NCBI RefSeq assembly: GCF_030316895.1
Contig: NZ_JASZYV010000001.1
Coordinates: 124,001-188,000 of the forward strand
DNA length: 64,000 nucleotides
Reading direction: 5' to 3'
Source of the DNA: Variovorax dokdonensis
GTDB lineage: Bacteria > Pseudomonadota > Gammaproteobacteria > Burkholderiales > Burkholderiaceae_C
The notes beneath the pieces were generated by a model. That model had not been told where the DNA came from, did not search any database, and was given only the letters and a program-made list of their open reading frames with translations. Within the stretch, counting starts at the first letter, position 1; each line of letters starts with the position of its first letter. Positions 1-64,000 of the stretch are shown here, piece by piece. Made by a program: the position numbers and the translations under genes.

Positions 1-1
1 G

Positions 2-91
2 CAACTCGACGTGCTGGTCAACAGCATGAACAACACCATGACCTACCTGAAGCAGCAGTTCGAGGCCATGAGCGGCGCCAGCAGCAGCTGA
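2..91 (+). CDS. fliD: Flagellar hook-associated protein 2 (filament cap), C-terminal end only
   Basis: Only the last 29 codons lie in the window; the gene enters from the left edge and stops with TGA at 89-91. The tail reads as an amphipathic stretch containing MNNTMTYLKQQFEAM, the typical end of FliD, where the D0 helix repeats and ends in small residues. FliD caps the growing filament outside the cell and guides flagellin assembly. The call rests on this short tail and on the fliS and fliT genes directly downstream, which is the usual fliD-fliS-fliT order. Length and start cannot be judged here. Confidence 0.8.
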   Translation, partial: QLDVLVNSMNNTMTYLKQQFEAMSGASSS

Positions 92-123
92 CGCACCAAC
101 CAACAAGCAAGCCTGGAGCAGAC

Positions 124-546
124 ATGTACACCTCCCACCATCTGAGGACCGGCGCCGGCGCCTATGCGCGTGTCGGCGTCGAGTCCGGCGCGATGAGCGC
201 GTCGCCGCACCAGCTCATCTGCATGCTGTTCGATGGCGCCAAGACCGCCATCGGCATGGCGCGTCATCACATCGCGAGCGGCGACGTGGTGGCCAAGGGG
301 CTGTCGATCTCCAAGGCCGTGAACATCGTGGACAACGGCCTGAAGGCCAGCCTGGATGCGGACGCGGCGGGGCCGGCGGGCGCGCAACTGGTCGCCAACC
401 TCGCCGGCCTGTACGACTACATCGTGCAACGGCTGTTGCTGGCCAACCTGCGCAACGACGCTGCGGCGCTGGACGAGGCCGACAGCCTGCTCGAGAACAT
501 CGCTTCGGCCTGGCGCGAGATCGATCCCGCAGCGGCGCAAGGCTGA
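124..546 (+). CDS. fliS: Flagellin export chaperone FliS
   Basis: A 140-residue protein matching FliS in length and pattern. It has a tyrosine near the N-terminus followed by the conserved VESGAMSASPHQLICMLFDG block, then KAVNIVDNGLKASLD, which in FliS forms helices that wrap the flagellin C-terminus. FliS is a cytoplasmic chaperone that keeps flagellin unpolymerised and delivers it to the export gate. The ATG at 124 follows a GGAG ribosome site at 115-118. It lies 32 bp after fliD and 15 bp before fliT, so the three are very probably one transcript. Nothing unusual is seen. Confidence 0.93.
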   Translation: MYTSHHLRTGAGAYARVGVESGAMSASPHQLICMLFDGAKTAIGMARHHIASGDVVAKGLSISKAVNIVDNGLKASLDADAAGPAGAQLVANLAGLYDYIVQRLLLANLRNDAAALDEADSLLENIASAWREIDPAAAQG

Positions 547-561
547 GCCTGGCGAGACCCG

Positions 562-915
562 ATGCAAGACAACGAGAACAACATGGCACACGCGAACGAA
601 GTGCTGCATTGCTACAGCCGCCTGGCCGAGCATGCCCAGCACATGGCCCAACTGGCTGCGGCCAGAGAGTGGGCGCAATTGCCGGCGCTGGAGACAGAGT
701 GCGCCGCCCTCATCGCACGGTTGAAGGACCTGCCTTCGGCCGAGTCGCTCGAGCCCTCGCTGCGCGAACAGGCATGCCAGTTGATCGAGCGCATCCGCGC
801 CGATCAGGAGACGGTGGCCCGGCTGGTGCAGCCGCAGTTGAACGACCTGCTCACGCGGATGGGCAGCCTCAGCGCGCAGCGCAGCCTGGACAAAGCCTAC
901 GGGCCTCGGCACTAG
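562..915 (+). CDS. fliT: Flagellar export chaperone FliT
   Basis: A 117-residue, largely alpha-helical, Glu/Gln/Leu-rich protein of FliT length. FliT binds the cap protein FliD in the cytoplasm and in enterobacteria also antagonises FlhDC, giving feedback on the flagellar cascade. The assignment relies on size, helical character (for example the run around LIARLKDL and LIERIRAD) and position after fliS, because FliT sequences are poorly conserved. The start at 562 is favoured by length; a second ATG at 583 would give a protein seven residues shorter. The gene sits 15 bp after fliS and 13 bp before the FliK gene. Confidence 0.8.
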   Translation: MQDNENNMAHANEVLHCYSRLAEHAQHMAQLAAAREWAQLPALETECAALIARLKDLPSAESLEPSLREQACQLIERIRADQETVARLVQPQLNDLLTRMGSLSAQRSLDKAYGPRH

Positions 916-928
916 GACGTCCACCAGC

Positions 929-2227
929 GTGATGACCATGATCGGCCTCTCCACCTTGATCGACTCTCTGCTCGCGGCCAATGCTGGCCGGCGCGTGGAT
1001 GTGGCCGCCATCAAGCCCGAGGCCGAGATCGGCGCGACCGGCGAGGTGCCGCTGGTGCAGCGTGCCGAGAACGAAGTGCGCCTGCCTTCTCGCGCGGCCA
1101 TGGAACGCCTGCTGCCGTCCACGGTGGCGGATGCGCCGCACCCATCCGGCAAGGACGGCGCAGGCGCGCCGGAGTCCTCGGTCGAATTCGAATGGTCGGC
1201 CGCCGCGCGCATCATTCGTTCCGTGCTTGCGCAGGAGCGTGGCGACGCGGGGCCGGTGCGTGGCACGACGGCCTTGTGGACCGCCTCCGCAGCTGCTTCT
1301 TCTCTGGCCGGATCGCTGGCTGGCGCCGTCGAGCACAGCGGCCTGTTCTATGAAGCGCACCTGGCGCAATTCGCCGTAGGTGCCCGCACGCTTGCCCAGA
1401 TGCAAGCCGAGCCGCAGGCGCGCTGGCTGGGCGCGAAGATGGCGGATGCATCTGCCGCGCAGGCTGCGCCGCAGCCCGCCGATATCCCTTCGGCCGGATC
1501 ACTGCAAGCGGGCGTGATGGCCGCCGTGCCGTTGCCTGCCGCTGCTGAACATCCGGCGCCTCATTCACCAGGTTCAGCGGGCCAGTCCGAGCAGGACCAC
1601 GCATCGTCTTCGCCAGACGCTGACCCCGCAGCCGGTGCGCCGGCCACGTCGCCCGCTGCGCTTACGCAGGAGGCCAGCCGCATGCAGGCCGCCTATCGCT
1701 GGACGGCGGCGCACGCGGCAGCGGAAGGTGGCGCGCCGTCGACGTTGGAACTGGACGATTCAGGCGCTGCTGCGATCGACAGATCGACACGCGTGTCCGG
1801 CGATGGCCTTCAGCCGCCGCAGGCGGTCACGCTGGTCCATCAGCAACTGGACCTGCTCGCCACCTCGGTGTTTCGCTGGAACGGTTTCGCGTGGCCGGGC
1901 GTGCCGATGGCCTGGTCGATCCAGGCGCCGTCGCAGGAGCGCGAGCATGAAGACGCCGCCAGCGCCCATGAACAAGCGCCCGTCGCCGAACGCGTGTGGT
2001 TGACCACCTTGTCGATGCAACTGCCTCACATGGGCACGGTCGACGTGCGGCTCGGCGTTGCGGGCGATGCCGTGCAGGCCAACCTGACCGCGGAGCAGGA
2101 CGCATCGGTGCGGCTTGCCGCGAGCAGTGGCGAGTCGCTGGCCGGCCGCATGGAAGCGGCGGGCTTGCGCCTGCGTGAATTCCAGGTGCGCGCCGCCGAG
2201 GCGCAAACCCCGGAGCAGGCGGCATGA
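929..2227 (+). CDS. fliK: Flagellar hook-length control protein FliK family
   Basis: A 432-residue protein with a long Ala/Pro/Gly-rich, low-complexity middle and a more ordered C-terminal domain (roughly residues 345-425) containing LTTLSMQLPHMGTVDVRL and the end SLAGRMEAAGLRLREFQVRA, the pattern of the FliK C-terminal domain that contacts FlhB. FliK measures hook length during secretion and triggers the switch of the export gate to filament substrates. The start may be ATG 929, 932 or 938; none has a strong ribosome site. Its stop overlaps the start of the FlhB-like gene by ATGA, which suggests coupled translation of a ruler protein and a switch-domain protein. Low-complexity sequence limits certainty. 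Confidence 0.8.
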   Translation: MMTMIGLSTLIDSLLAANAGRRVDVAAIKPEAEIGATGEVPLVQRAENEVRLPSRAAMERLLPSTVADAPHPSGKDGAGAPESSVEFEWSAAARIIRSVLAQERGDAGPVRGTTALWTASAAASSLAGSLAGAVEHSGLFYEAHLAQFAVGARTLAQMQAEPQARWLGAKMADASAAQAAPQPADIPSAGSLQAGVMAAVPLPAAAEHPAPHSPGSAGQSEQDHASSSPDADPAAGAPATSPAALTQEASRMQAAYRWTAAHAAAEGGAPSTLELDDSGAAAIDRSTRVSGDGLQPPQAVTLVHQQLDLLATSVFRWNGFAWPGVPMAWSIQAPSQEREHEDAASAHEQAPVAERVWLTTLSMQLPHMGTVDVRLGVAGDAVQANLTAEQDASVRLAASSGESLAGRMEAAGLRLREFQVRAAEAQTPEQAA

Positions 2228-2511
2228 CCCCGATCGCAAGCCCCCGCAACGACGAGCCGCGCGGCGGTGCCGTGGCGCTGTCGCATGCCGACGCCGGCAA
2301 GGCACCCGTGGTGGTGGCCAAGGGTTACGGCGTGGTGGCCGAGTCGATCGTGCGCGAAGCCAAGGCCAATGGCCTGTTCGTGCACAGCTCGCCCGAACTG
2401 GTGTCGCTGCTGATGCAGGTCGACCTCGACCGGGAGATCCCGCCCCAACTCTATCGGGCCGTGGCCGAGGTCATGGCCTGGCTTCACGAACTGGAGGCAA
2501 AGGCGCCGTGA
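2224..2511 (+). CDS. FlhB-like cytoplasmic switch-domain protein (FlhX type, EscU/YscU family)
   Basis: A 95-residue protein without membrane segments that resembles only the C-terminal half of FlhB after the cleavage site. It has VVVAKGYGVVAESIVREA, which lines up with VVAKGTDLIAQRIREIA in the full FlhB encoded at 12764-13909, and DREIPPQLYRAVAEVMAWLHEL, matching its DEIPAGLYTAVAEVLAWVYQL. The NPTH autocleavage motif is absent. Proteins of this kind (FlhX) can partly substitute for the cleaved FlhB domain in some bacteria. The ATGA overlap with fliK suggests the two products are made together and may act on the same substrate switch. The exact role here is inferred. Confidence 0.8.
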   Translation: MTPIASPRNDEPRGGAVALSHADAGKAPVVVAKGYGVVAESIVREAKANGLFVHSSPELVSLLMQVDLDREIPPQLYRAVAEVMAWLHELEAKAP

Positions 2512-2698
2512 ATTGCATGAATTCAATTCGTGAAATAAATCACGGCGTATTCCAAAGTGGAACGTTAAGTATCCATTTCTATGAAAACGCATTGGATGGC
2601 AAGGGGATTGGAGTAGTACTTTCTTCCAAAACGTGTTTTTTTACACAACATGCGAAGTGCCAACTAGTTCCGCTTGAAATCGTTTCTTGCCGAACATG

Positions 2699-2729
2699 TT
2701 GCACTTGGTAACGTTCGTTACCGTACACT
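2699..2729 (+). promoter_or_regulatory. Candidate flhDC promoter with a palindromic operator
   Basis: The 251 bp between the FlhB-like gene and flhD are clearly AT-richer than the flanks. A perfect dyad GGTAACGTTCGTTACC (2707-2722, 7 bp arms, 2 bp centre) lies 40 bp before the flhD start. It sits between a weak -35-like TTGCAC (2699-2704) and a -10-like TACACT (2724-2729), separated by 19 bp. A second palindrome AACATGTT (2693-2700) touches the -35, and inverted GAATTG/CAATTC arms lie at 2510-2529. The dyad is seen directly; its use as an operator and the promoter boxes are inference. Confidence 0.4.
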
Positions 2730-2762
2730 AAATTCCGAGACTACAAGTCGTGGAGATCAGAA

Positions 2763-3116
2763 GTGGAATTGGATAGAGAAGTCGCCGAAATTGACACCCA
2801 AATTACTCGGGAAATTGGGGACATCAATCTTGCATATATGTTGCTCGCGCAGAAACTCGTAAAGCAGGACCGCGCCGAAGCCATGTTCCGTCTTGGCATC
2901 AGCCGCGAACTGGCCGACCTCCTGGCCAACATGTCCCTGTCGCAGATCATGAAATTGGCCGCGTCGACATTCCTGCTTTGCAGCTTCCGCCTGCACGACC
3001 ATCCGGTCTTTTCAGCCATGGGCGACGAAAAGGAATCGCTGATGCAACAGGCGCACATGTCGATATTGATGGCGGCACGCCGCATCAATTCCGAAAAAGT
3101 CGGTGAAGCGGCATGA
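2763..3116 (+). CDS. flhD: Flagellar master regulator subunit FlhD
   Basis: A 117-residue protein with the FlhD pattern: DINLAYMLLAQKLVKQDRAEAMFRLGIS followed by LADLLANMSLSQIMKLA, where the dimer and FlhC contacts lie. FlhD joins FlhC in a D4C2 complex that activates class 2 flagellar promoters with sigma-70. The start is GTG at 2763, preceded by GGAG at 2752-2755 with 7 bp spacing. The coding sequence is less GC-rich than the rest of the locus. The stop overlaps the flhC start by ATGA (3113-3116), so the two subunits are translationally coupled. Confidence 0.95.
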   Translation: MELDREVAEIDTQITREIGDINLAYMLLAQKLVKQDRAEAMFRLGISRELADLLANMSLSQIMKLAASTFLLCSFRLHDHPVFSAMGDEKESLMQQAHMSILMAARRINSEKVGEAA

Positions 3117-3667
3117 CCAAGAAAAGCGTCCTCGGCGAGGTCAAAAGCATTCAATTGGCCATTGAGCTGATTGACTTGGGCGCTCGCCTCCAATTTCTCG
3201 AATCCGAAGTCGGATTGAGCCGGGAACGGCTTATTTCGCTTTACAAGGAATTGAAGGGCGTTTCGCCACCAAAAGGCCTTTTGCCTTTTTCCACCGATTG
3301 GTACATCACCTGGCGGGCGAATATCCATTCGTCCATGTTCTACAACATCTATCAATTCATGCGCGAGCAGGCGGACGAGCATCCGTTGCAGGCGCTGATC
3401 AAGAGCTATCGGCTCTACCGCGAGCAGGTGCTGGCGACGGACAGCGAGGTGGTGCTCGACTTCACCCGCGCCCACACGATGGTCCGCTTCTTCGACAGCG
3501 ACATGCTCCAGCTGAGCCCTTGCTGCCGCTGCGGCGGGCACTTCGTGGCGCATGCGCACGACAACAAGCGCGGCTACGTCTGCGTGCTGTGCAAGCCGCC
3601 TTCACGGGCCGGAAAAGTACGAACCGCCCGCGCGAGCGAGCCGGAACCGGAGCCGGTCGCGGCCTAG
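3113..3667 (+). CDS. flhC: Flagellar master regulator subunit FlhC
   Basis: A 184-residue protein matching FlhC. It has the helical N-terminal half, the WYITWRANIHSSMFYNIY segment, and a zinc-binding cluster near the C-terminus made of CCRCGGHF and CVLCKPP. FlhC supplies most DNA contact in the FlhD4C2 activator of class 2 flagellar genes. Translation starts inside the flhD stop (ATGA). Base composition changes within the gene: the first 200 bp or so are AT-richer, like flhD and its promoter, and the last third returns to the high GC of the chromosome. The next gene, motA, begins 44 bp downstream. Confidence 0.96.
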   Translation: MTKKSVLGEVKSIQLAIELIDLGARLQFLESEVGLSRERLISLYKELKGVSPPKGLLPFSTDWYITWRANIHSSMFYNIYQFMREQADEHPLQALIKSYRLYREQVLATDSEVVLDFTRAHTMVRFFDSDMLQLSPCCRCGGHFVAHAHDNKRGYVCVLCKPPSRAGKVRTARASEPEPEPVAA

Positions 3668-3711
3668 GCGACTTTGACATTCAACGCCTGCGGGCGAAAA
3701 GGGGAACAAGC

Positions 3712-4572
3712 GTGCTCGTAATGGTGGGTTATCTGGTCGTCCTGGGCGCCGTCTTCGGCGGCTACGGACTCATGGGCGGGCACTTCGGCGTTCTGTTCCA
3801 GCCGATCGAGTTGCTGATGATCGGCGGCTCGGCGCTCGGCGCTTTCATTGCCGGCAACAAGGGCAAGGCCATCAAGGCCACGTTCAAGGAACTGCCGCAC
3901 CTGCTGCGCTCTTCCAAGCACAACCGGCAGCTCTACATGGACCTGCTGGCGCTGCTGTACGAACTGCTGGCCAAGGCGCGTCGCGACGGGATGATGAAGC
4001 TCGAAAGCGACGTCGAGAACCCGCAGCAAAGCGAGATCTTCAACCGCTACCCCAGCATCCTGGGCGACGCAGGGATCATGGAATTCCTGTGCGACTACCT
4101 GCGCCTGGTGATCAGCGGCAATACCGATGCCTTCGAGATCGAGGCGCTCATGGATCACGAGATCGAGACCATCCGCCATGAGGCCGAAGTGCCCTCGCAT
4201 TGCCTGGCCCGCGTGGCCGATGCGCTGCCGGCGCTGGGCATCGTGGCTGCGGTGCTGGGCGTGGTGCATGCGCTGGCATCGGCCGACCTGCCGCCTTCCG
4301 AGATGGGCGCCCTCATCGCGCACGCGATGGTCGGCACCTTCCTGGGCGTGCTGCTGGCCTACGGCTTCGTCACCCCCTTGGCCACGCTGATCGACCAGAA
4401 GGTGGAAGAGGGCATGAAGGTCTACCAGTGCGCCAAGGTCACGCTGCTTGCCAGCCTGAACGGCTACGCGCCGCAACTGGCGGTGGAGTTCGGCCGCAAG
4501 GTGCTGTTCTCGACCGAACGGCCCACGTTCACCGAGCTCGACAGCCACGTGCGCGAAGTCAAGGCGCGCTGA
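3712..4572 (+). CDS. motA: Flagellar stator protein MotA
   Basis: A 286-residue inner membrane protein with four expected transmembrane segments: two near the N-terminus (VGYLVVLGAVFGGYGLMGGH and the segment around LLMIGGSALGAFIAG) and two after residue 165 (LGIVAAVLGVVHALA and MVGTFLGVLLAYGFVTPL). The large cytoplasmic loop between them carries the charged residues that contact FliG (RHEAEVPSHCLARVADALPA). MotA with MotB forms the proton channel that drives rotation. I chose GTG 3712 because it gives the family start MLVMVGYLVVLG; ATG 3721 is an alternative. A GGGG ribosome site lies at 3701-3704. motB follows after 24 bp. Confidence 0.95.
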   Translation: MLVMVGYLVVLGAVFGGYGLMGGHFGVLFQPIELLMIGGSALGAFIAGNKGKAIKATFKELPHLLRSSKHNRQLYMDLLALLYELLAKARRDGMMKLESDVENPQQSEIFNRYPSILGDAGIMEFLCDYLRLVISGNTDAFEIEALMDHEIETIRHEAEVPSHCLARVADALPALGIVAAVLGVVHALASADLPPSEMGALIAHAMVGTFLGVLLAYGFVTPLATLIDQKVEEGMKVYQCAKVTLLASLNGYAPQLAVEFGRKVLFSTERPTFTELDSHVREVKAR

Positions 4573-4596
4573 CGGCCGAAACCCAGGGGACATGGC

Positions 4597-5520
4597 ATGA
4601 GCGAAGAAAAACGCATCGTCGTCAAGCGGATCACCGCGGGCCGCGATGGTCACCACGGCGGCGGCTGGAAGATCGCCTACGCCGACTTCATGACCGCCAT
4701 GATGGCGTTCTTCCTGGTCATGTGGCTGCTGTCGATCTCCACCGACAAACAGCGCGAGGGCATTGCCGAGCGCTTTCGGATGCCGCTGAAGGTGGCGCTG
4801 TCCGGAGGCGACAAGGCCAGCCTGAGCTCCAGCGTGATTCCCGGCGGTGGCCCCGACTCGATGAAGTCCGAGGGCGAGCGGCAGGTCACCGAGGAAGACC
4901 GCCAGGCCGACGAGGAAGCCGCGCGCTTGGCCGAGGTGAAGCGCCAGATCGAGGAGCTGATCGAGAAGCACCCGGTGTTCCGCCAGTTCCAGTCGCAGAT
5001 CCTGATCGACCTGACCACCGAAGGCCTGCGCCTGCAGATCGTGGACAGCGAGAAGCGCCCGATGTTCGAGCTGGCCAGCGCGCGCCTTGCGCCCTACACA
5101 CGGGCCATCCTGCGGGCCCTGGCGCCGGCGCTCAACGAGCTGCCCAACAAGATCACGCTGTCGGGCCACACCGACGCCATCGTCTACACCAACGGCGACC
5201 GTTCCTACGGCAACTGGGAGCTGTCGGCCGACCGTGCCAACGCCTCGCGCCGCGAACTGGTGATCGGCGGCATGGACGAGAAGAAGGTGATGCGCGTGGT
5301 GGGCCTGGCCGACAGCATGCACCTGGACAAGGCCGACCCGCGCAACCCCATCAACCGCCGCATCAGCATCATCTTGCTCAACCGCAAGACGCAGCAGCAG
5401 ATCGAACACGAGAACAGCGCCGAGGTGGCCTTCCAGCCGGGGCCAGCCGTCGTCGCGGCGAAGGCATCCACGCAGGTGCTGTCGCCCGCTTCATTCCAAC
5501 CGCCCGCCCCTCATCCCTAG
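4597..5520 (+). CDS. motB: Flagellar stator protein MotB
   Basis: A 307-residue protein with a short charged N-terminus, one transmembrane helix (residues about 28-50) holding the essential proton-carrying Asp30 in YADFMTAMMAFFLVMWLL, and a periplasmic OmpA-like peptidoglycan-binding domain (about residues 145-270) with ITLSGHTDA and NPINRRISIILL. It anchors the MotA/MotB stator to the cell wall. The start ATG at 4597 is near the motA stop and fits family length. A disordered, Ala/Pro-rich tail ends the protein. cheA starts 14 bp later, so motAB and the che genes probably form one operon. Confidence 0.96.
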   Translation: MSEEKRIVVKRITAGRDGHHGGGWKIAYADFMTAMMAFFLVMWLLSISTDKQREGIAERFRMPLKVALSGGDKASLSSSVIPGGGPDSMKSEGERQVTEEDRQADEEAARLAEVKRQIEELIEKHPVFRQFQSQILIDLTTEGLRLQIVDSEKRPMFELASARLAPYTRAILRALAPALNELPNKITLSGHTDAIVYTNGDRSYGNWELSADRANASRRELVIGGMDEKKVMRVVGLADSMHLDKADPRNPINRRISIILLNRKTQQQIEHENSAEVAFQPGPAVVAAKASTQVLSPASFQPPAPHP

Positions 5521-5534
5521 CTTCGAGACTCCCG

Positions 5535-7592
5535 ATGGACCTCAGTCAGTTTTCCCAGGCATTCTTCGTCGAAGCCGTTGAGTTGCTGGAGCAGATGGAG
5601 CAGTTGCTCCTCACGCTCGACGTCGACGCGCCCGACTCCGAACAGCTCAACGCGATCTTTCGCGCAGCCCATTCCATCAAGGGCGGCGCGGCCACTTTCG
5701 GCTTTGGCGCGTTGACCGAAACCACCCACCTGCTCGAAACGCTTCTGGATCGGGCACGGCACGCACAACTTCACTTGTCCGCGTCGATGATCGATGCATT
5801 CCTGGAAACGAAGGACGCCTTGCAAGAACAAGTCTCCGCATACCAGGCGGGCCAGGAGCCCGAGCCTGAACGGGTGGCGCACATCTGCGCCGTGTTGCAA
5901 CAACTCGCGCTCGAGACCGCGCCCGGCGCAGCCGGTGCGGCAGCGGCACCGGTCGCGGCTGCGGCACCGGCGCCCGCCAAGGCACCGGTGCCTGCTGCGA
6001 CGCCCGCCGCGCCTGCGGGCGCCGCAGGGGCGCTGCAGGTGCGGCTCAGCGGCCTGGGCGCCGGCGAGTGCGACCTGCTGGCCGATGAGCTGGCCAACCT
6101 CGGCCGCATCGTCGAGCGCACGGGCAGCGGCGAAACCTTGTCGGTCACGCTGGAGACCACCTGCACCAGCGACGACATCATTGCCGTGTGCTGCTTCGTG
6201 ATCGACGAATCGCAGATCACGATCACGCCGGCCGGTGCGGCTGCACCGGTGGCAGCCGCCGCTCCTGCCGCCGCGCCCGTGACGCCAAGCGCACCGGCCG
6301 TGCCTTCGGCGGCGCCTGCCTCGGCACGCGCCCAGGCTGCAGCGCCGGCAGCCGCCGCGCAGGGCGGCAAGGAGTCCAGCTCGATCCGCGTGGACGTGGA
6401 GAAGGTCGACCAGCTCATCAACCTGGTGGGAGAACTGGTCATCACGCAATCGATGCTGACGCAGGCGGCGACCCGACTCGACCCCGTGGCCTACGAGCGC
6501 TTCCTGAGCGGACTCGGCCACCTGGAGCGCAATGCGCGCGACCTGCAGGAATCGGTCATGTCCATCCGCATGATGCCGATGGACTATGTCTTCAGCCGCT
6601 TCCCGCGCGTCATTCGCGATGTGAGCGCCAAGCTGGGCAAGCAGGTGCGCCTGGACACCTTCGGCAAGGAGACCGAACTCGACAAGGGCCTGATCGAACG
6701 CATCATCGACCCGCTCACGCACCTGGTGCGCAACAGCCTGGACCACGGCCTTGAAACGCCGGACGTGCGCCGCGCCAAGGGCAAGGACGCGACTGGCCAG
6801 TTGCTGCTGTCGGCGCAGCACCACGGCGGCAACATCGTCATCGAGGTGAGCGACGACGGCGCCGGGCTGAACCGCGACAAGATCCTCGCCAAGGCCATGC
6901 AGCAGGGCCTGGCGGTGAGCGACACGATGCCGGACGAAGAGGTCTGGCAACTGATCTTCGCGCCCGGCTTCTCGACCGCCGAGCAGGTCACCGACATCTC
7001 CGGACGCGGTGTCGGCATGGACGTGGTCAAGCGCAACATCCAGGAGATGGGTGGCCATGTGGAGATCCACTCGCGCCAGGGACATGGCACGACCACCCGC
7101 ATCGTGCTGCCCTTGACGCTGGCGATCCTCAACGGCATGTCGGTCAAGGTGGGGCAGGAGGCCTACATCCTGCCGCTGTCGTACGTGATCGAGTCGCAGC
7201 AGCCGCTGGCCGAGCACCTGCATTCCGTCACCGGCGACGGGCAGGTGATCAAGGTGCGCGGCGAATACCTGCCGCTGATCGAGCTGCATCGCGTGTTCGA
7301 CGTGGCCGGTGCGCAGACCGATCCGGCGCAAGGCATCCTGGTGATCGTGCAGGCCGACGACGCGCGCTTCGCGTTGCTGGTCGACGAGCTTCTGGGGCAG
7401 CACCAGGTGGTGGTCAAGAACCTGGAGACCAACTACCGCAAGGTGCCCGGCATCTCCGCGGCCACCATCCTGGGCGACGGCAGCGTGGCCTTCATCATCG
7501 ACGTGGGCGCCATGCCCAAGATCCAGCGTGCGCAGGCGGTCAGTGCGGCGGCGCTTGCCGACGCGGCCCGCAAGACACCCCTGAACGCCTGA
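5535..7592 (+). CDS. cheA: Chemotaxis sensor histidine kinase CheA
   Basis: A 685-residue protein with the full CheA order. The Hpt domain carries phospho-acceptor His46 in FRAAHSIKGGAATFG; an Ala/Pro linker follows, then a CheY/CheB-binding P2-like part (about 165-235), a second Ala/Pro linker, a dimerisation domain (VDKVDQLINLVGELVITQS region), the ATPase domain with N box HLVRNSLDHGLE, G1 DDGAG and G2 GRGVGMDVV, and a CheW-like C-terminal domain. It autophosphorylates when receptors signal and passes phosphate to CheY and CheB. ATG 5535 gives the standard MDLSQFSQAFFVEAVELLEQ start. No cheW follows; the next gene is an HDOD protein. Confidence 0.96.
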   Translation: MDLSQFSQAFFVEAVELLEQMEQLLLTLDVDAPDSEQLNAIFRAAHSIKGGAATFGFGALTETTHLLETLLDRARHAQLHLSASMIDAFLETKDALQEQVSAYQAGQEPEPERVAHICAVLQQLALETAPGAAGAAAAPVAAAAPAPAKAPVPAATPAAPAGAAGALQVRLSGLGAGECDLLADELANLGRIVERTGSGETLSVTLETTCTSDDIIAVCCFVIDESQITITPAGAAAPVAAAAPAAAPVTPSAPAVPSAAPASARAQAAAPAAAAQGGKESSSIRVDVEKVDQLINLVGELVITQSMLTQAATRLDPVAYERFLSGLGHLERNARDLQESVMSIRMMPMDYVFSRFPRVIRDVSAKLGKQVRLDTFGKETELDKGLIERIIDPLTHLVRNSLDHGLETPDVRRAKGKDATGQLLLSAQHHGGNIVIEVSDDGAGLNRDKILAKAMQQGLAVSDTMPDEEVWQLIFAPGFSTAEQVTDISGRGVGMDVVKRNIQEMGGHVEIHSRQGHGTTTRIVLPLTLAILNGMSVKVGQEAYILPLSYVIESQQPLAEHLHSVTGDGQVIKVRGEYLPLIELHRVFDVAGAQTDPAQGILVIVQADDARFALLVDELLGQHQVVVKNLETNYRKVPGISAATILGDGSVAFIIDVGAMPKIQRAQAVSAAALADAARKTPLNA

Positions 7593-7600
7593 GGAACGGC

Positions 7601-8938
7601 ATGTTCGATTTCGAATTCCTCAAGCGGTCGGCTGCCGGCAATGCGGCGTCCGGAAGCGCCGCAGCACCCGGTTCGGCGCCAGATGGTCTGCTTCAAGGCA
7701 CGCAGGGCGATGCGGCCAATGGCTACCTCGGCTGCGCGCTGCTGCTGGACGCGCAGATGCGCGTGCAGGGCTATCGGATGAGCTGGCGCGTGCCGGGCGG
7801 CCAGGTCGACCCGGTCGAAAGCACGCGCGCGATGCTGTCCTGCCTGGCGCGCCACCTCAATCCCGAAGAAGAAGGCTGGCGCCTGGGCAACCGGCCGGTT
7901 CATGTCGACATCGACGCCGATGCGCTGTTCCTGCCCGAGCTGCAAGAGCTCCCGCCGGAAAACGTGGTGCTGCGCATGTCGCTGGACGAAGTGCTCGACC
8001 CCGACATCCGCACGATGGTCGCCTTCATGCGCGAGCAGGGCTTCGGCCTTCTGCTCTCGGGCGGCGACAAACTGCCGTCGGCGATCGCGGCCGATCCGGA
8101 ACTGCTCATGCTGGCAACGCACCTGGACGTGGACGATGGCGACGAGGCGTTGATCGATGCCTTGCGTGCCAGCGCCCCGGCCGGGCAACTGTTGCGCCCG
8201 CTGGTGGCCACCCGAATGCTCGGCTGGGAGCATTTCGACCGCTGCACCGCGATGCAGGTCGAGGTCTTCGTCGACGAACACCATCCGGGTCCGCAGGTGA
8301 AGGTGGAGAGCGACGAGCTCCACCCCGACGCGATGCAACTGGTGCAGCTCATGCAGATGCTCCAGCGCAACGAGAAAATCGCCGTCATCGAGACCGCGCT
8401 CAAGCGCGACGCCGCGCTCACCTACCGGCTGCTGCGCCACATCAATTCGCCGGCCATCGGTGCCGGCGTCGAGATCACGTCCATGCGGCACGCGGTGGCC
8501 ATGCTGGGCTACTCGCCGTTGTTCCGGTGGCTGTCGGTGCTGCTGGCCACCACCAGCGGCGTGAGCTCGCCCTTCATGATGAAGCGGGCCATCATGCGCG
8601 GACGCTTCGTCGAGCTGATGGGTCGCGGCATGCTGGCGGCGGGCGAGGCCGACAACCTGTTCGTGGTGGGCATGTTCTCGCTCATGGACCAGCTTCTGGG
8701 CATGCCCATGCGCGAGGTGCTGGCGCACGTGCAGCTGACCGACGCGGTGCAGCAGGCGATCCTGTCGCGCCAGGGTGTCTACGCACCGTTTCTCGAACTG
8801 GTCGAAGCGAGCGTCGCCGACGAGGGCCAATTGGCCAAGCGGGCCGAGGCGCTGTTCGCCAGCGCGGACCAGGTCAATGCCGCGCATCTCCAGGCACTTG
8901 CCTGGGCGCGCGAGATCAGCCAGGCGGGCAATGCCTAG
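7601..8938 (+). CDS. EAL-like/HDOD domain signalling protein
   Basis: A 445-residue protein with a YuxH-like layout. An N-terminal half (about residues 40-215) resembles a degenerate EAL phosphodiesterase fold but shows no EAL motif, so it is probably not catalytic. A C-terminal HDOD domain (about 230-440) contains VQLMQMLQRNEKIAVIETAL and YRLLRHINSPAIG. HDOD proteins of this class are usually non-enzymatic signalling or scaffold proteins, several of which affect motility. It lies 8 bp after cheA and before cheR, where cheW would often be found, which ties it to chemotaxis or flagellar control. Its ligand and partner are unknown. Confidence 0.82.
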   Translation: MFDFEFLKRSAAGNAASGSAAAPGSAPDGLLQGTQGDAANGYLGCALLLDAQMRVQGYRMSWRVPGGQVDPVESTRAMLSCLARHLNPEEEGWRLGNRPVHVDIDADALFLPELQELPPENVVLRMSLDEVLDPDIRTMVAFMREQGFGLLLSGGDKLPSAIAADPELLMLATHLDVDDGDEALIDALRASAPAGQLLRPLVATRMLGWEHFDRCTAMQVEVFVDEHHPGPQVKVESDELHPDAMQLVQLMQMLQRNEKIAVIETALKRDAALTYRLLRHINSPAIGAGVEITSMRHAVAMLGYSPLFRWLSVLLATTSGVSSPFMMKRAIMRGRFVELMGRGMLAAGEADNLFVVGMFSLMDQLLGMPMREVLAHVQLTDAVQQAILSRQGVYAPFLELVEASVADEGQLAKRAEALFASADQVNAAHLQALAWAREISQAGNA

Positions 8939-9030
8939 GGTCTGATCAGCGCGGCCAATCGCCCCTTGATCGAGGCATTGGCCCGCGCGCTTCGCCCCTA
9001 CATTGACCGGCAAGCCAACATCCGCACGCC

Positions 9031-9861
9031 GTGAACACCGAATACCTCCTGACCGACAGCGACTTCGCCCGCGTGCGCTCGCTCATCCATCGCCGCGCCG
9101 GCATCGCCCTGGGCGAGCAGAAGCGCCAGATGGTCTACAGCCGCCTCTCGCGCCGACTGCGCGAACTGCGGCTGTCCCAGTTCTGCGACTACCTGGACAT
9201 GCTCGAAGCGCGCCCCGACGGCGACGAGTGGCAGGACTTCATCAACTCGCTGACGACCAACCTGACCTCGTTCTTCCGCGAGGCGCACCACTTCCCGGTG
9301 CTGGCCGAACATGTGCGCAAGGCGCGGCACCCCGTCACCGTGTGGTGCGCGGCGGCGTCGACGGGCGAGGAGCCGTACTCCATCGCCATCACGCTGATCG
9401 AGGCGCTGGGCGAGCGCGCGGGCAATGCAAAGGTCATCGCCACCGACATCGACACGGCGGTCTTGTCGAAGGCCTCCGCCGGCGTCTTCACCAGCGAGCA
9501 GGTGGCACGCCTGTCCGCCGATCGCCTGCGCCGCTTCTTCAGCAAGGGCACGGGCGCCAACGCCGGCAAGGTGCGCATACGGCCCGAGGTGGCGGCCATG
9601 GTCAAGTTCTCGCGGCTCAACCTGCTCGACGCGGGCTGGCCGATCAAGGAGCCGGTGGACGCCATCTTCTGCCGCAACGTGATGATCTATTTCGACAAGC
9701 CCACGCAAAAGCGTGTGCTCGATCGCTTCGTGCCGGTGCTGCAGCCCGATGGCCTGCTGTTCGCCGGCCATTCGGAAAATGCGTCGCTGGTCAATCCGGT
9801 CTTCAAGCCGCTGGGCCACACCGTCTACGAACTGGCGCGCAGCCCGGGAGCCGCGCGGTGA
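9031..9861 (+). CDS. cheR: Chemotaxis protein methyltransferase CheR
   Basis: A 276-residue S-adenosylmethionine-dependent methyltransferase that methylates receptor glutamates. It has the N-terminal helical CheR domain ([19 protein letters not shown]) and the catalytic domain with the SAM motif [12 protein letters not shown] and, later, [13 protein letters not shown], both typical of CheR. The start is GTG 9031, with no clear ribosome site; family alignment supports it. The 92 bp before it carry no gene. Its stop overlaps the cheD start by GTGA. With CheB and CheD it forms the adaptation arm of the chemotaxis system. Confidence 0.95.
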
Positions 9862-10487
9862 GCGTCAGGCCGCCCGTCTCGCTGGCCGAGCCCGGCGCAT
9901 TGGCCACGCTGCACTACATGGACCGCGAGCTGGGCCGCATGGCGGTCAAGCTGCTGCCCTCGCAGTACTACGTGACGACCGCCGACACGGTGCTGACCAC
10001 CGTGTTGGGCTCCTGCGTGGCCGCCTGCCTGATCGACGTGGACAACGGCATCGCCGGCATGAACCACTTCATGCTCGCCGAGGAAGGCGAAGGCCAGGTG
10101 CGTGAATCGGCCGAGTCGATGCGCTACGGCGCCTATGCGATGGAGGTGCTGCTGCGCGAGATGCTGCGCGCCGGTGCGCGTCGCGAGCGCCTTCGCGCCA
10201 AGGTCTTCGGCGGCGGCGCGGTGCTGCCCAACATGACGACCTTGAACATCGGCGATCGCAATGCCGACTTCGTGCTGCGCTACCTGGCTGCGCAGCGCAT
10301 TCCGGTGGCCGCCCAGGACCTGCGCGGCCCGCATGCGCGGCGCGTGTGCTTCATGCCCGACAGCGGCAAGGCCATCGTGCGCCGGTTGCGTGGGCAGGCC
10401 GAGGTGCAGCGCGTGCAGCGCGACGAGGGCGAATTGCTGAGCCGGCTGTCCACCCCAACGCTGGTCGCCAGCAGAGGAATCCCGTGA
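9858..10487 (+). CDS. cheD: Chemoreceptor glutamine deamidase CheD
   Basis: A 209-residue protein with the CheD core: [26 protein letters not shown] holds the catalytic Cys and His, and [12 protein letters not shown] follows. CheD deamidates selected receptor glutamines to glutamates and can interact with CheC or CheY-P in other bacteria. The N-terminal 30 residues before [12 protein letters not shown] are longer than in minimal CheD proteins, as is common in Betaproteobacteria. Translation starts at GTG 9858 within the cheR stop, and its own stop overlaps the cheB start by GTGA, so cheR, cheD and cheB are translationally coupled. Confidence 0.95.
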
Positions 10488-11569
10488 GCGTGAATCCCAA
10501 GATCAAGGTGCTCTGCGTCGACGATTCGGCGCTCATCCGCAGTGTGATGAGCGAGATCATCAACAGCCAGCCCGACATGACCGTCGTCGGCACCGCGGCC
10601 GACCCGCTGGTGGCGCGCGACCTCATCAAGGCCACCAACCCGGACGTGCTGACGCTCGATGTCGAGATGCCGCGCATGGACGGGCTGGAGTTCCTGGAGC
10701 GACTGATGCGCCTGCGGCCCATGCCCGTGGTGATGGTGTCGTCCCTCACCGAGCGTGGGTCGGAGATCGCGCTGCGTGCGCTGGAGCTGGGGGCCGTCGA
10801 CTTCGTCACCAAGCCCAAGCTGGGCGTTCGCGACGGACTGCTCAACTACACCGAGCTGATCGCCGGCAAGATCCGCGCCGCATTCGGTGCGCGCATCTCG
10901 GCGTTGCGCCAGGCCGCCAACCGGACGGCGGCCGACCCCGCGGGCGAGCCGCTCTTGCGCAGTCCGCTGCTTTCCACCGAGAAGCTGATCATCATCGGCG
11001 CCTCCACCGGCGGCACCGAGGCCATCCGCGAGGTGCTCCAGCCGCTGCCCCCGGACTGCCCGGCGGTGCTGATCGCGCAGCACATGCCGGCCGGCTTTAC
11101 CAAGTCCTTCGCGCAGAGGCTGGACGGCCTTTGCCGCATCACCGTCAAGGAAGCGCAGCACGGCGAGCGCGTCTTGCCCGGGCATGCCTACATCGCGCCG
11201 GGCGCGTTCCACATGTCCGTGGCGCGCAATGGCGCCAACTACGTGGCGCACCTGGACCAGGAGGCGCCGGTCAACCGGCACCGCCCGTCGATCGACGTGC
11301 TGTTCGACTCGGCCGCGCGGCATGCGGGGCGCAATGCCATCGGCGTGATCCTGACCGGCATGGGCCGCGACGGCGCCGAGGGCCTGCTGCGCATGAAGCG
11401 CGCCGGCGCCTACACGCTGGCGCAGGACGAGGCCAGCTGCGTCGTCTTCGGCATGCCCAAGGAAGCCATCGCGCTGGGCGCGGCCGAGGAGGTCGCCCCT
11501 CTGTCGGAAATGAGCCGCCGCGTGCTGGCCCACCTGCGCACCTTCGGCGCACGGACCAACCGCGTCTAA
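10484..11569 (+). CDS. cheB: Chemotaxis response regulator protein-glutamate methylesterase CheB
   Basis: A 361-residue protein with a receiver domain (phospho-acceptor Asp59 in [10 protein letters not shown], Lys in FVTKPK) joined to a C-terminal methylesterase domain. The catalytic triad is visible as Ser in [10 protein letters not shown], His in [16 protein letters not shown] and Asp in [11 protein letters not shown]. CheB removes receptor methyl groups after phosphorylation by CheA. The GTG start at 10484 lies in a GTGA overlap with cheD and follows AGAGGAA; GTG 10490 is possible. It ends 36 bp before cheY. Confidence 0.96.
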
Positions 11570-11605
11570 CCATCCACCCACCCAGAAACGAGAGAGAGTG
11601 AAGAA

Positions 11606-12004
11606 GTGATCGACAAGAGCATCAAGATCCTGGTCGTGGACGATTTCCCGACCATGCGCCGCATCGTGCGCAACCTGCTGAAGGAACTGGACTTCCTGAA
11701 CGTCGACGAGGCCGAGGACGGCGCGGCGGCGCTCGAGAAGCTGCGCGGCGGCAGCTTCGGCTTCGTGGTCTCCGACTGGAACATGCCCAACATGGACGGC
11801 CTGACGATGTTGCAGAACATCCGTGCCGATCCGGCGCTGGCCAAGCTGCCGGTGCTGATGGTCACGGCCGAGGCGAAGAAGGAGAACATCGTCGCCGCTG
11901 CACAGGCCGGCGCCAATGGCTATGTGGTCAAGCCCTTCACGGCGGCCACGCTCGAGGAAAAGCTCGGCAAGATCTTCGAGCGACTGGCCAAAGAGGTGGC
12001 ATGA
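11606..12004 (+). CDS. cheY: Chemotaxis response regulator CheY
   Basis: A single-domain receiver of 132 residues. It shows the acidic pair [19 protein letters not shown], phospho-acceptor Asp57 in [12 protein letters not shown], the conserved Thr in [11 protein letters not shown] and Lys in GYVVKPFTA. CheY-P binds FliM and reverses motor rotation. The start is GTG 11606, behind the purine-rich AGAGAGAG stretch at 11590-11598. It is adjacent to cheZ (1 bp gap), which encodes the phosphatase that resets it, so both products are made from one message. Confidence 0.97.
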
Positions 12005-12005
12005 C

Positions 12006-12653
12006 ATGAGCGCCCAACCCCACGCGCAAAGCCCCGAAGCGGGCGACAGCGCCGAAGCCCTCCTGGGCCGCATCGCGCAGGTCATGCGCCAGTTGCGCGA
12101 TGGCATGCGCGAACTGGGGCTGGACAAGCAGGTCGAGCGCGCCGCGCAGGCGATTCCGTCGACGCGCGAGCGACTCAACTACGTGGCCGAGACGACCGAG
12201 CGCGCGGCCCACCGCACGCTCAACGCCATCGACGTGGCGCAGCCGCTGCAGGAGGCGCTGGCCACCGACGCCAAGGCGCTGAACAAGCGCTGGGACGAAT
12301 GGTTCGCCAACCCGATCGAGCTGAACAACGCGCGCGAGCTGGTGCTGGACACCCGGGGCTATCTGAAGGACGTGCCGGAGCGCGCCGGCGCCATCAATGC
12401 GCAGTTGATGGAGATCCTGATGGCGCAGGACTTCCAGGACCTCACGGGCCAGGTCATCAAGAAGATGATGGAAGTCGTCAACGAGGTCGAGACGCAGCTG
12501 CTGCAGGTGCTGATCGACAACTCGCCGGCCGAACGCCGGCCCGAGGCGGCCAATGCCGGCCTGCTCAACGGCCCGCAGATCTCGGCGAACAACCCCGATG
12601 CGGTGACCGATCAGTCGCAGGTCGACGACCTGCTCGAAAGCCTGGGCTTCTGA
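12006..12653 (+). CDS. cheZ: Protein phosphatase CheZ
   Basis: A 215-residue, mostly helical protein. The motif LMAQDFQDLTGQVIKKMM holds the catalytic Asp and Gln that dephosphorylate CheY-P, and the C-terminus DQSQVDDLLESLGF is the peptide that binds CheY. Its presence shows an enterobacterial-type signal termination scheme rather than a CheC/FliY one. ATG 12006 gives MSAQPHAQSPEAG and starts 1 bp after cheY. It is followed by 110 bp before flhB, where an unconvincing GCCGATT element resembling a sigma-28 -10 occurs at 12687-12693. Confidence 0.95.
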   Translation: MSAQPHAQSPEAGDSAEALLGRIAQVMRQLRDGMRELGLDKQVERAAQAIPSTRERLNYVAETTERAAHRTLNAIDVAQPLQEALATDAKALNKRWDEWFANPIELNNARELVLDTRGYLKDVPERAGAINAQLMEILMAQDFQDLTGQVIKKMMEVVNEVETQLLQVLIDNSPAERRPEAANAGLLNGPQISANNPDAVTDQSQVDDLLESLGF

Positions 12654-12763
12654 GCGTGGAAATGAGGGGCGAAGTGCTGCTTGATCGGCCGATTGCCCGG
12701 GCCCCTCGGATCGAATAATCAGTCACGAGCAGGCGTTTCCCCACCGTGCTCGATGGAGCACGA

Positions 12764-13909
12764 ATGGCTGAGGAAAGCGATCTCGAAAAAACCGAACCAG
12801 CATCCGAAAGGCGCCTGGAGAAGGCGCGTGAGGAAGGCAACGTTGCCCGCTCGCGGGAGCTGAGCACGCTGGTGATGCTGGGCACGGCCATCGGCGGCCT
12901 GTGGTTCATGGCCGGCTCCGTTGGCGGCACGCTGGAGCGGGCCATGCGCAAGGGCCTGGCCTTCGAGCGCAACAGCGCGCTCGATCCGATGCAGATGATC
13001 GCGCAGGTTGGCGCCAGCATCATGCAGGTGCTGATCGCGGTGGCGCCGCTCTTCTTCGCCATGGCCGCCGCGGCCTTGGTGGCTCCGATGCTGCTGGGTG
13101 GCTGGCTGTTCTCGGGCCAGGCCATCGCGCCCAAGTTCAACAAGCTCAATCCGCTGTCGGGCATTGCCCGCATGTTTTCCTCGCAGTCACTGGCGGAATT
13201 GCTCAAGGCCCTGGCCAAGTCGCTGCTGATCGGCGGCGTGGCGTGGTGGGTCATCTCGCGAAACATCGAGGAGATGATGCAGCTCATGGCGCTCGCGCCC
13301 AGTGCGGCGCTGCCGCAGGCGGTGATGCTGGTGGCGCGCGACTGCGCACTCATCGCCGCCGCGCTGGTGCTCGTGGCCGCCATCGACGCACCGTGGCAAC
13401 TCTGGAGCTACCACCGCAAGCTGCGCATGTCGCGCGAAGACCTGCGCCAGGAGCACAAGGAAAGCGAAGGCGATCCGCAGATCAAGGCGCAGATCCGCCG
13501 CCAGCAGCAGGCCATCGCGCGGCGCCGGATGATGTCCGAGGTGCCCAAGGCGGACATCGTCGTCACCAACCCGACCCACTTCGCCGTGGCGCTGAAGTAC
13601 GAGGATGGCGCCATGCGCGCGCCGCGCGTCGTGGCCAAGGGCACCGACCTGATCGCCCAGCGCATCCGCGAGATCGCCGCCGAGAACAAGGTGCCGACGC
13701 TCGAGGCGCCACCGCTCACGCGGGCGCTGTACAAGCACACGCGCCTCGGCGACGAGATTCCTGCCGGCCTGTACACGGCCGTGGCCGAAGTGCTGGCCTG
13801 GGTCTATCAGCTCAAGCGCTGGCATGAGGAAGGCGGCCAGTCGCCGCGCACGCCGACGGCGCTGCCCGTGCCCGACGAGCTGGCCTACAACCCGGCGGAG
13901 GCTGCATGA
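12764..13909 (+). CDS. flhB: Flagellar export apparatus switch protein FlhB
   Basis: A 381-residue inner membrane protein of the flagellar type III export gate. The start motif SDLEKTEPASERRLEKAREEG is typical; four hydrophobic segments follow between about residues 30 and 210. The cytoplasmic domain has the autocleavage site NPTH at residues 269-272, and after it KYEDGAMRAPRVVAKG and PAGLYTAVAEVLAWVYQL. Cleavage between N and P underlies the change from hook to filament export. I chose ATG 12764, which has GGAG at 12754-12757; a GTG at 12746 would add six residues. It overlaps flhA by ATGA. Confidence 0.97.
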   Translation: MAEESDLEKTEPASERRLEKAREEGNVARSRELSTLVMLGTAIGGLWFMAGSVGGTLERAMRKGLAFERNSALDPMQMIAQVGASIMQVLIAVAPLFFAMAAAALVAPMLLGGWLFSGQAIAPKFNKLNPLSGIARMFSSQSLAELLKALAKSLLIGGVAWWVISRNIEEMMQLMALAPSAALPQAVMLVARDCALIAAALVLVAAIDAPWQLWSYHRKLRMSREDLRQEHKESEGDPQIKAQIRRQQQAIARRRMMSEVPKADIVVTNPTHFAVALKYEDGAMRAPRVVAKGTDLIAQRIREIAAENKVPTLEAPPLTRALYKHTRLGDEIPAGLYTAVAEVLAWVYQLKRWHEEGGQSPRTPTALPVPDELAYNPAEAA

Positions 13910-16005
13910 GCGCGATGGCCAACCTGATTCGCCTGCCGCAGCAGTTCATGGGCGGCAAGCAGTTCAAGGGCCTGGCCGGCCCGGTGCTCATCATCCTGAT
14001 TCTGAGCATGATGGTGCTGCCGTTGCCGGCCTTCCTGCTGGATCTGCTGTTCACCTTCAACATCGCGATGTCGGTCATGGTGCTGCTGGTGGCCATGTAC
14101 ACGATGAAGGCGCTGGACTTTGCGGCCTTTCCGGCGGTGTTGCTCTTTTCAACGCTGCTGCGCCTGTCGCTCAACGTGGCATCGACCCGCGTGGTGCTGA
14201 TGCACGGCCACACCGGTCCGGACGCGGCCGGCAAGGTGATCGAGGCCTTCGGCCACTTCCTCGTGGGCGGCAACTTTGCCGTCGGCGTGATGGTGTTCAT
14301 CATCCTCGTGATCATCAACTTCATGGTGATCACCAAGGGTGCGGGCCGCATCGCCGAGGTGGGGGCGCGCTTCATGCTCGACGCCATGCCCGGCAAGCAG
14401 ATGGCCATCGACGCGGACCTCAACGCCGGCCTGATCGGCGAGGATGTGGCCCGCAAGCGCCGCACCGAGGTGGCTCAAGAGGCTGACTTCTACGGCTCGA
14501 TGGATGGCGCCAGCAAGTTCGTGCGCGGCGACGCGATCGCCGGCATCCTGATCCTGTTCATCAACATCATCGGCGGCCTGGTGGTGGGCATGCTGCAGCA
14601 CGGGCTGGACTTTTCCGCTGCCGGCAAGACCTACACGCTGCTGGCCATCGGCGACGGCCTGGTGGCGCAGATCCCGGCGCTGGTGATCTCCACCGCGGCC
14701 GGCGTGATCGTCTCGCGCGTGACAACCGACGAGGATGTGGGCCGGCAGCTCACCGGGCAGCTTTTCTCCAATCCGCAGGTGCTGTTCCTTACGGCCGGCA
14801 TCATCGGCCTGATGGGCCTGATCCCGGGCATGCCGAACCTGGCGTTCCTGCTCATTGCCGGCGGCCTGGGCTACTACGGCTATCGGCTGGCGCAGCGCAA
14901 GCCGCAGCAGCAGCGCGCGGCCGAAGCGGCGGCCGCGGCGCAGGCCACGGCGGCGCCGTCGGTGGATGCCGCCGAGGCCACCTGGGACGACGTCGCGCTC
15001 ATCGATCCGCTGGCCATGGAAGTGGGCTATCGCCTGATCCCGCTGGTCGATCAGTCGCAGCAGGGCGAGCTGCTGGGCCGCATCAAGAGCATCCGCAAGC
15101 GCATCGCGCAGGAGATCGGCTTTCTGGTGCCGGTCGTGCACATCCGCGACAACCTGGAGCGCGGGCCCAACACCTACGTGATCAGCCTCAAGGGCGTGGA
15201 GATCGGCCGGGGCGAAGCCTTCCCGAACATGTGGATGGCCATCAACCCCGGACAGGTCACCGGCACAGTGCCCGGCACGCCCACGCAGGACCCGGCCTTC
15301 GGCCTGCCTGCCGTGTGGATCGAGTCGAACCTGCGCCAGCAGGCGCAGATCCAGGGCTACACCGTGGTCGATGCCTGCACCGTGATGGCCACGCACCTGA
15401 ATCACCTGATCCAGACGCATGCCGCCGAACTGCTCGGCCGCCAGGAAGTGCAGCAACTGCTCGACCAGATCGCCAAGACGGCGCCCAAGCTCACCGAGGA
15501 GCTGGTGCCCAAGGTGCTGTCGCTCAGCACGCTGCACAAGGTGCTGCAGAACCTGCTCGAAGAAGAAGTCTCGATCCGCGACATGCGCACCATCCTCGAC
15601 GTGATGGCCGAGCACGCGCCGACGGTGAAGGACGCGACCGAGCTTACTTCGCTCACCCGCCTGGCGCTCAGCCGAGCCATCGTGCAGCAGCTGTTCCCTG
15701 GCGATTCCGAGCTGCAGGTGATGGGCCTGGATGCCTCACTCGACCGCGTGCTGCAGCAGGCGCTGACCAGCAACAGCGGCATCGAGCCGGGGCTGGCCGA
15801 CAACCTTCTTCGCGAAGCGCAGGCTGCCGTCGAGCGGCAGGAGCAACTGGGCATCGCACCGGTGCTGGTCGTTCAGCACGGGCTGCGCGTGCTGCTTGCC
15901 CGATTCCTGCGCCGGAGCATTCCGCGGCTCAAGGTGCTCTCGCACGCCGAGATCCCTGATTCGCGCCACATCAAGATCACCGCCACCCTTGGAGGACGAG
16001 TTTGA
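13906..16005 (+). CDS. flhA: Flagellar export gate protein FlhA
   Basis: A 699-residue protein of normal FlhA length. The N-terminal half holds about eight transmembrane segments with the conserved cytoplasmic FHIPEP-type loop between them (ARFMLDAMPGKQMAIDADLNAG and RKRRTEVAQEADFYGSMDGA). The C-terminal half, from about residue 360, is the cytoplasmic nonameric ring that docks chaperone-substrate complexes. FlhA uses the proton gradient for export. The start at ATG 13906 overlaps the flhB stop; ATG 13915 is an in-frame alternative. The end overlaps the flhF start by TTGA. Confidence 0.97.
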   Translation: MSAMANLIRLPQQFMGGKQFKGLAGPVLIILILSMMVLPLPAFLLDLLFTFNIAMSVMVLLVAMYTMKALDFAAFPAVLLFSTLLRLSLNVASTRVVLMHGHTGPDAAGKVIEAFGHFLVGGNFAVGVMVFIILVIINFMVITKGAGRIAEVGARFMLDAMPGKQMAIDADLNAGLIGEDVARKRRTEVAQEADFYGSMDGASKFVRGDAIAGILILFINIIGGLVVGMLQHGLDFSAAGKTYTLLAIGDGLVAQIPALVISTAAGVIVSRVTTDEDVGRQLTGQLFSNPQVLFLTAGIIGLMGLIPGMPNLAFLLIAGGLGYYGYRLAQRKPQQQRAAEAAAAAQATAAPSVDAAEATWDDVALIDPLAMEVGYRLIPLVDQSQQGELLGRIKSIRKRIAQEIGFLVPVVHIRDNLERGPNTYVISLKGVEIGRGEAFPNMWMAINPGQVTGTVPGTPTQDPAFGLPAVWIESNLRQQAQIQGYTVVDACTVMATHLNHLIQTHAAELLGRQEVQQLLDQIAKTAPKLTEELVPKVLSLSTLHKVLQNLLEEEVSIRDMRTILDVMAEHAPTVKDATELTSLTRLALSRAIVQQLFPGDSELQVMGLDASLDRVLQQALTSNSGIEPGLADNLLREAQAAVERQEQLGIAPVLVVQHGLRVLLARFLRRSIPRLKVLSHAEIPDSRHIKITATLGGRV

Positions 16006-18512
16006 ACATGACGAACACTGACGTGCGGGCATCGGCCCGTCGATTCTTCGCGGCGACCAGCCGCGAAGCCCTTCGCCTGGTGCGCGAGGCGCTGGGCGAC
16101 GAGGCCATCGTGTTGAGCAACCGTGCGAGCGCGCAAGGCGTGGAGATCGTCGCGATGGTCGAGGGCGAGGTTGCGCAGGCCGTGGCGGTTGCCGAGCGCG
16201 CCGCGGAGCCGGCCGCGTCTGTCGCCCCGATCGCACCAGCGGCGAGTGCGCCGGTTGCGCCGGCCATGCAAGCCGCGCCGCAAGCCGCACCGGCTGCGCC
16301 CATCGCGCTTCAGCCCGCCGCGCGGCCTGCGGCGCCCGTCGCCGAGTCGCCAAGCGCTGCCGTGCCGGCCGTCGCCCCGACTGCGTCGTCCGACGCCGTG
16401 CTGAACGAGCTTCACTCCATGCGCGGCATGCTCGAAGAGCAACTGGCCGGCGCGCTGTGGAACGACCAGCAGCGGCAGGACCCTGCCCGTGGCCGCCTGC
16501 TGCGCACCTTGCTCGGCGCAGGCTTCAGCGCGCGGCTGTCGCGCGCCATGCTCGAAAAGCTGCCCACCGGACAGACTTATGCGCAAGGCCTGGCCTTTGC
16601 GCGCTCCGAACTGATCCGCGCCATGCCGGTCATGCAGGACGAAGAAGCCCTGATGCGCCAGGGCGGCGTCTATGCGCTGATGGGGCCGACCGGCGTCGGC
16701 AAGACCACCACCACCGCCAAGCTTGCGGCTCGCTGCGTGATGCGTTTCGGCGCCGACAAGCTCGCGCTGGTGACGACCGACAGCTTCCGGATCGGCGCCT
16801 ACGAGCAGCTGCGCATCTATGGCCAGATCCTGGGCGTGCCCGTCTACGCCGTGAAAGATGCGGCCGACCTGCATCTGGTTTTGCAGGACCTGCAGGGCAA
16901 GCACATGGTGCTCATCGATACCGTGGGCATGAGCCAGCGCGACCGTGCCCTGTCGGAGCAGATCGCCATGCTGTGCAACGCCCGTCGGCCGGTCAAGCGC
17001 ATGTTGCTGCTCAATGCCACCAGCCACGGCGACACCCTCAACGAGGTGGTGCACGCGTACCGCCAGGGCAGCGATCTCGCGGGCTGCATCTTCACCAAGG
17101 TGGACGAATCGACGCACCCCGGTGCCCTGATCGACACGGCCATCCGCCACCGCCTGCCGGTGCACTACGTGTCCAGCGGCCAGAAGGTGCCCGAGAACCT
17201 CATGGTGGCCGACCCCGCGCAACTGGTGGATAGCGTGTTCCAGCCGCGCCGCCACCAACCGCTGTTCGTGCCGCCCGAGACCGAGATGCGCGAGGCGCCC
17301 GAAGGCACCGGCCCGAGCGCCGGCGAACTGCAGGCGCAGGCCGAGGCGGACCGGCTTCGCCATCAGTACCAGAACCTGATCCGCGCGATGGCGCACGACG
17401 CGCAGGAGCTGGCCGGCACGGCGGCATCGCTGAGCGGCGCGGGCATCGGATTCGACACCGCGCGTCGTTTGTGGCGCCGCGCCGGCGACGAGCACATCAC
17501 GCAGCAGGCACTGCTGCAGGTGCTGGCCGCGCAGGCTCAGAGCGAGATCGCGTCGGGTTGCAGCCGGCATGTGCTGGCGGTGTACGGCCGCGTCAGCCTT
17601 CGCACCAGCGAGGGCGGCGATGCGTATGCCTGCCACAGCAGCCTGCTGCTGTCCGACCGCAGTGGCCTGGCGATCGCCGCGCCGAATCAATGGCTGTCCA
17701 CCGCCGGCACGCGCGGCAGCATGGACAAGCGCCGCCGCGCCGAGGCGCGCCAGGTGCAGTGGCTGGATGCGCAGGCCAACGGCAAGCCGGTGGTTCATCT
17801 GCTGGGCCGCCTGCCCTCGCTGGAGGCGCTGCAGGAGTGGCAGGCCCAGGGGCTGCGCTGGCTGGCGCGCGCTTCGGCCGTCACCGGCGTGATCGACGCG
17901 CAAGGCGGCCAGTCGTACGCGCTGGCGCGCCTGCCGTTCGACTACGGCGACGCGGTCGCCATCACCCATCGCGGCAAGCCGGCCGTGCGCCGCGAGGCCC
18001 ACCTGCAGGTGCTGCTGCGCGCAGGTCCAGAGGCCGCCGAACTCAAGCCGCTGCGCTGCGTGGCCGTGCGCGTCATGGACGCGCGCACTCACAAGATCCT
18101 CGCGCAGCACTACCTGCTTTCGAACTTGGAGCACGAGGTCGATGCGGCGCAACTGGCGCAATGGCACGGATGGGCCACCGACGCCGAAGCCTGCCTGCGC
18201 CTGATGCGCCAGGGCGTGCAACTCGCCGGCGGCCTGGGCGAGCCCGGCGATCCCGCCATGGTCAAACGCCTGCTGGTCGCGGGCCAGGTGGGCACGACCG
18301 TCTGGCGCCTGATGCATGCGCAGGGCGAGTGGGCGGCGCGCGCGCGCACTCTGCTCGGCCAACTCACCGGACGCACCTTGCGCGGCGGCCAGGCGCCCAG
18401 CGGCAATCAGCTGTACCTGGGCGTGACCAAGCTGTTCCTGCTGCTTGATGCCCTGGGCACCGAATCGACCGCGCCGACCCGGCAGTTGGTGGCCGTCGCG
18501 AACGAGGCGTGA
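16002..18512 (+). CDS. flhF: Flagellar SRP-type GTPase FlhF with a long C-terminal extension
   Basis: An 836-residue protein. The N-terminal basic part (DVRASARRFFAATSREALRLV) leads to an Ala/Pro linker, then the NG GTPase core with P-loop GPTGVGKTTTTAK (about residues 228-240), TTDSFRIGAYEQLR, and the DTVGMSQRD and TKVDEST motifs. The GTPase ends near residue 412. About 410 further residues follow that match no domain I recognise, so the protein is far longer than the 400-500 residues usual for FlhF. FlhF places new flagella at the pole. TTG 16002 has GGAGG at 6 bp spacing and overlaps the flhA stop; ATG 16008 is the alternative. Confidence 0.88.
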   Translation: MNMTNTDVRASARRFFAATSREALRLVREALGDEAIVLSNRASAQGVEIVAMVEGEVAQAVAVAERAAEPAASVAPIAPAASAPVAPAMQAAPQAAPAAPIALQPAARPAAPVAESPSAAVPAVAPTASSDAVLNELHSMRGMLEEQLAGALWNDQQRQDPARGRLLRTLLGAGFSARLSRAMLEKLPTGQTYAQGLAFARSELIRAMPVMQDEEALMRQGGVYALMGPTGVGKTTTTAKLAARCVMRFGADKLALVTTDSFRIGAYEQLRIYGQILGVPVYAVKDAADLHLVLQDLQGKHMVLIDTVGMSQRDRALSEQIAMLCNARRPVKRMLLLNATSHGDTLNEVVHAYRQGSDLAGCIFTKVDESTHPGALIDTAIRHRLPVHYVSSGQKVPENLMVADPAQLVDSVFQPRRHQPLFVPPETEMREAPEGTGPSAGELQAQAEADRLRHQYQNLIRAMAHDAQELAGTAASLSGAGIGFDTARRLWRRAGDEHITQQALLQVLAAQAQSEIASGCSRHVLAVYGRVSLRTSEGGDAYACHSSLLLSDRSGLAIAAPNQWLSTAGTRGSMDKRRRAEARQVQWLDAQANGKPVVHLLGRLPSLEALQEWQAQGLRWLARASAVTGVIDAQGGQSYALARLPFDYGDAVAITHRGKPAVRREAHLQVLLRAGPEAAELKPLRCVAVRVMDARTHKILAQHYLLSNLEHEVDAAQLAQWHGWATDAEACLRLMRQGVQLAGGLGEPGDPAMVKRLLVAGQVGTTVWRLMHAQGEWAARARTLLGQLTGRTLRGGQAPSGNQLYLGVTKLFLLLDALGTESTAPTRQLVAVANEA

Positions 18513-18528
18513 GGAAAGGTGTTCGCGC

Positions 18529-19260
18529 ATGAGCAAACGGGTTGTCGATCAAGCCGAAGGTCTGCGCCGTCTTCTGGCGCCGCCATCGACGCACGTGGTG
18601 GCCGTGGCCGGCATGAGCCGTGGCGAGGGCACCACGACGGTGGCGATGGGCCTGGCCGCTGCGCTGGCCGTGCAGGGTAGGGAGGTGCTGGTGCTCGATG
18701 AACATGCGCCACGCGCCGGCTCCGCCGCTGTTCTTGCGCGCGGCGATGGCGCCGTCGACGTGAAGCCAGCCAAAGGCGAATTGCTCTCGCACGACTTCGA
18801 TCCGCGCAGCTGGAGTCCCGGCGGCGTGGTGGTGATCGACGCCGCACTCGATGACGAGGGCCGCCTGTCGGCCACCGCCGAAGCGGCCGACGATCTTTTG
18901 CTGGTGCTGCAGCCGCGCGCTGCATCCATCACCGCCGCCTATGCCGGCGTCAAGCGGCTGCATTACGCGCACGGGCTGCAACAGGCGCGCTTCCTGGTCA
19001 ACGCCGCGCCCGATGAGCGGGGCGCGTTGCAGATCATGGCCAACCTGTCGGCCGCCGGCAGCCGCTATCTGGCGGTTTCGCTTTCGCCGGCCGGCTGGCT
19101 GCATGCGGACCCGCGCCTCGAGGATGCGCGCCGCCTGGGCCGAACCGTGGTCGAGGCCTTCCCGGCCAGCCCGGCCGCGCTGGACCTGCGGCGCGTGGCA
19201 TCCGCACTGCTGCACTGGCCCCGTCAGTCGCCGGCCCCTCGGGCCGTGGCTGCCGCCTGA
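18529..19260 (+). CDS. FlhG/MinD-like protein with degenerate P-loop
   Basis: A 243-residue protein in the flhG (fleN) position between flhF and fliA. It keeps the MinD/ParA fold signs: an N-terminal strand VVAVAGM leading into a P-loop region and VAMGLAAALA helix, VLVLDEH as the A-prime strand, VVVIDAALD as Walker B, and LLVLQPRAASITAAYAGVKRL. The P-loop reads GMSRGEGTTT at 28-37: Ser30 and Thr35 stand where the two conserved lysines of GKGGVGKT should be. FlhG normally limits flagellar number through ATP-driven membrane cycling and FlhF stimulation. Here ATP hydrolysis seems unlikely. The start ATG 18529 follows a GAGGAAAGG ribosome site. Confidence 0.82.
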   Translation: MSKRVVDQAEGLRRLLAPPSTHVVAVAGMSRGEGTTTVAMGLAAALAVQGREVLVLDEHAPRAGSAAVLARGDGAVDVKPAKGELLSHDFDPRSWSPGGVVVIDAALDDEGRLSATAEAADDLLLVLQPRAASITAAYAGVKRLHYAHGLQQARFLVNAAPDERGALQIMANLSAAGSRYLAVSLSPAGWLHADPRLEDARRLGRTVVEAFPASPAALDLRRVASALLHWPRQSPAPRAVAAA

Positions 19261-19303
19261 GGGTCGTCTGGAAACCATCGTTCCTCAACCGAGAACCGCA
19301 CAC

Positions 19304-20035
19304 GTGTACACCGCACAGGGAACCATCGAGAAATCGCATCTGCTGGAGCAGCACTATCCATTGGTGCGCCGAATTGCATTGCAGATGCTCGCCAAGCTGC
19401 CGGCCAGCGTGGAGCTGGACGATCTGATCCAGGTCGGCATGATCGGCCTGCTGGATGCATCCACCCGCTACCAGGACAACAAGGGCGCCCAGTTCGAGAC
19501 CTTCGCCAGCCAGCGCATCCGCGGCGCGATGCTCGACGAGCTGCGGGCCAGCGACTGGGGCTCGCGCGGCTTGCGGCAATCGGGCCGTGGCGTGGAGAAA
19601 GCCATCCAGGCGCTGGAGCATCGACTGGGCCGCGCGCCCAGCGAAGGCGAGATCGCCCGCGAACTGAAGATGGATCTGGACGACTACCAGTCGCTGCTGC
19701 AAGAGATCCAGGGCTGCCAGTTGCTGTACGTCGAGGACTTCGCGCAGGGCGATTCCGAGAATCCCTTCATCGACCAGCATGCCCGGGCCGCGCGCGGCGA
19801 TCGTCTGGTCGACGATCCGCTCGCACAGCTGATGGAAAGCGGCTTTCGGGAGCAGCTGGTTCAGGCCATCTCCGAGCTTCCGGAGCGCGACCAGCTCCTG
19901 CTGAACCTCTACTACGACGAGGAACTGAACCTGCGCGAGATCGGCGCCATTCTGGAAGTGAGCCAGAGCCGCGTTTGCCAGCTGCACAGCCAGGCCATCA
20001 GCCGCTTGCGGGCGAAGCTGGCCGATCTGCTCTGA
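19304..20035 (+). CDS. fliA: RNA polymerase sigma factor FliA (sigma-28)
   Basis: A 243-residue sigma-70 family protein with FliA architecture. Region 2 (HYPLVRRIALQMLAKLPASV, DLIQVGMIGLLDASTRY, FETFASQRIRGAMLDELR) is followed by region 3 (RAPSEGEIARELKM) and region 4 with the helix-turn-helix LREIGAILEVSQSRVCQLHSQ. It directs transcription of flagellin, chemotaxis and other late genes. The GTG at 19304 gives MYTAQGTIEKSHLLEQHYPLV, fitting family starts; the ribosome site is weak. It closes the motility locus and converges on the ArsR-type gene with a 4 bp gap. Confidence 0.96.
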   Translation: MYTAQGTIEKSHLLEQHYPLVRRIALQMLAKLPASVELDDLIQVGMIGLLDASTRYQDNKGAQFETFASQRIRGAMLDELRASDWGSRGLRQSGRGVEKAIQALEHRLGRAPSEGEIARELKMDLDDYQSLLQEIQGCQLLYVEDFAQGDSENPFIDQHARAARGDRLVDDPLAQLMESGFREQLVQAISELPERDQLLLNLYYDEELNLREIGAILEVSQSRVCQLHSQAISRLRAKLADLL

Positions 20036-20039
20036 GGGC

Positions 20040-20855
20040 TCAGAGCGCGGCGGCGTAGGCCTCGAGCTGGCTCATGCAAGTGCCCCAGCCTTCGTAGAAG
20101 CCCATCTCCTCGTGCCGCTTGCGCGAGGCTTCGTCCCGGTGCAGCACGCGTGCCGTGTAGCGGGTGCTGCCGCCTTCGTCTTCCATCGTGATGAAGGCCG
20201 TCATGGGCAGCCAGGATTCCTGCGGACGCCAGCCCGCGCCCAGCGAACTGGTGGTCACGATGCGCGACATGGGCGTCACTTCGAGAAACACGCCGGGGTT
20301 GTCGCTCTCGCCCCCGTCCGGCCCCCGCATGAAGGTGTGAAAAGCGCCGCCGGTGCGGAAGTCGAAGGCGCGCACCTCGGTGGTCCAGGGCTTGGGGCAC
20401 CACCATTGCTTCAGGTGGTCGGGGTCGCTCCAGGCCTTCCAGACCAGGGCGCGCGGCGCGCGCAGCACACGGACGATCTCGAGGTCGAGCGCGGGATTGA
20501 GTGTCGACGACATGGCAAGCAGTTCCTTTGCGTAGAGGGTTTCGACGAACTGGGTCAAACGATCGGTGCGCGCTTCCCAGGTCTGGCGCTGCTGTTCCAG
20601 CCAGTCCTGCGCCCGCTCCATCGCGGCGGGCTGAAGCTCGCACATGCGCACCCGGCCTTCCTTGCGCGAGCGCACCAGGCCACACCGCTCCAGCACGCCC
20701 AGGTGCTTCATGAAGGAGGGCAGGGCCATGCGAAATGGCGCCGCCAACGCCTTCACCGAAGCGGCGCCACTCGCCAACTGATCGACGATCGCAAGCCGTG
20801 TCGGGTCGCCCAGGGCCAGGAACATCTGGTTGAGCTGGGGTTGATGGTTAGCCAT
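20040..20855 (-). CDS. ArsR-family repressor fused to an AHSA1/SRPBCC domain
   Basis: A 271-residue protein in which two usually separate gene products are one reading frame. Residues 1-110 form a winged-helix ArsR domain (FLALGDPTRLAIVDQLASG, then SFMKHLGVLERCGLVRSRKEG); no metal-binding cysteine pair is seen. Residues from about 115 are an AHSA1-type SRPBCC domain (RVLRAPRALVWKAWSDPDHL, QWWCPKPW, FEEMGFYEGW-like end EEMGFYEGWGTCMSQL). In many bacteria an ArsR gene overlaps a separate AHSA1 gene; here there is no stop between them. An internal ATG before SSTLNPAL could also give a free SRPBCC protein. The start at 20855 lies inside a palindromic operator. Ligand unknown. Confidence 0.85.
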   Translation of the reverse strand: MANHQPQLNQMFLALGDPTRLAIVDQLASGAASVKALAAPFRMALPSFMKHLGVLERCGLVRSRKEGRVRMCELQPAAMERAQDWLEQQRQTWEARTDRLTQFVETLYAKELLAMSSTLNPALDLEIVRVLRAPRALVWKAWSDPDHLKQWWCPKPWTTEVRAFDFRTGGAFHTFMRGPDGGESDNPGVFLEVTPMSRIVTTSSLGAGWRPQESWLPMTAFITMEDEGGSTRYTARVLHRDEASRKRHEEMGFYEGWGTCMSQLEAYAAAL

Positions 20856-20864
20856 TTGGCTAAC
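20847..20864 (-). promoter_or_regulatory. Palindromic operator over the ArsR-fusion start codon
   Basis: GTTAGCCATTTGGCTAAC is a perfect inverted repeat with 7 bp arms (20847-20853 and 20858-20864) and a 4 bp centre. It covers the start codon of the ArsR fusion gene (complement of 20853-20855). ArsR proteins bind such 12-2-12-like dyads at their own promoters, so autorepression is likely. The dyad is seen; the binding is inferred. Confidence 0.65.
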
Positions 20865-21214
20865 TTTAGGGGATGTGCTGGGCTGGCGCAAGCCCCTGTG
20901 GCCAATACCGCCACGCTGTGGCGCTTTCCTGCGCGGCCTTGCCTTTGGCCTCGGGAGGACCCTCCAGCGCGGCAAGGAGCGAAGTTGCCGGTACGAGTTC
21001 CGGGGCTGAAGGTGTCCATTGCCGCAATCGCCGAGGCCTAGTTGATGCCTGGTTAATTGGTTGAGGTCTCCGGCCAGCGGTCCTGGCGTCCATTGCACCA
21101 ATCTCATGTCCATCGCAGCGGGGCGCTTGGCCGACGCCAACGGTGCCGGGAAGTGTTTGTTCCGCGCCTAAACTGCGCACCTTCCATCCCCTTCCTCCTG
21201 AAAGGTCTGCAGCC
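20865..21214. other. Intergenic stretch between divergent genes, no gene seen
   Basis: These 350 bp separate the ArsR fusion gene (leftward) from the YbaK gene (rightward). I find no convincing coding sequence, RNA gene, or repeat. A TAAACT box at 21169-21174 could be a -10 for the rightward operon but has no good -35, and a short GGAGG/CCTCC inverted repeat lies near 20955-20970. Confidence 0.5.
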
Positions 21215-21715
21215 ATGTGCGGCGCCGAACTCACCGCCCTTCCCGAAACCGTGCAGCGCGTCGCGAGGCTGCTGCAGGACGCCGGCCATCCGAATGCGCC
21301 CGTCATGCTCGACGACGCCGCGCGAACCGCCCAGCAGGCGGCCGACGCCCTGGGCATCGAGGTGGGGCAGATTGCCAAGAGCATCATCTTCAGGCGCAAG
21401 TCGGATGAGGTGGCCGTGCTGGTCGTCACCTCGGGCGACCGGCGCGTGGACGAGAAGAAGGTCGATGCGCTGGTGGGCAAGACCGGTCGCGCCGATGCCG
21501 AATTCGTCAAGAGCCGGACGGGCTTCTCGATCGGTGGCGTGTCGCCCTTCGCGCATGCGACGAAACCAGTCGTCCTGATCGATCGCGAACTGTTTCGCTT
21601 CGACACCGTGTGGGCCGCGGCCGGCCACCCGCATGCGGTGGTGCAACTGCGCCCGCAAGACCTGGAGCGCCTGACCGGCGCGCCGGTGGCCGACGTGGTG
21701 CAGACCGTCGCATGA
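21215..21715 (+). CDS. YbaK/EbsC family aminoacyl-tRNA deacylase-like protein
   Basis: A 166-residue YbaK/ProX-type editing domain. Visible family features are the start helix VQRVARLLQDAG, the core IAKSIIFRRKSDEVAVLVVTSGDRRVDEKK with the conserved lysine, and GFSIGGVSPFAH, the signature loop of the family. Such proteins clear mischarged Cys-tRNA(Pro), Ala-tRNA(Pro) or related species in the cytoplasm; the exact substrate cannot be told from sequence. The start ATG 21215 gives MCGAELTALPETVQR; upstream in-frame codons do not fit the family. The stop overlaps the next gene by ATGA, starting a three-gene coupled operon. Confidence 0.85.
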   Translation: MCGAELTALPETVQRVARLLQDAGHPNAPVMLDDAARTAQQAADALGIEVGQIAKSIIFRRKSDEVAVLVVTSGDRRVDEKKVDALVGKTGRADAEFVKSRTGFSIGGVSPFAHATKPVVLIDRELFRFDTVWAAAGHPHAVVQLRPQDLERLTGAPVADVVQTVA

Positions 21716-21981
21716 ATGCCAAGCTGGCCGCGCGTGCCGATGCGGTGCTGGCCCAGCCCGATGGCCAGCCGGTGATCTCGCCCTGCGTTTCGGTCTGCCG
21801 CATGGATCCCGGCAGCGGCCTGTGCATCGGCTGTCTGCGCAGCCTGGACGAGATCGCCGCATGGAGCGCGATGGACGACCGGGAGCGCCGGGCGGTGTGG
21901 ACGTGCATCGCCGAGCGCGCCGCATCGAACGCGACGGCCCCGGCCACCGAAGAAGCCACCGGCCCATCGGAGTTGCCATGA
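21712..21981 (+). CDS. DUF1289 family small cysteine protein
   Basis: An 89-residue protein with the DUF1289 pattern: SPCVSVCRMDPGSGLCIGCLRSLDEIAAW, four cysteines in a C-x3-C-x8-C-x2-C arrangement followed by a Trp-containing helix and RRAVW. The cysteine set suggests a small metal-binding (zinc or iron-sulfur) fold, but the function of the family is not known to me. The C-terminal 20 residues are Ala/Thr/Pro-rich and probably disordered. Start and stop both lie in ATGA overlaps with its neighbours, so it is made together with the YbaK-like and kappa-GST-like proteins. Confidence 0.85.
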   Translation: MNAKLAARADAVLAQPDGQPVISPCVSVCRMDPGSGLCIGCLRSLDEIAAWSAMDDRERRAVWTCIAERAASNATAPATEEATGPSELP

Positions 21982-22625
21982 AGACCATCACCTTCCACTA
22001 CGACTTCCTCTCGCCCTTTGCGTACCTGGCCTTCGAGCATCTGCCGCAGGCGCTGGCGGGCCTGAGCGTTCATGTGCGTTACCGGCCGGTCTTGCTGGGC
22101 GCGCTGCTGCGCGCGCACGGATTGCTCGGTCCGGCGGAAGTGGCGCACAAGCGCGACTGGACCTACCGCCAGGTGCTGTGGCAAGGGCGCATGCACGACG
22201 TTCCGATCGACATGCCCGCGCAGCATCCCTTCAATCCGCTGCCGTACTTGCGGCTCGCGCTGGCATCGGCAGACGGCGCCGACACCAACCGGTATGTCAC
22301 CGAGACCATCTTTCGCGACATCTGGCGCGGCGGCGGCGACCCATCCGATCCGGCACGCGTTGCCGCACTGGCGGCCCGCTTGCCGCGGGTGCGTGAGCCC
22401 GACGGCGATGCCGTCAAGGCCCAGTTGCGCGCCAACACCGACGCGGCGGTCCGCGCCGGGATCTTCGGCACGCCGACGATGGAAGTGGACGGCCAGCACT
22501 TTTGGGGGCTCGACAGCCTGCCCGTTCTGCGCGCGTGGCTGGAAGGCGATCCATGGTTCGAGCAGGACGCCTGGAAGTCGGCCGGAAACAGGCCGGCATG
22601 GACGCCCCCGGGAAAGTCCCAGTAA
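21978..22625 (+). CDS. 2-hydroxychromene-2-carboxylate isomerase-like (DsbA/kappa-GST fold) protein
   Basis: A 215-residue thioredoxin-fold protein of the DsbA-like kappa glutathione transferase group. The start ITFHYDFLSPFAYLAFEHL has SPFAY where DsbA would have CPxC, so it is not a disulfide oxidoreductase. The conserved cis-proline loop GIFGTPTMEVDGQHFWGLDSL is present near the C-terminus. Relatives isomerise 2-hydroxychromene-2-carboxylate in naphthalene breakdown, but no degradation genes lie nearby, so the true substrate is open. The start overlaps the DUF1289 stop (ATGA). A possible terminator follows the stop. Confidence 0.85.
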   Translation: MKTITFHYDFLSPFAYLAFEHLPQALAGLSVHVRYRPVLLGALLRAHGLLGPAEVAHKRDWTYRQVLWQGRMHDVPIDMPAQHPFNPLPYLRLALASADGADTNRYVTETIFRDIWRGGGDPSDPARVAALAARLPRVREPDGDAVKAQLRANTDAAVRAGIFGTPTMEVDGQHFWGLDSLPVLRAWLEGDPWFEQDAWKSAGNRPAWTPPGKSQ

Positions 22626-22655
22626 GGCTGTCCCGTCGCTTTCGGCCTTGTTTTT
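22624..22655 (+). terminator. Possible intrinsic terminator after the kappa-GST-like gene
   Basis: AAGGC (22624-22628) pairs with GCCTT (22645-22649), followed by G and five T (22651-22655). The stem is short and the loop long, so this is a weak candidate; it overlaps the TAA stop of the operon. Confidence 0.35.
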
Positions 22656-22792
22656 ACATTCCGAAACGACAGTGTTGGGTTTGACCTGATTTCGTCAGAT
22701 TCCGTTCAGTTTCGCGCAAGGTCGCGGTCAGTTGCCAGTGAAGAATGGCTTTCACCCCCATTGGGGCCAAGCATTTCAACTGGAGACGACGC

Positions 22793-24484
<1,692 letters not shown>

Positions 24485-24521
24485 GCCCACCCCAGGCTGC
24501 CCTGCTTCGCAGGTCGGCCTA

Positions 24522-24565
24522 CCCCTTGAGGGGCGCCATCTGCGGCCTGGCATAGCCAGTTCCGC
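24522..24565. repeat. REP-like intergenic palindromes
   Basis: Two adjacent dyads lie after the transporter gene: CCCCTTGAGGGG (24522-24533) and a nested stem GCGG-c-CTGGC / GCCAG-tt-CCGC (24542-24551 with 24555-24565). This arrangement resembles the short palindromic intergenic elements scattered in Comamonadaceae genomes. No second copy is in the window, so the repeat nature is inferred. Confidence 0.4.
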
Positions 24566-24667
24566 GATGGCCTCGAAGGGGCTTCGCTTCGCTTGCCGGA
24601 TGACGGTGGCGTAGCGGATGGGTTTGAAGGCTGGCGCCCTGTTCTAGGCAGCGGCGTCCATCAACAA

Positions 24668-24702
24668 GGCCCCGTGCGGGTGCGCGGGGCCTTTTCTTTT
24701 TT
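24668..24702 (+). terminator. Rho-independent terminator
   Basis: GGCCCCG (24668-24674) pairs perfectly with CGGGGCC (24685-24691) across a 10-base loop and is followed by TTTCTTTTTT. It is well formed and should end transcripts from the MHS transporter gene, 184 bp upstream, before the small gene at 24730. Confidence 0.85.
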
Positions 24703-24729
24703 CAAGTGACCTCAGAGAGGAATCCAGCG

Positions 24730-24870
24730 ATGTGGAAGATTGGTATTGGCTTCGTGGCGTTCGTCGCGCTGTGCCTGTTCGTGATCATGAAGGCGGGCGA
24801 CAAGATCGACATGGGCGGGGAGAAGCACAGCGGGGACATGCACGCCACTGAGCCTGCGCCGGCCAAGTAG
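24730..24870 (+). CDS. Small single-span membrane protein, 46 residues
   Basis: A 46-codon gene with ATG 24730 preceded by GAGAGGAA (24715-24722), an excellent ribosome site. The peptide has one hydrophobic helix (IGIGFVAFVALCLFVIMKAG, residues 4-23) and a hydrophilic tail DKIDMGGEKHSGDMHATEPA that would sit on one side of the membrane. I recall similar short proteins in related genomes but know no function. It stands just after a strong terminator, only 28 bp from the T-run, so its promoter must be in the terminator region or it depends on read-through. Its downstream gene is convergent. Confidence 0.65.
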   Translation: MWKIGIGFVAFVALCLFVIMKAGDKIDMGGEKHSGDMHATEPAPAK

Positions 24871-24967
24871 GGCAGGTGGGGCAGGTGGGGCAGGGCGCCG
24901 CCAGCGTGCGTGCGCCGCTGCAGTGGCGTACGGAAGGCCCCGCCGGTTCAGGCCGGGCCGGGCGTCC

Positions 24968-26080
24968 TTAGCGCCTGAACTTGCCGTCGCTGATGATGGA
25001 CAGATCCGCGAAGTCCAGTCCCGAGTGGTCCTGGGGCGAATAGCTGACGTCCATGCCGCCGCCCAGGTCGAAGTTGCTGATGCTTTCCAGCGCCGCGACG
25101 ACGCGCGCCCGCGTGGGCTTGGGCCCCGCGCGCTTGAGCGCCTCGACGAGCACCTTGGCAGACGCAAAGCCTTCCAGCGCCGCCGGCGACAGCTCGGTCA
25201 TGCCCTTGGCCTTGGCCAGGCCGATGGCCTCGGCCACCATCGGCTGCGCGATCGAACGCGCGCTGGGGAACACCTGGGTCACGATCACGCCGCGCCCGTC
25301 CTTGCCGAGGTCCTTGATGAAGCCGCCCGACGCATTGTTCGACAGGGTCACCACCTGCGCGGCCGAGCCGGCCTTTCGCAGCGCGCGCACGCCTTCGATC
25401 ACCGCCGTGCCGGAGCCGATCCAGACGACGGCCTGCGCATCGGCCGCGGTGATCTTCGGAATGATCTGCGCATAGTCGGGCTTGGCGCGGTCGGCGGGCA
25501 CCACCACGGCGGGCTTGGACTTGGCCTTCTCGAATCCGGTCATGGCGCCTTCGAGCGCGTCGGCGCCGAAGGAATCCGTCACATGGACCACGGCGATGCG
25601 GGTCATGCCCACGGTGGTCAGATGCTGCACGGCCTTTTCGGCCTCGCGCTGGTAGGTCGGGCGCACATTGAAGACGTACTTCTGCAGGGGCTTGTGCAGC
25701 ACCATCGCGCCGGTCGAGGGGCCGACCAGTGCCACGCCGTACTTGTCCAGCAGCGGAATGATCGCCTGCGTGTGCGGCGTGCCGCGGCTCATGAAGAAGG
25801 CCAGCACCTTGCGGTCCTCGATCAGCACACGGGCGTTCTCGCCGGCGCGCTTCACGTCGAAGCCGTCGTCCATGCGGATCACCTCGATCTGCTCGCCGTT
25901 GATGCCCCCCTGCGCGTTGACGGCGTCGATCACCAGCTTGGCCCCGCCGATGGTCTCGTTGACGCTGGCAGCCACGGGGCCGCTGATGCCGGCGGTCTGT
26001 CCGATCAGCAATTGCGCGCTCGCGCCAAAGGAGGACACGGCCAGGGCGGCCGCGAGGCAAATGGGGCGCAAAGCGATCAT
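24968..26080 (-). CDS. ABC transporter substrate-binding protein, branched-chain amino acid (LivK) type
   Basis: A 370-residue periplasmic binding protein. The signal peptide is ALRPICLAAALAVSSFGASA, cut after ASA before QLLIGQTAGISGPVAAS. The two-lobe type I fold is visible in GGAKLVIDAVNAQGGINGEQIEVIRMDDG, VALVGPSTGAMVLHK and RIAVVHVTDSFGADALEG. Such proteins bring leucine-type amino acids, aromatic acids or amides to an ABC permease, but no permease or ATPase gene is next to it, so it is an orphan receptor here. ATG 26080 places the signal peptide at the N-terminus; longer in-frame starts do not. It is divergent from uvrA. Confidence 0.88.
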   Translation of the reverse strand: MIALRPICLAAALAVSSFGASAQLLIGQTAGISGPVAASVNETIGGAKLVIDAVNAQGGINGEQIEVIRMDDGFDVKRAGENARVLIEDRKVLAFFMSRGTPHTQAIIPLLDKYGVALVGPSTGAMVLHKPLQKYVFNVRPTYQREAEKAVQHLTTVGMTRIAVVHVTDSFGADALEGAMTGFEKAKSKPAVVVPADRAKPDYAQIIPKITAADAQAVVWIGSGTAVIEGVRALRKAGSAAQVVTLSNNASGGFIKDLGKDGRGVIVTQVFPSARSIAQPMVAEAIGLAKAKGMTELSPAALEGFASAKVLVEALKRAGPKPTRARVVAALESISNFDLGGGMDVSYSPQDHSGLDFADLSIISDGKFRR

Positions 26081-26243
26081 GGCTGTCTCGGAAAAAGTGT
26101 TGTTGAGCCGATCAGCATTTGTTACTAATCGCAACGCGTTGCCCATCGGGGAAAGCCCTGCGAACTTCTGTGCCAAGCCGACAGCACCGTCGGCGCATCG
26201 TGCGGGCCGTCCCTAGAATGCTTGCCCTACCCACAAGGCACGC

Positions 26244-29200
26244 ATGACACAGGGCTTCATCCGGATTCGCGGCGCACGCCAACACAACCTTCGCAATCTC
26301 GACCTGGACATTCGCACCGGCGAACTGACGGTCGTCACGGGGCCCAGCGGTTCCGGCAAATCCAGCCTGGTGTTCGACACCCTGTTCGCCGAAGGGCAGC
26401 GGCGCTACGTCGAAACCTTCTCGGCCTATGCCCGCCAGTTTCTCGACCGGATGGACAAGCCGGCGGTGGACAAGGTGGAAGGCGTGCCGCCGGCCATCGC
26501 CATCGACCAGACCAACCCGGTCCGCTCGTCCCGGTCGACCGTGGGCACGATGACGGAGCTCAACGACCACCTCAAGCTGCTGTTTGCGCGGGCTGGCCAG
26601 TTGTTCGACCGCGAGACGGCGCTGCCGGTGCGCCACGATTCGCCAGACAGCATCCATGCCCAGTTGGAGGCCCGCGCGGCGGCCGCCGGCGACCCGCGGC
26701 TGGCGTTGACCTTTCCGGTCGAGTTGCCGGCGACGACCAGTGCGGAAGAGGTGGCGCAGTGGCTTTCCGCCAGCGGCTTCACCCGGGTTCAGGCCGAGCG
26801 CGAGGTGGCCACGCCCACCGGCCCCCGCAAGGTGCTGGACGTGGTGGCGGACCGCTTTCGCATGGGCGGCGTCGAGCGTGCGCGTGCGGTGGAGGCGATC
26901 GAGGTCGCGCTCAAGCGCGGCAGCGGCCGCATGACCGTCTACGTGCTGCCGGCGCAGGAGGAGGAAACCCCGGCCTTGTGGAAGTTCTCCACCGGCCTGC
27001 ATTGCCCCGAGAGCGACATCCGGTACGCCGAGCCGCTGCCTTCCATGTTCTCGTTCAATTCGGCGGTCGGCGCCTGCGAGACGTGCCGCGGCTTCGGGCG
27101 GGTGATCGGCGTGGACATGGGCCTGGTCATTCCCAACGACAAGCTCACGCTGCGTGCGGGCGCCATCCGCCCGATCCAGACGCCGGCGTGGAAGGAATGC
27201 CAGGACGATCTCATGCGCCATGCCGAATCGGCGGGCATTCCGCGCGACACGCCCTGGTTCAAGCTCACCCCCGAGCAGAAGGACTGGGTGATCGAAGGAT
27301 CTCCGAACTGGAAGGGCAAGTGGAACCAGCAGTGGTATGGCGTGCGCCGCTTCTTCGGCTATCTGGAGAGCAAGGCCTACAAGATGCACATCCGCGTGCT
27401 CTTGTCCAAATACCGCAGCTACACGCCATGCCCGACGTGCGCCGGCGCGCGCCTGAAGCTCGACAGCCTGTTGTGGCGCATCGGCACCAAGGACGACGCC
27501 GATGCCGTGATGGCGCCGGCCGAGCGCTTCATGCCGGTGGGCGCCAAGTGGTCGCGCGAACAACTGGAGGCGCTGCCCGGCCTGAACCTGCACGACCTGA
27601 TGTTGCTGCCCATCGAGCGGTTGCGCCGCTTCTTCGACCGGCTGGCTTCGCCGGCAGCCGCCGCTGGCGGAGAGGCCCAGGCGCTCAAGCTGCTGCATGA
27701 AGAGATCACCACGCGCCTGCGCTACCTGCACGACGTGGGCATCGGCTACCTGACGCTCGACCGCCAGAGCCGCACGCTCAGCGGGGGCGAGGTTCAGCGC
27801 ATCAACCTCACCACCGCGCTCGGCACGTCGCTGGTGAACACGCTGTTCGTGCTGGACGAGCCGAGCATCGGCCTGCATCCGCGCGACATGAACCGCATCA
27901 CGCAGGCCATGCTGCGCCTGCGCGATGCCGGCAACACGCTGGTCGTGGTGGAGCACGACCCGGCCGTCATGCTGGCGGCGGACCGCATCATCGACATGGG
28001 GCCTGGTCCGGGAGCGCGTGGCGGCGAGATCGTGTTCGACGGCGACACCCACTCGCTGCGCTCGGCCGACACGCTTACCGGCGCGTACCTGGGCGGCCGC
28101 AAGACCATCGGCATGGGCTTCAAGCGGCCGGTGGGCGATGCCACGCCGCGTCTGGTGCTCGAAGGCGCGCGGGAACACAACCTGAAGAACATCTCGGTCG
28201 AGATTCCGCTGCAGCGGATGGTGTGCGTCACCGGCGTCAGCGGCTCGGGCAAGTCCACGCTCATCCAGGACGTGCTGGCGCCGGCGCTGATGCGCCACTT
28301 TGGCAAGGCCACCGAGACGCCCGGCGCGCACGACCGCCTGCTGGGCGCCGATCATTTGAGCGACGTGGTGTTCGTGGACCAGTCGCCCATCGGCAAGACA
28401 GCGCGTTCCAATCCGGCCAGCTATGTGGGCGCGTGGGATGCGATCCGCGAGATCTTCGCCACGGCACCGCTGGCCAAGCAACGCGGCTACACCGCCGCCA
28501 AGTTCAGCTTCAACAGCGGCGATGGGCGCTGCCCCACTTGTGGCGGCTCCGGCTTCGAGCATGTGGAGATGCAGTTCCTGTCGGACGTGTACCTGCGCTG
28601 CCCGGACTGCGACGGCAAGCGCTACCGCGCCGAGATCCTCGAAGTGACGGTGGAGCGCGGCGGCCGCGTGCTCAATGTGTCGAACGTGCTGGAGCTCACC
28701 GTGGCCGAGGCGCTGGCCGCGTTCTCGACGGACCGCGAGGTGCAGCGCGTGCTGCAGCCCATCGTCGATGTCGGCCTGGACTACGTCAAGCTGGGCCAGC
28801 CCGTGCCCACGCTCAGCGGCGGCGAGGCGCAACGCCTGAAGCTCGCGGGCTTCCTGGCGGAATCGGCCAAGTCCAGCAGTGCCTCACGCCAGCCGCTGGC
28901 GCGCAAGGGCACGTTGTTCCTGTTCGACGAGCCCACCACCGGGCTGCATTTCGACGACATCGCGCGGCTGATGCGCGCGCTGCGCAAGCTGCTCGATGCG
29001 GGGCATTCGCTGGTGGTGATCGAACACAACCTCGACGTCATCCGGGCCAGCGACTGGCTGATCGACCTCGGCCCCGAAGGCGGAGACGCCGGGGGGCGCA
29101 TTGTGGCCGAGGGCACGCCCGAGCATGTGCGCGAGCACGCCGGGTCGCTCACCGGGGCCGCGCTGGCCGACTACGAATCGGCCATCGGACCGGGTGCCTA

Positions 29201-32021
29201 CAAGGCGGCCGAAAAGACGCTTCGCCAATATGCCGCGCATGCCGTCGCGGCACCGGGCACCGATGCGATCGAGATCGTGCATGCGCGCGAGCACAACCTG
29301 AAGAACCTGTCGGTGAGCATTCCGCGTGGCAAGTTCAGCGTGGTGACCGGCGTCAGCGGCTCGGGCAAGTCGACGCTGGCCTTCGACATCCTGTTCAACG
29401 AAGGGCAGCGGCGCTACCTCGAATCGCTCAATGCCTACGCGCGCTCCATCGTCCAGCCGGCCGGTCGGCCCGAAGTCGATGCGGTGTATGGCATCCCACC
29501 CACGGTGGCGATCGAGCAGCGCCTTTCGCGCGGCGGACGCAAGAGCACGGTGGGCACCACCACAGAGGTCTGGCACTTCCTGCGCCTGCTGTACGTCAAG
29601 CTGGGCACGCAGCATTGCGTGTTCGACGGCACACCCGTGCAGCCGCAGACGCCCGACAGCATCGCCGCGCAGTTGATGCGCAACTTCAGGGGGCAGCACG
29701 TGGGCCTGCTGGCGCCGTTGGTCAGCAACCGCAAGGGTGTCTACACCGAACTGGCGGACTGGGCGCGCCCGCGCGGCTATACGCATCTGCGTGTGGACGG
29801 AGCCTTTCTGCCGACCACCGGCTTTCCGCGCCTGGACCGCTTCAAGGAACACAGCATCGAGCTGCCGGTGGCGAGCGTCGATGTGCTGCCTGCCAACGAG
29901 ACGAAGCTGCGCGAGGCGCTGACCACGGCGCTCGAACACGGCAAGGGCGTCGTGCATGTGCTGAGCGAGCTCGACGGCTTGCGCGGTGCCATGCTCGCCG
30001 GCGCACCCACGTCGGGCATCGGCAAGGTGCAGGTGTATTCCACGCTGCGCGCCTGCCCGGTGTGCGCCACCAGCTATGCGGAGCTCGATCCGCGCCTGTT
30101 CAGCTACAACAGCAAGCACGGCTGGTGTCCCGATTGCGTGGGCACCGGCGTCAAGCTCACGCGCGAGCAACGCAAGGTGTACGACGATTCGCAGCGCGGC
30201 GACGACAACCGCGGCCGCGAGCAGACCTTCGCCGAACCGGAACTGGAAGACGTGGTCGATGCGGTCTGCCCCACCTGCGAGGGCACGCGCCTGAATGCCA
30301 CGGCGCGTGCCGTGCGGCTGGGCTCGCTGCCGGACGGCTCCGGTGGCATTGCCATCACCGAGATTGCGCGCATGAGCGTGGCCGAGGTGCGTGCCTGGTT
30401 CGAAGGGCTCAACCTGGTGGGCCGCGAAGCCGAGATCGCGCGCGACTTGGTGCCCGAGATCAAGAGCCGGCTGGAGTTCCTGCAAGAGGTGGGGCTGGGC
30501 TATCTCACGCTGGATCGCGGCGCGCCGACGCTGTCGGGCGGCGAGGCGCAGCGCATCCGCCTCGCGGCGCAGCTCGGCAGCAACCTGCAGGGCGTGTGCT
30601 ATGTGCTCGACGAGCCGACCATCGGCCTGCACGCGCGCGACAACCGCATCCTGCTGGGCGCGCTCCACAAGCTGGGCGACAAGGGCAATACGCTGGTCGT
30701 GGTGGAGCACGACGAGGACACCATTCGCCGCGCCGATCACGTGATCGACATCGGCCCCAGCGCGGGCAAGCGTGGCGGTCGCGTTGTGGCCGAGGGCACG
30801 GTGGCCGACATCCAGGCGTCCAGCGACTCGCTCACCGGGCGCTACCTGCGCGATGCGATCCGGCATCCGCTGCATCCCAGGCGCGCAGTCGCGGCACCCG
30901 AGGGCGATGCCGGCGAAGACGCGGCCTTGCCCGCCGCATGGCTCACCGTGCGCGGTGCCAAGCTGCACAACCTCAAGTCCGTGGACGCGAGCGTGCCGCT
31001 GCGCAGGCTGGTGGCCGTCACCGGCGTCAGCGGTTCCGGCAAGTCGACGCTGGCGCGCGACGTGCTGCTGGCCAACGTGGCGGCCATCGTGCAGCAGCGC
31101 AGCACCAAGGCGGGCCGCGATGCCGACGCCGCCGGCAAGCGACCGGCCTGGGCCGGCTGCGACGAGGTGCAAGGCTACGAAGGCATCGACCGCGTGCTCG
31201 AAGTGGACCAGACGCCCATCGGCAAGACACCGCGCAGCTGCCCGGCCACCTACATCGGCTTCTGGGACACCATTCGCAAGCTCTTTGCCGACACGCTCGA
31301 AGCCAAGGCGCGCGGCTATGGCCCGGGGCGCTTCTCGTTCAACACCGGCGAGGGCCGTTGCCCGGCGTGCGAAGGTGCCGGCGTGCGCACCATCGAGATG
31401 AACTTCCTTCCGGATGTGAAGGTGCCCTGCGAAAGCTGCCACGGCGCGCGCTTCAACCCCGAGACGCTGGCGGTGAGCTGGCGCGGCAAGAGCATCGGCG
31501 ACGTGCTGCAGATGGAGGTGGACGAGGCCGTCGCCTTCTTCGCCAGCATGCCCAACATCAGCCACCCGCTGAAGCTGCTGCAGGACGTGGGCCTGGGATA
31601 TCTGACCCTGGGGCAGCCATCGCCCACCCTGTCGGGCGGCGAGGCGCAGCGCATCAAGCTGGTGACCGAGCTGTCGAAGGTGCGCGACGACGTCACGCGG
31701 CGAGGCAACAAGGCACCGCACACGTTGTACGTGCTGGACGAGCCGACGGTCGGCCTGCACATGGCCGATGTCGAAAAACTCATCCACGTGCTGCATCGGC
31801 TTGTGGCGGGCGGCCACAGCGTGCTGGTGATCGAGCACGACCTCGATCTCATCGCCGAAGCCGACTGGATCGTCGACCTCGGGCCCGAAGGCGGCGATGG
31901 CGGCGGGCAGGTGGTGGCGAGCGCGCCGCCGGAAGAAGTGGTCCGCCTGGGCACGCACACTGGCGTCGCCCTGGCGCCCGTGCTCGCGCGCAGCGTGGGG
32001 GTGGAAGCCGTCGCGCCATGA
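26244..32021 (+). CDS. uvrA: Double-length excinuclease ABC subunit UvrA
   Basis: A 1925-residue protein, twice the size of normal UvrA (about 940). Two UvrA units are fused: four P-loops lie at about residues 33-40 (GPSGSGKS), 662-669, 1034-1041 and 1593-1600 (each GVSGSGKS), and four ABC signatures appear as TLSGGEVQRI, TLSGGEAQRLKL, TLSGGEAQRIRL and TLSGGEAQRIKL. Zinc-finger type cysteine pairs occur in CPTCGGSGFEHVEMQFL and CPACEGAGVRTIEMNFLPD. UvrA recognises damaged DNA as a dimer and loads UvrB; a fused form would act as a covalent dimer. ATG 26244 has AAGG at 26235-26238, and TAGAAT at 26214-26219 may be a -10. A separate canonical uvrA may exist elsewhere. Confidence 0.92.
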   Translation: MTQGFIRIRGARQHNLRNLDLDIRTGELTVVTGPSGSGKSSLVFDTLFAEGQRRYVETFSAYARQFLDRMDKPAVDKVEGVPPAIAIDQTNPVRSSRSTVGTMTELNDHLKLLFARAGQLFDRETALPVRHDSPDSIHAQLEARAAAAGDPRLALTFPVELPATTSAEEVAQWLSASGFTRVQAEREVATPTGPRKVLDVVADRFRMGGVERARAVEAIEVALKRGSGRMTVYVLPAQEEETPALWKFSTGLHCPESDIRYAEPLPSMFSFNSAVGACETCRGFGRVIGVDMGLVIPNDKLTLRAGAIRPIQTPAWKECQDDLMRHAESAGIPRDTPWFKLTPEQKDWVIEGSPNWKGKWNQQWYGVRRFFGYLESKAYKMHIRVLLSKYRSYTPCPTCAGARLKLDSLLWRIGTKDDADAVMAPAERFMPVGAKWSREQLEALPGLNLHDLMLLPIERLRRFFDRLASPAAAAGGEAQALKLLHEEITTRLRYLHDVGIGYLTLDRQSRTLSGGEVQRINLTTALGTSLVNTLFVLDEPSIGLHPRDMNRITQAMLRLRDAGNTLVVVEHDPAVMLAADRIIDMGPGPGARGGEIVFDGDTHSLRSADTLTGAYLGGRKTIGMGFKRPVGDATPRLVLEGAREHNLKNISVEIPLQRMVCVTGVSGSGKSTLIQDVLAPALMRHFGKATETPGAHDRLLGADHLSDVVFVDQSPIGKTARSNPASYVGAWDAIREIFATAPLAKQRGYTAAKFSFNSGDGRCPTCGGSGFEHVEMQFLSDVYLRCPDCDGKRYRAEILEVTVERGGRVLNVSNVLELTVAEALAAFSTDREVQRVLQPIVDVGLDYVKLGQPVPTLSGGEAQRLKLAGFLAESAKSSSASRQPLARKGTLFLFDEPTTGLHFDDIARLMRALRKLLDAGHSLVVIEHNLDVIRASDWLIDLGPEGGDAGGRIVAEGTPEHVREHAGSLTGAALADYESAIGPGAYKAAEKTLRQYAAHAVAAPGTDAIEIVHAREHNLKNLSVSIPRGKFSVVTGVSGSGKSTLAFDILFNEGQRRYLESLNAYARSIVQPAGRPEVDAVYGIPPTVAIEQRLSRGGRKSTVGTTTEVWHFLRLLYVKLGTQHCVFDGTPVQPQTPDSIAAQLMRNFRGQHVGLLAPLVSNRKGVYTELADWARPRGYTHLRVDGAFLPTTGFPRLDRFKEHSIELPVASVDVLPANETKLREALTTALEHGKGVVHVLSELDGLRGAMLAGAPTSGIGKVQVYSTLRACPVCATSYAELDPRLFSYNSKHGWCPDCVGTGVKLTREQRKVYDDSQRGDDNRGREQTFAEPELEDVVDAVCPTCEGTRLNATARAVRLGSLPDGSGGIAITEIARMSVAEVRAWFEGLNLVGREAEIARDLVPEIKSRLEFLQEVGLGYLTLDRGAPTLSGGEAQRIRLAAQLGSNLQGVCYVLDEPTIGLHARDNRILLGALHKLGDKGNTLVVVEHDEDTIRRADHVIDIGPSAGKRGGRVVAEGTVADIQASSDSLTGRYLRDAIRHPLHPRRAVAAPEGDAGEDAALPAAWLTVRGAKLHNLKSVDASVPLRRLVAVTGVSGSGKSTLARDVLLANVAAIVQQRSTKAGRDADAAGKRPAWAGCDEVQGYEGIDRVLEVDQTPIGKTPRSCPATYIGFWDTIRKLFADTLEAKARGYGPGRFSFNTGEGRCPACEGAGVRTIEMNFLPDVKVPCESCHGARFNPETLAVSWRGKSIGDVLQMEVDEAVAFFASMPNISHPLKLLQDVGLGYLTLGQPSPTLSGGEAQRIKLVTELSKVRDDVTRRGNKAPHTLYVLDEPTVGLHMADVEKLIHVLHRLVAGGHSVLVIEHDLDLIAEADWIVDLGPEGGDGGGQVVASAPPEEVVRLGTHTGVALAPVLARSVGVEAVAP

Positions 32022-32034
32022 CCGGAGCCGAGCC

Positions 32035-33084
32035 ATGCAGGTGATTCACAACCATCGACACGCGCTGCACCAGGGCCGCATGGAGATGTTCCGCGGTGAA
32101 CTGGTGCCATGCTTCGAACGACCCGATCGGGTGGACATCGTTTTGGCGGAGTTGCAGCGGCGCGGCGGCCACGCCATCGGCGAGGCCGATGGATCGTTCG
32201 ACGAGGCCATGCTGCATGCCGTGCATGCGCCGCGCTACCTCGAGTTCCTGGCCGGCGCCTGGGACGAGTGGGTGGCGCTCGATCCGGGCAACGCGCAGCG
32301 CGACGTTCTGCCTTCGTACTGGCCGGCGCCGGGCATGCGCCGGGACGTGGTGCCGCACAGCTTTCCCGCGCGCGTTGGCTACTACGCCTTCGATGCCGGA
32401 ACGCCGCTCATGGGCGGCACGTGGCAGGCGGCCCGCCAGGGCGCGGCGTGCGCATGGACGGCGGCCCTTCGCGTGGCCGGTGGCGAGTGCGCGGCCTTCG
32501 CGCTCACGCGCCCGCCCGGCCATCATGCCGGCGCCGATTTCTACGGCGGCTACTGCTTCCTGAACAACGCCGCCGTGGCGGCCCAGGCGCTGCGCGATGC
32601 CGGCGCGGCGCGTGTGGCGGTGCTCGATGTGGACTATCACCACGGCAACGGTACGCAGGCCATCTTCTACGAGCGAGCCGACGTGCATGTGGCCAGCCTG
32701 CATGGCGACCCGCTGACCGACTACCCCTACTACCTCGGCCACGCCGACGAGCGCGGGAGCGGCGCAGGCCTGGGCTTCAACCACAACCTGCCGCTGGCGC
32801 GGGGCACGGACTTCGACACCTGGCGCGAGGCGCTGGCGCAGGCCCTCGGCGGCATCGCGGCATCCAATGCCGAAGCGCTGGTCGTCTCGCTGGGCGCCGA
32901 CACCTTCGAGGGCGACCCGGTGGCTGGCCTCACGCTGGTGAGCGACGATTACCTTCGCATCGGCGAAGACATTGCACGCGCCGGACTGCCCACCGTCTTC
33001 GTCTTCGAAGGCGGCTATGCGGTCGACGCGCTGGGGATCAATGTGGCGAACGTGCTGGACGGGTTCGCCGGCGCGGCGGCCTGA
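32035..33084 (+). CDS. Histone deacetylase family protein, acetylpolyamine amidohydrolase type
   Basis: A 349-residue arginase/deacetylase-fold hydrolase. The paired histidines of the active site are in RPPGHHAGADFYGGYCFLNN, zinc ligands in LDVDYHHGNGTQ and LGADTFEGDP, and the final tyrosine-bearing loop is FEGGYAVDALG. Length and the N-terminal insert ELVPCFERPDR fit bacterial acetylpolyamine amidohydrolases better than histone-type enzymes; they release acetate from acetylated polyamines in the cytoplasm. ATG 32035 has GGAG at 32024-32027 and lies 13 bp after uvrA, so the two may share a transcript without an obvious functional link. Confidence 0.9.
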   Translation: MQVIHNHRHALHQGRMEMFRGELVPCFERPDRVDIVLAELQRRGGHAIGEADGSFDEAMLHAVHAPRYLEFLAGAWDEWVALDPGNAQRDVLPSYWPAPGMRRDVVPHSFPARVGYYAFDAGTPLMGGTWQAARQGAACAWTAALRVAGGECAAFALTRPPGHHAGADFYGGYCFLNNAAVAAQALRDAGAARVAVLDVDYHHGNGTQAIFYERADVHVASLHGDPLTDYPYYLGHADERGSGAGLGFNHNLPLARGTDFDTWREALAQALGGIAASNAEALVVSLGADTFEGDPVAGLTLVSDDYLRIGEDIARAGLPTVFVFEGGYAVDALGINVANVLDGFAGAAA

Positions 33085-33229
33085 GCGCTGTCTGGGCGGG
33101 CTGCCACCAAGGCGACACGCTCGGGGCACACCCCGATTGCCCCGAGCCGAAGATGCCTGCCCAATGGGCGACTTTGTTCGAAAGCCAACTGAAAGGCTTT
33201 CAATCGCCATTGCCAGGAGATCCATCCAG

Positions 33230-34195
33230 ATGTTTCGTCGCACCCTCATCGGCGCTGCCGCCCTTGCCGCCGTCTTCGCGCTTCCCGCCGTCGCATCGGC
33301 GCAGAGTTTTCCCGACAAGCCGATCAAGCTGATCATTGCCTTTCCCGCTGGCGGCCCGACCGACGTGACCATGCGCCAGCTGGCCGACAACGCCGGCAAG
33401 ATCCTGGGTCAGCCCGTCATCGTCGAGAACAAGCCCGGTGCCGGCGGCACCTTGCCCGCGCAGGCACTGCAGACCTCGCAGTCCGACGGCTACACCATCG
33501 CGCAGATTCCGCTGGGCGTCTTTCGGATCGGCTACACCACCAAGATCAACTGGGATCCGATCAAAGACATCAGCTACGTCATCAACGTCACTGGCTATGC
33601 GTTCGGCATGGTGGTGCCGGCCGACAGCCCGTTCAAGACCTGGAAGGACTTCGTCAGCTACGCCAAGGCCAATCCGGGCAAGCTGAACTACGGTTCGACC
33701 GGCAACCTCACCAGCCCCCACCTGACCACCGAAGTGCTGGCGCAGAAGGCCGACATCCAGCTGCAGCACGTTCCCTTCAAGGGCAGTGCCGACCTGATGC
33801 AGGCACTGCTCGGCGGACACATCATGGCCGCCTCCGACAGCACGGGGTGGGCGCCGTACGTCGATTCAGGCAAGTTGCGCGTGCTCAACACGTGGGGCGA
33901 CAAGCGCCTTGAGAAATTCCCCGACGCGCCCACGCTCAAGGAACTGGGCTACGACATCGTGCAGAACTCGCCCTTCGGCATCGGCGCGCCCAAGGGCACG
34001 TCGCCCGAGGTGGTGAAGAAACTGCACGACGCCTTCAAGAAGGCGATGGAAGAGCCCAGCTACGTGGCCGCGCTGGGCCGCTACGACATGGTGCCGATCT
34101 ACATGAGCAGCGCCGACTACACCGCTTTCGCACAGAAGACGATGTCGAGCGAAAAGGCGGTGATCGAGAAGCTCGGCCTGGCCAAGGGCAACTGA
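33230..34195 (+). CDS. Bug family (tripartite tricarboxylate transporter type) substrate-binding protein
   Basis: A 321-residue periplasmic protein with signal peptide TLIGAAALAAVFALPAVASA followed by QSFPDKPIKLIIAFPAGGPTDVTMR, the hallmark of Bug receptors. Later family features are VIVENKPGAGGTLPAQALQ, NYGSTGNLTSPHLTTEV and VPFKGSADLMQALLGGHI. Bug proteins bind carboxylates and other small solutes; most are orphans without TctA/TctB partners, as here. They are greatly expanded in Bordetella, Cupriavidus and Comamonadaceae. ATG 33230 has AGGAG at 33215-33219. A GC hairpin without a T-run lies upstream at 33120-33146. Confidence 0.92.
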   Translation: MFRRTLIGAAALAAVFALPAVASAQSFPDKPIKLIIAFPAGGPTDVTMRQLADNAGKILGQPVIVENKPGAGGTLPAQALQTSQSDGYTIAQIPLGVFRIGYTTKINWDPIKDISYVINVTGYAFGMVVPADSPFKTWKDFVSYAKANPGKLNYGSTGNLTSPHLTTEVLAQKADIQLQHVPFKGSADLMQALLGGHIMAASDSTGWAPYVDSGKLRVLNTWGDKRLEKFPDAPTLKELGYDIVQNSPFGIGAPKGTSPEVVKKLHDAFKKAMEEPSYVAALGRYDMVPIYMSSADYTAFAQKTMSSEKAVIEKLGLAKGN

Positions 34196-34201
34196 GGCGG
34201 C

Positions 34202-34237
34202 ACATGGGTACCACCCGGTGGGTGCCCATGTAATCTT
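34202..34237 (+). terminator. Terminator-like hairpin after the Bug gene
   Basis: ACATGGG (34202-34208) pairs with CCCATGT (34225-34231), with further pairing of the inner bases, and AATCTTTT follows. It lies 7 bp after the Bug stop codon. The stem is long but the T-run is short, so efficiency is uncertain. Confidence 0.6.
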
Positions 34238-34280
34238 TTGTGACAATAGCCGGCATCCGTAGTGTCCAACGAGGTCATCG

Positions 34281-35186
34281 ATGCTTGCTTTTTCGTATGC
34301 GCCCCAGCCGGGGACGGTTGCAGCCGCCGTGTTGTCGCTGGCCCTGGCGCTGGGCGGCTCTGCCGTCCATGCCCAGGCGCCTGACGCAGCGCATGCGGGC
34401 CATGCGCCCAAGGTCGCTGCAGATGCCTCCGCGCACCTGCATCAGGATGGCCGTGAAAGCGGTCTCGAACTGCCGGATCATGCTTGGGTGACGGCGCCGC
34501 CGCGCTGGTCGCCCGAAGCCTATTTCACCAACCTCGAAGACGGCGCCGCCCGCCAGTCGCCGTTCGTGGCGCGTTTCGGCCTGTCGATGCGCGGCATCGT
34601 GCCGGCAGGACAGACGGCCGGCCATGCGGGCCACCATCACCTGTTGATCGACCAGCCCCTGCCGCTGGATTTCAAGAAGCCGCTGCCATTCACTCCTCAG
34701 TACGTCCACTTCGGCAAGGGCCAGATGGAGGCGCTGATCGATCTTCCGCCCGGCACGTACACACTGCGTCTGGTGCTCGCGGACCAGGGCCACATTCCCT
34801 ACTTCGTCTATAGCAAGCCCTTGCGCGTGACCGTGACCGGGCAGAACAAGGACGCCAGTGCCGCCACCGTCCTCGGACCGCCACGCCTGGAGATACTCGG
34901 CCCGGCGGACCGCAGCACGGTGCAGTTGCCGATGCGCATGCAATTGCACGCGAGCGGCTACAACATCTCCCATGCCGCGCCCAAGCTGGCCGGCACCGGG
35001 CACTTCCGCGTGACGCTGGAGCGGCCCAACCAGAAGCCCGAAGTCGTCGACCTGACCGGAGGCCAGACCGAGTTCTGGCTGAACCCGCCGCGCGGCGACT
35101 ACAGCGCCCGTGTGGAACTGGTGGACAACGTCAGCGGCAAGCCGACGGCCCGCGGACTCAAGCCGGTGCAGTTCACCGTGCCCTGA
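34281..35186 (+). CDS. Exported DUF4399 protein with tandem domains
   Basis: A 301-residue protein with a signal peptide (about residues 10-31, ending VHAQ), then a His-rich segment (AAHAGHAPKVAADASAHLHQ). Two DUF4399-like repeats seem present: one around SPFVARFGLSMRGIVPAG, GHAGHHHLLIDQPLPLDF and ALIDLPPGTYTLRLVLADQGH, and a second around VQLPMRMQLHASGYNISHAA and GTGHFRVTLERPNQKP. The paired histidines suggest metal binding in the periplasm, but I know no proven function for this family. No operon partners: a hairpin precedes it and another follows. Confidence 0.8.
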   Translation: MLAFSYAPQPGTVAAAVLSLALALGGSAVHAQAPDAAHAGHAPKVAADASAHLHQDGRESGLELPDHAWVTAPPRWSPEAYFTNLEDGAARQSPFVARFGLSMRGIVPAGQTAGHAGHHHLLIDQPLPLDFKKPLPFTPQYVHFGKGQMEALIDLPPGTYTLRLVLADQGHIPYFVYSKPLRVTVTGQNKDASAATVLGPPRLEILGPADRSTVQLPMRMQLHASGYNISHAAPKLAGTGHFRVTLERPNQKPEVVDLTGGQTEFWLNPPRGDYSARVELVDNVSGKPTARGLKPVQFTVP

Positions 35187-35197
35187 AGCGGCGCGCA

Positions 35198-35222
35198 CGG
35201 TGAGGGCATCGCGCCTTCACCG
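35198..35222 (+). terminator. Strong hairpin after the DUF4399 gene, no T-run
   Basis: CGGTGAGGGC (35198-35207) pairs with GCCTTCACCG (35213-35222), a 10 bp stem with one G-T pair and a 5-base loop, starting 11 bp after the stop codon. No run of T follows, so it may stabilise the mRNA end or act with Rho rather than be a classical terminator. Confidence 0.4.
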
Positions 35223-35319
35223 AGAACAATCGCTTACTTCGTTTCCTTCGATCGCTGATCGACAATGCCTCAGGCGCGCAACGCGCCCAACATTGAACAA
35301 ACAAAAGGAAGGGGTAAGC

Positions 35320-36804
35320 ATGGAGGCCTTGATTCGCGTGGTGGTCGATCCACTCAACAATTTGTTGTGGAGCCACGTCCTCATTTATGTGCTGATCGGC
35401 GTCGGCATCATCCTGACGCTGGCCACAGGCCTCGTGCAGTTGCGCGGGCTGCCATACAGTCTGCGGTCATTCAAACGGATCGACGATTCCGGCATCTCTC
35501 CGACGCAGGCTTTCGCCACGGGCCTGGCCAGTCGCGTGGGCACTGGCAACATTGCTGGCGTGGCCACAGCCATCGCGCTGGGCGGGCCGGGCGCCATCTT
35601 CTGGATGTGGGTCACTGCGCTGGTGGGCATGGCCTCGGCGTTCACCGAATCGACGCTCGCGCAGATCTACAAGGAACGCCACCCGGACGGATCCTTTCGC
35701 GGCGGGCCGGCCTACTACATCCAGCGCGGCCTGGGATCGCGCGGATGGGGCATCGCCTTTTCGCTGTCGCTCATCCTGGCCTTTGGCCTAGTCTTCAACG
35801 CAGTGCAGGCCAACTCGATCAGCGACACGCTGAACGTGGCCTACGGCTGGAACAGGATGGCCATCGGCGCCGTGTTGGTGGTGCTGGCCGGCGGCGTGAT
35901 TTTCGGCGGGCTGAGGCGCATCGGCACAGTGGCTGAATGGATGGTGCCGCTGATGGCGCTGGGCTATCTGTGCGTGGCCGTCTACGCCATCGTGTCGCAC
36001 ATCGGCGAAGTGCCGCGCGTGATCTCGCTGATCTTCCGCAGTGCCTTCGGCCTGGAGCCGGCCGTGGGTGGCGTGGTGGGCTACGGCGTGATGCAGGCGC
36101 TGCAATACGGCGTCAAGCGTGGCCTCTTCTCCAACGAAGCCGGCATGGGCAGCGCGCCCAACGCGGCGGCCACCGCGACCACGCCGCACCCGGTATCGCA
36201 AGGCCTGCTGCAGATGCTGGGCGTGTTCGTCGACACCATCATCATCTGTTCTTGCACCGCGTTCATCATCCTGCTGTCGGGCGTGTTCACGCCCGGCGGT
36301 GAGTTGAAGGGCGCAGCGCTGACGCAAGCGGCCGTCACTGCGCACATCGGGCGGGCGGGCACCACCTTCATGTCGTTCGCGGTGTTCTTCTTTGCCTTCA
36401 CGTCGATCATCGGCAACTACGCTTACGCCGAAGGCAACGTCGAATTCATCAAGCGGAACAAGACGCTGGTCAACGCGTTTCGCGTGCTGGTGCTGTGCAT
36501 GGTGATGTTCGGCAGCGTCGCCAGCGTGCCCTTGGTGTGGGACATGGCGGACGTCAGCATGGGCTTCATGGCGTTGATCAACCTGGGCGCGATCTTCCTG
36601 CTGCGCAGGCATGCGGTGGCCGCCTGGCACGATTTCCACGGCCAGATGAAGCGTGGGGTGGAGACGCCCACGTTCGACTGCAACGTGCTGCCTGACGGCG
36701 GTGCGAAGCTGCCGCTGGATGTGTGGCCGGGCGCTGGCGGCGTGAAGCGCAGCGGTAGCCAGGTTCCACCGCCGCGGCGTTCGCCAGCGGGCAGAACGGC
36801 CTGA
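35320..36804 (+). CDS. Sodium:alanine symporter family (AGCS) transporter
   Basis: A 494-residue inner membrane protein with about ten hydrophobic segments. Family motifs include GLASRVGTGNIAGVATAIALGG, the AGCS signature region near TM2-3, FRGGPAYYIQRGLG, and GLFSNEAGMGSAPNAAATA. It imports alanine or glycine with sodium. ATG 35320 gives MEALIRVVVDPLNNLLWSHVL, a typical AGCS start, with AAGGAAGGGG upstream (35305-35314). The last 50 residues are Pro/Gly/Arg-rich and less conserved. It is the last + strand gene before a leftward pair, 22 bp away. Confidence 0.92.
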   Translation: MEALIRVVVDPLNNLLWSHVLIYVLIGVGIILTLATGLVQLRGLPYSLRSFKRIDDSGISPTQAFATGLASRVGTGNIAGVATAIALGGPGAIFWMWVTALVGMASAFTESTLAQIYKERHPDGSFRGGPAYYIQRGLGSRGWGIAFSLSLILAFGLVFNAVQANSISDTLNVAYGWNRMAIGAVLVVLAGGVIFGGLRRIGTVAEWMVPLMALGYLCVAVYAIVSHIGEVPRVISLIFRSAFGLEPAVGGVVGYGVMQALQYGVKRGLFSNEAGMGSAPNAAATATTPHPVSQGLLQMLGVFVDTIIICSCTAFIILLSGVFTPGGELKGAALTQAAVTAHIGRAGTTFMSFAVFFFAFTSIIGNYAYAEGNVEFIKRNKTLVNAFRVLVLCMVMFGSVASVPLVWDMADVSMGFMALINLGAIFLLRRHAVAAWHDFHGQMKRGVETPTFDCNVLPDGGAKLPLDVWPGAGGVKRSGSQVPPPRRSPAGRTA

Positions 36805-36826
36805 TCGCCCGCTGTGCCGCGGATTC

Positions 36827-37660
36827 TCAGCGCGCGTCGAGGATCGCTTGGGCGACCTCGACGAAGCCGGCGCCGCGTTCGCCGCGCGTGACGTAGCGCG
36901 GTAGCTGGCTCAGCAGCGGCACGAAGCGCTCGATGTTGGCCACGCCGATGCTGTGCGCAAACGCCTGGAACATCAGCGCGTCGTTGGTCGAGTCGCCCAC
37001 GTAGGCCCAGCGGTCCATCTCGAGGGCGAGGTCGCGCTGCCAAAGCTGGTGCACGATCCAGCGGGCGCCTTCGAGCTTGTTGTGATCGCCGAACCAGCCG
37101 TTGACGTGGATGCTGCTCACCGTCGCATGCATACCGGCCTGACGCATGGCGAGCACCACCTGATCGATCTGCGCATCCGGCAGGCGGGTGAATTCGCTGT
37201 GATCTACCGCGATGTCGCATTCGCGGCCCGCCGAATCCTCGGCGCGGCGCGCGCCGGCAATGTCGCGCTCGATGGCCTGCAGGACCTGCTGCATGCGCGC
37301 ATGGTTGGCGGCGCGCGTCGTGGCGTCCTGCTGGTAGAGCCGGCGCAACGGGCGCAGGCCCTGCGCATCGGGCGGGCCGTCGGGCACCAGGGCCATGGCA
37401 CCGTTCTCGGGCACGATGGCATCGATCGGCCAACGCGCGGCAAAGGGCTCGCTCCAGCCCACCGGTCGCCCGGTGATGGCCACCACATGCAAGCCGGCAG
37501 CCTTCAGGGCGCCCAGCGCCTCGACCACCGGCGCCGGCACTTCGCCATCGGTGCTGAGCGTGTCATCGATGTCGGTGAAGACGCCGAGCAGACCCCGTCG
37601 ATCGTCGACCGGCCATTCGGCCAAAGGGGCCATGGGCCGTGCGTCGTCGCCCGGCCTCAT
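36827..37660 (-). CDS. HAD superfamily IIB hydrolase (Cof or sugar-phosphate phosphatase type)
   Basis: A 277-residue cytoplasmic phosphatase. The four HAD motifs are visible: nucleophile Asp in VFTDIDDTLS, VVAITGRP (motif II), the lysine in HNKLEGARWIV (motif III) and YVGDSTNDALMF (motif IV). A C2-type cap lies between motifs II and III (about residues 90-205). Relatives act on sugar phosphates or mannosyl-3-phosphoglycerate; the substrate cannot be named. ATG 37660 overlaps the prfC stop (ATGA), so it is translated with release factor 3; ATG 37633 is an alternative start nine codons on. Confidence 0.85.
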   Translation of the reverse strand: MRPGDDARPMAPLAEWPVDDRRGLLGVFTDIDDTLSTDGEVPAPVVEALGALKAAGLHVVAITGRPVGWSEPFAARWPIDAIVPENGAMALVPDGPPDAQGLRPLRRLYQQDATTRAANHARMQQVLQAIERDIAGARRAEDSAGRECDIAVDHSEFTRLPDAQIDQVVLAMRQAGMHATVSSIHVNGWFGDHNKLEGARWIVHQLWQRDLALEMDRWAYVGDSTNDALMFQAFAHSIGVANIERFVPLLSQLPRYVTRGERGAGFVEVAQAILDAR

Positions 37661-39285
37661 GCAGAAGCCTGCAGGCTCAATCCCGCATGCTCGCGCAGGG
37701 GGTGGAAGTGGATCTTCGGAAAGCGTTCCTGCGCGAGGCGCACGTCGTACGGCGAGGTGCACAGGTAGGCCAGGGTGTCGGCGGCATCGAGCGACATGCG
37801 CTGCGGATAGGCGTTGACGAACTCGCGCAGTTCGGCCGGCGTGTCGGCGGTGATCCAGCGCGCGCCGGTGTACTGGCAGCTTTCGAGGCGGACGTCGCAG
37901 TCGTATTCGGCCTTCAGGCGATGCTGAACCACTTCGAACTGCAGCTGGCCCACGGCACCCAGCAACATGGGGCCGCCGACCTCGGGGCGGAAGACCTGGA
38001 TGGCCCCTTCCTCGCCCAACTGGGCCAGTCCCTGCTGAAGCTGCTTGGTGCGCAGCGGGTTCTTGAGCACCACCGTCATGAACAGTTCGGGCGCGAAGAA
38101 GGGCAGGCCGGTGAACTGCAGATTGGCCCCGTCGGTGATGGTGTCGCCCAGCTGAACGCCGCCGTGGGTGGTAAAGCCCACGATGTCGCCGGCATAGGCT
38201 TCTTCCACGGCCTCGCGGCGCTGGCTCATGAAGGTGACGACACTGGTCGGGCGAAGCTCCTTGCCCGTGCGCTGCACCTTGAGCTTCATGCCCGGCGAAT
38301 ACTTGCCCGAGGCCATGCGCACGAACGCGATGCGGTCGCGGTGGTTCTGGTCCATGTTGGCCTGCACCTTGAAGACGACGCCGGCAAAGGCCTTGTCCTC
38401 GGGCAGGATCTCCTGCGTGACCGGCTGGCGGTTGACCGTCGTCGTGCTCGTGCGCGGTTGCGGCGAGGGCGCCAGGTCGACCAGCGCGTCGAGCACTTCC
38501 ATCACCCCGAAGTTGTTGACGCCGGAACCAAAGAACACCGGCGTCTGCTTGCCGGCGAGGAAGGCTGCATGGTCCCAGGCGGGCGAGGCGCCCTCGGCCA
38601 GTTCCATGCTTTCGAGCGCGGTGTCGAACTCGGCGCCGAAGCGCTGTCGAAGGGCGGCCTCGTCCGAAAGCGGCATGGCCTCGAAGTCCTGCGGGCGGCG
38701 CTCGCTGCCGGACTCGAAAACGGTCATGGCTTGGGTGCGCAGGTTGATGATGCCGCCGAAACGCTTGCCCTGACCCACCGGCCACGTCATGGGCACGCAG
38801 GGCATGCCCAGCTCGCGCTCGATCTCGTCGAGCAGTTCCAGCGGCTCACGCACCTCGCGGTCCATCTTGTTCACGAAGGTGATGATGGGCGTGTCGCGCT
38901 GGCGGCAAACCTCGATCAGGCGGCGCGTCTGCGCTTCCACGCCGTTGGCGGCATCGATCACCATCAGCGCCGAGTCGACGGCGGTCAGAACACGGTAGGT
39001 GTCTTCCGAGAAGTCCTTGTGGCCGGGGGTGTCGAGCAGGTTGATGACGTGATCGCGGTACGCCATCTGCATCACCGAGGAAGCCACCGAGATGCCGCGC
39101 TGCTTCTCGATCTCCATCCAGTCCGACGTGGCGTGGCGCGAGGCCTTTCGCGCCTTGACCGAGCCGGCGATCTGGATCGCGCCCGAGAACAGCAGCAGCT
39201 TCTCGGTCAGCGTGGTCTTGCCCGCGTCAGGGTGGGAGATGATCGCGAAGGTGCGACGGCGGCGGGTTTCGGAGGCGTAGGACAT
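37657..39285 (-). CDS. prfC: Peptide chain release factor 3 (RF3)
   Basis: A 542-residue translational GTPase. The G domain has FAIISHPDAGKTTLTEKLLLF (G1), RGISVASSVMQM (G2), LLDTPGHKDFSEDTYR (G3) and FVNKMDRE (G4); domains II and III follow with FFGSGVNNFGVMEVLDAL and QLQFEVVQHRLKAEY. RF3 removes RF1/RF2 from the ribosome after termination. ATG 39285 gives MSYASETRRRRTFAI, the expected start. It is divergent from the ahcY operon; a TAAAAT box on the minus strand (39414-39419) may be its -10, but no -35 is clear. Confidence 0.96.
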   Translation of the reverse strand: MSYASETRRRRTFAIISHPDAGKTTLTEKLLLFSGAIQIAGSVKARKASRHATSDWMEIEKQRGISVASSVMQMAYRDHVINLLDTPGHKDFSEDTYRVLTAVDSALMVIDAANGVEAQTRRLIEVCRQRDTPIITFVNKMDREVREPLELLDEIERELGMPCVPMTWPVGQGKRFGGIINLRTQAMTVFESGSERRPQDFEAMPLSDEAALRQRFGAEFDTALESMELAEGASPAWDHAAFLAGKQTPVFFGSGVNNFGVMEVLDALVDLAPSPQPRTSTTTVNRQPVTQEILPEDKAFAGVVFKVQANMDQNHRDRIAFVRMASGKYSPGMKLKVQRTGKELRPTSVVTFMSQRREAVEEAYAGDIVGFTTHGGVQLGDTITDGANLQFTGLPFFAPELFMTVVLKNPLRTKQLQQGLAQLGEEGAIQVFRPEVGGPMLLGAVGQLQFEVVQHRLKAEYDCDVRLESCQYTGARWITADTPAELREFVNAYPQRMSLDAADTLAYLCTSPYDVRLAQERFPKIHFHPLREHAGLSLQASA

Positions 39286-39470
39286 GTCGGGGACGCGGAG
39301 GCTGACTCGGTGGATTGCGCGGGAATGCTGCTTGGCGCTCGAACGGAGCGGCATCTCGCGCTGAATCTGGTGTGCGCTCGCGGGCGCGCTCGGTCGCGAG
39401 AGCAAAGCCCGCAATTTTACTGGCGGGCCGGGAAAAAGGGCCATGCTCCGCCAGCCGGCCCGGCTGCCGG

Positions 39471-39476
39471 TAAAAT
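39471..39476 (+). promoter_or_regulatory. Probable -10 element of the ahcY operon
   Basis: TAAAAT at 39471-39476 lies 7-8 bp before the first conserved base of the SAH aptamer, so transcription would begin right at the riboswitch. No good -35 is visible; instead a dyad CAGCCG-GCC-CGGCTG occupies 39452-39466. Confidence 0.5.
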
Positions 39477-39483
39477 GCCCGGC

Positions 39484-39550
39484 TTCCGAGGAGCGTTGCA
39501 GCGCCATCAGGCGTGAGGCTCGGACCCCAATTGCAACCACGCTCACCCGC
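39484..39550 (+). ncRNA. SAH riboswitch aptamer upstream of ahcY
   Basis: The sequence fits the S-adenosylhomocysteine riboswitch. Stem P1 is CCGAG (39486-39490) with CTCGG (39519-39523). The conserved GAGCGTTGC (39491-39499) sits just after it and pairs as a pseudoknot with GCAAC-ca-CGCTC (39533-39544). The downstream strand CTCACCCGC (39542-39550) can alternatively pair with GCGGTGAG (39566-39573), a plausible expression platform. SAH binding is known to switch on SAH recycling genes, and ahcY begins 74 bp downstream. The match is by eye from known conserved bases. Confidence 0.9.
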
Positions 39551-39624
39551 TGTTCTCCTGTGGTCGCGGTGAGTCTTCATCCCTCCATGGCGCAGCGGAC
39601 CGTTCAACCTGTTCCGGAGCCGAC

Positions 39625-41058
<1,434 letters not shown>

Positions 41059-41145
41059 TCGGGCCCGGCCCTGGGCAGCGCGGGTGCATCGCGACTTCGC
41101 GCGCAATTGCCAGCCTGCTCGGGGTCGTCGACTGTCCGATTGCCC

Positions 41146-41913
41146 ATGCGCGCTGATCAACTGCTCGTCGAACGCGGCCTGGCCGTCTCGCGCTCGCAGG
41201 CGACGAGGCTCGTCGCGGCCGGTGTGCGCTGGCGGGTCGCTGGCGCCGATTGGCGGCGCGTCGGCAAGAGCGGCGAAGCCATTCCCGCGCACGCCGACTT
41301 GGAAGTGCTCGATGCGGCCGAGGCGCGATTCGTTTCGCGCGGTGGCCTCAAGCTGGAAGGTGCGCTCGGCGCCAGCGGCATCGAGGCTTCCGGCCGCCGT
41401 TGCCTGGACGTCGGTCAATCCACCGGTGGGTTTACAGACTGTCTGTTGCAGCACGGCGCGGCTGAGGTGGTCGGGATCGACGTCGGCCACGGCCAGCTGC
41501 ATGCCAGGTTGCGCGCCGATGCGCGGGTGAGGGCGGTCGAGAAGGTCAATGCGCGGGCGCTGTGCGCGCCCGATTTGCGGGCCGCTGGCGACAGCGGGGA
41601 GCCCTTCGAGCTGATCGTGGGCGACCTGTCGTTCATCTCGCTCACCCTGGTACTTCCTGCGCTCGCATTGCTGCTGGCGCCGCAAGGCGAATTGCTCATG
41701 CTGGTCAAGCCGCAGTTCGAATTGCAACCCGGTCAGATCGGCAAAGGCGGTATCGTGCGCGACCCGGCGCTGTATGCCGATGTCGAGTCAAGGCTGCGCG
41801 CCGCCTGCGAAGCACTTAGCCTGCGCGTGGCCGGCTGGCATGACAGCCCGATCGCGGGTGGCGATGGCAATCGCGAGTTCTTCATCCATGCCGCCCGCCA
41901 AGACGGGCGCTGA
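41146..41913 (+). CDS. tlyA: TlyA family rRNA methyltransferase/hemolysin-like protein
   Basis: A 255-residue protein with an N-terminal S4 RNA-binding domain (MRADQLLVERGLAVSRSQATRLV) and an FtsJ-like methyltransferase domain: RFVSRGGLKLEGAL, SAM motif CLDVGQSTGGFTDCLLQ, then VGDLSFISLTLVLP and VKPQFELQPGQIGKGGIVRD. In mycobacteria TlyA makes 2-prime-O-methyl cytidines in rRNA; the bacterial target here is unproven. It is an SAM user placed between ahcY and metF, which fits coordinated control by the SAH riboswitch. ATG 41146 gives the family start; the gap to ahcY is 87 bp. Confidence 0.9.
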   Translation: MRADQLLVERGLAVSRSQATRLVAAGVRWRVAGADWRRVGKSGEAIPAHADLEVLDAAEARFVSRGGLKLEGALGASGIEASGRRCLDVGQSTGGFTDCLLQHGAAEVVGIDVGHGQLHARLRADARVRAVEKVNARALCAPDLRAAGDSGEPFELIVGDLSFISLTLVLPALALLLAPQGELLMLVKPQFELQPGQIGKGGIVRDPALYADVESRLRAACEALSLRVAGWHDSPIAGGDGNREFFIHAARQDGR

Positions 41914-41928
41914 GACGAAAGGTTTTTT

Positions 41929-42765
41929 GTGCAAGTTCCATTGAGCTTCGAATTCTTTCCGCCCAAGACAGCCGAGGGCACAGTCAAGCTGCGGGGAGTT
42001 CGGCAGCAGTTGTATGTGATGTCGCCGGAGTTCTGTTCCGTCACCTATGGCGCCGGTGGCTCGACGCATGACGGCACCTTCGGCGCGGTGCGCGAGATTC
42101 TGGAAGAAGGCGTCAATGCGGCCTGCCACTTCTCGTGCATCGGCGCCACGCGCGAAACCGTGCGCAAGCAGTTGGCAGAACTCATGGTGATGGGCGTCAA
42201 GCGCCTGGTTGCTTTACGCGGCGATCTTCCCAGCGGCTATGGGGCTGGCGGGGAGTTCGTCTACGCCAGCGACCTGGTGCGCTTCATCCGCGAAGAGACC
42301 GGGCGGCACTTTCACGTCGAGGTGGCTTGCTATCCCGAGGTCCATCCGCAGGCGCGATCGCCCCAGGCCGACCTGCAGGCGCTTGCCGCCAAGGCGCAGG
42401 CCGGCGCCGATTCGGCCATCACGCAGTACTTCTTCAGTCCCGATGCGTACTTCCGCTTCGTCGACGAGTCGCGTGCGGCCGGCATCGCGTTGCCGATCGT
42501 TCCGGGCATCATGCCGATCACCAATTCGACGCAGTTGATGCGCTTTTCCGATGCTTGTGGCGCGGAGATCCCGCGGTGGATCCGCTTGCGCCTGGCCAGC
42601 TTCGGCGACGACGCGGCCTCGATCCGGGCCTTTGGGCTGGATGTGGTGGCGGCGATGTGCGAGCGCCTCGTCAGCGGCGGTGCGCCGGCACTTCATTTCT
42701 ATACGATGAACCAGGCGACCGCGACCCTGAGCATCCTGCAGCGCCTGGGCTGGAAAGGCGCATGA
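41929..42765 (+). CDS. metF: 5,10-methylenetetrahydrofolate reductase
   Basis: A 278-residue FAD enzyme of the TIM-barrel MetF family. It starts LSFEFFPPKTAEG with the catalytic Glu, has SVTYGAGGSTHDGT, ALRGDLPSGYG, VACYPEVHPQA, ITQYFFSPDAYFRFVD and PGIMPITNSTQLMRF. It supplies 5-methyl-THF for homocysteine remethylation to methionine, so it works directly downstream of AhcY in the methyl cycle. The start is GTG 41929 with AAAGG upstream (41918-41922) and 15 bp from tlyA. The stop overlaps rlpA by ATGA. Confidence 0.97.
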   Translation: MQVPLSFEFFPPKTAEGTVKLRGVRQQLYVMSPEFCSVTYGAGGSTHDGTFGAVREILEEGVNAACHFSCIGATRETVRKQLAELMVMGVKRLVALRGDLPSGYGAGGEFVYASDLVRFIREETGRHFHVEVACYPEVHPQARSPQADLQALAAKAQAGADSAITQYFFSPDAYFRFVDESRAAGIALPIVPGIMPITNSTQLMRFSDACGAEIPRWIRLRLASFGDDAASIRAFGLDVVAAMCERLVSGGAPALHFYTMNQATATLSILQRLGWKGA

Positions 42766-43445
42766 AGGCTGGTTGCTGCCGCGCCTTTCGCGCCGCAGCG
42801 ACGTTGATCGTCGCCGGTGTCCTAGCGGCGTGCGGCCTGCCTGGGGTGCAGGAGGGCTCAGAAGGCCTGCGGCCGCTTTCGCCGCAGCCGCCGACCCCTG
42901 CCGGGGCGCCTCGTTCGCGCGTGCCGCCTGTGGACTACGGGCTGACATCGCCGGGCGGCGACGAAGGGCCCCAGGACGGCGTGCCCGGCGAGGTGTTCCA
43001 GCGCGGAGGCGCATCCTGGTACGGCATCGACTTCCACCAGCGCAAGACGGCCAATGGCGAGCGCTTCAACATGTACGGCATGACGGCCGCCCATCGCACA
43101 CTGCCATTCAACACGCGCGTGTGTGTCCGCAGCCTGGTCAATGGGCGCGAGGTGCTGGTGCGGGTGAACGACCGTGGGCCTTTCGCGCCGGGCCGCATCA
43201 TCGACTTGAGCCGCGCCGCCGCGGAGGAGTTGAACATGATCGGCCTGGGCATCAAGCATGTGGCGCTCATGGTCATCGACCAGGATGGCATGCGTTGCGA
43301 CGGCAAGACCGTCGGCCCCAAGACCGCGACCGATTCGGACCTGAGTTCCGACGACGATGCCGGTGCAACGCCGAACGCTAAGGCAGCGCCCAAGCGCAAC
43401 AGCAGTTCCGGGAAGGCAACTGTCAAGCGGCGCCCGAAGCGTTAG
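42762..43445 (+). CDS. rlpA: Septal ring lytic transglycosylase RlpA family lipoprotein
   Basis: A 227-residue protein with a lipoprotein signal peptide and lipobox VLAACG (acylated Cys about residue 24), so it is tethered to the outer membrane. After a Pro-rich linker comes the double-psi beta-barrel domain: ASWYGIDFHQRKTANGERFN, MYGMTAAHRTLPFNTRV, VRVNDRGPFAPGRIIDLSRAA. RlpA cuts glycan strands lacking stem peptides at the division site. There is no C-terminal SPOR domain; instead the tail is Asp/Ser then Lys/Arg-rich. Its ATGA overlap with metF puts a cell-wall enzyme in an SAH-controlled operon. Start ATG 42762. Confidence 0.9.
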   Translation: MKAGCCRAFRAAATLIVAGVLAACGLPGVQEGSEGLRPLSPQPPTPAGAPRSRVPPVDYGLTSPGGDEGPQDGVPGEVFQRGGASWYGIDFHQRKTANGERFNMYGMTAAHRTLPFNTRVCVRSLVNGREVLVRVNDRGPFAPGRIIDLSRAAAEELNMIGLGIKHVALMVIDQDGMRCDGKTVGPKTATDSDLSSDDDAGATPNAKAAPKRNSSSGKATVKRRPKR

Positions 43446-43495
43446 TGGGCTCTTTCTTCGCGCAGGCTGAAGCACTGCCGCAGCCGCCCTCTTTT

Positions 43496-43507
43496 GGTGC
43501 GCGCACC
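43496..43507. promoter_or_regulatory. Palindrome upstream of the sigma-54 promoter, possible enhancer site
   Basis: GGTGCGCGCACC is a perfect 12 bp palindrome centred about 100 bp upstream of the -24 element at 43591, the usual distance for binding of a sigma-54 activator. Its half-sites GGTGC/GCACC recall NtrC-type sites, although the spacing differs. The palindrome is seen; the role is inferred. Confidence 0.35.
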
Positions 43508-43590
43508 CGATTGCATACAGTCTTGTGCGCAACGAAGGAGCGGATTGCGCATGAATCCGGGCTTGTCGGCTTGTAACGACCGATTAACAC

Positions 43591-43606
43591 TTGGCACGTC
43601 CATTGC
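43591..43606 (+). promoter_or_regulatory. Sigma-54 (RpoN) promoter of the porin gene
   Basis: TTGGCACG-TCCA-TTGC matches the -24/-12 consensus YTGGCACG-N4-TTGC at every position. The GG (43593-43594) and GC (43605-43606) dinucleotides have the required 12 bp offset. Transcription would start near 43618, leaving a leader of about 70 bases before the porin ATG at 43689. Confidence 0.75.
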
Positions 43607-43688
43607 GAGAAGCAGTTGCCCGCGCGAAGCACAACAATCAGAGCGCGACCGCGGGTGATCGAAACCTTTTGACCGAACTCACTCGCAC

Positions 43689-44750
43689 ATGACTTTCAGA
43701 TTCAAGGCCTTGGCGGCCAGCGTTGCCCTAGCGGGCCTTTCCTTTGGCGCCTTCGCGCAGTCTTCTGTGACGGTCTCCGGCACCATCGATGCCTATGTCG
43801 GCTCGATGAAGAACGCTGGCGACCCCGGCCGCACCTCCGTGCTGGGCAGCGGCGGCTTGACCACTTCGTGGATCGGCTTCAAGGGCACCGAGGACCTGGG
43901 CGGTGGCTTGCAGGCTGGCTTCGCGCTCACGTCCTTTCTGCGCGTCGACAGCGGCGCGTACGGCCGGTTCGACGGCGATCCGATCTATTCGCGCGACGCC
44001 AACGTCTATCTGAAAGGCGGGCTTGGCAAGGTGACGCTCGGCCGCGCGGCTGCGCCGAACTTCCTGCCCACCATCCTGGCCAACCCCCTGGGCGACTCGT
44101 TCACCTTCTCGCCATTGGTGCTGCATGCCAACGTCAACACCGCTGGTTGGCCGCGTCGCACCACGCCTGCGGACACGGGCTGGTCCAACCAGGTCATCTA
44201 TTCGACGCCCAGTTTCGGCGGCTTGAGCGCGAACGTGCAATACCAGTTCGGCGAGCAGAACAGCGCCACGGGCAATTCGGGCGCCGGCAACATCGGCGTG
44301 AACGTGCTGTATTTCGGCGGCCCGTTGACGCTGGTCGGCTTCTACGAGCGCGATGAGGTCGGCAACCCGTTTGCCGGCCTTCTGACCGCCACTGCCGGTG
44401 GTGTTTCGGTGCCTGAGACACGGTCCGACTGGATGGTCGGCGGCAGCTGGGATTTCAAGTGGATGAAGCTCTACGGCACCTACGGCGGATCTAAGGCCGA
44501 CGTGGCCGATTACGACGCGACAACCGGCTCGCTCGGCGTGGGCGTCCCGATCGGCGCCGGCACGCTCAGCGGCGCAGTGGCGCAGACCAAGGTCGAGGGC
44601 AGCTACAACGGCAAGCGCACGACCGCAACGGTGGGCTACGACTACAACCTGTCAAAGCGTACCGACGTCTACGCGATGTTCATGTTCGACAAGGTCACCG
44701 CCACGACCGACGGTAGCAGCTACGGCGTCGGCATCCGCCACCGCTTCTGA
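43689..44750 (+). CDS. Gram-negative general porin (Omp32/OmpC-like)
   Basis: A 353-residue outer membrane beta-barrel. The signal peptide is FKALAASVALAGLSFGAFA, cut before QSSVTVSGTIDAYVG, which is the first strand. Repeated amphipathic strands follow (WIGFKGTEDLGGGLQAGFAL, KVTLGRAAAPNFLP), and the protein ends DGSSYGVGIRHRF with the terminal Phe needed for BAM assembly. Such trimeric porins in Comamonadaceae favour anions and organic acids. ATG 43689 is preceded by a sigma-54 promoter, which suggests nitrogen- or carbon-linked control. The convergent rlmJ ends 7 bp away; no terminator is seen between them. Confidence 0.93.
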   Translation: MTFRFKALAASVALAGLSFGAFAQSSVTVSGTIDAYVGSMKNAGDPGRTSVLGSGGLTTSWIGFKGTEDLGGGLQAGFALTSFLRVDSGAYGRFDGDPIYSRDANVYLKGGLGKVTLGRAAAPNFLPTILANPLGDSFTFSPLVLHANVNTAGWPRRTTPADTGWSNQVIYSTPSFGGLSANVQYQFGEQNSATGNSGAGNIGVNVLYFGGPLTLVGFYERDEVGNPFAGLLTATAGGVSVPETRSDWMVGGSWDFKWMKLYGTYGGSKADVADYDATTGSLGVGVPIGAGTLSGAVAQTKVEGSYNGKRTTATVGYDYNLSKRTDVYAMFMFDKVTATTDGSSYGVGIRHRF

Positions 44751-44757
44751 GCCGAAG

Positions 44758-45666
44758 CTAGTCGCCGGCTTCCAGCGTGAAGCCGGCGTTCTTGTCCTGG
44801 CCCAGCACCGCCGTCAATTGCGGCAGTGCGGCGGCCAGTTGCTCCTTGAGCTTCCAGGGCGGGTTGACCAGGAACATGCCACTGGCCGGCAGGCCGCCGC
44901 GCCTGGTTTCGGCCAGCGCCGCCGCCCCCGCTGCAACCCGGTTCGACTTCACCGTCAACGTGGCATTCAGCCAGGGCTTGCCGGCTTTGCCCGCCAATGT
45001 CTTGAGCCGGCGCGGCAAGGCGTGGGCCTCGGGCCTCGCGATGATGGGATACCAGATGGCGTAGGTGCCGGTCGCGAATCTTTTGAGCGCCTGCTCGAGC
45101 AGCGCGGCCACACGCGCGTAATCGGTCTTGATCTCGTAGCTTGGGTCGCACAGCAGCAAGGCTCGGCGCGACGGGGGCGGCAGAACGCTCGCAACGCTGT
45201 TGAACCCGTCTTCGTGAGCGACGGCGATGCGCCGTCCGGCTTCGAGCTGGGCAATGTTGCCGGCCAACGCCCGCGCGTCGGTCGGGTGCAGTTCGAACAG
45301 CTTGAGCTTGTCATGCTCGCGCAGCAGGTGCTGAGCGATGAACGGGGACCCGGGATAGACGCGCATGGCGGCCGTCTTGGCCTTTGGGTTGAAGTCGCGC
45401 AGCAGCTCGATGTAGCGCTCGACGGCTGGCGAATAGGCGCCACCCTCGGGCTTGGTGGCGAGCAGGCGATGGACGCCCTCAGCCGCCTCGCCGCTGGTGC
45501 CTGCGTAGTCGCCGTCGAGCCTGTACAGGCCGGCGCCGGCGTGGGTGTCGACCACCGTCAGCGCCGCGTCCTTTTCGAGCAGATGGTCGAGCGCGGCGAT
45601 GAGCACGACGTGCTTGAGCACGTCGGCATGATTGCCGGCATGGAAGGCGTGGCGATAACTGAACAT
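44758..45666 (-). CDS. rlmJ: 23S rRNA (adenine2030-N6)-methyltransferase RlmJ
   Basis: A 302-residue methyltransferase. The start FSYRHAFHAGNHADVLKHVVL is the RlmJ signature; VVDTHAGAGLYRL is the SAM-binding loop and LLCDPSYEIKTDY is the catalytic motif (DPSYE here, DPPYE in the enterobacterial enzyme). It methylates one adenine of 23S rRNA. ATG 45666 gives this start directly. The gene runs leftward from the divergent rplM promoter and ends 7 bp from the porin stop. Confidence 0.93.
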   Translation of the reverse strand: MFSYRHAFHAGNHADVLKHVVLIAALDHLLEKDAALTVVDTHAGAGLYRLDGDYAGTSGEAAEGVHRLLATKPEGGAYSPAVERYIELLRDFNPKAKTAAMRVYPGSPFIAQHLLREHDKLKLFELHPTDARALAGNIAQLEAGRRIAVAHEDGFNSVASVLPPPSRRALLLCDPSYEIKTDYARVAALLEQALKRFATGTYAIWYPIIARPEAHALPRRLKTLAGKAGKPWLNATLTVKSNRVAAGAAALAETRRGGLPASGMFLVNPPWKLKEQLAAALPQLTAVLGQDKNAGFTLEAGD

Positions 45667-45708
45667 AGCCGCGCATTGTCCGCCATTGGCGCTCCAGGCG
45701 GCTCTTGA

Positions 45709-45737
45709 TTGGCAGAAATCGGTCGGCGGGCTATAAT
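45709..45737 (+). promoter_or_regulatory. Strong sigma-70 promoter of rplM-rpsI
   Basis: TTGGCA (45709-45714) and a perfect TATAAT (45732-45737) are separated by 17 bp, close to the ideal sigma-70 promoter, as expected for a ribosomal protein operon. Transcription should start near 45744. Confidence 0.85.
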
Positions 45738-45743
45738 GGCGGG

Positions 45744-45886
45744 CTTCGCAGCGAGATCTTGAGCCCCGCGGCGGAGTATGGGCGCTTTTCGTCAAGGGCC
45801 TGTAGTGACCACCTAAGAGGTTCCCTTCAGAGGAACACCGACCGTGGAAAAGGGCTCGCCAAACCAGTTCCCTCAAAGGAAAACTC
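45744..45886 (+). promoter_or_regulatory. Structured leader of the rplM-rpsI mRNA
   Basis: The leader of about 143 bases holds two related inverted repeats. GTTCCCTTCAGAGGAAC (45820-45836) is a 5 bp stem with a 7-base loop, and TTCCCTCAAAGGAA (45868-45881) carries the AAAGGA ribosome site in its 3-prime arm. Base pairing could hide the site. L13 is known to repress its own operon in Escherichia coli; whether this leader does so is inferred. Confidence 0.45.
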
Positions 45887-46315
45887 ATGTCTACGTTCAG
45901 CGCCAAGCCCGCTGACGTGAAGCACGAGTGGTTTGTGATTGACGCGACCGACAAGGTCCTCGGACGGGTAGCCAGCGAAGTTGCCCTCCGTCTGCGCGGC
46001 AAGCACAAGGCCATTTACACGCCTCACGTCGATACCGGTGATTTCATTGTCGTCATCAATGCAGCTCAACTGCGTGTGACCGGCACCAAGAACACCGACA
46101 AGATCTACTACCGTCACTCGGGTTTCCCGGGCGGCATCACCGCCACCAGCTTCCGCGACATGCAAAGCAAGCACCCCGGCCGCGCCCTCGAAAAGGCGGT
46201 CAAGGGCATGCTGCCCAAGGGTCCCCTTGGCTACGCCATGATCAAGAAGCTCAAGGTCTACGGTGGCGCGGAGCACCCGCACACCGCCCAACAGCCCAAG
46301 GTGCTGGAAATCTAA
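45887..46315 (+). CDS. rplM: 50S ribosomal protein L13
   Basis: A 142-residue protein of standard L13 length. Conserved stretches are [53 protein letters not shown], and [23 protein letters not shown]13 is an early assembly protein of the large subunit. ATG 45887 has AAAGGA 6-7 bp upstream. It is the first gene of the rplM-rpsI operon and is separated from rpsI by only 12 bp. Confidence 0.98.
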
Positions 46316-46327
46316 GGAGCCTTGAGA

Positions 46328-46720
46328 ATGATTGGTGAATGGAACAATGGCACCGGCCGTCGCAAGTCCAGCGTCGCCCGCGTGTTTCTGAAGAAGGGCA
46401 GTGGCAAGATCACGGTCAACGGCAAGCCGATCGAAGAATACTTCGGCCGCCAGACCTCGATCATGATTGCCAAGCAACCCCTGATGCTGACCGGCAATGC
46501 CGAAGCTTTCGACATCCAGGTCAACGTCCACGGCGGCGGTGAGTCCGGTCAAGCCGGTGCCACCCGTCACGGCATCACCCGCGCCCTGATCGACTATGAC
46601 GCAGCCCTCAAGCCGGCTCTGAGCCAGGCTGGCTTCGTGACTCGCGACGCGCGCGAAGTGGAACGCAAGAAGGTCGGTTTGCACTCTGCACGCCGCCGCA
46701 AGCAGTTCTCCAAGCGCTGA
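46328..46720 (+). CDS. rpsI: 30S ribosomal protein S9
   Basis: A 130-residue protein, the exact usual S9 length. It has [20 protein letters not shown], the [19 protein letters not shown] core and the C-terminal [13 protein letters not shown] whose last arginine contacts P-site tRNA. I chose ATG 46328, with GGAG at 46316-46319; a TTG two codons upstream is unnecessary. A clear terminator follows 42 bp after the stop, ending the operon. Confidence 0.98.
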
Positions 46721-46762
46721 TGTATTGCCTGGCCCGGTTCTCGGGCCGCGATCTGCGAAAAG

Positions 46763-46786
46763 ACCGCCTTCGGGCGGTTTTTTTTT
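46763..46786 (+). terminator. Rho-independent terminator after rpsI
   Basis: ACCGCC (46763-46768), TTCG tetraloop, GGCGGT (46773-46778) and a run of nine T (46778-46786). A textbook terminator of the rplM-rpsI operon. Confidence 0.93.
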
Positions 46787-46856
46787 GATTGCGCTAGGAT
46801 TGGCCCATTGTCCGCCTGCCACTTTGTGCAGCGGCCGTTTTTCAGGAGTCTCTTTC

Positions 46857-47222
46857 ATGAGCGCTGTTGCCGAAAATGTCCAGACCCAGATGCCCGAGCC
46901 CATCGTCTTTACCGACAGCGCCGCGGCCAAGGTTGCGGACCTGATCGCCGAAGAGGGCAACCCCGATCTCAAGCTGCGCGTGTTTGTCCAGGGTGGCGGA
47001 TGCTCCGGCTTCCAGTACGGATTCACCTTCGACGAAGTGGTGAACGATGACGACACCACCATGACCAAGAATGGCGTGTCGCTCTTGATCGACGCCATGA
47101 GCTATCAGTACCTGGTGGGCGCAGAGATCGACTACAAGGAAGATCTGCAGGGCGCGCAGTTCGTCATCAAGAACCCGAATGCCACCAGCACCTGCGGGTG
47201 TGGTTCGAGCTTCTCGGCTTGA
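46857..47222 (+). CDS. erpA: Iron-sulfur cluster insertion protein ErpA
   Basis: A 121-residue A-type carrier. The three cluster cysteines are in [11 protein letters not shown] and near the end in [11 protein letters not shown]. ErpA passes iron-sulfur clusters to target enzymes of respiration and isoprenoid synthesis. ATG 46857 has AGGAG at 46844-46848 and gives [20 protein letters not shown]. It is monocistronic, framed by the rpsI terminator and its own terminator 24 bp after the stop. Confidence 0.96.
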
Positions 47223-47246
47223 TCGACCCGTTCGGGAACATCAAGG

Positions 47247-47273
47247 GCCGCCCAAGGGCGGCCTTTTTGTTTG
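47247..47273 (+). terminator. Rho-independent terminator after erpA
   Basis: GGCCGCCC (47247-47254), AA, GGGCGGCC (47257-47264), then five T and a G-interrupted T run. The 8 bp GC stem is perfect. It can also serve the convergent glycosyltransferase only weakly, since the opposite side lacks a comparable T-run. Confidence 0.9.
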
Positions 47274-47308
47274 GGGGCGAACCAGCCCCTTCGTGAGCGA
47301 CCCACGCC

Positions 47309-48319
47309 TCAGCGCTTGCCGGGGCTTGCGCAATAGATGACGTCGCGCCACAGGGATCGCCAGCGCATGCGGCCGCTCCGTACGTCGGCATAGCTGCCGT
47401 CGATGAAATTCCGAGCGGCCTGGACCACGCCACCACCACGGCTTTTCTCGTACACGGCAGATCGTGCCTTCAACTGGGCCAGCGCGGCACTAAAGAAGGC
47501 GTAGGCACGCGCACGGTCGAACGCCGGGAATTCGTGTTCGGCCCAGGCGGGCATGGATTCGACGATGTCCAGCATCCGTTCGGTCGCAGCCACATAGTGC
47601 CGATGGCGCTCGACGGTTTCCTTGCGAATGTTGCGAGCCCGTTTGTCGCCGGCGCCGAAGGCATTGGCGCCGTGCTGACGGTAGCCGGCAAGAGGCTGTG
47701 CCAGTTCGACCGTGTTGCCAACGCACTGCGCGAGAAAGCACACCCAACGGTCGTGCGCGATCTTGTGGCGGGGGGCGATATAGTCCACGAAACGGCCGTC
47801 GCTGCTGCACAGATCAAGAAGGCGGCGCTTGAAGACCAGGGAGAAGCCCCAGAACGTGCTCCACGGGTCGTAGGCAAGCGGTGGTTTCGTCGCATCGCTG
47901 TCAATGCCTTGCCGGAAGCGACCGATGGTTTTGCCCTGGGCATCAATCAGATGGGCAGCATGGGTGACCATGACCACCCCTTCGCGTCCGAAATGCTGGG
48001 CACAGGTGGCCAGCTTTTGCGGGTGCCAGACGTCGTCCTGGTCGCAAAAAGCGATCCACTCGCCCTTGGCGTGCGAGCAGCAGTCCAGAAAGTTCTCTCT
48101 GAATCCGAGGCCGGGCAGGTTGCGATGAACCCTGATGGGCACCTTCGATCGCGACGCGAAGGAATTCAGTATTGCCAGCGTATCGTCCGTCGATGCATCG
48201 TCGCCCACCACGATTTCCAGCGGCGGCAGTGATTGGGACAGCAGGCTTTCCAGTTGCTCGCCGAGGAATGCGGCGCCGTTGTGTGTCGCGAGAACGATGG
48301 AAATGCTGGATGCCGTCAT
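47309..48319 (-). CDS. Family 2 glycosyltransferase, rhamnosyltransferase-like
   Basis: A 336-residue GT-A fold enzyme. It begins SISIVLATHNGAAFLGEQLESLL, has VVGDDASTDDTLAIL and the metal-binding AFCDQDDVWHPQKL, a form typical of polysaccharide rhamnosyltransferase-like GT2 proteins. The C-terminal third is Arg/Ala-rich and helical. It probably adds a sugar to a surface polysaccharide or O-antigen in the cytoplasm, but no other glycan genes are near. I chose ATG 48319, where the family start lies; the in-frame region before it is not conserved-looking. It stands between erpA and anmK, so it looks like an accessory insertion into a housekeeping block. Confidence 0.88.
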   Translation of the reverse strand: MTASSISIVLATHNGAAFLGEQLESLLSQSLPPLEIVVGDDASTDDTLAILNSFASRSKVPIRVHRNLPGLGFRENFLDCCSHAKGEWIAFCDQDDVWHPQKLATCAQHFGREGVVMVTHAAHLIDAQGKTIGRFRQGIDSDATKPPLAYDPWSTFWGFSLVFKRRLLDLCSSDGRFVDYIAPRHKIAHDRWVCFLAQCVGNTVELAQPLAGYRQHGANAFGAGDKRARNIRKETVERHRHYVAATERMLDIVESMPAWAEHEFPAFDRARAYAFFSAALAQLKARSAVYEKSRGGGVVQAARNFIDGSYADVRSGRMRWRSLWRDVIYCASPGKR

Positions 48320-48389
48320 CACGGGATTGTTTTGGGCGCCTTTGGGTTCTTCGTGTCGGAAGAATGCGCAAAGGGTTCGCGTCAGCCAA

Positions 48390-49529
48390 TCAGGCTGGAT
48401 AGATGGCGCCGAGCACCCGCGGTCCGCGGGCACCGGTCACGCTGGGCAAGTTGCCCGATTCGCGCCGAATGGTGGCTCGGGCCAACCACGCAAAGGCCGC
48501 TGCCTCGACCTGGGTGGGAGGTAGGCCTCGTTCCGAAGAAGTGAGCACCTGCACACCTGAGCGGTGAGCCGCGATGCGTGAGAGCAGATGCTTGTTGAAA
48601 GCACCGCCGCCACAAACGATCAACTCGACCGCGTTTCCGCCGTGCCGGTGCAAGTCCCGCAAGACGGAGACAGCCGTCAATTCGGCCAGCGTGGCTTGGA
48701 CGTCTTGAGCCCGCACGGGCGCGGAACACGCTTGCAGATGACCCGTCAGCCATTCCGGGTTGAACAGGTCGCGCCCTGTGCTCTTGGGTGGCATCCGTTC
48801 GAAGTAGGCGTCAGCCAGCATGCGGTCGAGCAATCCGTGCAGCACCTGCCCGCTGGAGGCCCAGCGTCCTCCTTCATCGAAGGCCTGGCCGAGATGTTGC
48901 TGGCACCAATGGTCGAGCAGCGCATTGGCAGGCCCACAATCGAATCCAAGAATGACGTCGCCATCGGCGTCGTCTGGTGCCGGAAGAATGCTGAGATTGG
49001 CGATTCCACCCAGGTTCAGCACCGCCAGTCTTTTCCCGGACTGGCCGAACACCGCGCGATGGAACGCAGGTACCAAAGGCGCACCCTGCCCACCGGCGGC
49101 GAGATCCCGCGAACGAAAGTCCGCGACGACGTCGATGCCGCTGAGTTCGGCCAACAGCGCAGGGCTGTTGAGTTGAAGCGTGTAGCCGACATCGTCGAAT
49201 TCCGACGGCCTATGACGCACCGTCTGGCCATGCGCCCCGATGGCGCGAACTGCCGATGCGGGGACGCAGGCGTCGGTCAGCACGGCTTCGACGAGTGACG
49301 CGTATTGCCGGGCCAGCGCATTGGCCGCGAGCGCGGAGCGATGAAGCTCATCGACGCCGCAAGGGGCATTGAGGGCCAGCAGTTCAGCGCGAAGCGATGC
49401 CGGCAAGGGGGAACTGGCGTGGGCGCGCGCAGCAATGCGCTCGCCGGCGAATTCGACCAGGACGGCGTCGATGCCGTCCAGTGATGTGCCCGACATCAGG
49501 CCGAGGTAGAACTCAGGCGTGCTGGGCAA
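48390..49529 (-). CDS. anmK: Anhydro-N-acetylmuramic acid kinase AnmK
   Basis: A 379-residue sugar kinase of the ASKHA fold that opens and phosphorylates anhydro-MurNAc during cell-wall recycling. Motifs: YLGLMSGTSLDGIDAVLVEF at the start, GAHGQTVRHRP, NLGGIANLSIL, FDCGPANALLDHW and ELIVCGGGAFNKHLLSRI. The start appears to be TTG (complement of 49527-49529): a stop codon lies four codons upstream in frame and the next ATG is inside the catalytic motif. It neighbours an M23 peptidase gene, 74 bp away, which also deals with peptidoglycan. Confidence 0.94.
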   Translation of the reverse strand: MPSTPEFYLGLMSGTSLDGIDAVLVEFAGERIAARAHASSPLPASLRAELLALNAPCGVDELHRSALAANALARQYASLVEAVLTDACVPASAVRAIGAHGQTVRHRPSEFDDVGYTLQLNSPALLAELSGIDVVADFRSRDLAAGGQGAPLVPAFHRAVFGQSGKRLAVLNLGGIANLSILPAPDDADGDVILGFDCGPANALLDHWCQQHLGQAFDEGGRWASSGQVLHGLLDRMLADAYFERMPPKSTGRDLFNPEWLTGHLQACSAPVRAQDVQATLAELTAVSVLRDLHRHGGNAVELIVCGGGAFNKHLLSRIAAHRSGVQVLTSSERGLPPTQVEAAAFAWLARATIRRESGNLPSVTGARGPRVLGAIYPA

Positions 49530-49603
49530 TCTACGTCCCTAGAGAAGGAAGGGCCAATCGACGAGTCCGCCGTGCGCGCACTGCGGGCCCGTCGTGCAGT
49601 TCA

Positions 49604-50920
49604 TCAGTTTGCGCTGGCCTGGAGCACGCTGAAAGCAGCGGAAAGGTCCTTGCTGGACGCTGCCGCCACGCGGGCGAAGTCACCGCGCGACGCGGCTGCG
49701 ATGGGCACTCCGCCGTCCTGCTGCGCGATGGTGGACGGGTCGCGATACTCGCCATTCACACGGAATTCGAAGTGCAGGTGAGGGCCGGTCGCCCAGCCCG
49801 TCGCGCCCACCGCTCCGATGAACTGGCCCTGGCTGACCGACTGACCCTGCTTGACGTCGATCCGGCTCAGGTGCGCGTATGCCGTGCTCTGGCCATTGCG
49901 GTGTTCGATGATGACGATGTTGCCGTATCCGGATTGACGTCCGGCAAACTCGACCGTGCCATCACCCACGGTTCGCACGGGGGTGCCGCGAGCAGCGGCG
50001 AAGTCGATGCCCTTGTGCTGGCGCCACGAGTGAGCAATGGGGTGCATCCGCATCGCGAAGCCGCTGGAGATGCGCGAGTACTCCACCGGCGATTGCAGGT
50101 AGGCCCGCTGCAGGCTGTCGCCGTTGGGGCGGTAGTAGCCGCCCTTCTTGCCGGGCTCCTGGAACCAGATGGCCTGATGCACTTTGCCGTTGGACTCGAA
50201 CTCGGCGGCGAGAACGCGACCAGTGCGCAGCGATTGCCCGTCCGCGTCGAAGGTTTCGTACGAGACCGCGAACCGATCTCCCTTGCGCAGCGCCCGGAAG
50301 TCAACGTCGCCCGAAAAGATGTCTGCCATCTGACTGGCTACGGCGTCTGGAATGTCGGCGGCGTCGGTCGCGGCGAAAAACGAAGAGCGGATCACGCCGC
50401 TGCCGATCCGGCTGGACGTCGTCAGTTCCTCGGCTTTGGTGTCGACGCGAAAGCCGGCGCCATCGCGTTCGATGGTCACACGTTTGAAGCTTTCCTTGCC
50501 GTCCGGAATCCAGCGCGCGCTCAGGCGCACGAATTCGTTGTCCTGGGTGGCTTCCGCGGTAATGACCCGGCCGGGTTGGCTGAGCAAGGCAGAGCGCGCC
50601 GTCGCATCGGCTCGCACGAACTTGGCGGCGGCCATGTCGTCGATGCCCAGTCGACGCAAAAGCGACTCGGCGGTGTCGCTCGAGCGGGTCAGGTCGCTGC
50701 GAAACAGCGTGAAATCATGCGTTTCCAGCGCCTCGGTTTGTTCACCGATGGGGCTGGGCGTCACGGCCTCGAGAACTTGACGAACCGTGACCTGATTGTC
50801 GTTGGGCAGGGTGGCGACGGCGAAGGCGCCGCCGCCGGCGCATAGCAGCACAGTGGCAATGGCTGCGGTGATCTGCCGCGGGTACGCACGAACAAAGCCC
50901 GAAACACGCGCGGCGAGCAT
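49604..50920 (-). CDS. M23 family peptidoglycan endopeptidase
   Basis: A 438-residue protein with an N-terminal membrane anchor (ITAAIATVLLCAGGGAFAVA, about residues 16-35), a periplasmic helical/OapA-like middle, and a C-terminal LytM (M23) domain from about residue 290. Zinc ligands are in MRMHPIAHSWRQHKGIDFAA and in ATGPHLHFEFRVNG, so it should be catalytically active. It cuts peptide cross-links in the cell wall, as MepM-type enzymes do. ATG 50920 is used here; an in-frame TTG at 50950 would add ten residues. It is divergent from tyrS, as often in this family of bacteria. Confidence 0.9.
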   Translation of the reverse strand: MLAARVSGFVRAYPRQITAAIATVLLCAGGGAFAVATLPNDNQVTVRQVLEAVTPSPIGEQTEALETHDFTLFRSDLTRSSDTAESLLRRLGIDDMAAAKFVRADATARSALLSQPGRVITAEATQDNEFVRLSARWIPDGKESFKRVTIERDGAGFRVDTKAEELTTSSRIGSGVIRSSFFAATDAADIPDAVASQMADIFSGDVDFRALRKGDRFAVSYETFDADGQSLRTGRVLAAEFESNGKVHQAIWFQEPGKKGGYYRPNGDSLQRAYLQSPVEYSRISSGFAMRMHPIAHSWRQHKGIDFAAARGTPVRTVGDGTVEFAGRQSGYGNIVIIEHRNGQSTAYAHLSRIDVKQGQSVSQGQFIGAVGATGWATGPHLHFEFRVNGEYRDPSTIAQQDGGVPIAAASRGDFARVAAASSKDLSAAFSVLQASAN

Positions 50921-51139
50921 TTCTTCGGCGGCAAGGATACCGTTGATCAACTTGAAAAAATCCTGAATGAACCAACCGGCCGGGAAGCAGTCCCGGTGCG
51001 AAGCGAGTCGGCCGGTGCCGACGGGCCCTTCACGAGGGCCAGGGAAGAGGCACCGCGTAGAATTCGGCGGCCCCGAAAGTAACCGACGAGTATAGCTTTG
51101 GCCATAGTAAAAACAGCTAAGGCATTTGGTAACAAGCAC

Positions 51140-52372
51140 ATGGCAGTTCCTGATTCGACCCCCAACATTTCCGATGCCGTCGCCCACGCCTTGAAGGTCA
51201 CGCTGCGCGGCGTGGATGAACTGCTCCCGCAGGAGGAATGGGTTCGCAAGCTGGCCCGTTCGGAGGCGACAGGTACGCCCCTGCGAATCAAGCTCGGCCT
51301 GGACCCGACAGCCCCGGACATCCACGTCGGGCACACGGTGGTGCTCAACAAAATGCGGCAGTTGCAAGACCTGGGCCACACCGTCATTTTTCTGATTGGG
51401 GATTTCACCAGCACGATCGGCGATCCATCCGGGCGAAATTCCACGCGTCCGCCTCTGACCAAGGAGCAGATCGAAGCCAACGCTCAGACCTACTACCGGC
51501 AGGCCAGCTTGGTTCTGGATCCTGCACGCACAGAAATTCGTTACAACTCTGAATGGAGCGACCCCCTGGGTGCTCGCGGAATGATCCAGCTGGCGGCCAA
51601 GTACACCGTCGCTCGCATGATGGAGCGCGATGACTTCAACAAGCGCTTCAAGGCCGGCCAGTCGATTTCGGTGCATGAATTCCTGTATCCGCTGATGCAG
51701 GGCTACGACTCGGTGGCACTCAAGTCCGATCTGGAACTCGGCGGCACCGACCAGAAGTTCAACTTGCTGATGGGGCGCCACCTGCAGCAGGAGTACGGCC
51801 AGGAACCGCAATGCATCCTGACCATGCCGTTGCTCGAAGGGCTTGATGGCGTCGACAAGATGTCCAAGAGCAAGAACAACTACATCGGCATCAGCGAAGA
51901 GCCGAACACCATGTTCGCCAAGGTGCTGTCCATCTCCGACACGCTGATGTGGCGCTGGTACACCCTGCTCAGCTTCCAAACCGAGGCGCAGATCGAAGCG
52001 CTGCGCGCCGAGGTCGAGGCCGGCCGAAACCCCAAGGACGCCAAGGTGGCGCTTGCCAAGGAGATCACCGCACGCTTTCACGGCGCGGCCGCGGCGGCTG
52101 CGGCTGAACAGGACTTCATCAACCGCAGCCGTGGCGGGGTCCCTGACCAGATTCCGGAGCTGGAGCTTTCGGGAGCGCCCCTGGGCATCGCGCTGGTGCT
52201 CAAGCAAGCTGGCCTGGCCGCGTCGACGTCGGAAGGCAATCGACTGATCGATGGCGGCGGCGTGCGGGTGGATCAGTCGGTGGTCAGCGACAAGGGATTG
52301 AAGCTGGCCCCAGGCACCTACGTGCTGCAGGTGGGCAAGCGCAAGTTCGCTCGGGTGACGCTGTCGGTCTAG
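51140..52372 (+). CDS. tyrS: Tyrosyl-tRNA synthetase
   Basis: A 410-residue class I synthetase. The HIGH-like motif is [11 protein letters not shown], the KMSKS motif is DKMSKSKNN, and an S4 RNA-binding domain ends the protein ([19 protein letters not shown]). The layout fits the TyrZ-like clade common in Betaproteobacteria. ATG 51140 gives [12 protein letters not shown]; a TTG 14 codons upstream is possible and neither has a strong ribosome site. Its stop overlaps the end of the convergent OmpA-family gene by 4 bp (52369-52372), so no terminator can separate them. Confidence 0.96.
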
Positions 52373-52980
52373 CGCACGAGGACGACCACGCGGCGATTGC
52401 GTGGCTCGTCGACTTGATCAGCGGTGGGGACGAGCAACTCGCGTTGGCCACGGCCGACCGATTCGATCCGATTGTCAGGGAAACCGCGCTGGACGAGCAG
52501 CCCCTTGATCTCGGTTGCGCGCTGCAGCCCCAGTTGGTCATTCCGGGTCATCGACCCGCGGGTGTCAGTGTGGCCGGTGACCGTGATGTCCGCGCCAGGG
52601 TGAGCCATCGCAGCCTGTATGACGCTGTCGAGCTCGAGCTTGGACTGGGAAGTCAGCACGGTACCGCCGGCGTCGAAATACAGCACGAAGCGTTGCGGCT
52701 TGGGTGGCGCCAGATCGAAAAGTTGCTTGTTGGATTCGCGCACCGCGTTCTCGTCAGCCTTGTCGAGCGTGGGCGCTTTGTCGGACCCGACGAGCGCCGT
52801 GGCGCGTTGATAGGGCTGCGACACAAGTTGCTCGCCGCCCTTGGTGCGCACCACCACCGCAGAGGGTGTTCCGTCTTCTTGCGGGAGAAGAACGACCCGC
52901 GTGCCTCGCGACGCGCATCCGGCCAGCAACAGGCTCGCCAGGGCGAAAGTGGCAAATCTTGCCCAGGCGGCCCGGCTCAC
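52369..52980 (-). CDS. OmpA family lipoprotein
   Basis: A 203-residue protein with a lipoprotein signal ([18 protein letters not shown], lipidated Cys about residue 22) and a C-terminal OmpA peptidoglycan-binding domain: [41 protein letters not shown] and RNRRVVVLV. It should link outer membrane and cell wall. The start is GTG 52980, in a GTGA overlap with the FecR-domain gene, so the two are co-translated. In other bacteria such FecR/OmpA pairs accompany a CHASE2 sensor cyclase or kinase, but none is present here. Confidence 0.88.
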
Positions 52981-53528
52981 GACGAACCGTCCGCCGTCAC
53001 GATGAAGTCGGTGCCGCGAATGCCGATCGTTGCCGTTTGCGTGTCCACGCGAATGGCGTCGTGGTTCTTCTTGCCGATCAGGCCAGTCACCATTCGCATG
53101 GAGCCGCGCAGCAACTTGACGAAGACGTTGCCGTCATGGGTGGTCGAATCGAAGCCGAACTGGAGCAGGTCGAGTTGCGACAAAGGGCCGACGACCATCA
53201 TCGTTCCATCGCGCAGGACGACGCTGGCGCCACTTTCGGCATCGGTTTCGACCCGGTCGGAAGCGGCCAGCGAGTCGCCCGGCTTGGCGACCTTGGAAGT
53301 GCCGGTGTTGCCGATGATGCGAACAGTGCCATCGACCGATTTCACGAACCCGGCGTGGACACGATCGGCTGTTCTGCCACTCGCGGCAGCTTCGGCAGAA
53401 GGTGCAGACGTGGCCGGTACGGCCACGGGCGGCGAGGTCGTGGCATCCACAGCCGCGATGGTTTGAGCTGATACGCTGGCAGCGAAGGCAAGGCCTGCGA
53501 CTCCCGCGGTCAACATTCTGGTCAACAT
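52977..53528 (-). CDS. Exported FecR-domain protein
   Basis: A 183-residue protein with a signal peptide (MLTRMLTAGVAGLAFAASVS, cut before AQTI) and one FecR domain: VKPGD-like KVAKPGDSLAASDRVETDAES, ASVVLRDGTMMVVGPLSQLDL and a final ATIGIRGTDFIV. Unlike true FecR it has no membrane-spanning anti-sigma part, so it is a periplasmic member of the family. ATG 53528 follows GGAGG (complement of 53537-53541). The function is unknown; the overlap with the OmpA-like lipoprotein suggests a common envelope complex. Confidence 0.85.
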   Translation of the reverse strand: MLTRMLTAGVAGLAFAASVSAQTIAAVDATTSPPVAVPATSAPSAEAAASGRTADRVHAGFVKSVDGTVRIIGNTGTSKVAKPGDSLAASDRVETDAESGASVVLRDGTMMVVGPLSQLDLLQFGFDSTTHDGNVFVKLLRGSMRMVTGLIGKKNHDAIRVDTQTATIGIRGTDFIVTADGSS

Positions 53529-53693
53529 GTTGTTGCCCTCCAAATTTTTATTACTCCCGAGACAAGCTGGCAATCATCGGTGGATAGGTCAACTTGCGGA
53601 GCAAAGCTTACTGCGAATATTGCCCCGGATAATGCGGTTTTTGGCATCCAGAACCGTTGTTTCACCTTTGTGTTCGTTAAACAAAGTCAACTG

Positions 53694-54608
53694 ATGGCGC
53701 TGTCAGAGCCGAAGGTGCTCCTTCGGCTCTCCGTCGTCGTCGCGCTTCTGACGATCGTCTTGAAGAGTGTTGCCGGCTACTTGACGAACTCGATGGGTCT
53801 CATCTCGGACGCGATGGAATCCTTCGTCAATCTGGCCGGAGCCAGCTTTGCGCTGGCCATGGTCAGCATCGCGGCACGGCCCGCGGACGAGGGACATCCC
53901 TACGGCCACCACAAGGCGGAGTATTTTTCTTCGGGCTTCGAGGGTGCTCTCATCCTGGGCGCCGGCTGCGCCATCGTCGCCTTCGCGCTGATGCGGCTAT
54001 GGCGACCGGAACCCCTGGAGCAGCTGGGTTGGGGCACCGCCTTGTCGGTCCTCAGCGCCGCCTTCAATGCGGGCATGGCCTGGTTGCTTCTTCGTGGCTC
54101 GCGCAGCCACAAGTCGATCGCGCTGGAGGCCGATGCACGTCATCTCATCGCCGATGTCTGGACCACCGTAGGCGTTCTGGTCGGCGTCGGCGTCGTCGCC
54201 CTGACGGGCTGGCTCTGGCTGGACGCGCTGGTGGCTGTGGCGGTTGGGCTGAACATCCTGTTCGAAGGTGCGCGACTGGTCTGGCGTTCGTCCCAGGGTC
54301 TGATGGACGCCGCCATCGATCCGGCGGCCCAGGCGGCATTGCAAGAAGCACTGGAGCGCTTCAAGGCCGCCGTGCCTGATGGTCAGCATCTGCGTTTCGA
54401 CGACATCGTCACACGGAGCGCAGGCCGTCGCGCCTTTGCAGATCTGCACATGCACGTGCCGGGAGACTGGTCGCTCGAGCGCGCCGCAACATTGCGCGAC
54501 GGCCTGGAGCGCGCACTGATCGAGGCCGTGCCCGGCTTGCGCGTCACGATCCAGCTGCTTCCGTTGAACATGGAGCCTCGCGTCGGGCTGATGGAGCAGG
54601 AAGCTTGA
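53694..54608 (+). CDS. Cation diffusion facilitator (CDF) family metal transporter
   Basis: A 304-residue inner membrane protein with about six hydrophobic segments and a cytoplasmic C-terminal domain. Metal-site motifs are visible: [14 protein letters not shown] in TM2, [17 protein letters not shown] between TM2 and TM3, and [18 protein letters not shown] in TM5. It exports divalent metals such as zinc, cobalt or iron with proton exchange; the metal is not predictable by eye. ATG 53694 gives [15 protein letters not shown], with a weak ribosome site. The 165 bp upstream are AT-richer and probably hold the promoter. The stop overlaps dtd by TTGA. Confidence 0.9.
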
Positions 54609-55045
54609 AAGCCGTGGTGCAGCGCGTGCGGGAGGCGCGCGTCGAGATCGAAGGCGAAGTGGTCGGCGCCATTGGCGCGGGATTGCTGGTCCTGGTCTGC
54701 GCAGAGCGCGGCGATACCGAAGCGCAGGCCGATCGGCTGCTGGCCAAGCTGCTCAAGCTGCGCATTTTTTCGGACGAGGCGGGCAAGATGAACCGCAGCG
54801 TTCAGGATGTCAGTGGCGGGCTCTTGCTGGTGAGTCAGTTCACGCTGGCGGCGGACGTGAGCGGCGGCAACCGCCCGAGCTTCACCCGCGCTGCGCCGCC
54901 GGACGAAGGGCGGCGGCTCTACGACTACTTCGTGGCGAGCGCCCGCCAAGTCCATGCCGAGGTGGCTGCCGGCATATTTGCCGCCGACATGCAGGTCCAC
55001 CTGGTCAACGACGGACCGGTGACCATCCCGATCGACATGGCTTGA
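54605..55045 (+). CDS. dtd: D-aminoacyl-tRNA deacylase
   Basis: A 146-residue enzyme that hydrolyses D-amino acids from mischarged tRNA. It begins [18 protein letters not shown], and has the catalytic [17 protein letters not shown] loop and the [10 protein letters not shown] Gly-cisPro motif that gives D-specificity. The start is TTG 54605, within the CDF stop (TTGA) and behind AGGA at 54599-54602; the family start leaves little doubt. It converges on ybeY with a 12 bp gap. Confidence 0.96.
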
Positions 55046-55057
55046 AGGCCAGCGCGA

Positions 55058-55513
55058 TCACGCGTAGGGATTTCGCACGCCGAGGCCGGCGAGGATGTCG
55101 ATCTCCCGAGCCTCCATGGCCTGCGCGTCTTCATCGCCCGTTTCGTGGTCCCAGCCTTGGGCATGCAGCGTGCCATGCACCAGCAGATGCGTGTAGTGGG
55201 CTGCCAGGGTCTTGCCCAGTTCGCGCGCTTCGCGGGCCACGACGGGCGCGCAAAGCACCAGATCTGCCATGACCAGCGGCGCCTGCGCATAGTCGAAGGT
55301 CAGCACGTTGGTCGCGTAGTCCTTGCCGCGGAACTCGCGGTTCAGGCGCTGGCCTTCTTCCGCATCGACGATGCGCACGGTGATCTCCGCATCGGTCTCG
55401 AGGGCGTGGCGGATGCTGCGCGCCACGCGATGACGGGGCAGGGCGGCGCGGTGGCGCGCCGATTGCTCGACGGCGCCGAACTGCAGCGACAGCGAGAGGT
55501 GGGGCATGGGCAT
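55058..55513 (-). CDS. ybeY: Endoribonuclease YbeY
   Basis: A 151-residue metal-dependent RNase for 16S rRNA maturation and ribosome quality control. The zinc motif is [16 protein letters not shown] (three histidines), and [18 protein letters not shown] precedes it, both YbeY hallmarks. ATG 55513 starts nine bases from the phoH stop, in the usual phoH-ybeY order; the two genes are certainly one operon. Nothing unusual is seen. Confidence 0.96.
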
Positions 55514-55522
55514 CGTGCGTCC

Positions 55523-56476
55523 CTATTCGCCGGCAGCCGCGCCGCGCTTTCGGGCGCCGTCGTAGGCATCGACGATGCGCGCCACCAGCGGATGGCGCAC
55601 CACGTCCGAACTGTCGAAGCGGGTGATGGCGATGCCCTTGACCCGGCGCAGCACACGCTCGGCGTCGATCAGCCCGCTCAACTGCCCCTTGGGCAGGTCG
55701 ATCTGGCTGACGTCTCCGGTGACGACCGCCTTGGCGCCAAAGCCGATGCGGGTCAGGAACATCTTCATCTGCTCGGGCGTGGTGTTCTGCGCTTCGTCGA
55801 GGATGACGAAGGCATTGTTCAGTGTGCGTCCGCGCATGAATGCAAGGGGCGCGATTTCCAGCGTGTTGCGCTCGAAGGCCTTGGTGACGCGGTCGAAGCC
55901 CATCAGGTCGTACAAGGCGTCGTAGAGCGGGCGCAGATAGGGGTCGACCTTCTGCGTCAGGTCGCCGGGCAGGAAACCCAGGCGCTCTCCCGCCTCGACC
56001 GCCGGGCGGGTGAGCACGATGCGCTGCACGCTGCTGCGCTCCAGTGCATCCACGGCGCTAGCCACCGCCAGGTAGGTCTTGCCGGTGCCGGCAGGGCCGA
56101 TGCCGAATGTGATGTCGTGGTTCGCGATGTTGTCGAGGTACACGCTCTGATTGGGCGTGCGGGCGCGCAGGTCGGCCCGGCGGGTGGCGAGGGTCATCGC
56201 GCCGTCATCGGCCTCACCCAGCACGTCTTCGCTGGCCAGGGTGAGCTGCACGGCGCCGGCATCGATCGGCCGCTTGGCCATTTCGTAGAGCGCCTGCAGC
56301 ACCTCGAGCGCACGCTCCGCCTTGGGCTTGGGGCCGTCGATCTTGAACTGCTCGTGGCGGTGGGCGATCTTGACGCCGAGCGCTTCCTCGATGCGGCGCA
56401 AGTGCGCATCGAGCGGCCCGCACAGGTGAGAAAGGCGGGTGTTGTTGGGTGGGGCGAAGCTGTGACGGAGAATCAC
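55523..56476 (-). CDS. PhoH family (PhoH-like) ATPase
   Basis: A 317-residue protein with an N-terminal KH-like domain (RRIEEALGVKIAHRHEQFKI) and a PhoH ATPase domain: Walker A FGIGPAGTGKTYLAVASAV, Walker B FVILDEAQNTTPEQMKMFLTR. It probably acts in RNA metabolism with YbeY, which follows it. The start is GTG 56476, giving MILRHSFAPPNNTRLSHLCG; no in-frame ATG fits. Its start is only 28 bp from the divergent ruvA start, so their promoters must overlap or lie in the opposing coding regions. Confidence 0.94.
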   Translation of the reverse strand: MILRHSFAPPNNTRLSHLCGPLDAHLRRIEEALGVKIAHRHEQFKIDGPKPKAERALEVLQALYEMAKRPIDAGAVQLTLASEDVLGEADDGAMTLATRRADLRARTPNQSVYLDNIANHDITFGIGPAGTGKTYLAVASAVDALERSSVQRIVLTRPAVEAGERLGFLPGDLTQKVDPYLRPLYDALYDLMGFDRVTKAFERNTLEIAPLAFMRGRTLNNAFVILDEAQNTTPEQMKMFLTRIGFGAKAVVTGDVSQIDLPKGQLSGLIDAERVLRRVKGIAITRFDSSDVVRHPLVARIVDAYDGARKRGAAAGE

Positions 56477-56504
56477 GCGGTTTCCATTAATCTGACTTGA
56501 GCCA

Positions 56505-57077
56505 ATGATAGGCAAACTCACCGGAACGCTGGCCGAACGCAATCCCCCGCAGGTGGTGGTGGACTGCAACGGGGTCGGATACGAGGTCGACGTGCCGATG
56601 AGCACCTTCTACAACCTGCCGCCAGCCGGGGAGCGAGTATCCCTGCTGACGCATTTTGTCGTGAGAGAGGACGCGCAGGTCCTGTTCGGCTTCGGCACCG
56701 CGCAGGAGCGGGCGACGTTCCGCCAGCTGATCAAGATTGCCGGCGTCGGACCGCGCACCGCGCTGGGCGTGCTTTCCGGCATGAGCGTGGCCGAGCTGGC
56801 GCAGGCCATCACGATGCAGGAAGCAGGCCGCCTGGTGAAGATCCCCGGCATTGGCAAGAAAACGGCCGAACGCCTGCTGCTGGAGCTCAAGGGCAAGATC
56901 GGGGCCGACATCGGCGTGCCGGCGCAGGTGGAAAGCGACGCGCAGGCAGACATCCTGCAGGCGCTGGTGGCTCTCGGCTACAGCGACAAGGAGGCGGCCG
57001 CGGCGCTCAAGGCCCTTCCGCGCGACGTGGCGGTGAGCGATGGCATCAAGCTGGCGCTGAAGGCTCTGGCAAAGTAG
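56505..57077 (+). CDS. ruvA: Holliday junction DNA helicase subunit RuvA
   Basis: A 190-residue protein with the OB-fold start [20 protein letters not shown], two helix-hairpin-helix motifs ([40 protein letters not shown]) and the C-terminal domain III that contacts RuvB ([19 protein letters not shown]). RuvA tetramers hold the four-way junction while RuvB drives branch migration. ruvB follows by 7 bp. No ruvC is in the window. Confidence 0.97.
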
Positions 57078-57084
57078 CGAAGTC

Positions 57085-58140
<1,056 letters not shown>

Positions 58141-58146
58141 CTCGCC

Positions 58147-58737
58147 ATGAGCAGCCCCGGCCTTCGAATCTCAGGCCCCAAGCCCGATGCCTATGTGCTG
58201 GGGGAGCCGCTGGACGTGTTCGATGGCGATCTGCACCTGGGCCGACTCAACTCCATCCAGGTCGGCGCAGGAGGAGGCACGCTGCACCTGGACGACTTCC
58301 GCACCACGGACCTCAAGCGCCTGCAGACGTGGCGCACTGCGCGCCTGATCGTGGTGGAGATCCTGAGCTATCTGGTCGATCGCCATCCGTCGGTCAGCGC
58401 CTTCGACATTTCGCTTTCCGCCGATGTCGAAGCCCTGGACGGGACCGAAGGTGGCGCCCGCCGGCTCGCTCAGGCCCGCATGCAGATGCTGCACAGCGTG
58501 GGCACGACGGAGATCCGGATGGTGCCCAAGCCGCACCCGCGCCATTCGGCGCACTTCGTCGTGAGAGGCGTCTGGTACTACAACGCCGACAACGCGCAAG
58601 CCTTGGCGCACGCGCTGAACGAGGAGCGTCAGGGGTTCGCGCAGCGCAAGATCGATGCGGCCCAGGCCGAGCCGGTCACCGCGCCGCCGCCCTCGATGAT
58701 CGCGCGCCTTTTGGCCAAGGAGCGGCACAAGCCCTAG
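58147..58737 (+). CDS. Conserved hypothetical protein downstream of ruvB
   Basis: A 196-residue soluble protein I do not recognise. It starts 6 bp after ruvB and is likely co-transcribed. There is no signal peptide or membrane segment. The N-terminal part (about 10-60) looks beta-rich with alternating hydrophobics (AYVLGEPLDVFDGDLHLGRL), a central helical segment (RLAQARMQMLHSVGTTEIR) follows, and the C-terminus ends SMIARLLAKERHKP. An H-P-R-H motif and WYYNADNA lie at about 135-150. The codon use is like its neighbours, so it is a resident gene. Function unknown. Confidence 0.75.
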   Translation: MSSPGLRISGPKPDAYVLGEPLDVFDGDLHLGRLNSIQVGAGGGTLHLDDFRTTDLKRLQTWRTARLIVVEILSYLVDRHPSVSAFDISLSADVEALDGTEGGARRLAQARMQMLHSVGTTEIRMVPKPHPRHSAHFVVRGVWYYNADNAQALAHALNEERQGFAQRKIDAAQAEPVTAPPPSMIARLLAKERHKP

Positions 58738-58798
58738 TTTGACCCCCCCGACGGCAGGCGGGCACCGAATGCCCCGTGCCGACGGACGTCCTGCCACG

Positions 58799-59740
58799 AT
58801 GAACCTCTTCGTCTCACTCAAATACCTGGTCGCGCTCGACGATCACCGCCACTTCGGCCGGGCGGCGCTGGCCTGCAGCGTCACGCAGCCGGCGCTGTCC
58901 AACGCGATCCGGGCGCTGGAGGTGAGCTTTGACACCTCCATCGTCAAGCGCGGCCGCAACTTCGCCGGCTTCACGGTCGAAGGCGAACGCATCCTGGCCA
59001 GCGGCCGACGCATCCTGCGCGAGTACGAACTGCTCCAGCAAGACTTGCACAGCAGCCGCGATGCACCGCGCGGCCACCTGGTGGTCGGCGCCGTGCCCAC
59101 GGCGATGCCGATCGCTGCGCGCTTCGTCGCCATGCTGCAGGAGCGGCATCCTGGCATCGTCCCCACGCTGCGCTCGATGAGCTCGGTGGAGGTCGAGACC
59201 GGCCTGGAAAGCCTGTCGCTCGACATGGGGCTGGGCTACACCGAACGGATGGACAAGAGCGCGTCGATGGTGCGCGTGATCCCCCAGTACACGGAGCATT
59301 ACTTCCTGCTGCGCAAGGCCAAAGCCGCGAAGCGCAATGGGCCGCGCATCGGCCCACCCATGCGATGGAGCGAGGTGGGCAAGCTGCCGCTTTGCCTGCT
59401 CAGCGCCGAGATGCACAACCGCACCATCATCGACCGCGCGTTTGCCGAAGCAGGGGTCGACCCGCAACCGGCGATCGAGACCAACTCCATCTCCACGCTG
59501 GCGTTGAGCGTTCGAGCCGGCAAGGTATGCAGCATCATGCCCGGCGCCCTGGTCGACGACGTGCAGGGCTACGACGACATCGAGGCGCTGCCCCTGGTCG
59601 AGCCCAAGGTGGAGATCCGCATCGCCTTCATGGTGCACGACACCAATCGCCCCTCGCGCACCCTGGAGGCCGCACTGGCCTTTGCCGACGATCCCGCCTG
59701 GAAGCGCGAGGTTGCCGGCCATGCTGGGGCGCTCGAATAA
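58799..59740 (+). CDS. LysR-family regulator of the formate dehydrogenase operon
   Basis: A 313-residue LysR-type transcription factor. The N-terminal helix-turn-helix is LKYLVALDDHRHFGRAALAC and SVTQPALSNAIRALE, followed by the linker helix and a two-lobe effector domain (LVVGAVPTAMPIAARFVAM). It lies in the same direction directly before fdsG; in Cupriavidus and Rhodobacter-type fds loci a LysR protein (FdsR) activates the operon in response to formate. ATG 58799 gives the right start; an upstream ATG at 58769 is not needed. No ribosome site is strong. Confidence 0.88.
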   Translation: MNLFVSLKYLVALDDHRHFGRAALACSVTQPALSNAIRALEVSFDTSIVKRGRNFAGFTVEGERILASGRRILREYELLQQDLHSSRDAPRGHLVVGAVPTAMPIAARFVAMLQERHPGIVPTLRSMSSVEVETGLESLSLDMGLGYTERMDKSASMVRVIPQYTEHYFLLRKAKAAKRNGPRIGPPMRWSEVGKLPLCLLSAEMHNRTIIDRAFAEAGVDPQPAIETNSISTLALSVRAGKVCSIMPGALVDDVQGYDDIEALPLVEPKVEIRIAFMVHDTNRPSRTLEAALAFADDPAWKREVAGHAGALE

Positions 59741-59783
59741 AGCCGTTCATTCGCCGAACGCATCGACCCATTCCCCGAATAAA
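59734..59783 (+). promoter_or_regulatory. Tandem candidate LysR operators before fdsG
   Basis: CATTCGCCGAA (59748-59758) and CATTCCCCGAA (59769-59779) differ at one base and are 21 bp apart. Each is a small dyad (TTCGCCGAA, ATTCCCCGAAT). A third CGAATAAA half-site at 59734 keeps the same 21 bp phase with CGAA at 59755 and 59776. Three half-sites on one DNA face suit a LysR tetramer. The sequence pattern is seen; the binding is inferred. Confidence 0.5.
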
Positions 59784-59869
59784 TTGGACCGGCCGCCGCG
59801 CCTTGCGCAGACTCCGCCGCATGCACCCCGCCCCACGGGGTGTGCATCAGGCACAAGAAGGAGACTCGC

Positions 59870-60382
59870 ATGGCCCTGGTCCAGGAACAACGCGCCCCCG
59901 CGCATCTCGCCCCTTCTGGCGGGGCGGATGGCGTGGTTCAGGAGGTGCTGGCGCGGCGCGCGCACGATGACGGCGCCTTGCTGCCCATCCTGCACGACAT
60001 CCAGGATCGGCTTGGCTTCGTGCCGTCCGCAGCCGTGCCGGAGATTGCCGAGGCGCTGAACCTTTCACGCGCCGAAGTGCACGGCGTCGTCACCTACTAC
60101 CACCACTTTCGCGATCAGCCGGCGGGGCGCCACGTGGTGCAGATCTGCCGCGCCGAGGCTTGCCAGTCGATGGGGGCCGACGCGCTGATGGCGCATGCCG
60201 AACTGCGCCTGGGCTGCCACAGCCATGCCACGACGGCGGATGGCGAGTTCACGCTGGAGCCGGTCTATTGCCTGGGGCTTTGCGCATCCGCCCCAGCATT
60301 GACGCTCGACGGCGAGGTGCACGCCCGCGTCACGCCCAAGACCTTCGATGCACTGATCGAGGAAGCGAGGAGCGAAGCATGA
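59870..60382 (+). CDS. fdsG: NAD-dependent formate dehydrogenase gamma subunit
   Basis: A 170-residue NuoE-like protein with a thioredoxin fold and one [2Fe-2S] cluster; ligand cysteines are in CRAEACQSMG and CLGLCASAPA. It has LPILHDIQDRLGFVPSAAVPEIA at the start of the fold, and HGVVTYYHHF. It forms the diaphorase part of the soluble, molybdenum-containing formate dehydrogenase with FdsB. ATG 59870 has AAGGAGA at 59858-59864, and its stop overlaps fdsB by ATGA. Confidence 0.95.
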   Translation: MALVQEQRAPAHLAPSGGADGVVQEVLARRAHDDGALLPILHDIQDRLGFVPSAAVPEIAEALNLSRAEVHGVVTYYHHFRDQPAGRHVVQICRAEACQSMGADALMAHAELRLGCHSHATTADGEFTLEPVYCLGLCASAPALTLDGEVHARVTPKTFDALIEEARSEA

Positions 60383-61935
60383 GCGTCACCGTCTACGTGC
60401 CGCGCGACTCCGCCGCGCTGGCGGCTGGGGCCGATCGCGTTGCGCGCCGCATCGCCGACGAGGCCAATGCGCGCGGCATCAAGCTGCGCATGGTGCGCAA
60501 CGGCTCGCGCGGCCTGTTCTGGCTCGAGCCGATGGTCGAGGTGCAGACCGCGGCCGGCCGCGTCGCCTATGGCCCGGTCACGCCTGCCGACGTCGCCGGG
60601 CTGTTCGATGCAGGCTTCCACCTCGGTGGCACCCATGCGCTGGCGCTGGGCCTGACCGAGGAGATTCCCTATCTGAAGAAGCAGGAGCGCCTCGTCTTCG
60701 CCCGCATGGGCGTGACCGACCCGCTTTCGATCGAGGACTACGAGGCGCACGAAGGCTATGCCGGCTTGCGCCGCGCGCTGACCATGGCGTCGACGCAGGT
60801 GGTGCAGGAGGTGCTCGATTCCGGCCTGCGCGGTCGCGGCGGCGCCGCCTTCCCGGCGGGCATCAAGTGGAAGACGGTGGCCGGCACCAGCGCCGCGCAG
60901 AAGTACGTGGTGTGCAACGCCGACGAAGGCGACTCGGGCACCTTCTCCGACCGCATGACCATGGAGGGCGACCCCTTCGTGCTGATCGAGGGCATGACCA
61001 TCGCGGGCATCGCCACCGGCGCCACGCACGGCTACATCTACGTGCGCTCGGAGTACCCGCACGCCATTGCAACGCTGGAAGCAGCGATCGCTCGCGCGGA
61101 GGCCGCCGGCTACCTGGGCAGCAACGTGATGGACTCCGGCCATGCCTTCCGGCTCGAAGTGCGCAAGGGCGCCGGCTCCTATGTGTGCGGCGAGGAGACC
61201 GCCCTGCTGGAAAGCATCGAGGGCAAGCGCGGCATCGTGCGTGCCAAGCCGCCGCTGCCCGCCCTGCAGGGCCTGTTCGGCAAGCCCACGCTGATCAACA
61301 ACGTGATCACGCTGGCCAGCGTGCCGATCATCCTGACGCGCGGCGCCGGCTTTTATCGCGACTTCGGCGTCGGCCGCTCGCTGGGCACGCTGCCCATGCA
61401 GCTTGCCGGCAACATCCGCTACGGCGGCCTGGTGGAAAAGGCCTTCGGCGTGACGCTGCGCGAGTTGCTCTACGACTTCGGCGGCGGCACGGCCAGCGGC
61501 CGGCCGGTGAAGGCCGTGCAGTTCGGCGGACCCTTGGGCGCCTACATGCCCGAAAGCCAGTTCGACCTGCCGGTGGACTACGAGGCCTTCGCCGCCGTGG
61601 GCGCCACCGTCGGCCACGGCGGTCTGGTGGTGCATGACGACACGGCCGACCTGTCGAAGATGGCGCGCTACGCGATGGAGTTCTGCGCCATCGAATCGTG
61701 CGGCAAGTGCACGCCCTGCCGCATCGGCTCTACACGCGGCGTGGAGGTGATCGACCGCATCCGCGCCGACCACAACCGCGTGCAGCAGGTGGCGCTGCTG
61801 CGCGACCTGTGCAACACCATGGTCAATGGTTCTTTGTGCGCCATGGGCGGGATGACGCCATTCCCGGTTCTGTCGGCGCTCAACCACTTTCCGCAGGATT
61901 TCGGCGTGTCGGTGCCGGACAAGAAGGCTGCCTAG
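60379..61935 (+). CDS. fdsB: NAD-dependent formate dehydrogenase beta subunit
   Basis: A 518-residue protein that joins a NuoE-like N-terminal part (about residues 1-105) to a NuoF-like part. The NADH/FMN site shows SGLRGRGGAAFPAGIKWKTV and VCNADEGDSGTFSDR; the [4Fe-4S] motif is ESCGKCTPCRIG. It passes electrons from formate to NAD+ in the cytosol. ATG 60379 overlaps the fdsG stop, and fdsA follows after 36 bp. The order gamma-beta-alpha and the fused NuoF layout fit the fds type. Confidence 0.96.
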   Translation: MSVTVYVPRDSAALAAGADRVARRIADEANARGIKLRMVRNGSRGLFWLEPMVEVQTAAGRVAYGPVTPADVAGLFDAGFHLGGTHALALGLTEEIPYLKKQERLVFARMGVTDPLSIEDYEAHEGYAGLRRALTMASTQVVQEVLDSGLRGRGGAAFPAGIKWKTVAGTSAAQKYVVCNADEGDSGTFSDRMTMEGDPFVLIEGMTIAGIATGATHGYIYVRSEYPHAIATLEAAIARAEAAGYLGSNVMDSGHAFRLEVRKGAGSYVCGEETALLESIEGKRGIVRAKPPLPALQGLFGKPTLINNVITLASVPIILTRGAGFYRDFGVGRSLGTLPMQLAGNIRYGGLVEKAFGVTLRELLYDFGGGTASGRPVKAVQFGGPLGAYMPESQFDLPVDYEAFAAVGATVGHGGLVVHDDTADLSKMARYAMEFCAIESCGKCTPCRIGSTRGVEVIDRIRADHNRVQQVALLRDLCNTMVNGSLCAMGGMTPFPVLSALNHFPQDFGVSVPDKKAA

Positions 61936-61971
61936 CAGCATCACCCCGAATCTCGCTCAGGACGAACAGAC

Positions 61972-64000
61972 ATGCTCAATCACCTCAAGGAACTCGACTA
62001 CGGCACCCCGGCGCGTGAATCGGCGCAGGAGGTCACGCTGGAGATCGACGGCCAGCAGGTCACCGTGCCGGCCGGCACTTCGCTGATGCGCGCGGCGGTC
62101 GATGCGGGCATCCAGGTGCCCAAGCTTTGCGCCACCGACAGCCTGGAGCCTTTCGGTTCCTGCCGCCTGTGCCTGGTGGAGATCGAAGGGCGCCGCGGCT
62201 ATCCCGCCTCATGCACCACGCCGGCCGAGCCCGGCATGAAGGTGCGGACCCAGTCGCCGGCTTTGCAGGACTTGCGCAAGGGCGTGATGGAGCTGTACAT
62301 CTCCGATCACCCGCTCGATTGCCTGACCTGCTCGGCCAACGGCAATTGCGAACTGCAGGACATGGCGGGCGTCACTGGCTTGCGCAACGTGCGCTACGGC
62401 TTCGACGGCGCCAACCACTGCAAGAGCGAGAAGGACGAATCCAATCCGTACTTCACTTACGACCCGTCGAAGTGCATCGTGTGCAACCGATGCGTGCGCG
62501 CCTGCGAGGAGACCCAGGGCACCTTCGCGCTGACTATCAGTGGCCGCGGATTCGATTCGCGCGTGTCGCCCGGCCAGGACGAACCGTTCATGGAATCGGA
62601 ATGCGTGAGCTGCGGCGCATGCGTCGAGGCTTGCCCGACCGCGACCCTGCAGGAAAAGTCGGTCATCTGGCTCGGCCAGCCCGAGCACAGCGTCATCACC
62701 ACCTGCGCCTACTGCGGCGTGGGCTGCGCCTTCAAGGCCGAGATGAAGGGCAACGAAGTCGTGCGCATGACGCCCTGGAAGGACGGCAAGGCCAACGACG
62801 GCCATTCCTGCGTGAAGGGCAGGTTCGCCTGGGGCTATGCGACGCACCAGGACCGCATCCTCAAGCCGATGATCCGCGCGAAGATCACCGACCCCTGGCA
62901 GGAAGTGAGCTGGGAGACGGCCATCAACCACGCCGCCAGCGAGTTCAAGCGGCTGCAGGCCAAGTACGGGCGCGATTCGGTGGGCGGCATCACCTCGTCG
63001 CGGTGCACCAACGAAGAGGCGTATCTGGTGCAGAAGCTGGTGCGCGCGGCCTTCGGCAACAACAACGTCGACACCTGCGCCCGCGTGTGCCATTCCCCCA
63101 CCGGCTATGGCCTGAAGCAGACCCTGGGCGAATCGGCCGGCACGCAGACCTTCAAGTCGGTCGAGAAGGCCGACGTGATCATGGTCATCGGCGCGAATCC
63201 GACCGACGGCCACCCCGTCTTCGCCTCGCGGATGAAGAAGCGCCTGCGCGAAGGCGCCAAGCTGATCGTGGTCGATCCGCGCCGGATCGATCTGGTGAAG
63301 TCGCCGCACATCCGCGCGCAGCACCACTTGCAACTGCGCCCGGGCACCAACGTGGCGATCATCAATGCGCTGGCGCACGTGGTCGTGACCGAGGGACTGG
63401 TGGACGAGCCGTTCGTGGCCGAGCGCTGCGAACCGGTGTCCTTTGAGCAGTGGCGGGAATTCGTCGCCAGGCCGGAGAACGCGCCGGAGGCGACCGAGGT
63501 GATGACTGGCGTGCCGGCCGCCGAACTGCGCGCCGCTGCCCGACTGTTCGCCACCGGCGGCAATGCGGCCATCTACTACGGACTCGGCGTGACCGAACAC
63601 AGCCAGGGCTCGACCATGGTCATGGGCATTGCCAACCTGGCGATGGCCACCGGCAACGTCGGCCGCGAGGGCGTGGGCGTGAACCCGCTGCGTGGCCAGA
63701 ACAACGTCCAGGGTTCCTGCGACATGGGTTCGTTCCCGCACGAACTGCCCGGCTATCGCCACGTTTCGGACAGCACCGCCCGCAGCCAGTTCGAAGCCGT
63801 CTGGAACGTCGAGATCAGCCCGGAGCCGGGCCTGCGCATTCCCAACATGTTCGATGCCGCGATCGGCGGCAGCTTCATGGGCATCTATTGCGAAGGCGAG
63901 GACATCGTCCAGTCCGACCCGAACACGCAGCACGTGGCGGCGGCGCTTTCTGCCATGGAATGCGTTGTGGTGCAGGACCTCTTCCTCAACGAGACGGCCA
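61972..64000 (+). CDS. fdsA: NAD-dependent formate dehydrogenase alpha (catalytic) subunit, 3-prime end missing
   Basis: Open from ATG 61972 to the window end: 676 codons of a protein normally about 950. It starts with a [2Fe-2S] ferredoxin domain (CATDSLEPFGSCRLCLVE), a His-Cys3 cluster (HPLDCLTCSANGNC), two [4Fe-4S] motifs (CIVCNRCVRACEE and CVSCGACVEACPT), then the molybdopterin domain with CAYCGVGC and the catalytic Cys373 in CARVCHSPTGYG. The active residue is Cys, not selenocysteine. It oxidises formate to CO2. The later fdsC and fdsD genes would lie beyond the edge. Confidence 0.95.
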   Translation, partial: MLNHLKELDYGTPARESAQEVTLEIDGQQVTVPAGTSLMRAAVDAGIQVPKLCATDSLEPFGSCRLCLVEIEGRRGYPASCTTPAEPGMKVRTQSPALQDLRKGVMELYISDHPLDCLTCSANGNCELQDMAGVTGLRNVRYGFDGANHCKSEKDESNPYFTYDPSKCIVCNRCVRACEETQGTFALTISGRGFDSRVSPGQDEPFMESECVSCGACVEACPTATLQEKSVIWLGQPEHSVITTCAYCGVGCAFKAEMKGNEVVRMTPWKDGKANDGHSCVKGRFAWGYATHQDRILKPMIRAKITDPWQEVSWETAINHAASEFKRLQAKYGRDSVGGITSSRCTNEEAYLVQKLVRAAFGNNNVDTCARVCHSPTGYGLKQTLGESAGTQTFKSVEKADVIMVIGANPTDGHPVFASRMKKRLREGAKLIVVDPRRIDLVKSPHIRAQHHLQLRPGTNVAIINALAHVVVTEGLVDEPFVAERCEPVSFEQWREFVARPENAPEATEVMTGVPAAELRAAARLFATGGNAAIYYGLGVTEHSQGSTMVMGIANLAMATGNVGREGVGVNPLRGQNNVQGSCDMGSFPHELPGYRHVSDSTARSQFEAVWNVEISPEPGLRIPNMFDAAIGGSFMGIYCEGEDIVQSDPNTQHVAAALSAMECVVVQDLFLNETA

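Follow-up and report, generated by a model that had tools for sequence, protein, structure and literature searches.

An FlhG orthologue without its ATP site: apparent retirement of the ATPase across sampled Burkholderiales, with the FlhF-contacting helix retained

What remains of FlhG when its ATP site is gone? The question is raised by a locus of Variovorax dokdonensis, contained in a stretch of 64,000 nucleotides that was analysed as a whole (the window), in which the gene behind flhF encodes a protein that an initial annotation described as FlhG-like and devoid of both P-loop lysines. In excerpts of a 2025 review (PMC12826062), FlhG is presented as a conserved ATPase that controls flagellar number, and virtually nothing is said to be known about its role in bacteria that do not use FleQ.

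The gene order in the window is flhA-flhF-flhG-fliA, all on the plus strand (Table 1). As the annotation had noted, the gene keeps the flhG position, directly after flhF and before fliA, and it encodes an FlhG homologue; its ATG lies 16 nt past the flhF stop and is preceded by a AGGAAAGG-like ribosome site. The closest solved structures by sequence to the 243-aa product (VVAVAGMSRGEGTTTVAMGLA) are FleN/FlhG proteins, with a phmmer E of 8.6e-19 to P. aeruginosa FleN (5j1j). Family models say less: the Pfam CbiA score of 21.7 bits is below the cut-off of 25.4, all matches to the NCBIfam ATPase models (MinD, ParA, BcsQ) lie far under their cut-offs, and PADLOC gave no match. The AlphaFold2 model (pLDDT 92.0) has the MinD/FlhG fold and matches FleN 5j1j best (Z 26.4, rmsd 2.4, 212 aligned), with the FlhG structure 4rz3 at Z 24.8. 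The top six structure rows (Z 23.9-26.4) are all FleN or FlhG, as are those within 1 of the best Z, which count as tied. The N-terminal helix is modelled at residues 8-16, outside the span of the structure matches. We consider it rather probable that the protein is by ancestry a genuine FlhG with a retired ATPase module.

Table 1. Features of the flhG locus and of flhC in the window
Feature	Position	Strand	Basis or remark
flhC, flagellar master regulator subunit	3113..3628 (extent of family match)	+	E 1.3e-81
flhA, 5' neighbour	13906..16005	+	TIGR01398, 909.7 bits vs cut-off 772.1
flhF, long form, 836 aa from TTG start	16002..18512	+	GTPase motifs GPTGVGKT, DTVG, TKVDE
FlhF C-terminal extension, about 414 aa	17262..18509		no sequence match in Pfam or PDB
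flhG, 243 aa, FlhG orthologue without ATP site	18529..19260	+	ORF, phmmer, fold
N-terminal activating helix region, residues 6-19 (VDQAEGLRRLLAPP)	18544..18585	+	alignment, HMM; putative role from excerpts of PMC12826062
Degenerate P-loop, residues 27-37 (AGMSRGEGTTT)	18607..18639	+	S30 and T35 replace both lysines
Switch I, D57-E58-H59	18697..18705	+	catalytic Asp of DAD is His59
Walker B-like strand VVVIDAALDD, residues 100-109	18826..18855	+	Asp104 retained
fliA (sigma 28), 3' neighbour	19304..20035	+	NF005413, 298.1 bits vs cut-off 201

The loss of both P-loop lysines is borne out by the alignments. In an ungapped phmmer alignment to 5j1j, S30 falls in the column of the signature lysine of the FleN loop GGKGGVGKT and T35 in that of its catalytic lysine, and a MAFFT alignment gives the same register. 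The switch-I Asp of FleN (DADLGLAN) is likewise replaced, by His59 (DEH), so that the signature lysine of xGKGGxGK(S/T), the catalytic lysine and the switch-I Asp, together termed the ATP triad below, are all missing. Lysines placed elsewhere in the loop, which the annotation had named as grounds for giving up its claim, do not replace the two lost ones in the sequence alignment, and the invariant Lys142, which is found in intact FlhGs too, was dismissed as a compensating residue. The Walker B-like VVVIDAALD was rightly reported as retained, with Asp104. The window protein thus resembles FlhG/FleN (YlxH; 5j1j, 4rz3) in its position after flhF, its MinD-like fold, its DQAxxLR helix and its Walker B Asp, but differs in lacking the two lysines, the switch-I Asp and a C-terminal membrane helix. 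Fold and distant sequence similarity also connect it to the MinD/ParA deviant Walker A ATPases; without the motif that defines that group, it is not a member by motif. As read from these residues, the window FlhG probably has no ATP cycle.

Trivial explanations were considered and rejected. A pseudogene or a sequencing error is at odds with the 22 of 22 Variovorax genes that are open, with a whole-gene w of 0.42. Sequencing error or chance is furthermore ruled out by relatives: among the best 80 of 427 named relatives (Variovorax, Polaromonas, Collimonas, Burkholderia, Paraburkholderia, Caballeronia and others), all 79 readable P-loops lack GK(S/T) (76 by script, three by eye), the 80th being a fragment. 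A second, intact FlhG elsewhere in the genome was sought with a canonical FlhG query, which gave seven matches: two are fragments of the window gene, three correspond to MinD and ApbC (above NCBIfam cut-offs) and a ParA-like protein (below cut-off), and the last two come from open frames that are 775 and 945 residues long.

The annotation had also asked whether the lysine loss is clade-wide. The FlhF model TIGR03499 scored above its cut-off in 221 of 299 family, 109 of 160 order-draw and 74 of 149 class-draw genomes, the order and class draws containing a few genomes from inside f1, the family in question, which we take to be Comamonadaceae-like. Among the 182 loci examined (152 from the order, 30 from the rest of the class), 176 have an FlhG-type neighbour. 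The complete triad is present in 30 of 30 loci of the other class orders and in all three foreign-looking f1 loci (genera g26, g33 and g50), and in none of the 143 remaining, native-looking flhF-linked order loci, P-loop states that rest on MAFFT alignments and counts that vary with the criterion. The loss is therefore not specific to this genome; it is common to the native-looking FlhGs sampled across the order. Specifically, 119 of the 143 have no triad residue at all, 20 still have a G-K catalytic lysine (among them L163, with both lysines and no Asp), one has the signature lysine only, and three have the Asp alone at the switch-I column. The first 30 class loci had been taken from the top of the FlhF scores, so 40 lower-scoring ones were added. 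Of these 70, 69 yielded an ORF that has the Asp and an intact P-loop (L375 gave none), a figure that states how often such a P-loop was found, as the pattern itself requires the lysines.

The C-terminal membrane helix was surveyed as well. Scored with our own pattern, a membrane-helix-like ending occurs in all 30 class proteins, in 23 of the 58 other order proteins and in two of the 85 native f1 proteins; the pattern misses the three intact f1 proteins, which end in EFFMAQWL or similar. The window protein ends in LLHWPRQSPAPRAVAAA, with no amphipathic membrane-targeting helix. Decay in the order is hence graded, as the 20 G-K lysines among 143 and the 23 endings among 58 indicate. As far as sampled, the order appears to have retired the FlhG ATPase and retained the helix that contacts FlhF. 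The loss of the ATP site is itself well demonstrated; the function of FlhG is what we infer. A literature search covering openly licensed papers, with most subscription journals outside its scope, found no earlier report of FlhG ATP-site loss.

Some loci depart from the common arrangement. In four f1 genera (L125, L126, L130, L143) a fliA-like ORF directly follows flhF with no flhG between them, and two f4 genomes (L231, L236) have a long FlhF with no FlhG-like ORF behind it. Eleven f1 loci (L027-L033, L035-L038) carry a MinD-like paralogue in which an SGKGGVGKTF-type loop is intact and the DQAxxLR helix is missing.

What could have made an ATP site dispensable? In monotrichous bacteria FlhG holds back the regulator FleQ/FlrA, and in the order of the window FlhDC frequently serves as master regulator. 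FlhC and FleQ were tested in 80 genomes (72 from the order, eight from the rest of the class), and 43 of them, 35 in the order, exceeded the Pfam FleQ cut-off. All eight class genomes match the FleQ model (33-84 bits), and the match stands in seven (34-84 bits; two of the seven rechecked), that of G465 being a FixJ-like response regulator. In the order, 40 of 72 genomes have a match at E 0.001 or better, the best reaching 31.6 bits. Seven order proteins, among the best-scoring, were rechecked and rejected as FleQ, since they score 97-110 bits as response-regulator receivers versus 24-30 bits as FleQ and so are response regulators of the ordinary kind. The window's own genome has no FleQ match. 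From these comparisons FleQ seems to be absent from the order. Seven f1 genomes and G465 possess an intact FlhG without a convincing FleQ, which argues against FleQ loss as a simple cause. FlhC is strong in 45 of the 72 order genomes. Within f1, FlhC is present in every one of the 24 tested genomes whose FlhG is degenerate and missing from all seven whose FlhG is intact; in the remaining order families FlhC is strong in 21 of 40, weak in two and absent from 17, and many of these 17 also lack the catalytic lysine. Replacement of FleQ by FlhC was accordingly rejected as the sole cause, because outside f1 FlhC does not track the loss of the catalytic lysine. In one genome of the window's genus (G215) FlhC was missing and the FlhF model matched only weakly (E 7.6e-17).

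The history of the neighbouring flhF adds to this picture. An FlhF extension of about 400 residues is common to the measured Variovorax, Polaromonas and Collimonas loci, to g206 and g223 of f4 and to g230 of f31 (extension-bearing loci L249-L275, L277, L279, L282, L286 and L293). The NG domain of the window FlhF shares 88% identity with its counterpart in Variovorax sp. YR216, and in FlhF trees, which are quick ones with many open forks, the window FlhF groups with other Variovorax (97, starred) and then with Collimonas and Polaromonas (99, starred), apart from most f1 genera. This grouping and the shared extension make horizontal acquisition possible; with one gene as its basis, the window's flagellar cluster may have arrived in this way. 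The three loci with an intact FlhG in g50, g33 and g26 (L129, L134, L135) have a divergent FlhF on a long branch, which lies beside, not within, the starred set of the other 99 order rows, and seven tested genomes of these genera lack FlhC; the genera look like owners of a foreign flagellar system, long branches being hard to place. In an excerpt of PMC4905959, deletion of flhF in B. cenocepacia left 80% of the cells without flagella. A B. cenocepacia genome of another strain (L326) encodes a lysine-less FlhG, and these two observations indicate that the FlhF encoded beside a lysine-less FlhG is probably functional.

If the ATP site has been lost, the N-terminal helix has not. Excerpts of PMC12826062 are the source for the helix motif and its role in activating FlhF. 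The window protein carries it as DQAEGLR (residues 7-13), including Gln8, through which the GTPase of FlhF is putatively stimulated. This Gln is kept in 175 of 176 FlhG proteins (all 171 that HMM alignment resolved and four of the remaining five, read by eye), with L070 as the sole exception. Only D7, Q8, A9, R13 and K142 are invariant in 74 selected FlhGs, intact and degenerate, and in 60 f1 FlhGs without a P-loop only the helix Gln and one Leu are; both sets were selected with a pattern containing the Gln, so the survey count is the fairer figure. A large f1 subgroup has HQ(A/G)xxL instead of DQAxxLR. With a strict text pattern the helix is picked up in 129 of the 143 native order proteins; several of the 14 misses show it in other outputs, so that some of the misses at least come from the range searched. 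Applied to the 69 class proteins with an intact P-loop, the pattern detects the helix in 45. The 24 misses among these 69 ATP-site-intact FlhGs of other class orders (L336-L374) include a few that keep a partial motif. On these counts, the ATP site is fixed and the helix varies outside the order, and the reverse holds inside it.

Among 22 Variovorax flhG genes, w is 0.42 for the whole gene, 0.41 for the P-loop, 0.13 for the helix and 0.99 for the short C-terminal tail, from sequence pairs that are not independent; the helix value is biased low, as most loci were fetched or cut with the helix pattern, which leaves the P-loop contrast unaffected. The gene is under purifying selection. In 46 Burkholderia sensu lato genes the P-loop evolves faster (0.35) than the rest (0.26), whereas seven intact f1 copies have a P-loop at 0.056 versus 0.21 for the gene; eight genes of families with an SGRxGVGKT-type loop give 0.19 versus 0.22, at high dS. 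Whole-gene w reaches 0.42 in Variovorax but 0.21 in the intact f1 copies, a sign that relaxed constraint also contributes. This roughly twofold difference would suit a view of FlhG as a jobless relic, slowly eroding on its way out of the order, as would the P-loop that has become unrecognisable in most f1 genera sampled, the four f1 genera that run from flhF into fliA without flhG and the two f4 loci that also lack it. The 22 open genes with w well below 1 speak against such a relic, and so do the persistence of the helix Gln and the confident folds of proteins even without a P-loop: L086, one such relative, is modelled at pLDDT 90.5 and again matches FleN 5j1j best (Z 17.7, rmsd 3.3, 212 residues). 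One residue spared over so many lineages is not the mark of neutral decay, and we regard erosion on the way to loss as unlikely.

A different possibility is that the non-canonical loop still binds ATP and switches on binding alone. The window P-loop is less eroded than most in its own family, the loop of its clade mostly keeping the glycines and TT/TS (GxxxxGxTT), and, according to excerpts of PMC7226244, a V. alginolyticus D60A variant that binds ATP without hydrolysing it is only slightly affected. Set against this, both lysines and the switch-I Asp are gone, the loop sequence varies among the 22 Variovorax proteins at the rate of the gene as a whole, most f1 genera sampled have no recognisable loop, and the window protein lacks the membrane helix, which is under the control of ATP binding. 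A loop that switches on binding is thus very improbable, and of the two alternatives offered by the annotation, binding without hydrolysis becomes the less likely one.

The explanation that we favour, and hold to be somewhat better than an even bet, is that FlhG has become an ATP-independent protein reduced to activating the FlhF GTPase, perhaps after the loss of FleQ. With its ATP site missing and its helix retained, and in light of the parts of PMC12826062 and PMC7226244 considered, no ATP cycle and activation of FlhF are what would be expected. In this model, the window FlhG would be a soluble, nucleotide-independent monomer whose helix Gln is inserted into the FlhF GTP dimer and brings about GTP hydrolysis; active FlhF would then be limited by the dose of FlhG rather than by an ATP-gated membrane cycle. 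More speculatively, the ATP site may have become dispensable once FleQ/FlrA was lost from the order. The four f1 genera that keep flhF with no flhG behind it count against this explanation, as they imply that FlhG can be dispensable. The annotation's proposal of a fixed adaptor for FlhF fits insofar as it foresaw an ATP-independent role at FlhF; the surviving helix would point to something more specific, activation of the FlhF GTPase. The annotation's further suggestion, that polar number control could work differently here, is conjectural: the usual pattern in Variovorax is sparse peritrichous flagella.

The conserved parts of FlhG might instead serve a nucleotide-independent scaffold that delivers or holds the C-ring proteins FliM/FliN at nascent basal bodies, FlhF activation being secondary. 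Excerpts of PMC7226244 report that Geobacillus and Shewanella FlhG bind FliM/FliY without nucleotide. Lys142, invariant in the 74 intact and degenerate FlhGs, lies outside the ATP site and would agree with such a task. The most conserved residue, however, is the Gln that contacts FlhF, which to our knowledge is not a C-ring surface, and a scaffold as the main function appears improbable.

Seen as FlhF activator, the window FlhG has a laboratory counterpart and a functional one. Like the Walker A mutant FlhG K31A of V. alginolyticus, it has no Walker A lysine; unlike that mutant, which loses its function and is hyperflagellated according to excerpts of PMC7226244, it is natural and its condition is common to many genera. 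According to the same excerpts, V. alginolyticus FlhG with Walker A mutations is impaired in its ATPase, its polar localisation and its negative activity. By analogy, it may act as SRP RNA does on Ffh-FtsY, as a proposed non-switching activator of an SRP-type GTPase, but it is a protein, its target would be the FlhF homodimer and its role is deduced. FlhG has already been termed a protein-based SRP RNA analogue in the excerpted review (PMC12826062). A wider and more tentative proposal, which we place somewhat below even probability, is that the FlhF-FlhG system was rewired throughout the order: FleQ would be gone, the ATP clock and membrane cycle lost and FlhG turned into a constitutive activator of the FlhF GTPase, a pure protein analogue of SRP RNA, with no FlhG ATPase taking part in setting flagellar number; in the rest of the class it is the helix that varies and the ATPase that stays fixed. 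On that proposal the two halves of FlhG would be separable.

Taken together, a large and well-studied order seems to dispense with the FlhG ATPase while keeping the helix that contacts FlhF. This natural separation of functions would make two questions directly testable, namely the purpose of the ATPase and the task of FlhG where FleQ is not in use. It also calls for caution in annotating such genes as ATPases and in carrying Vibrio and Pseudomonas models over to Burkholderia-like bacteria.
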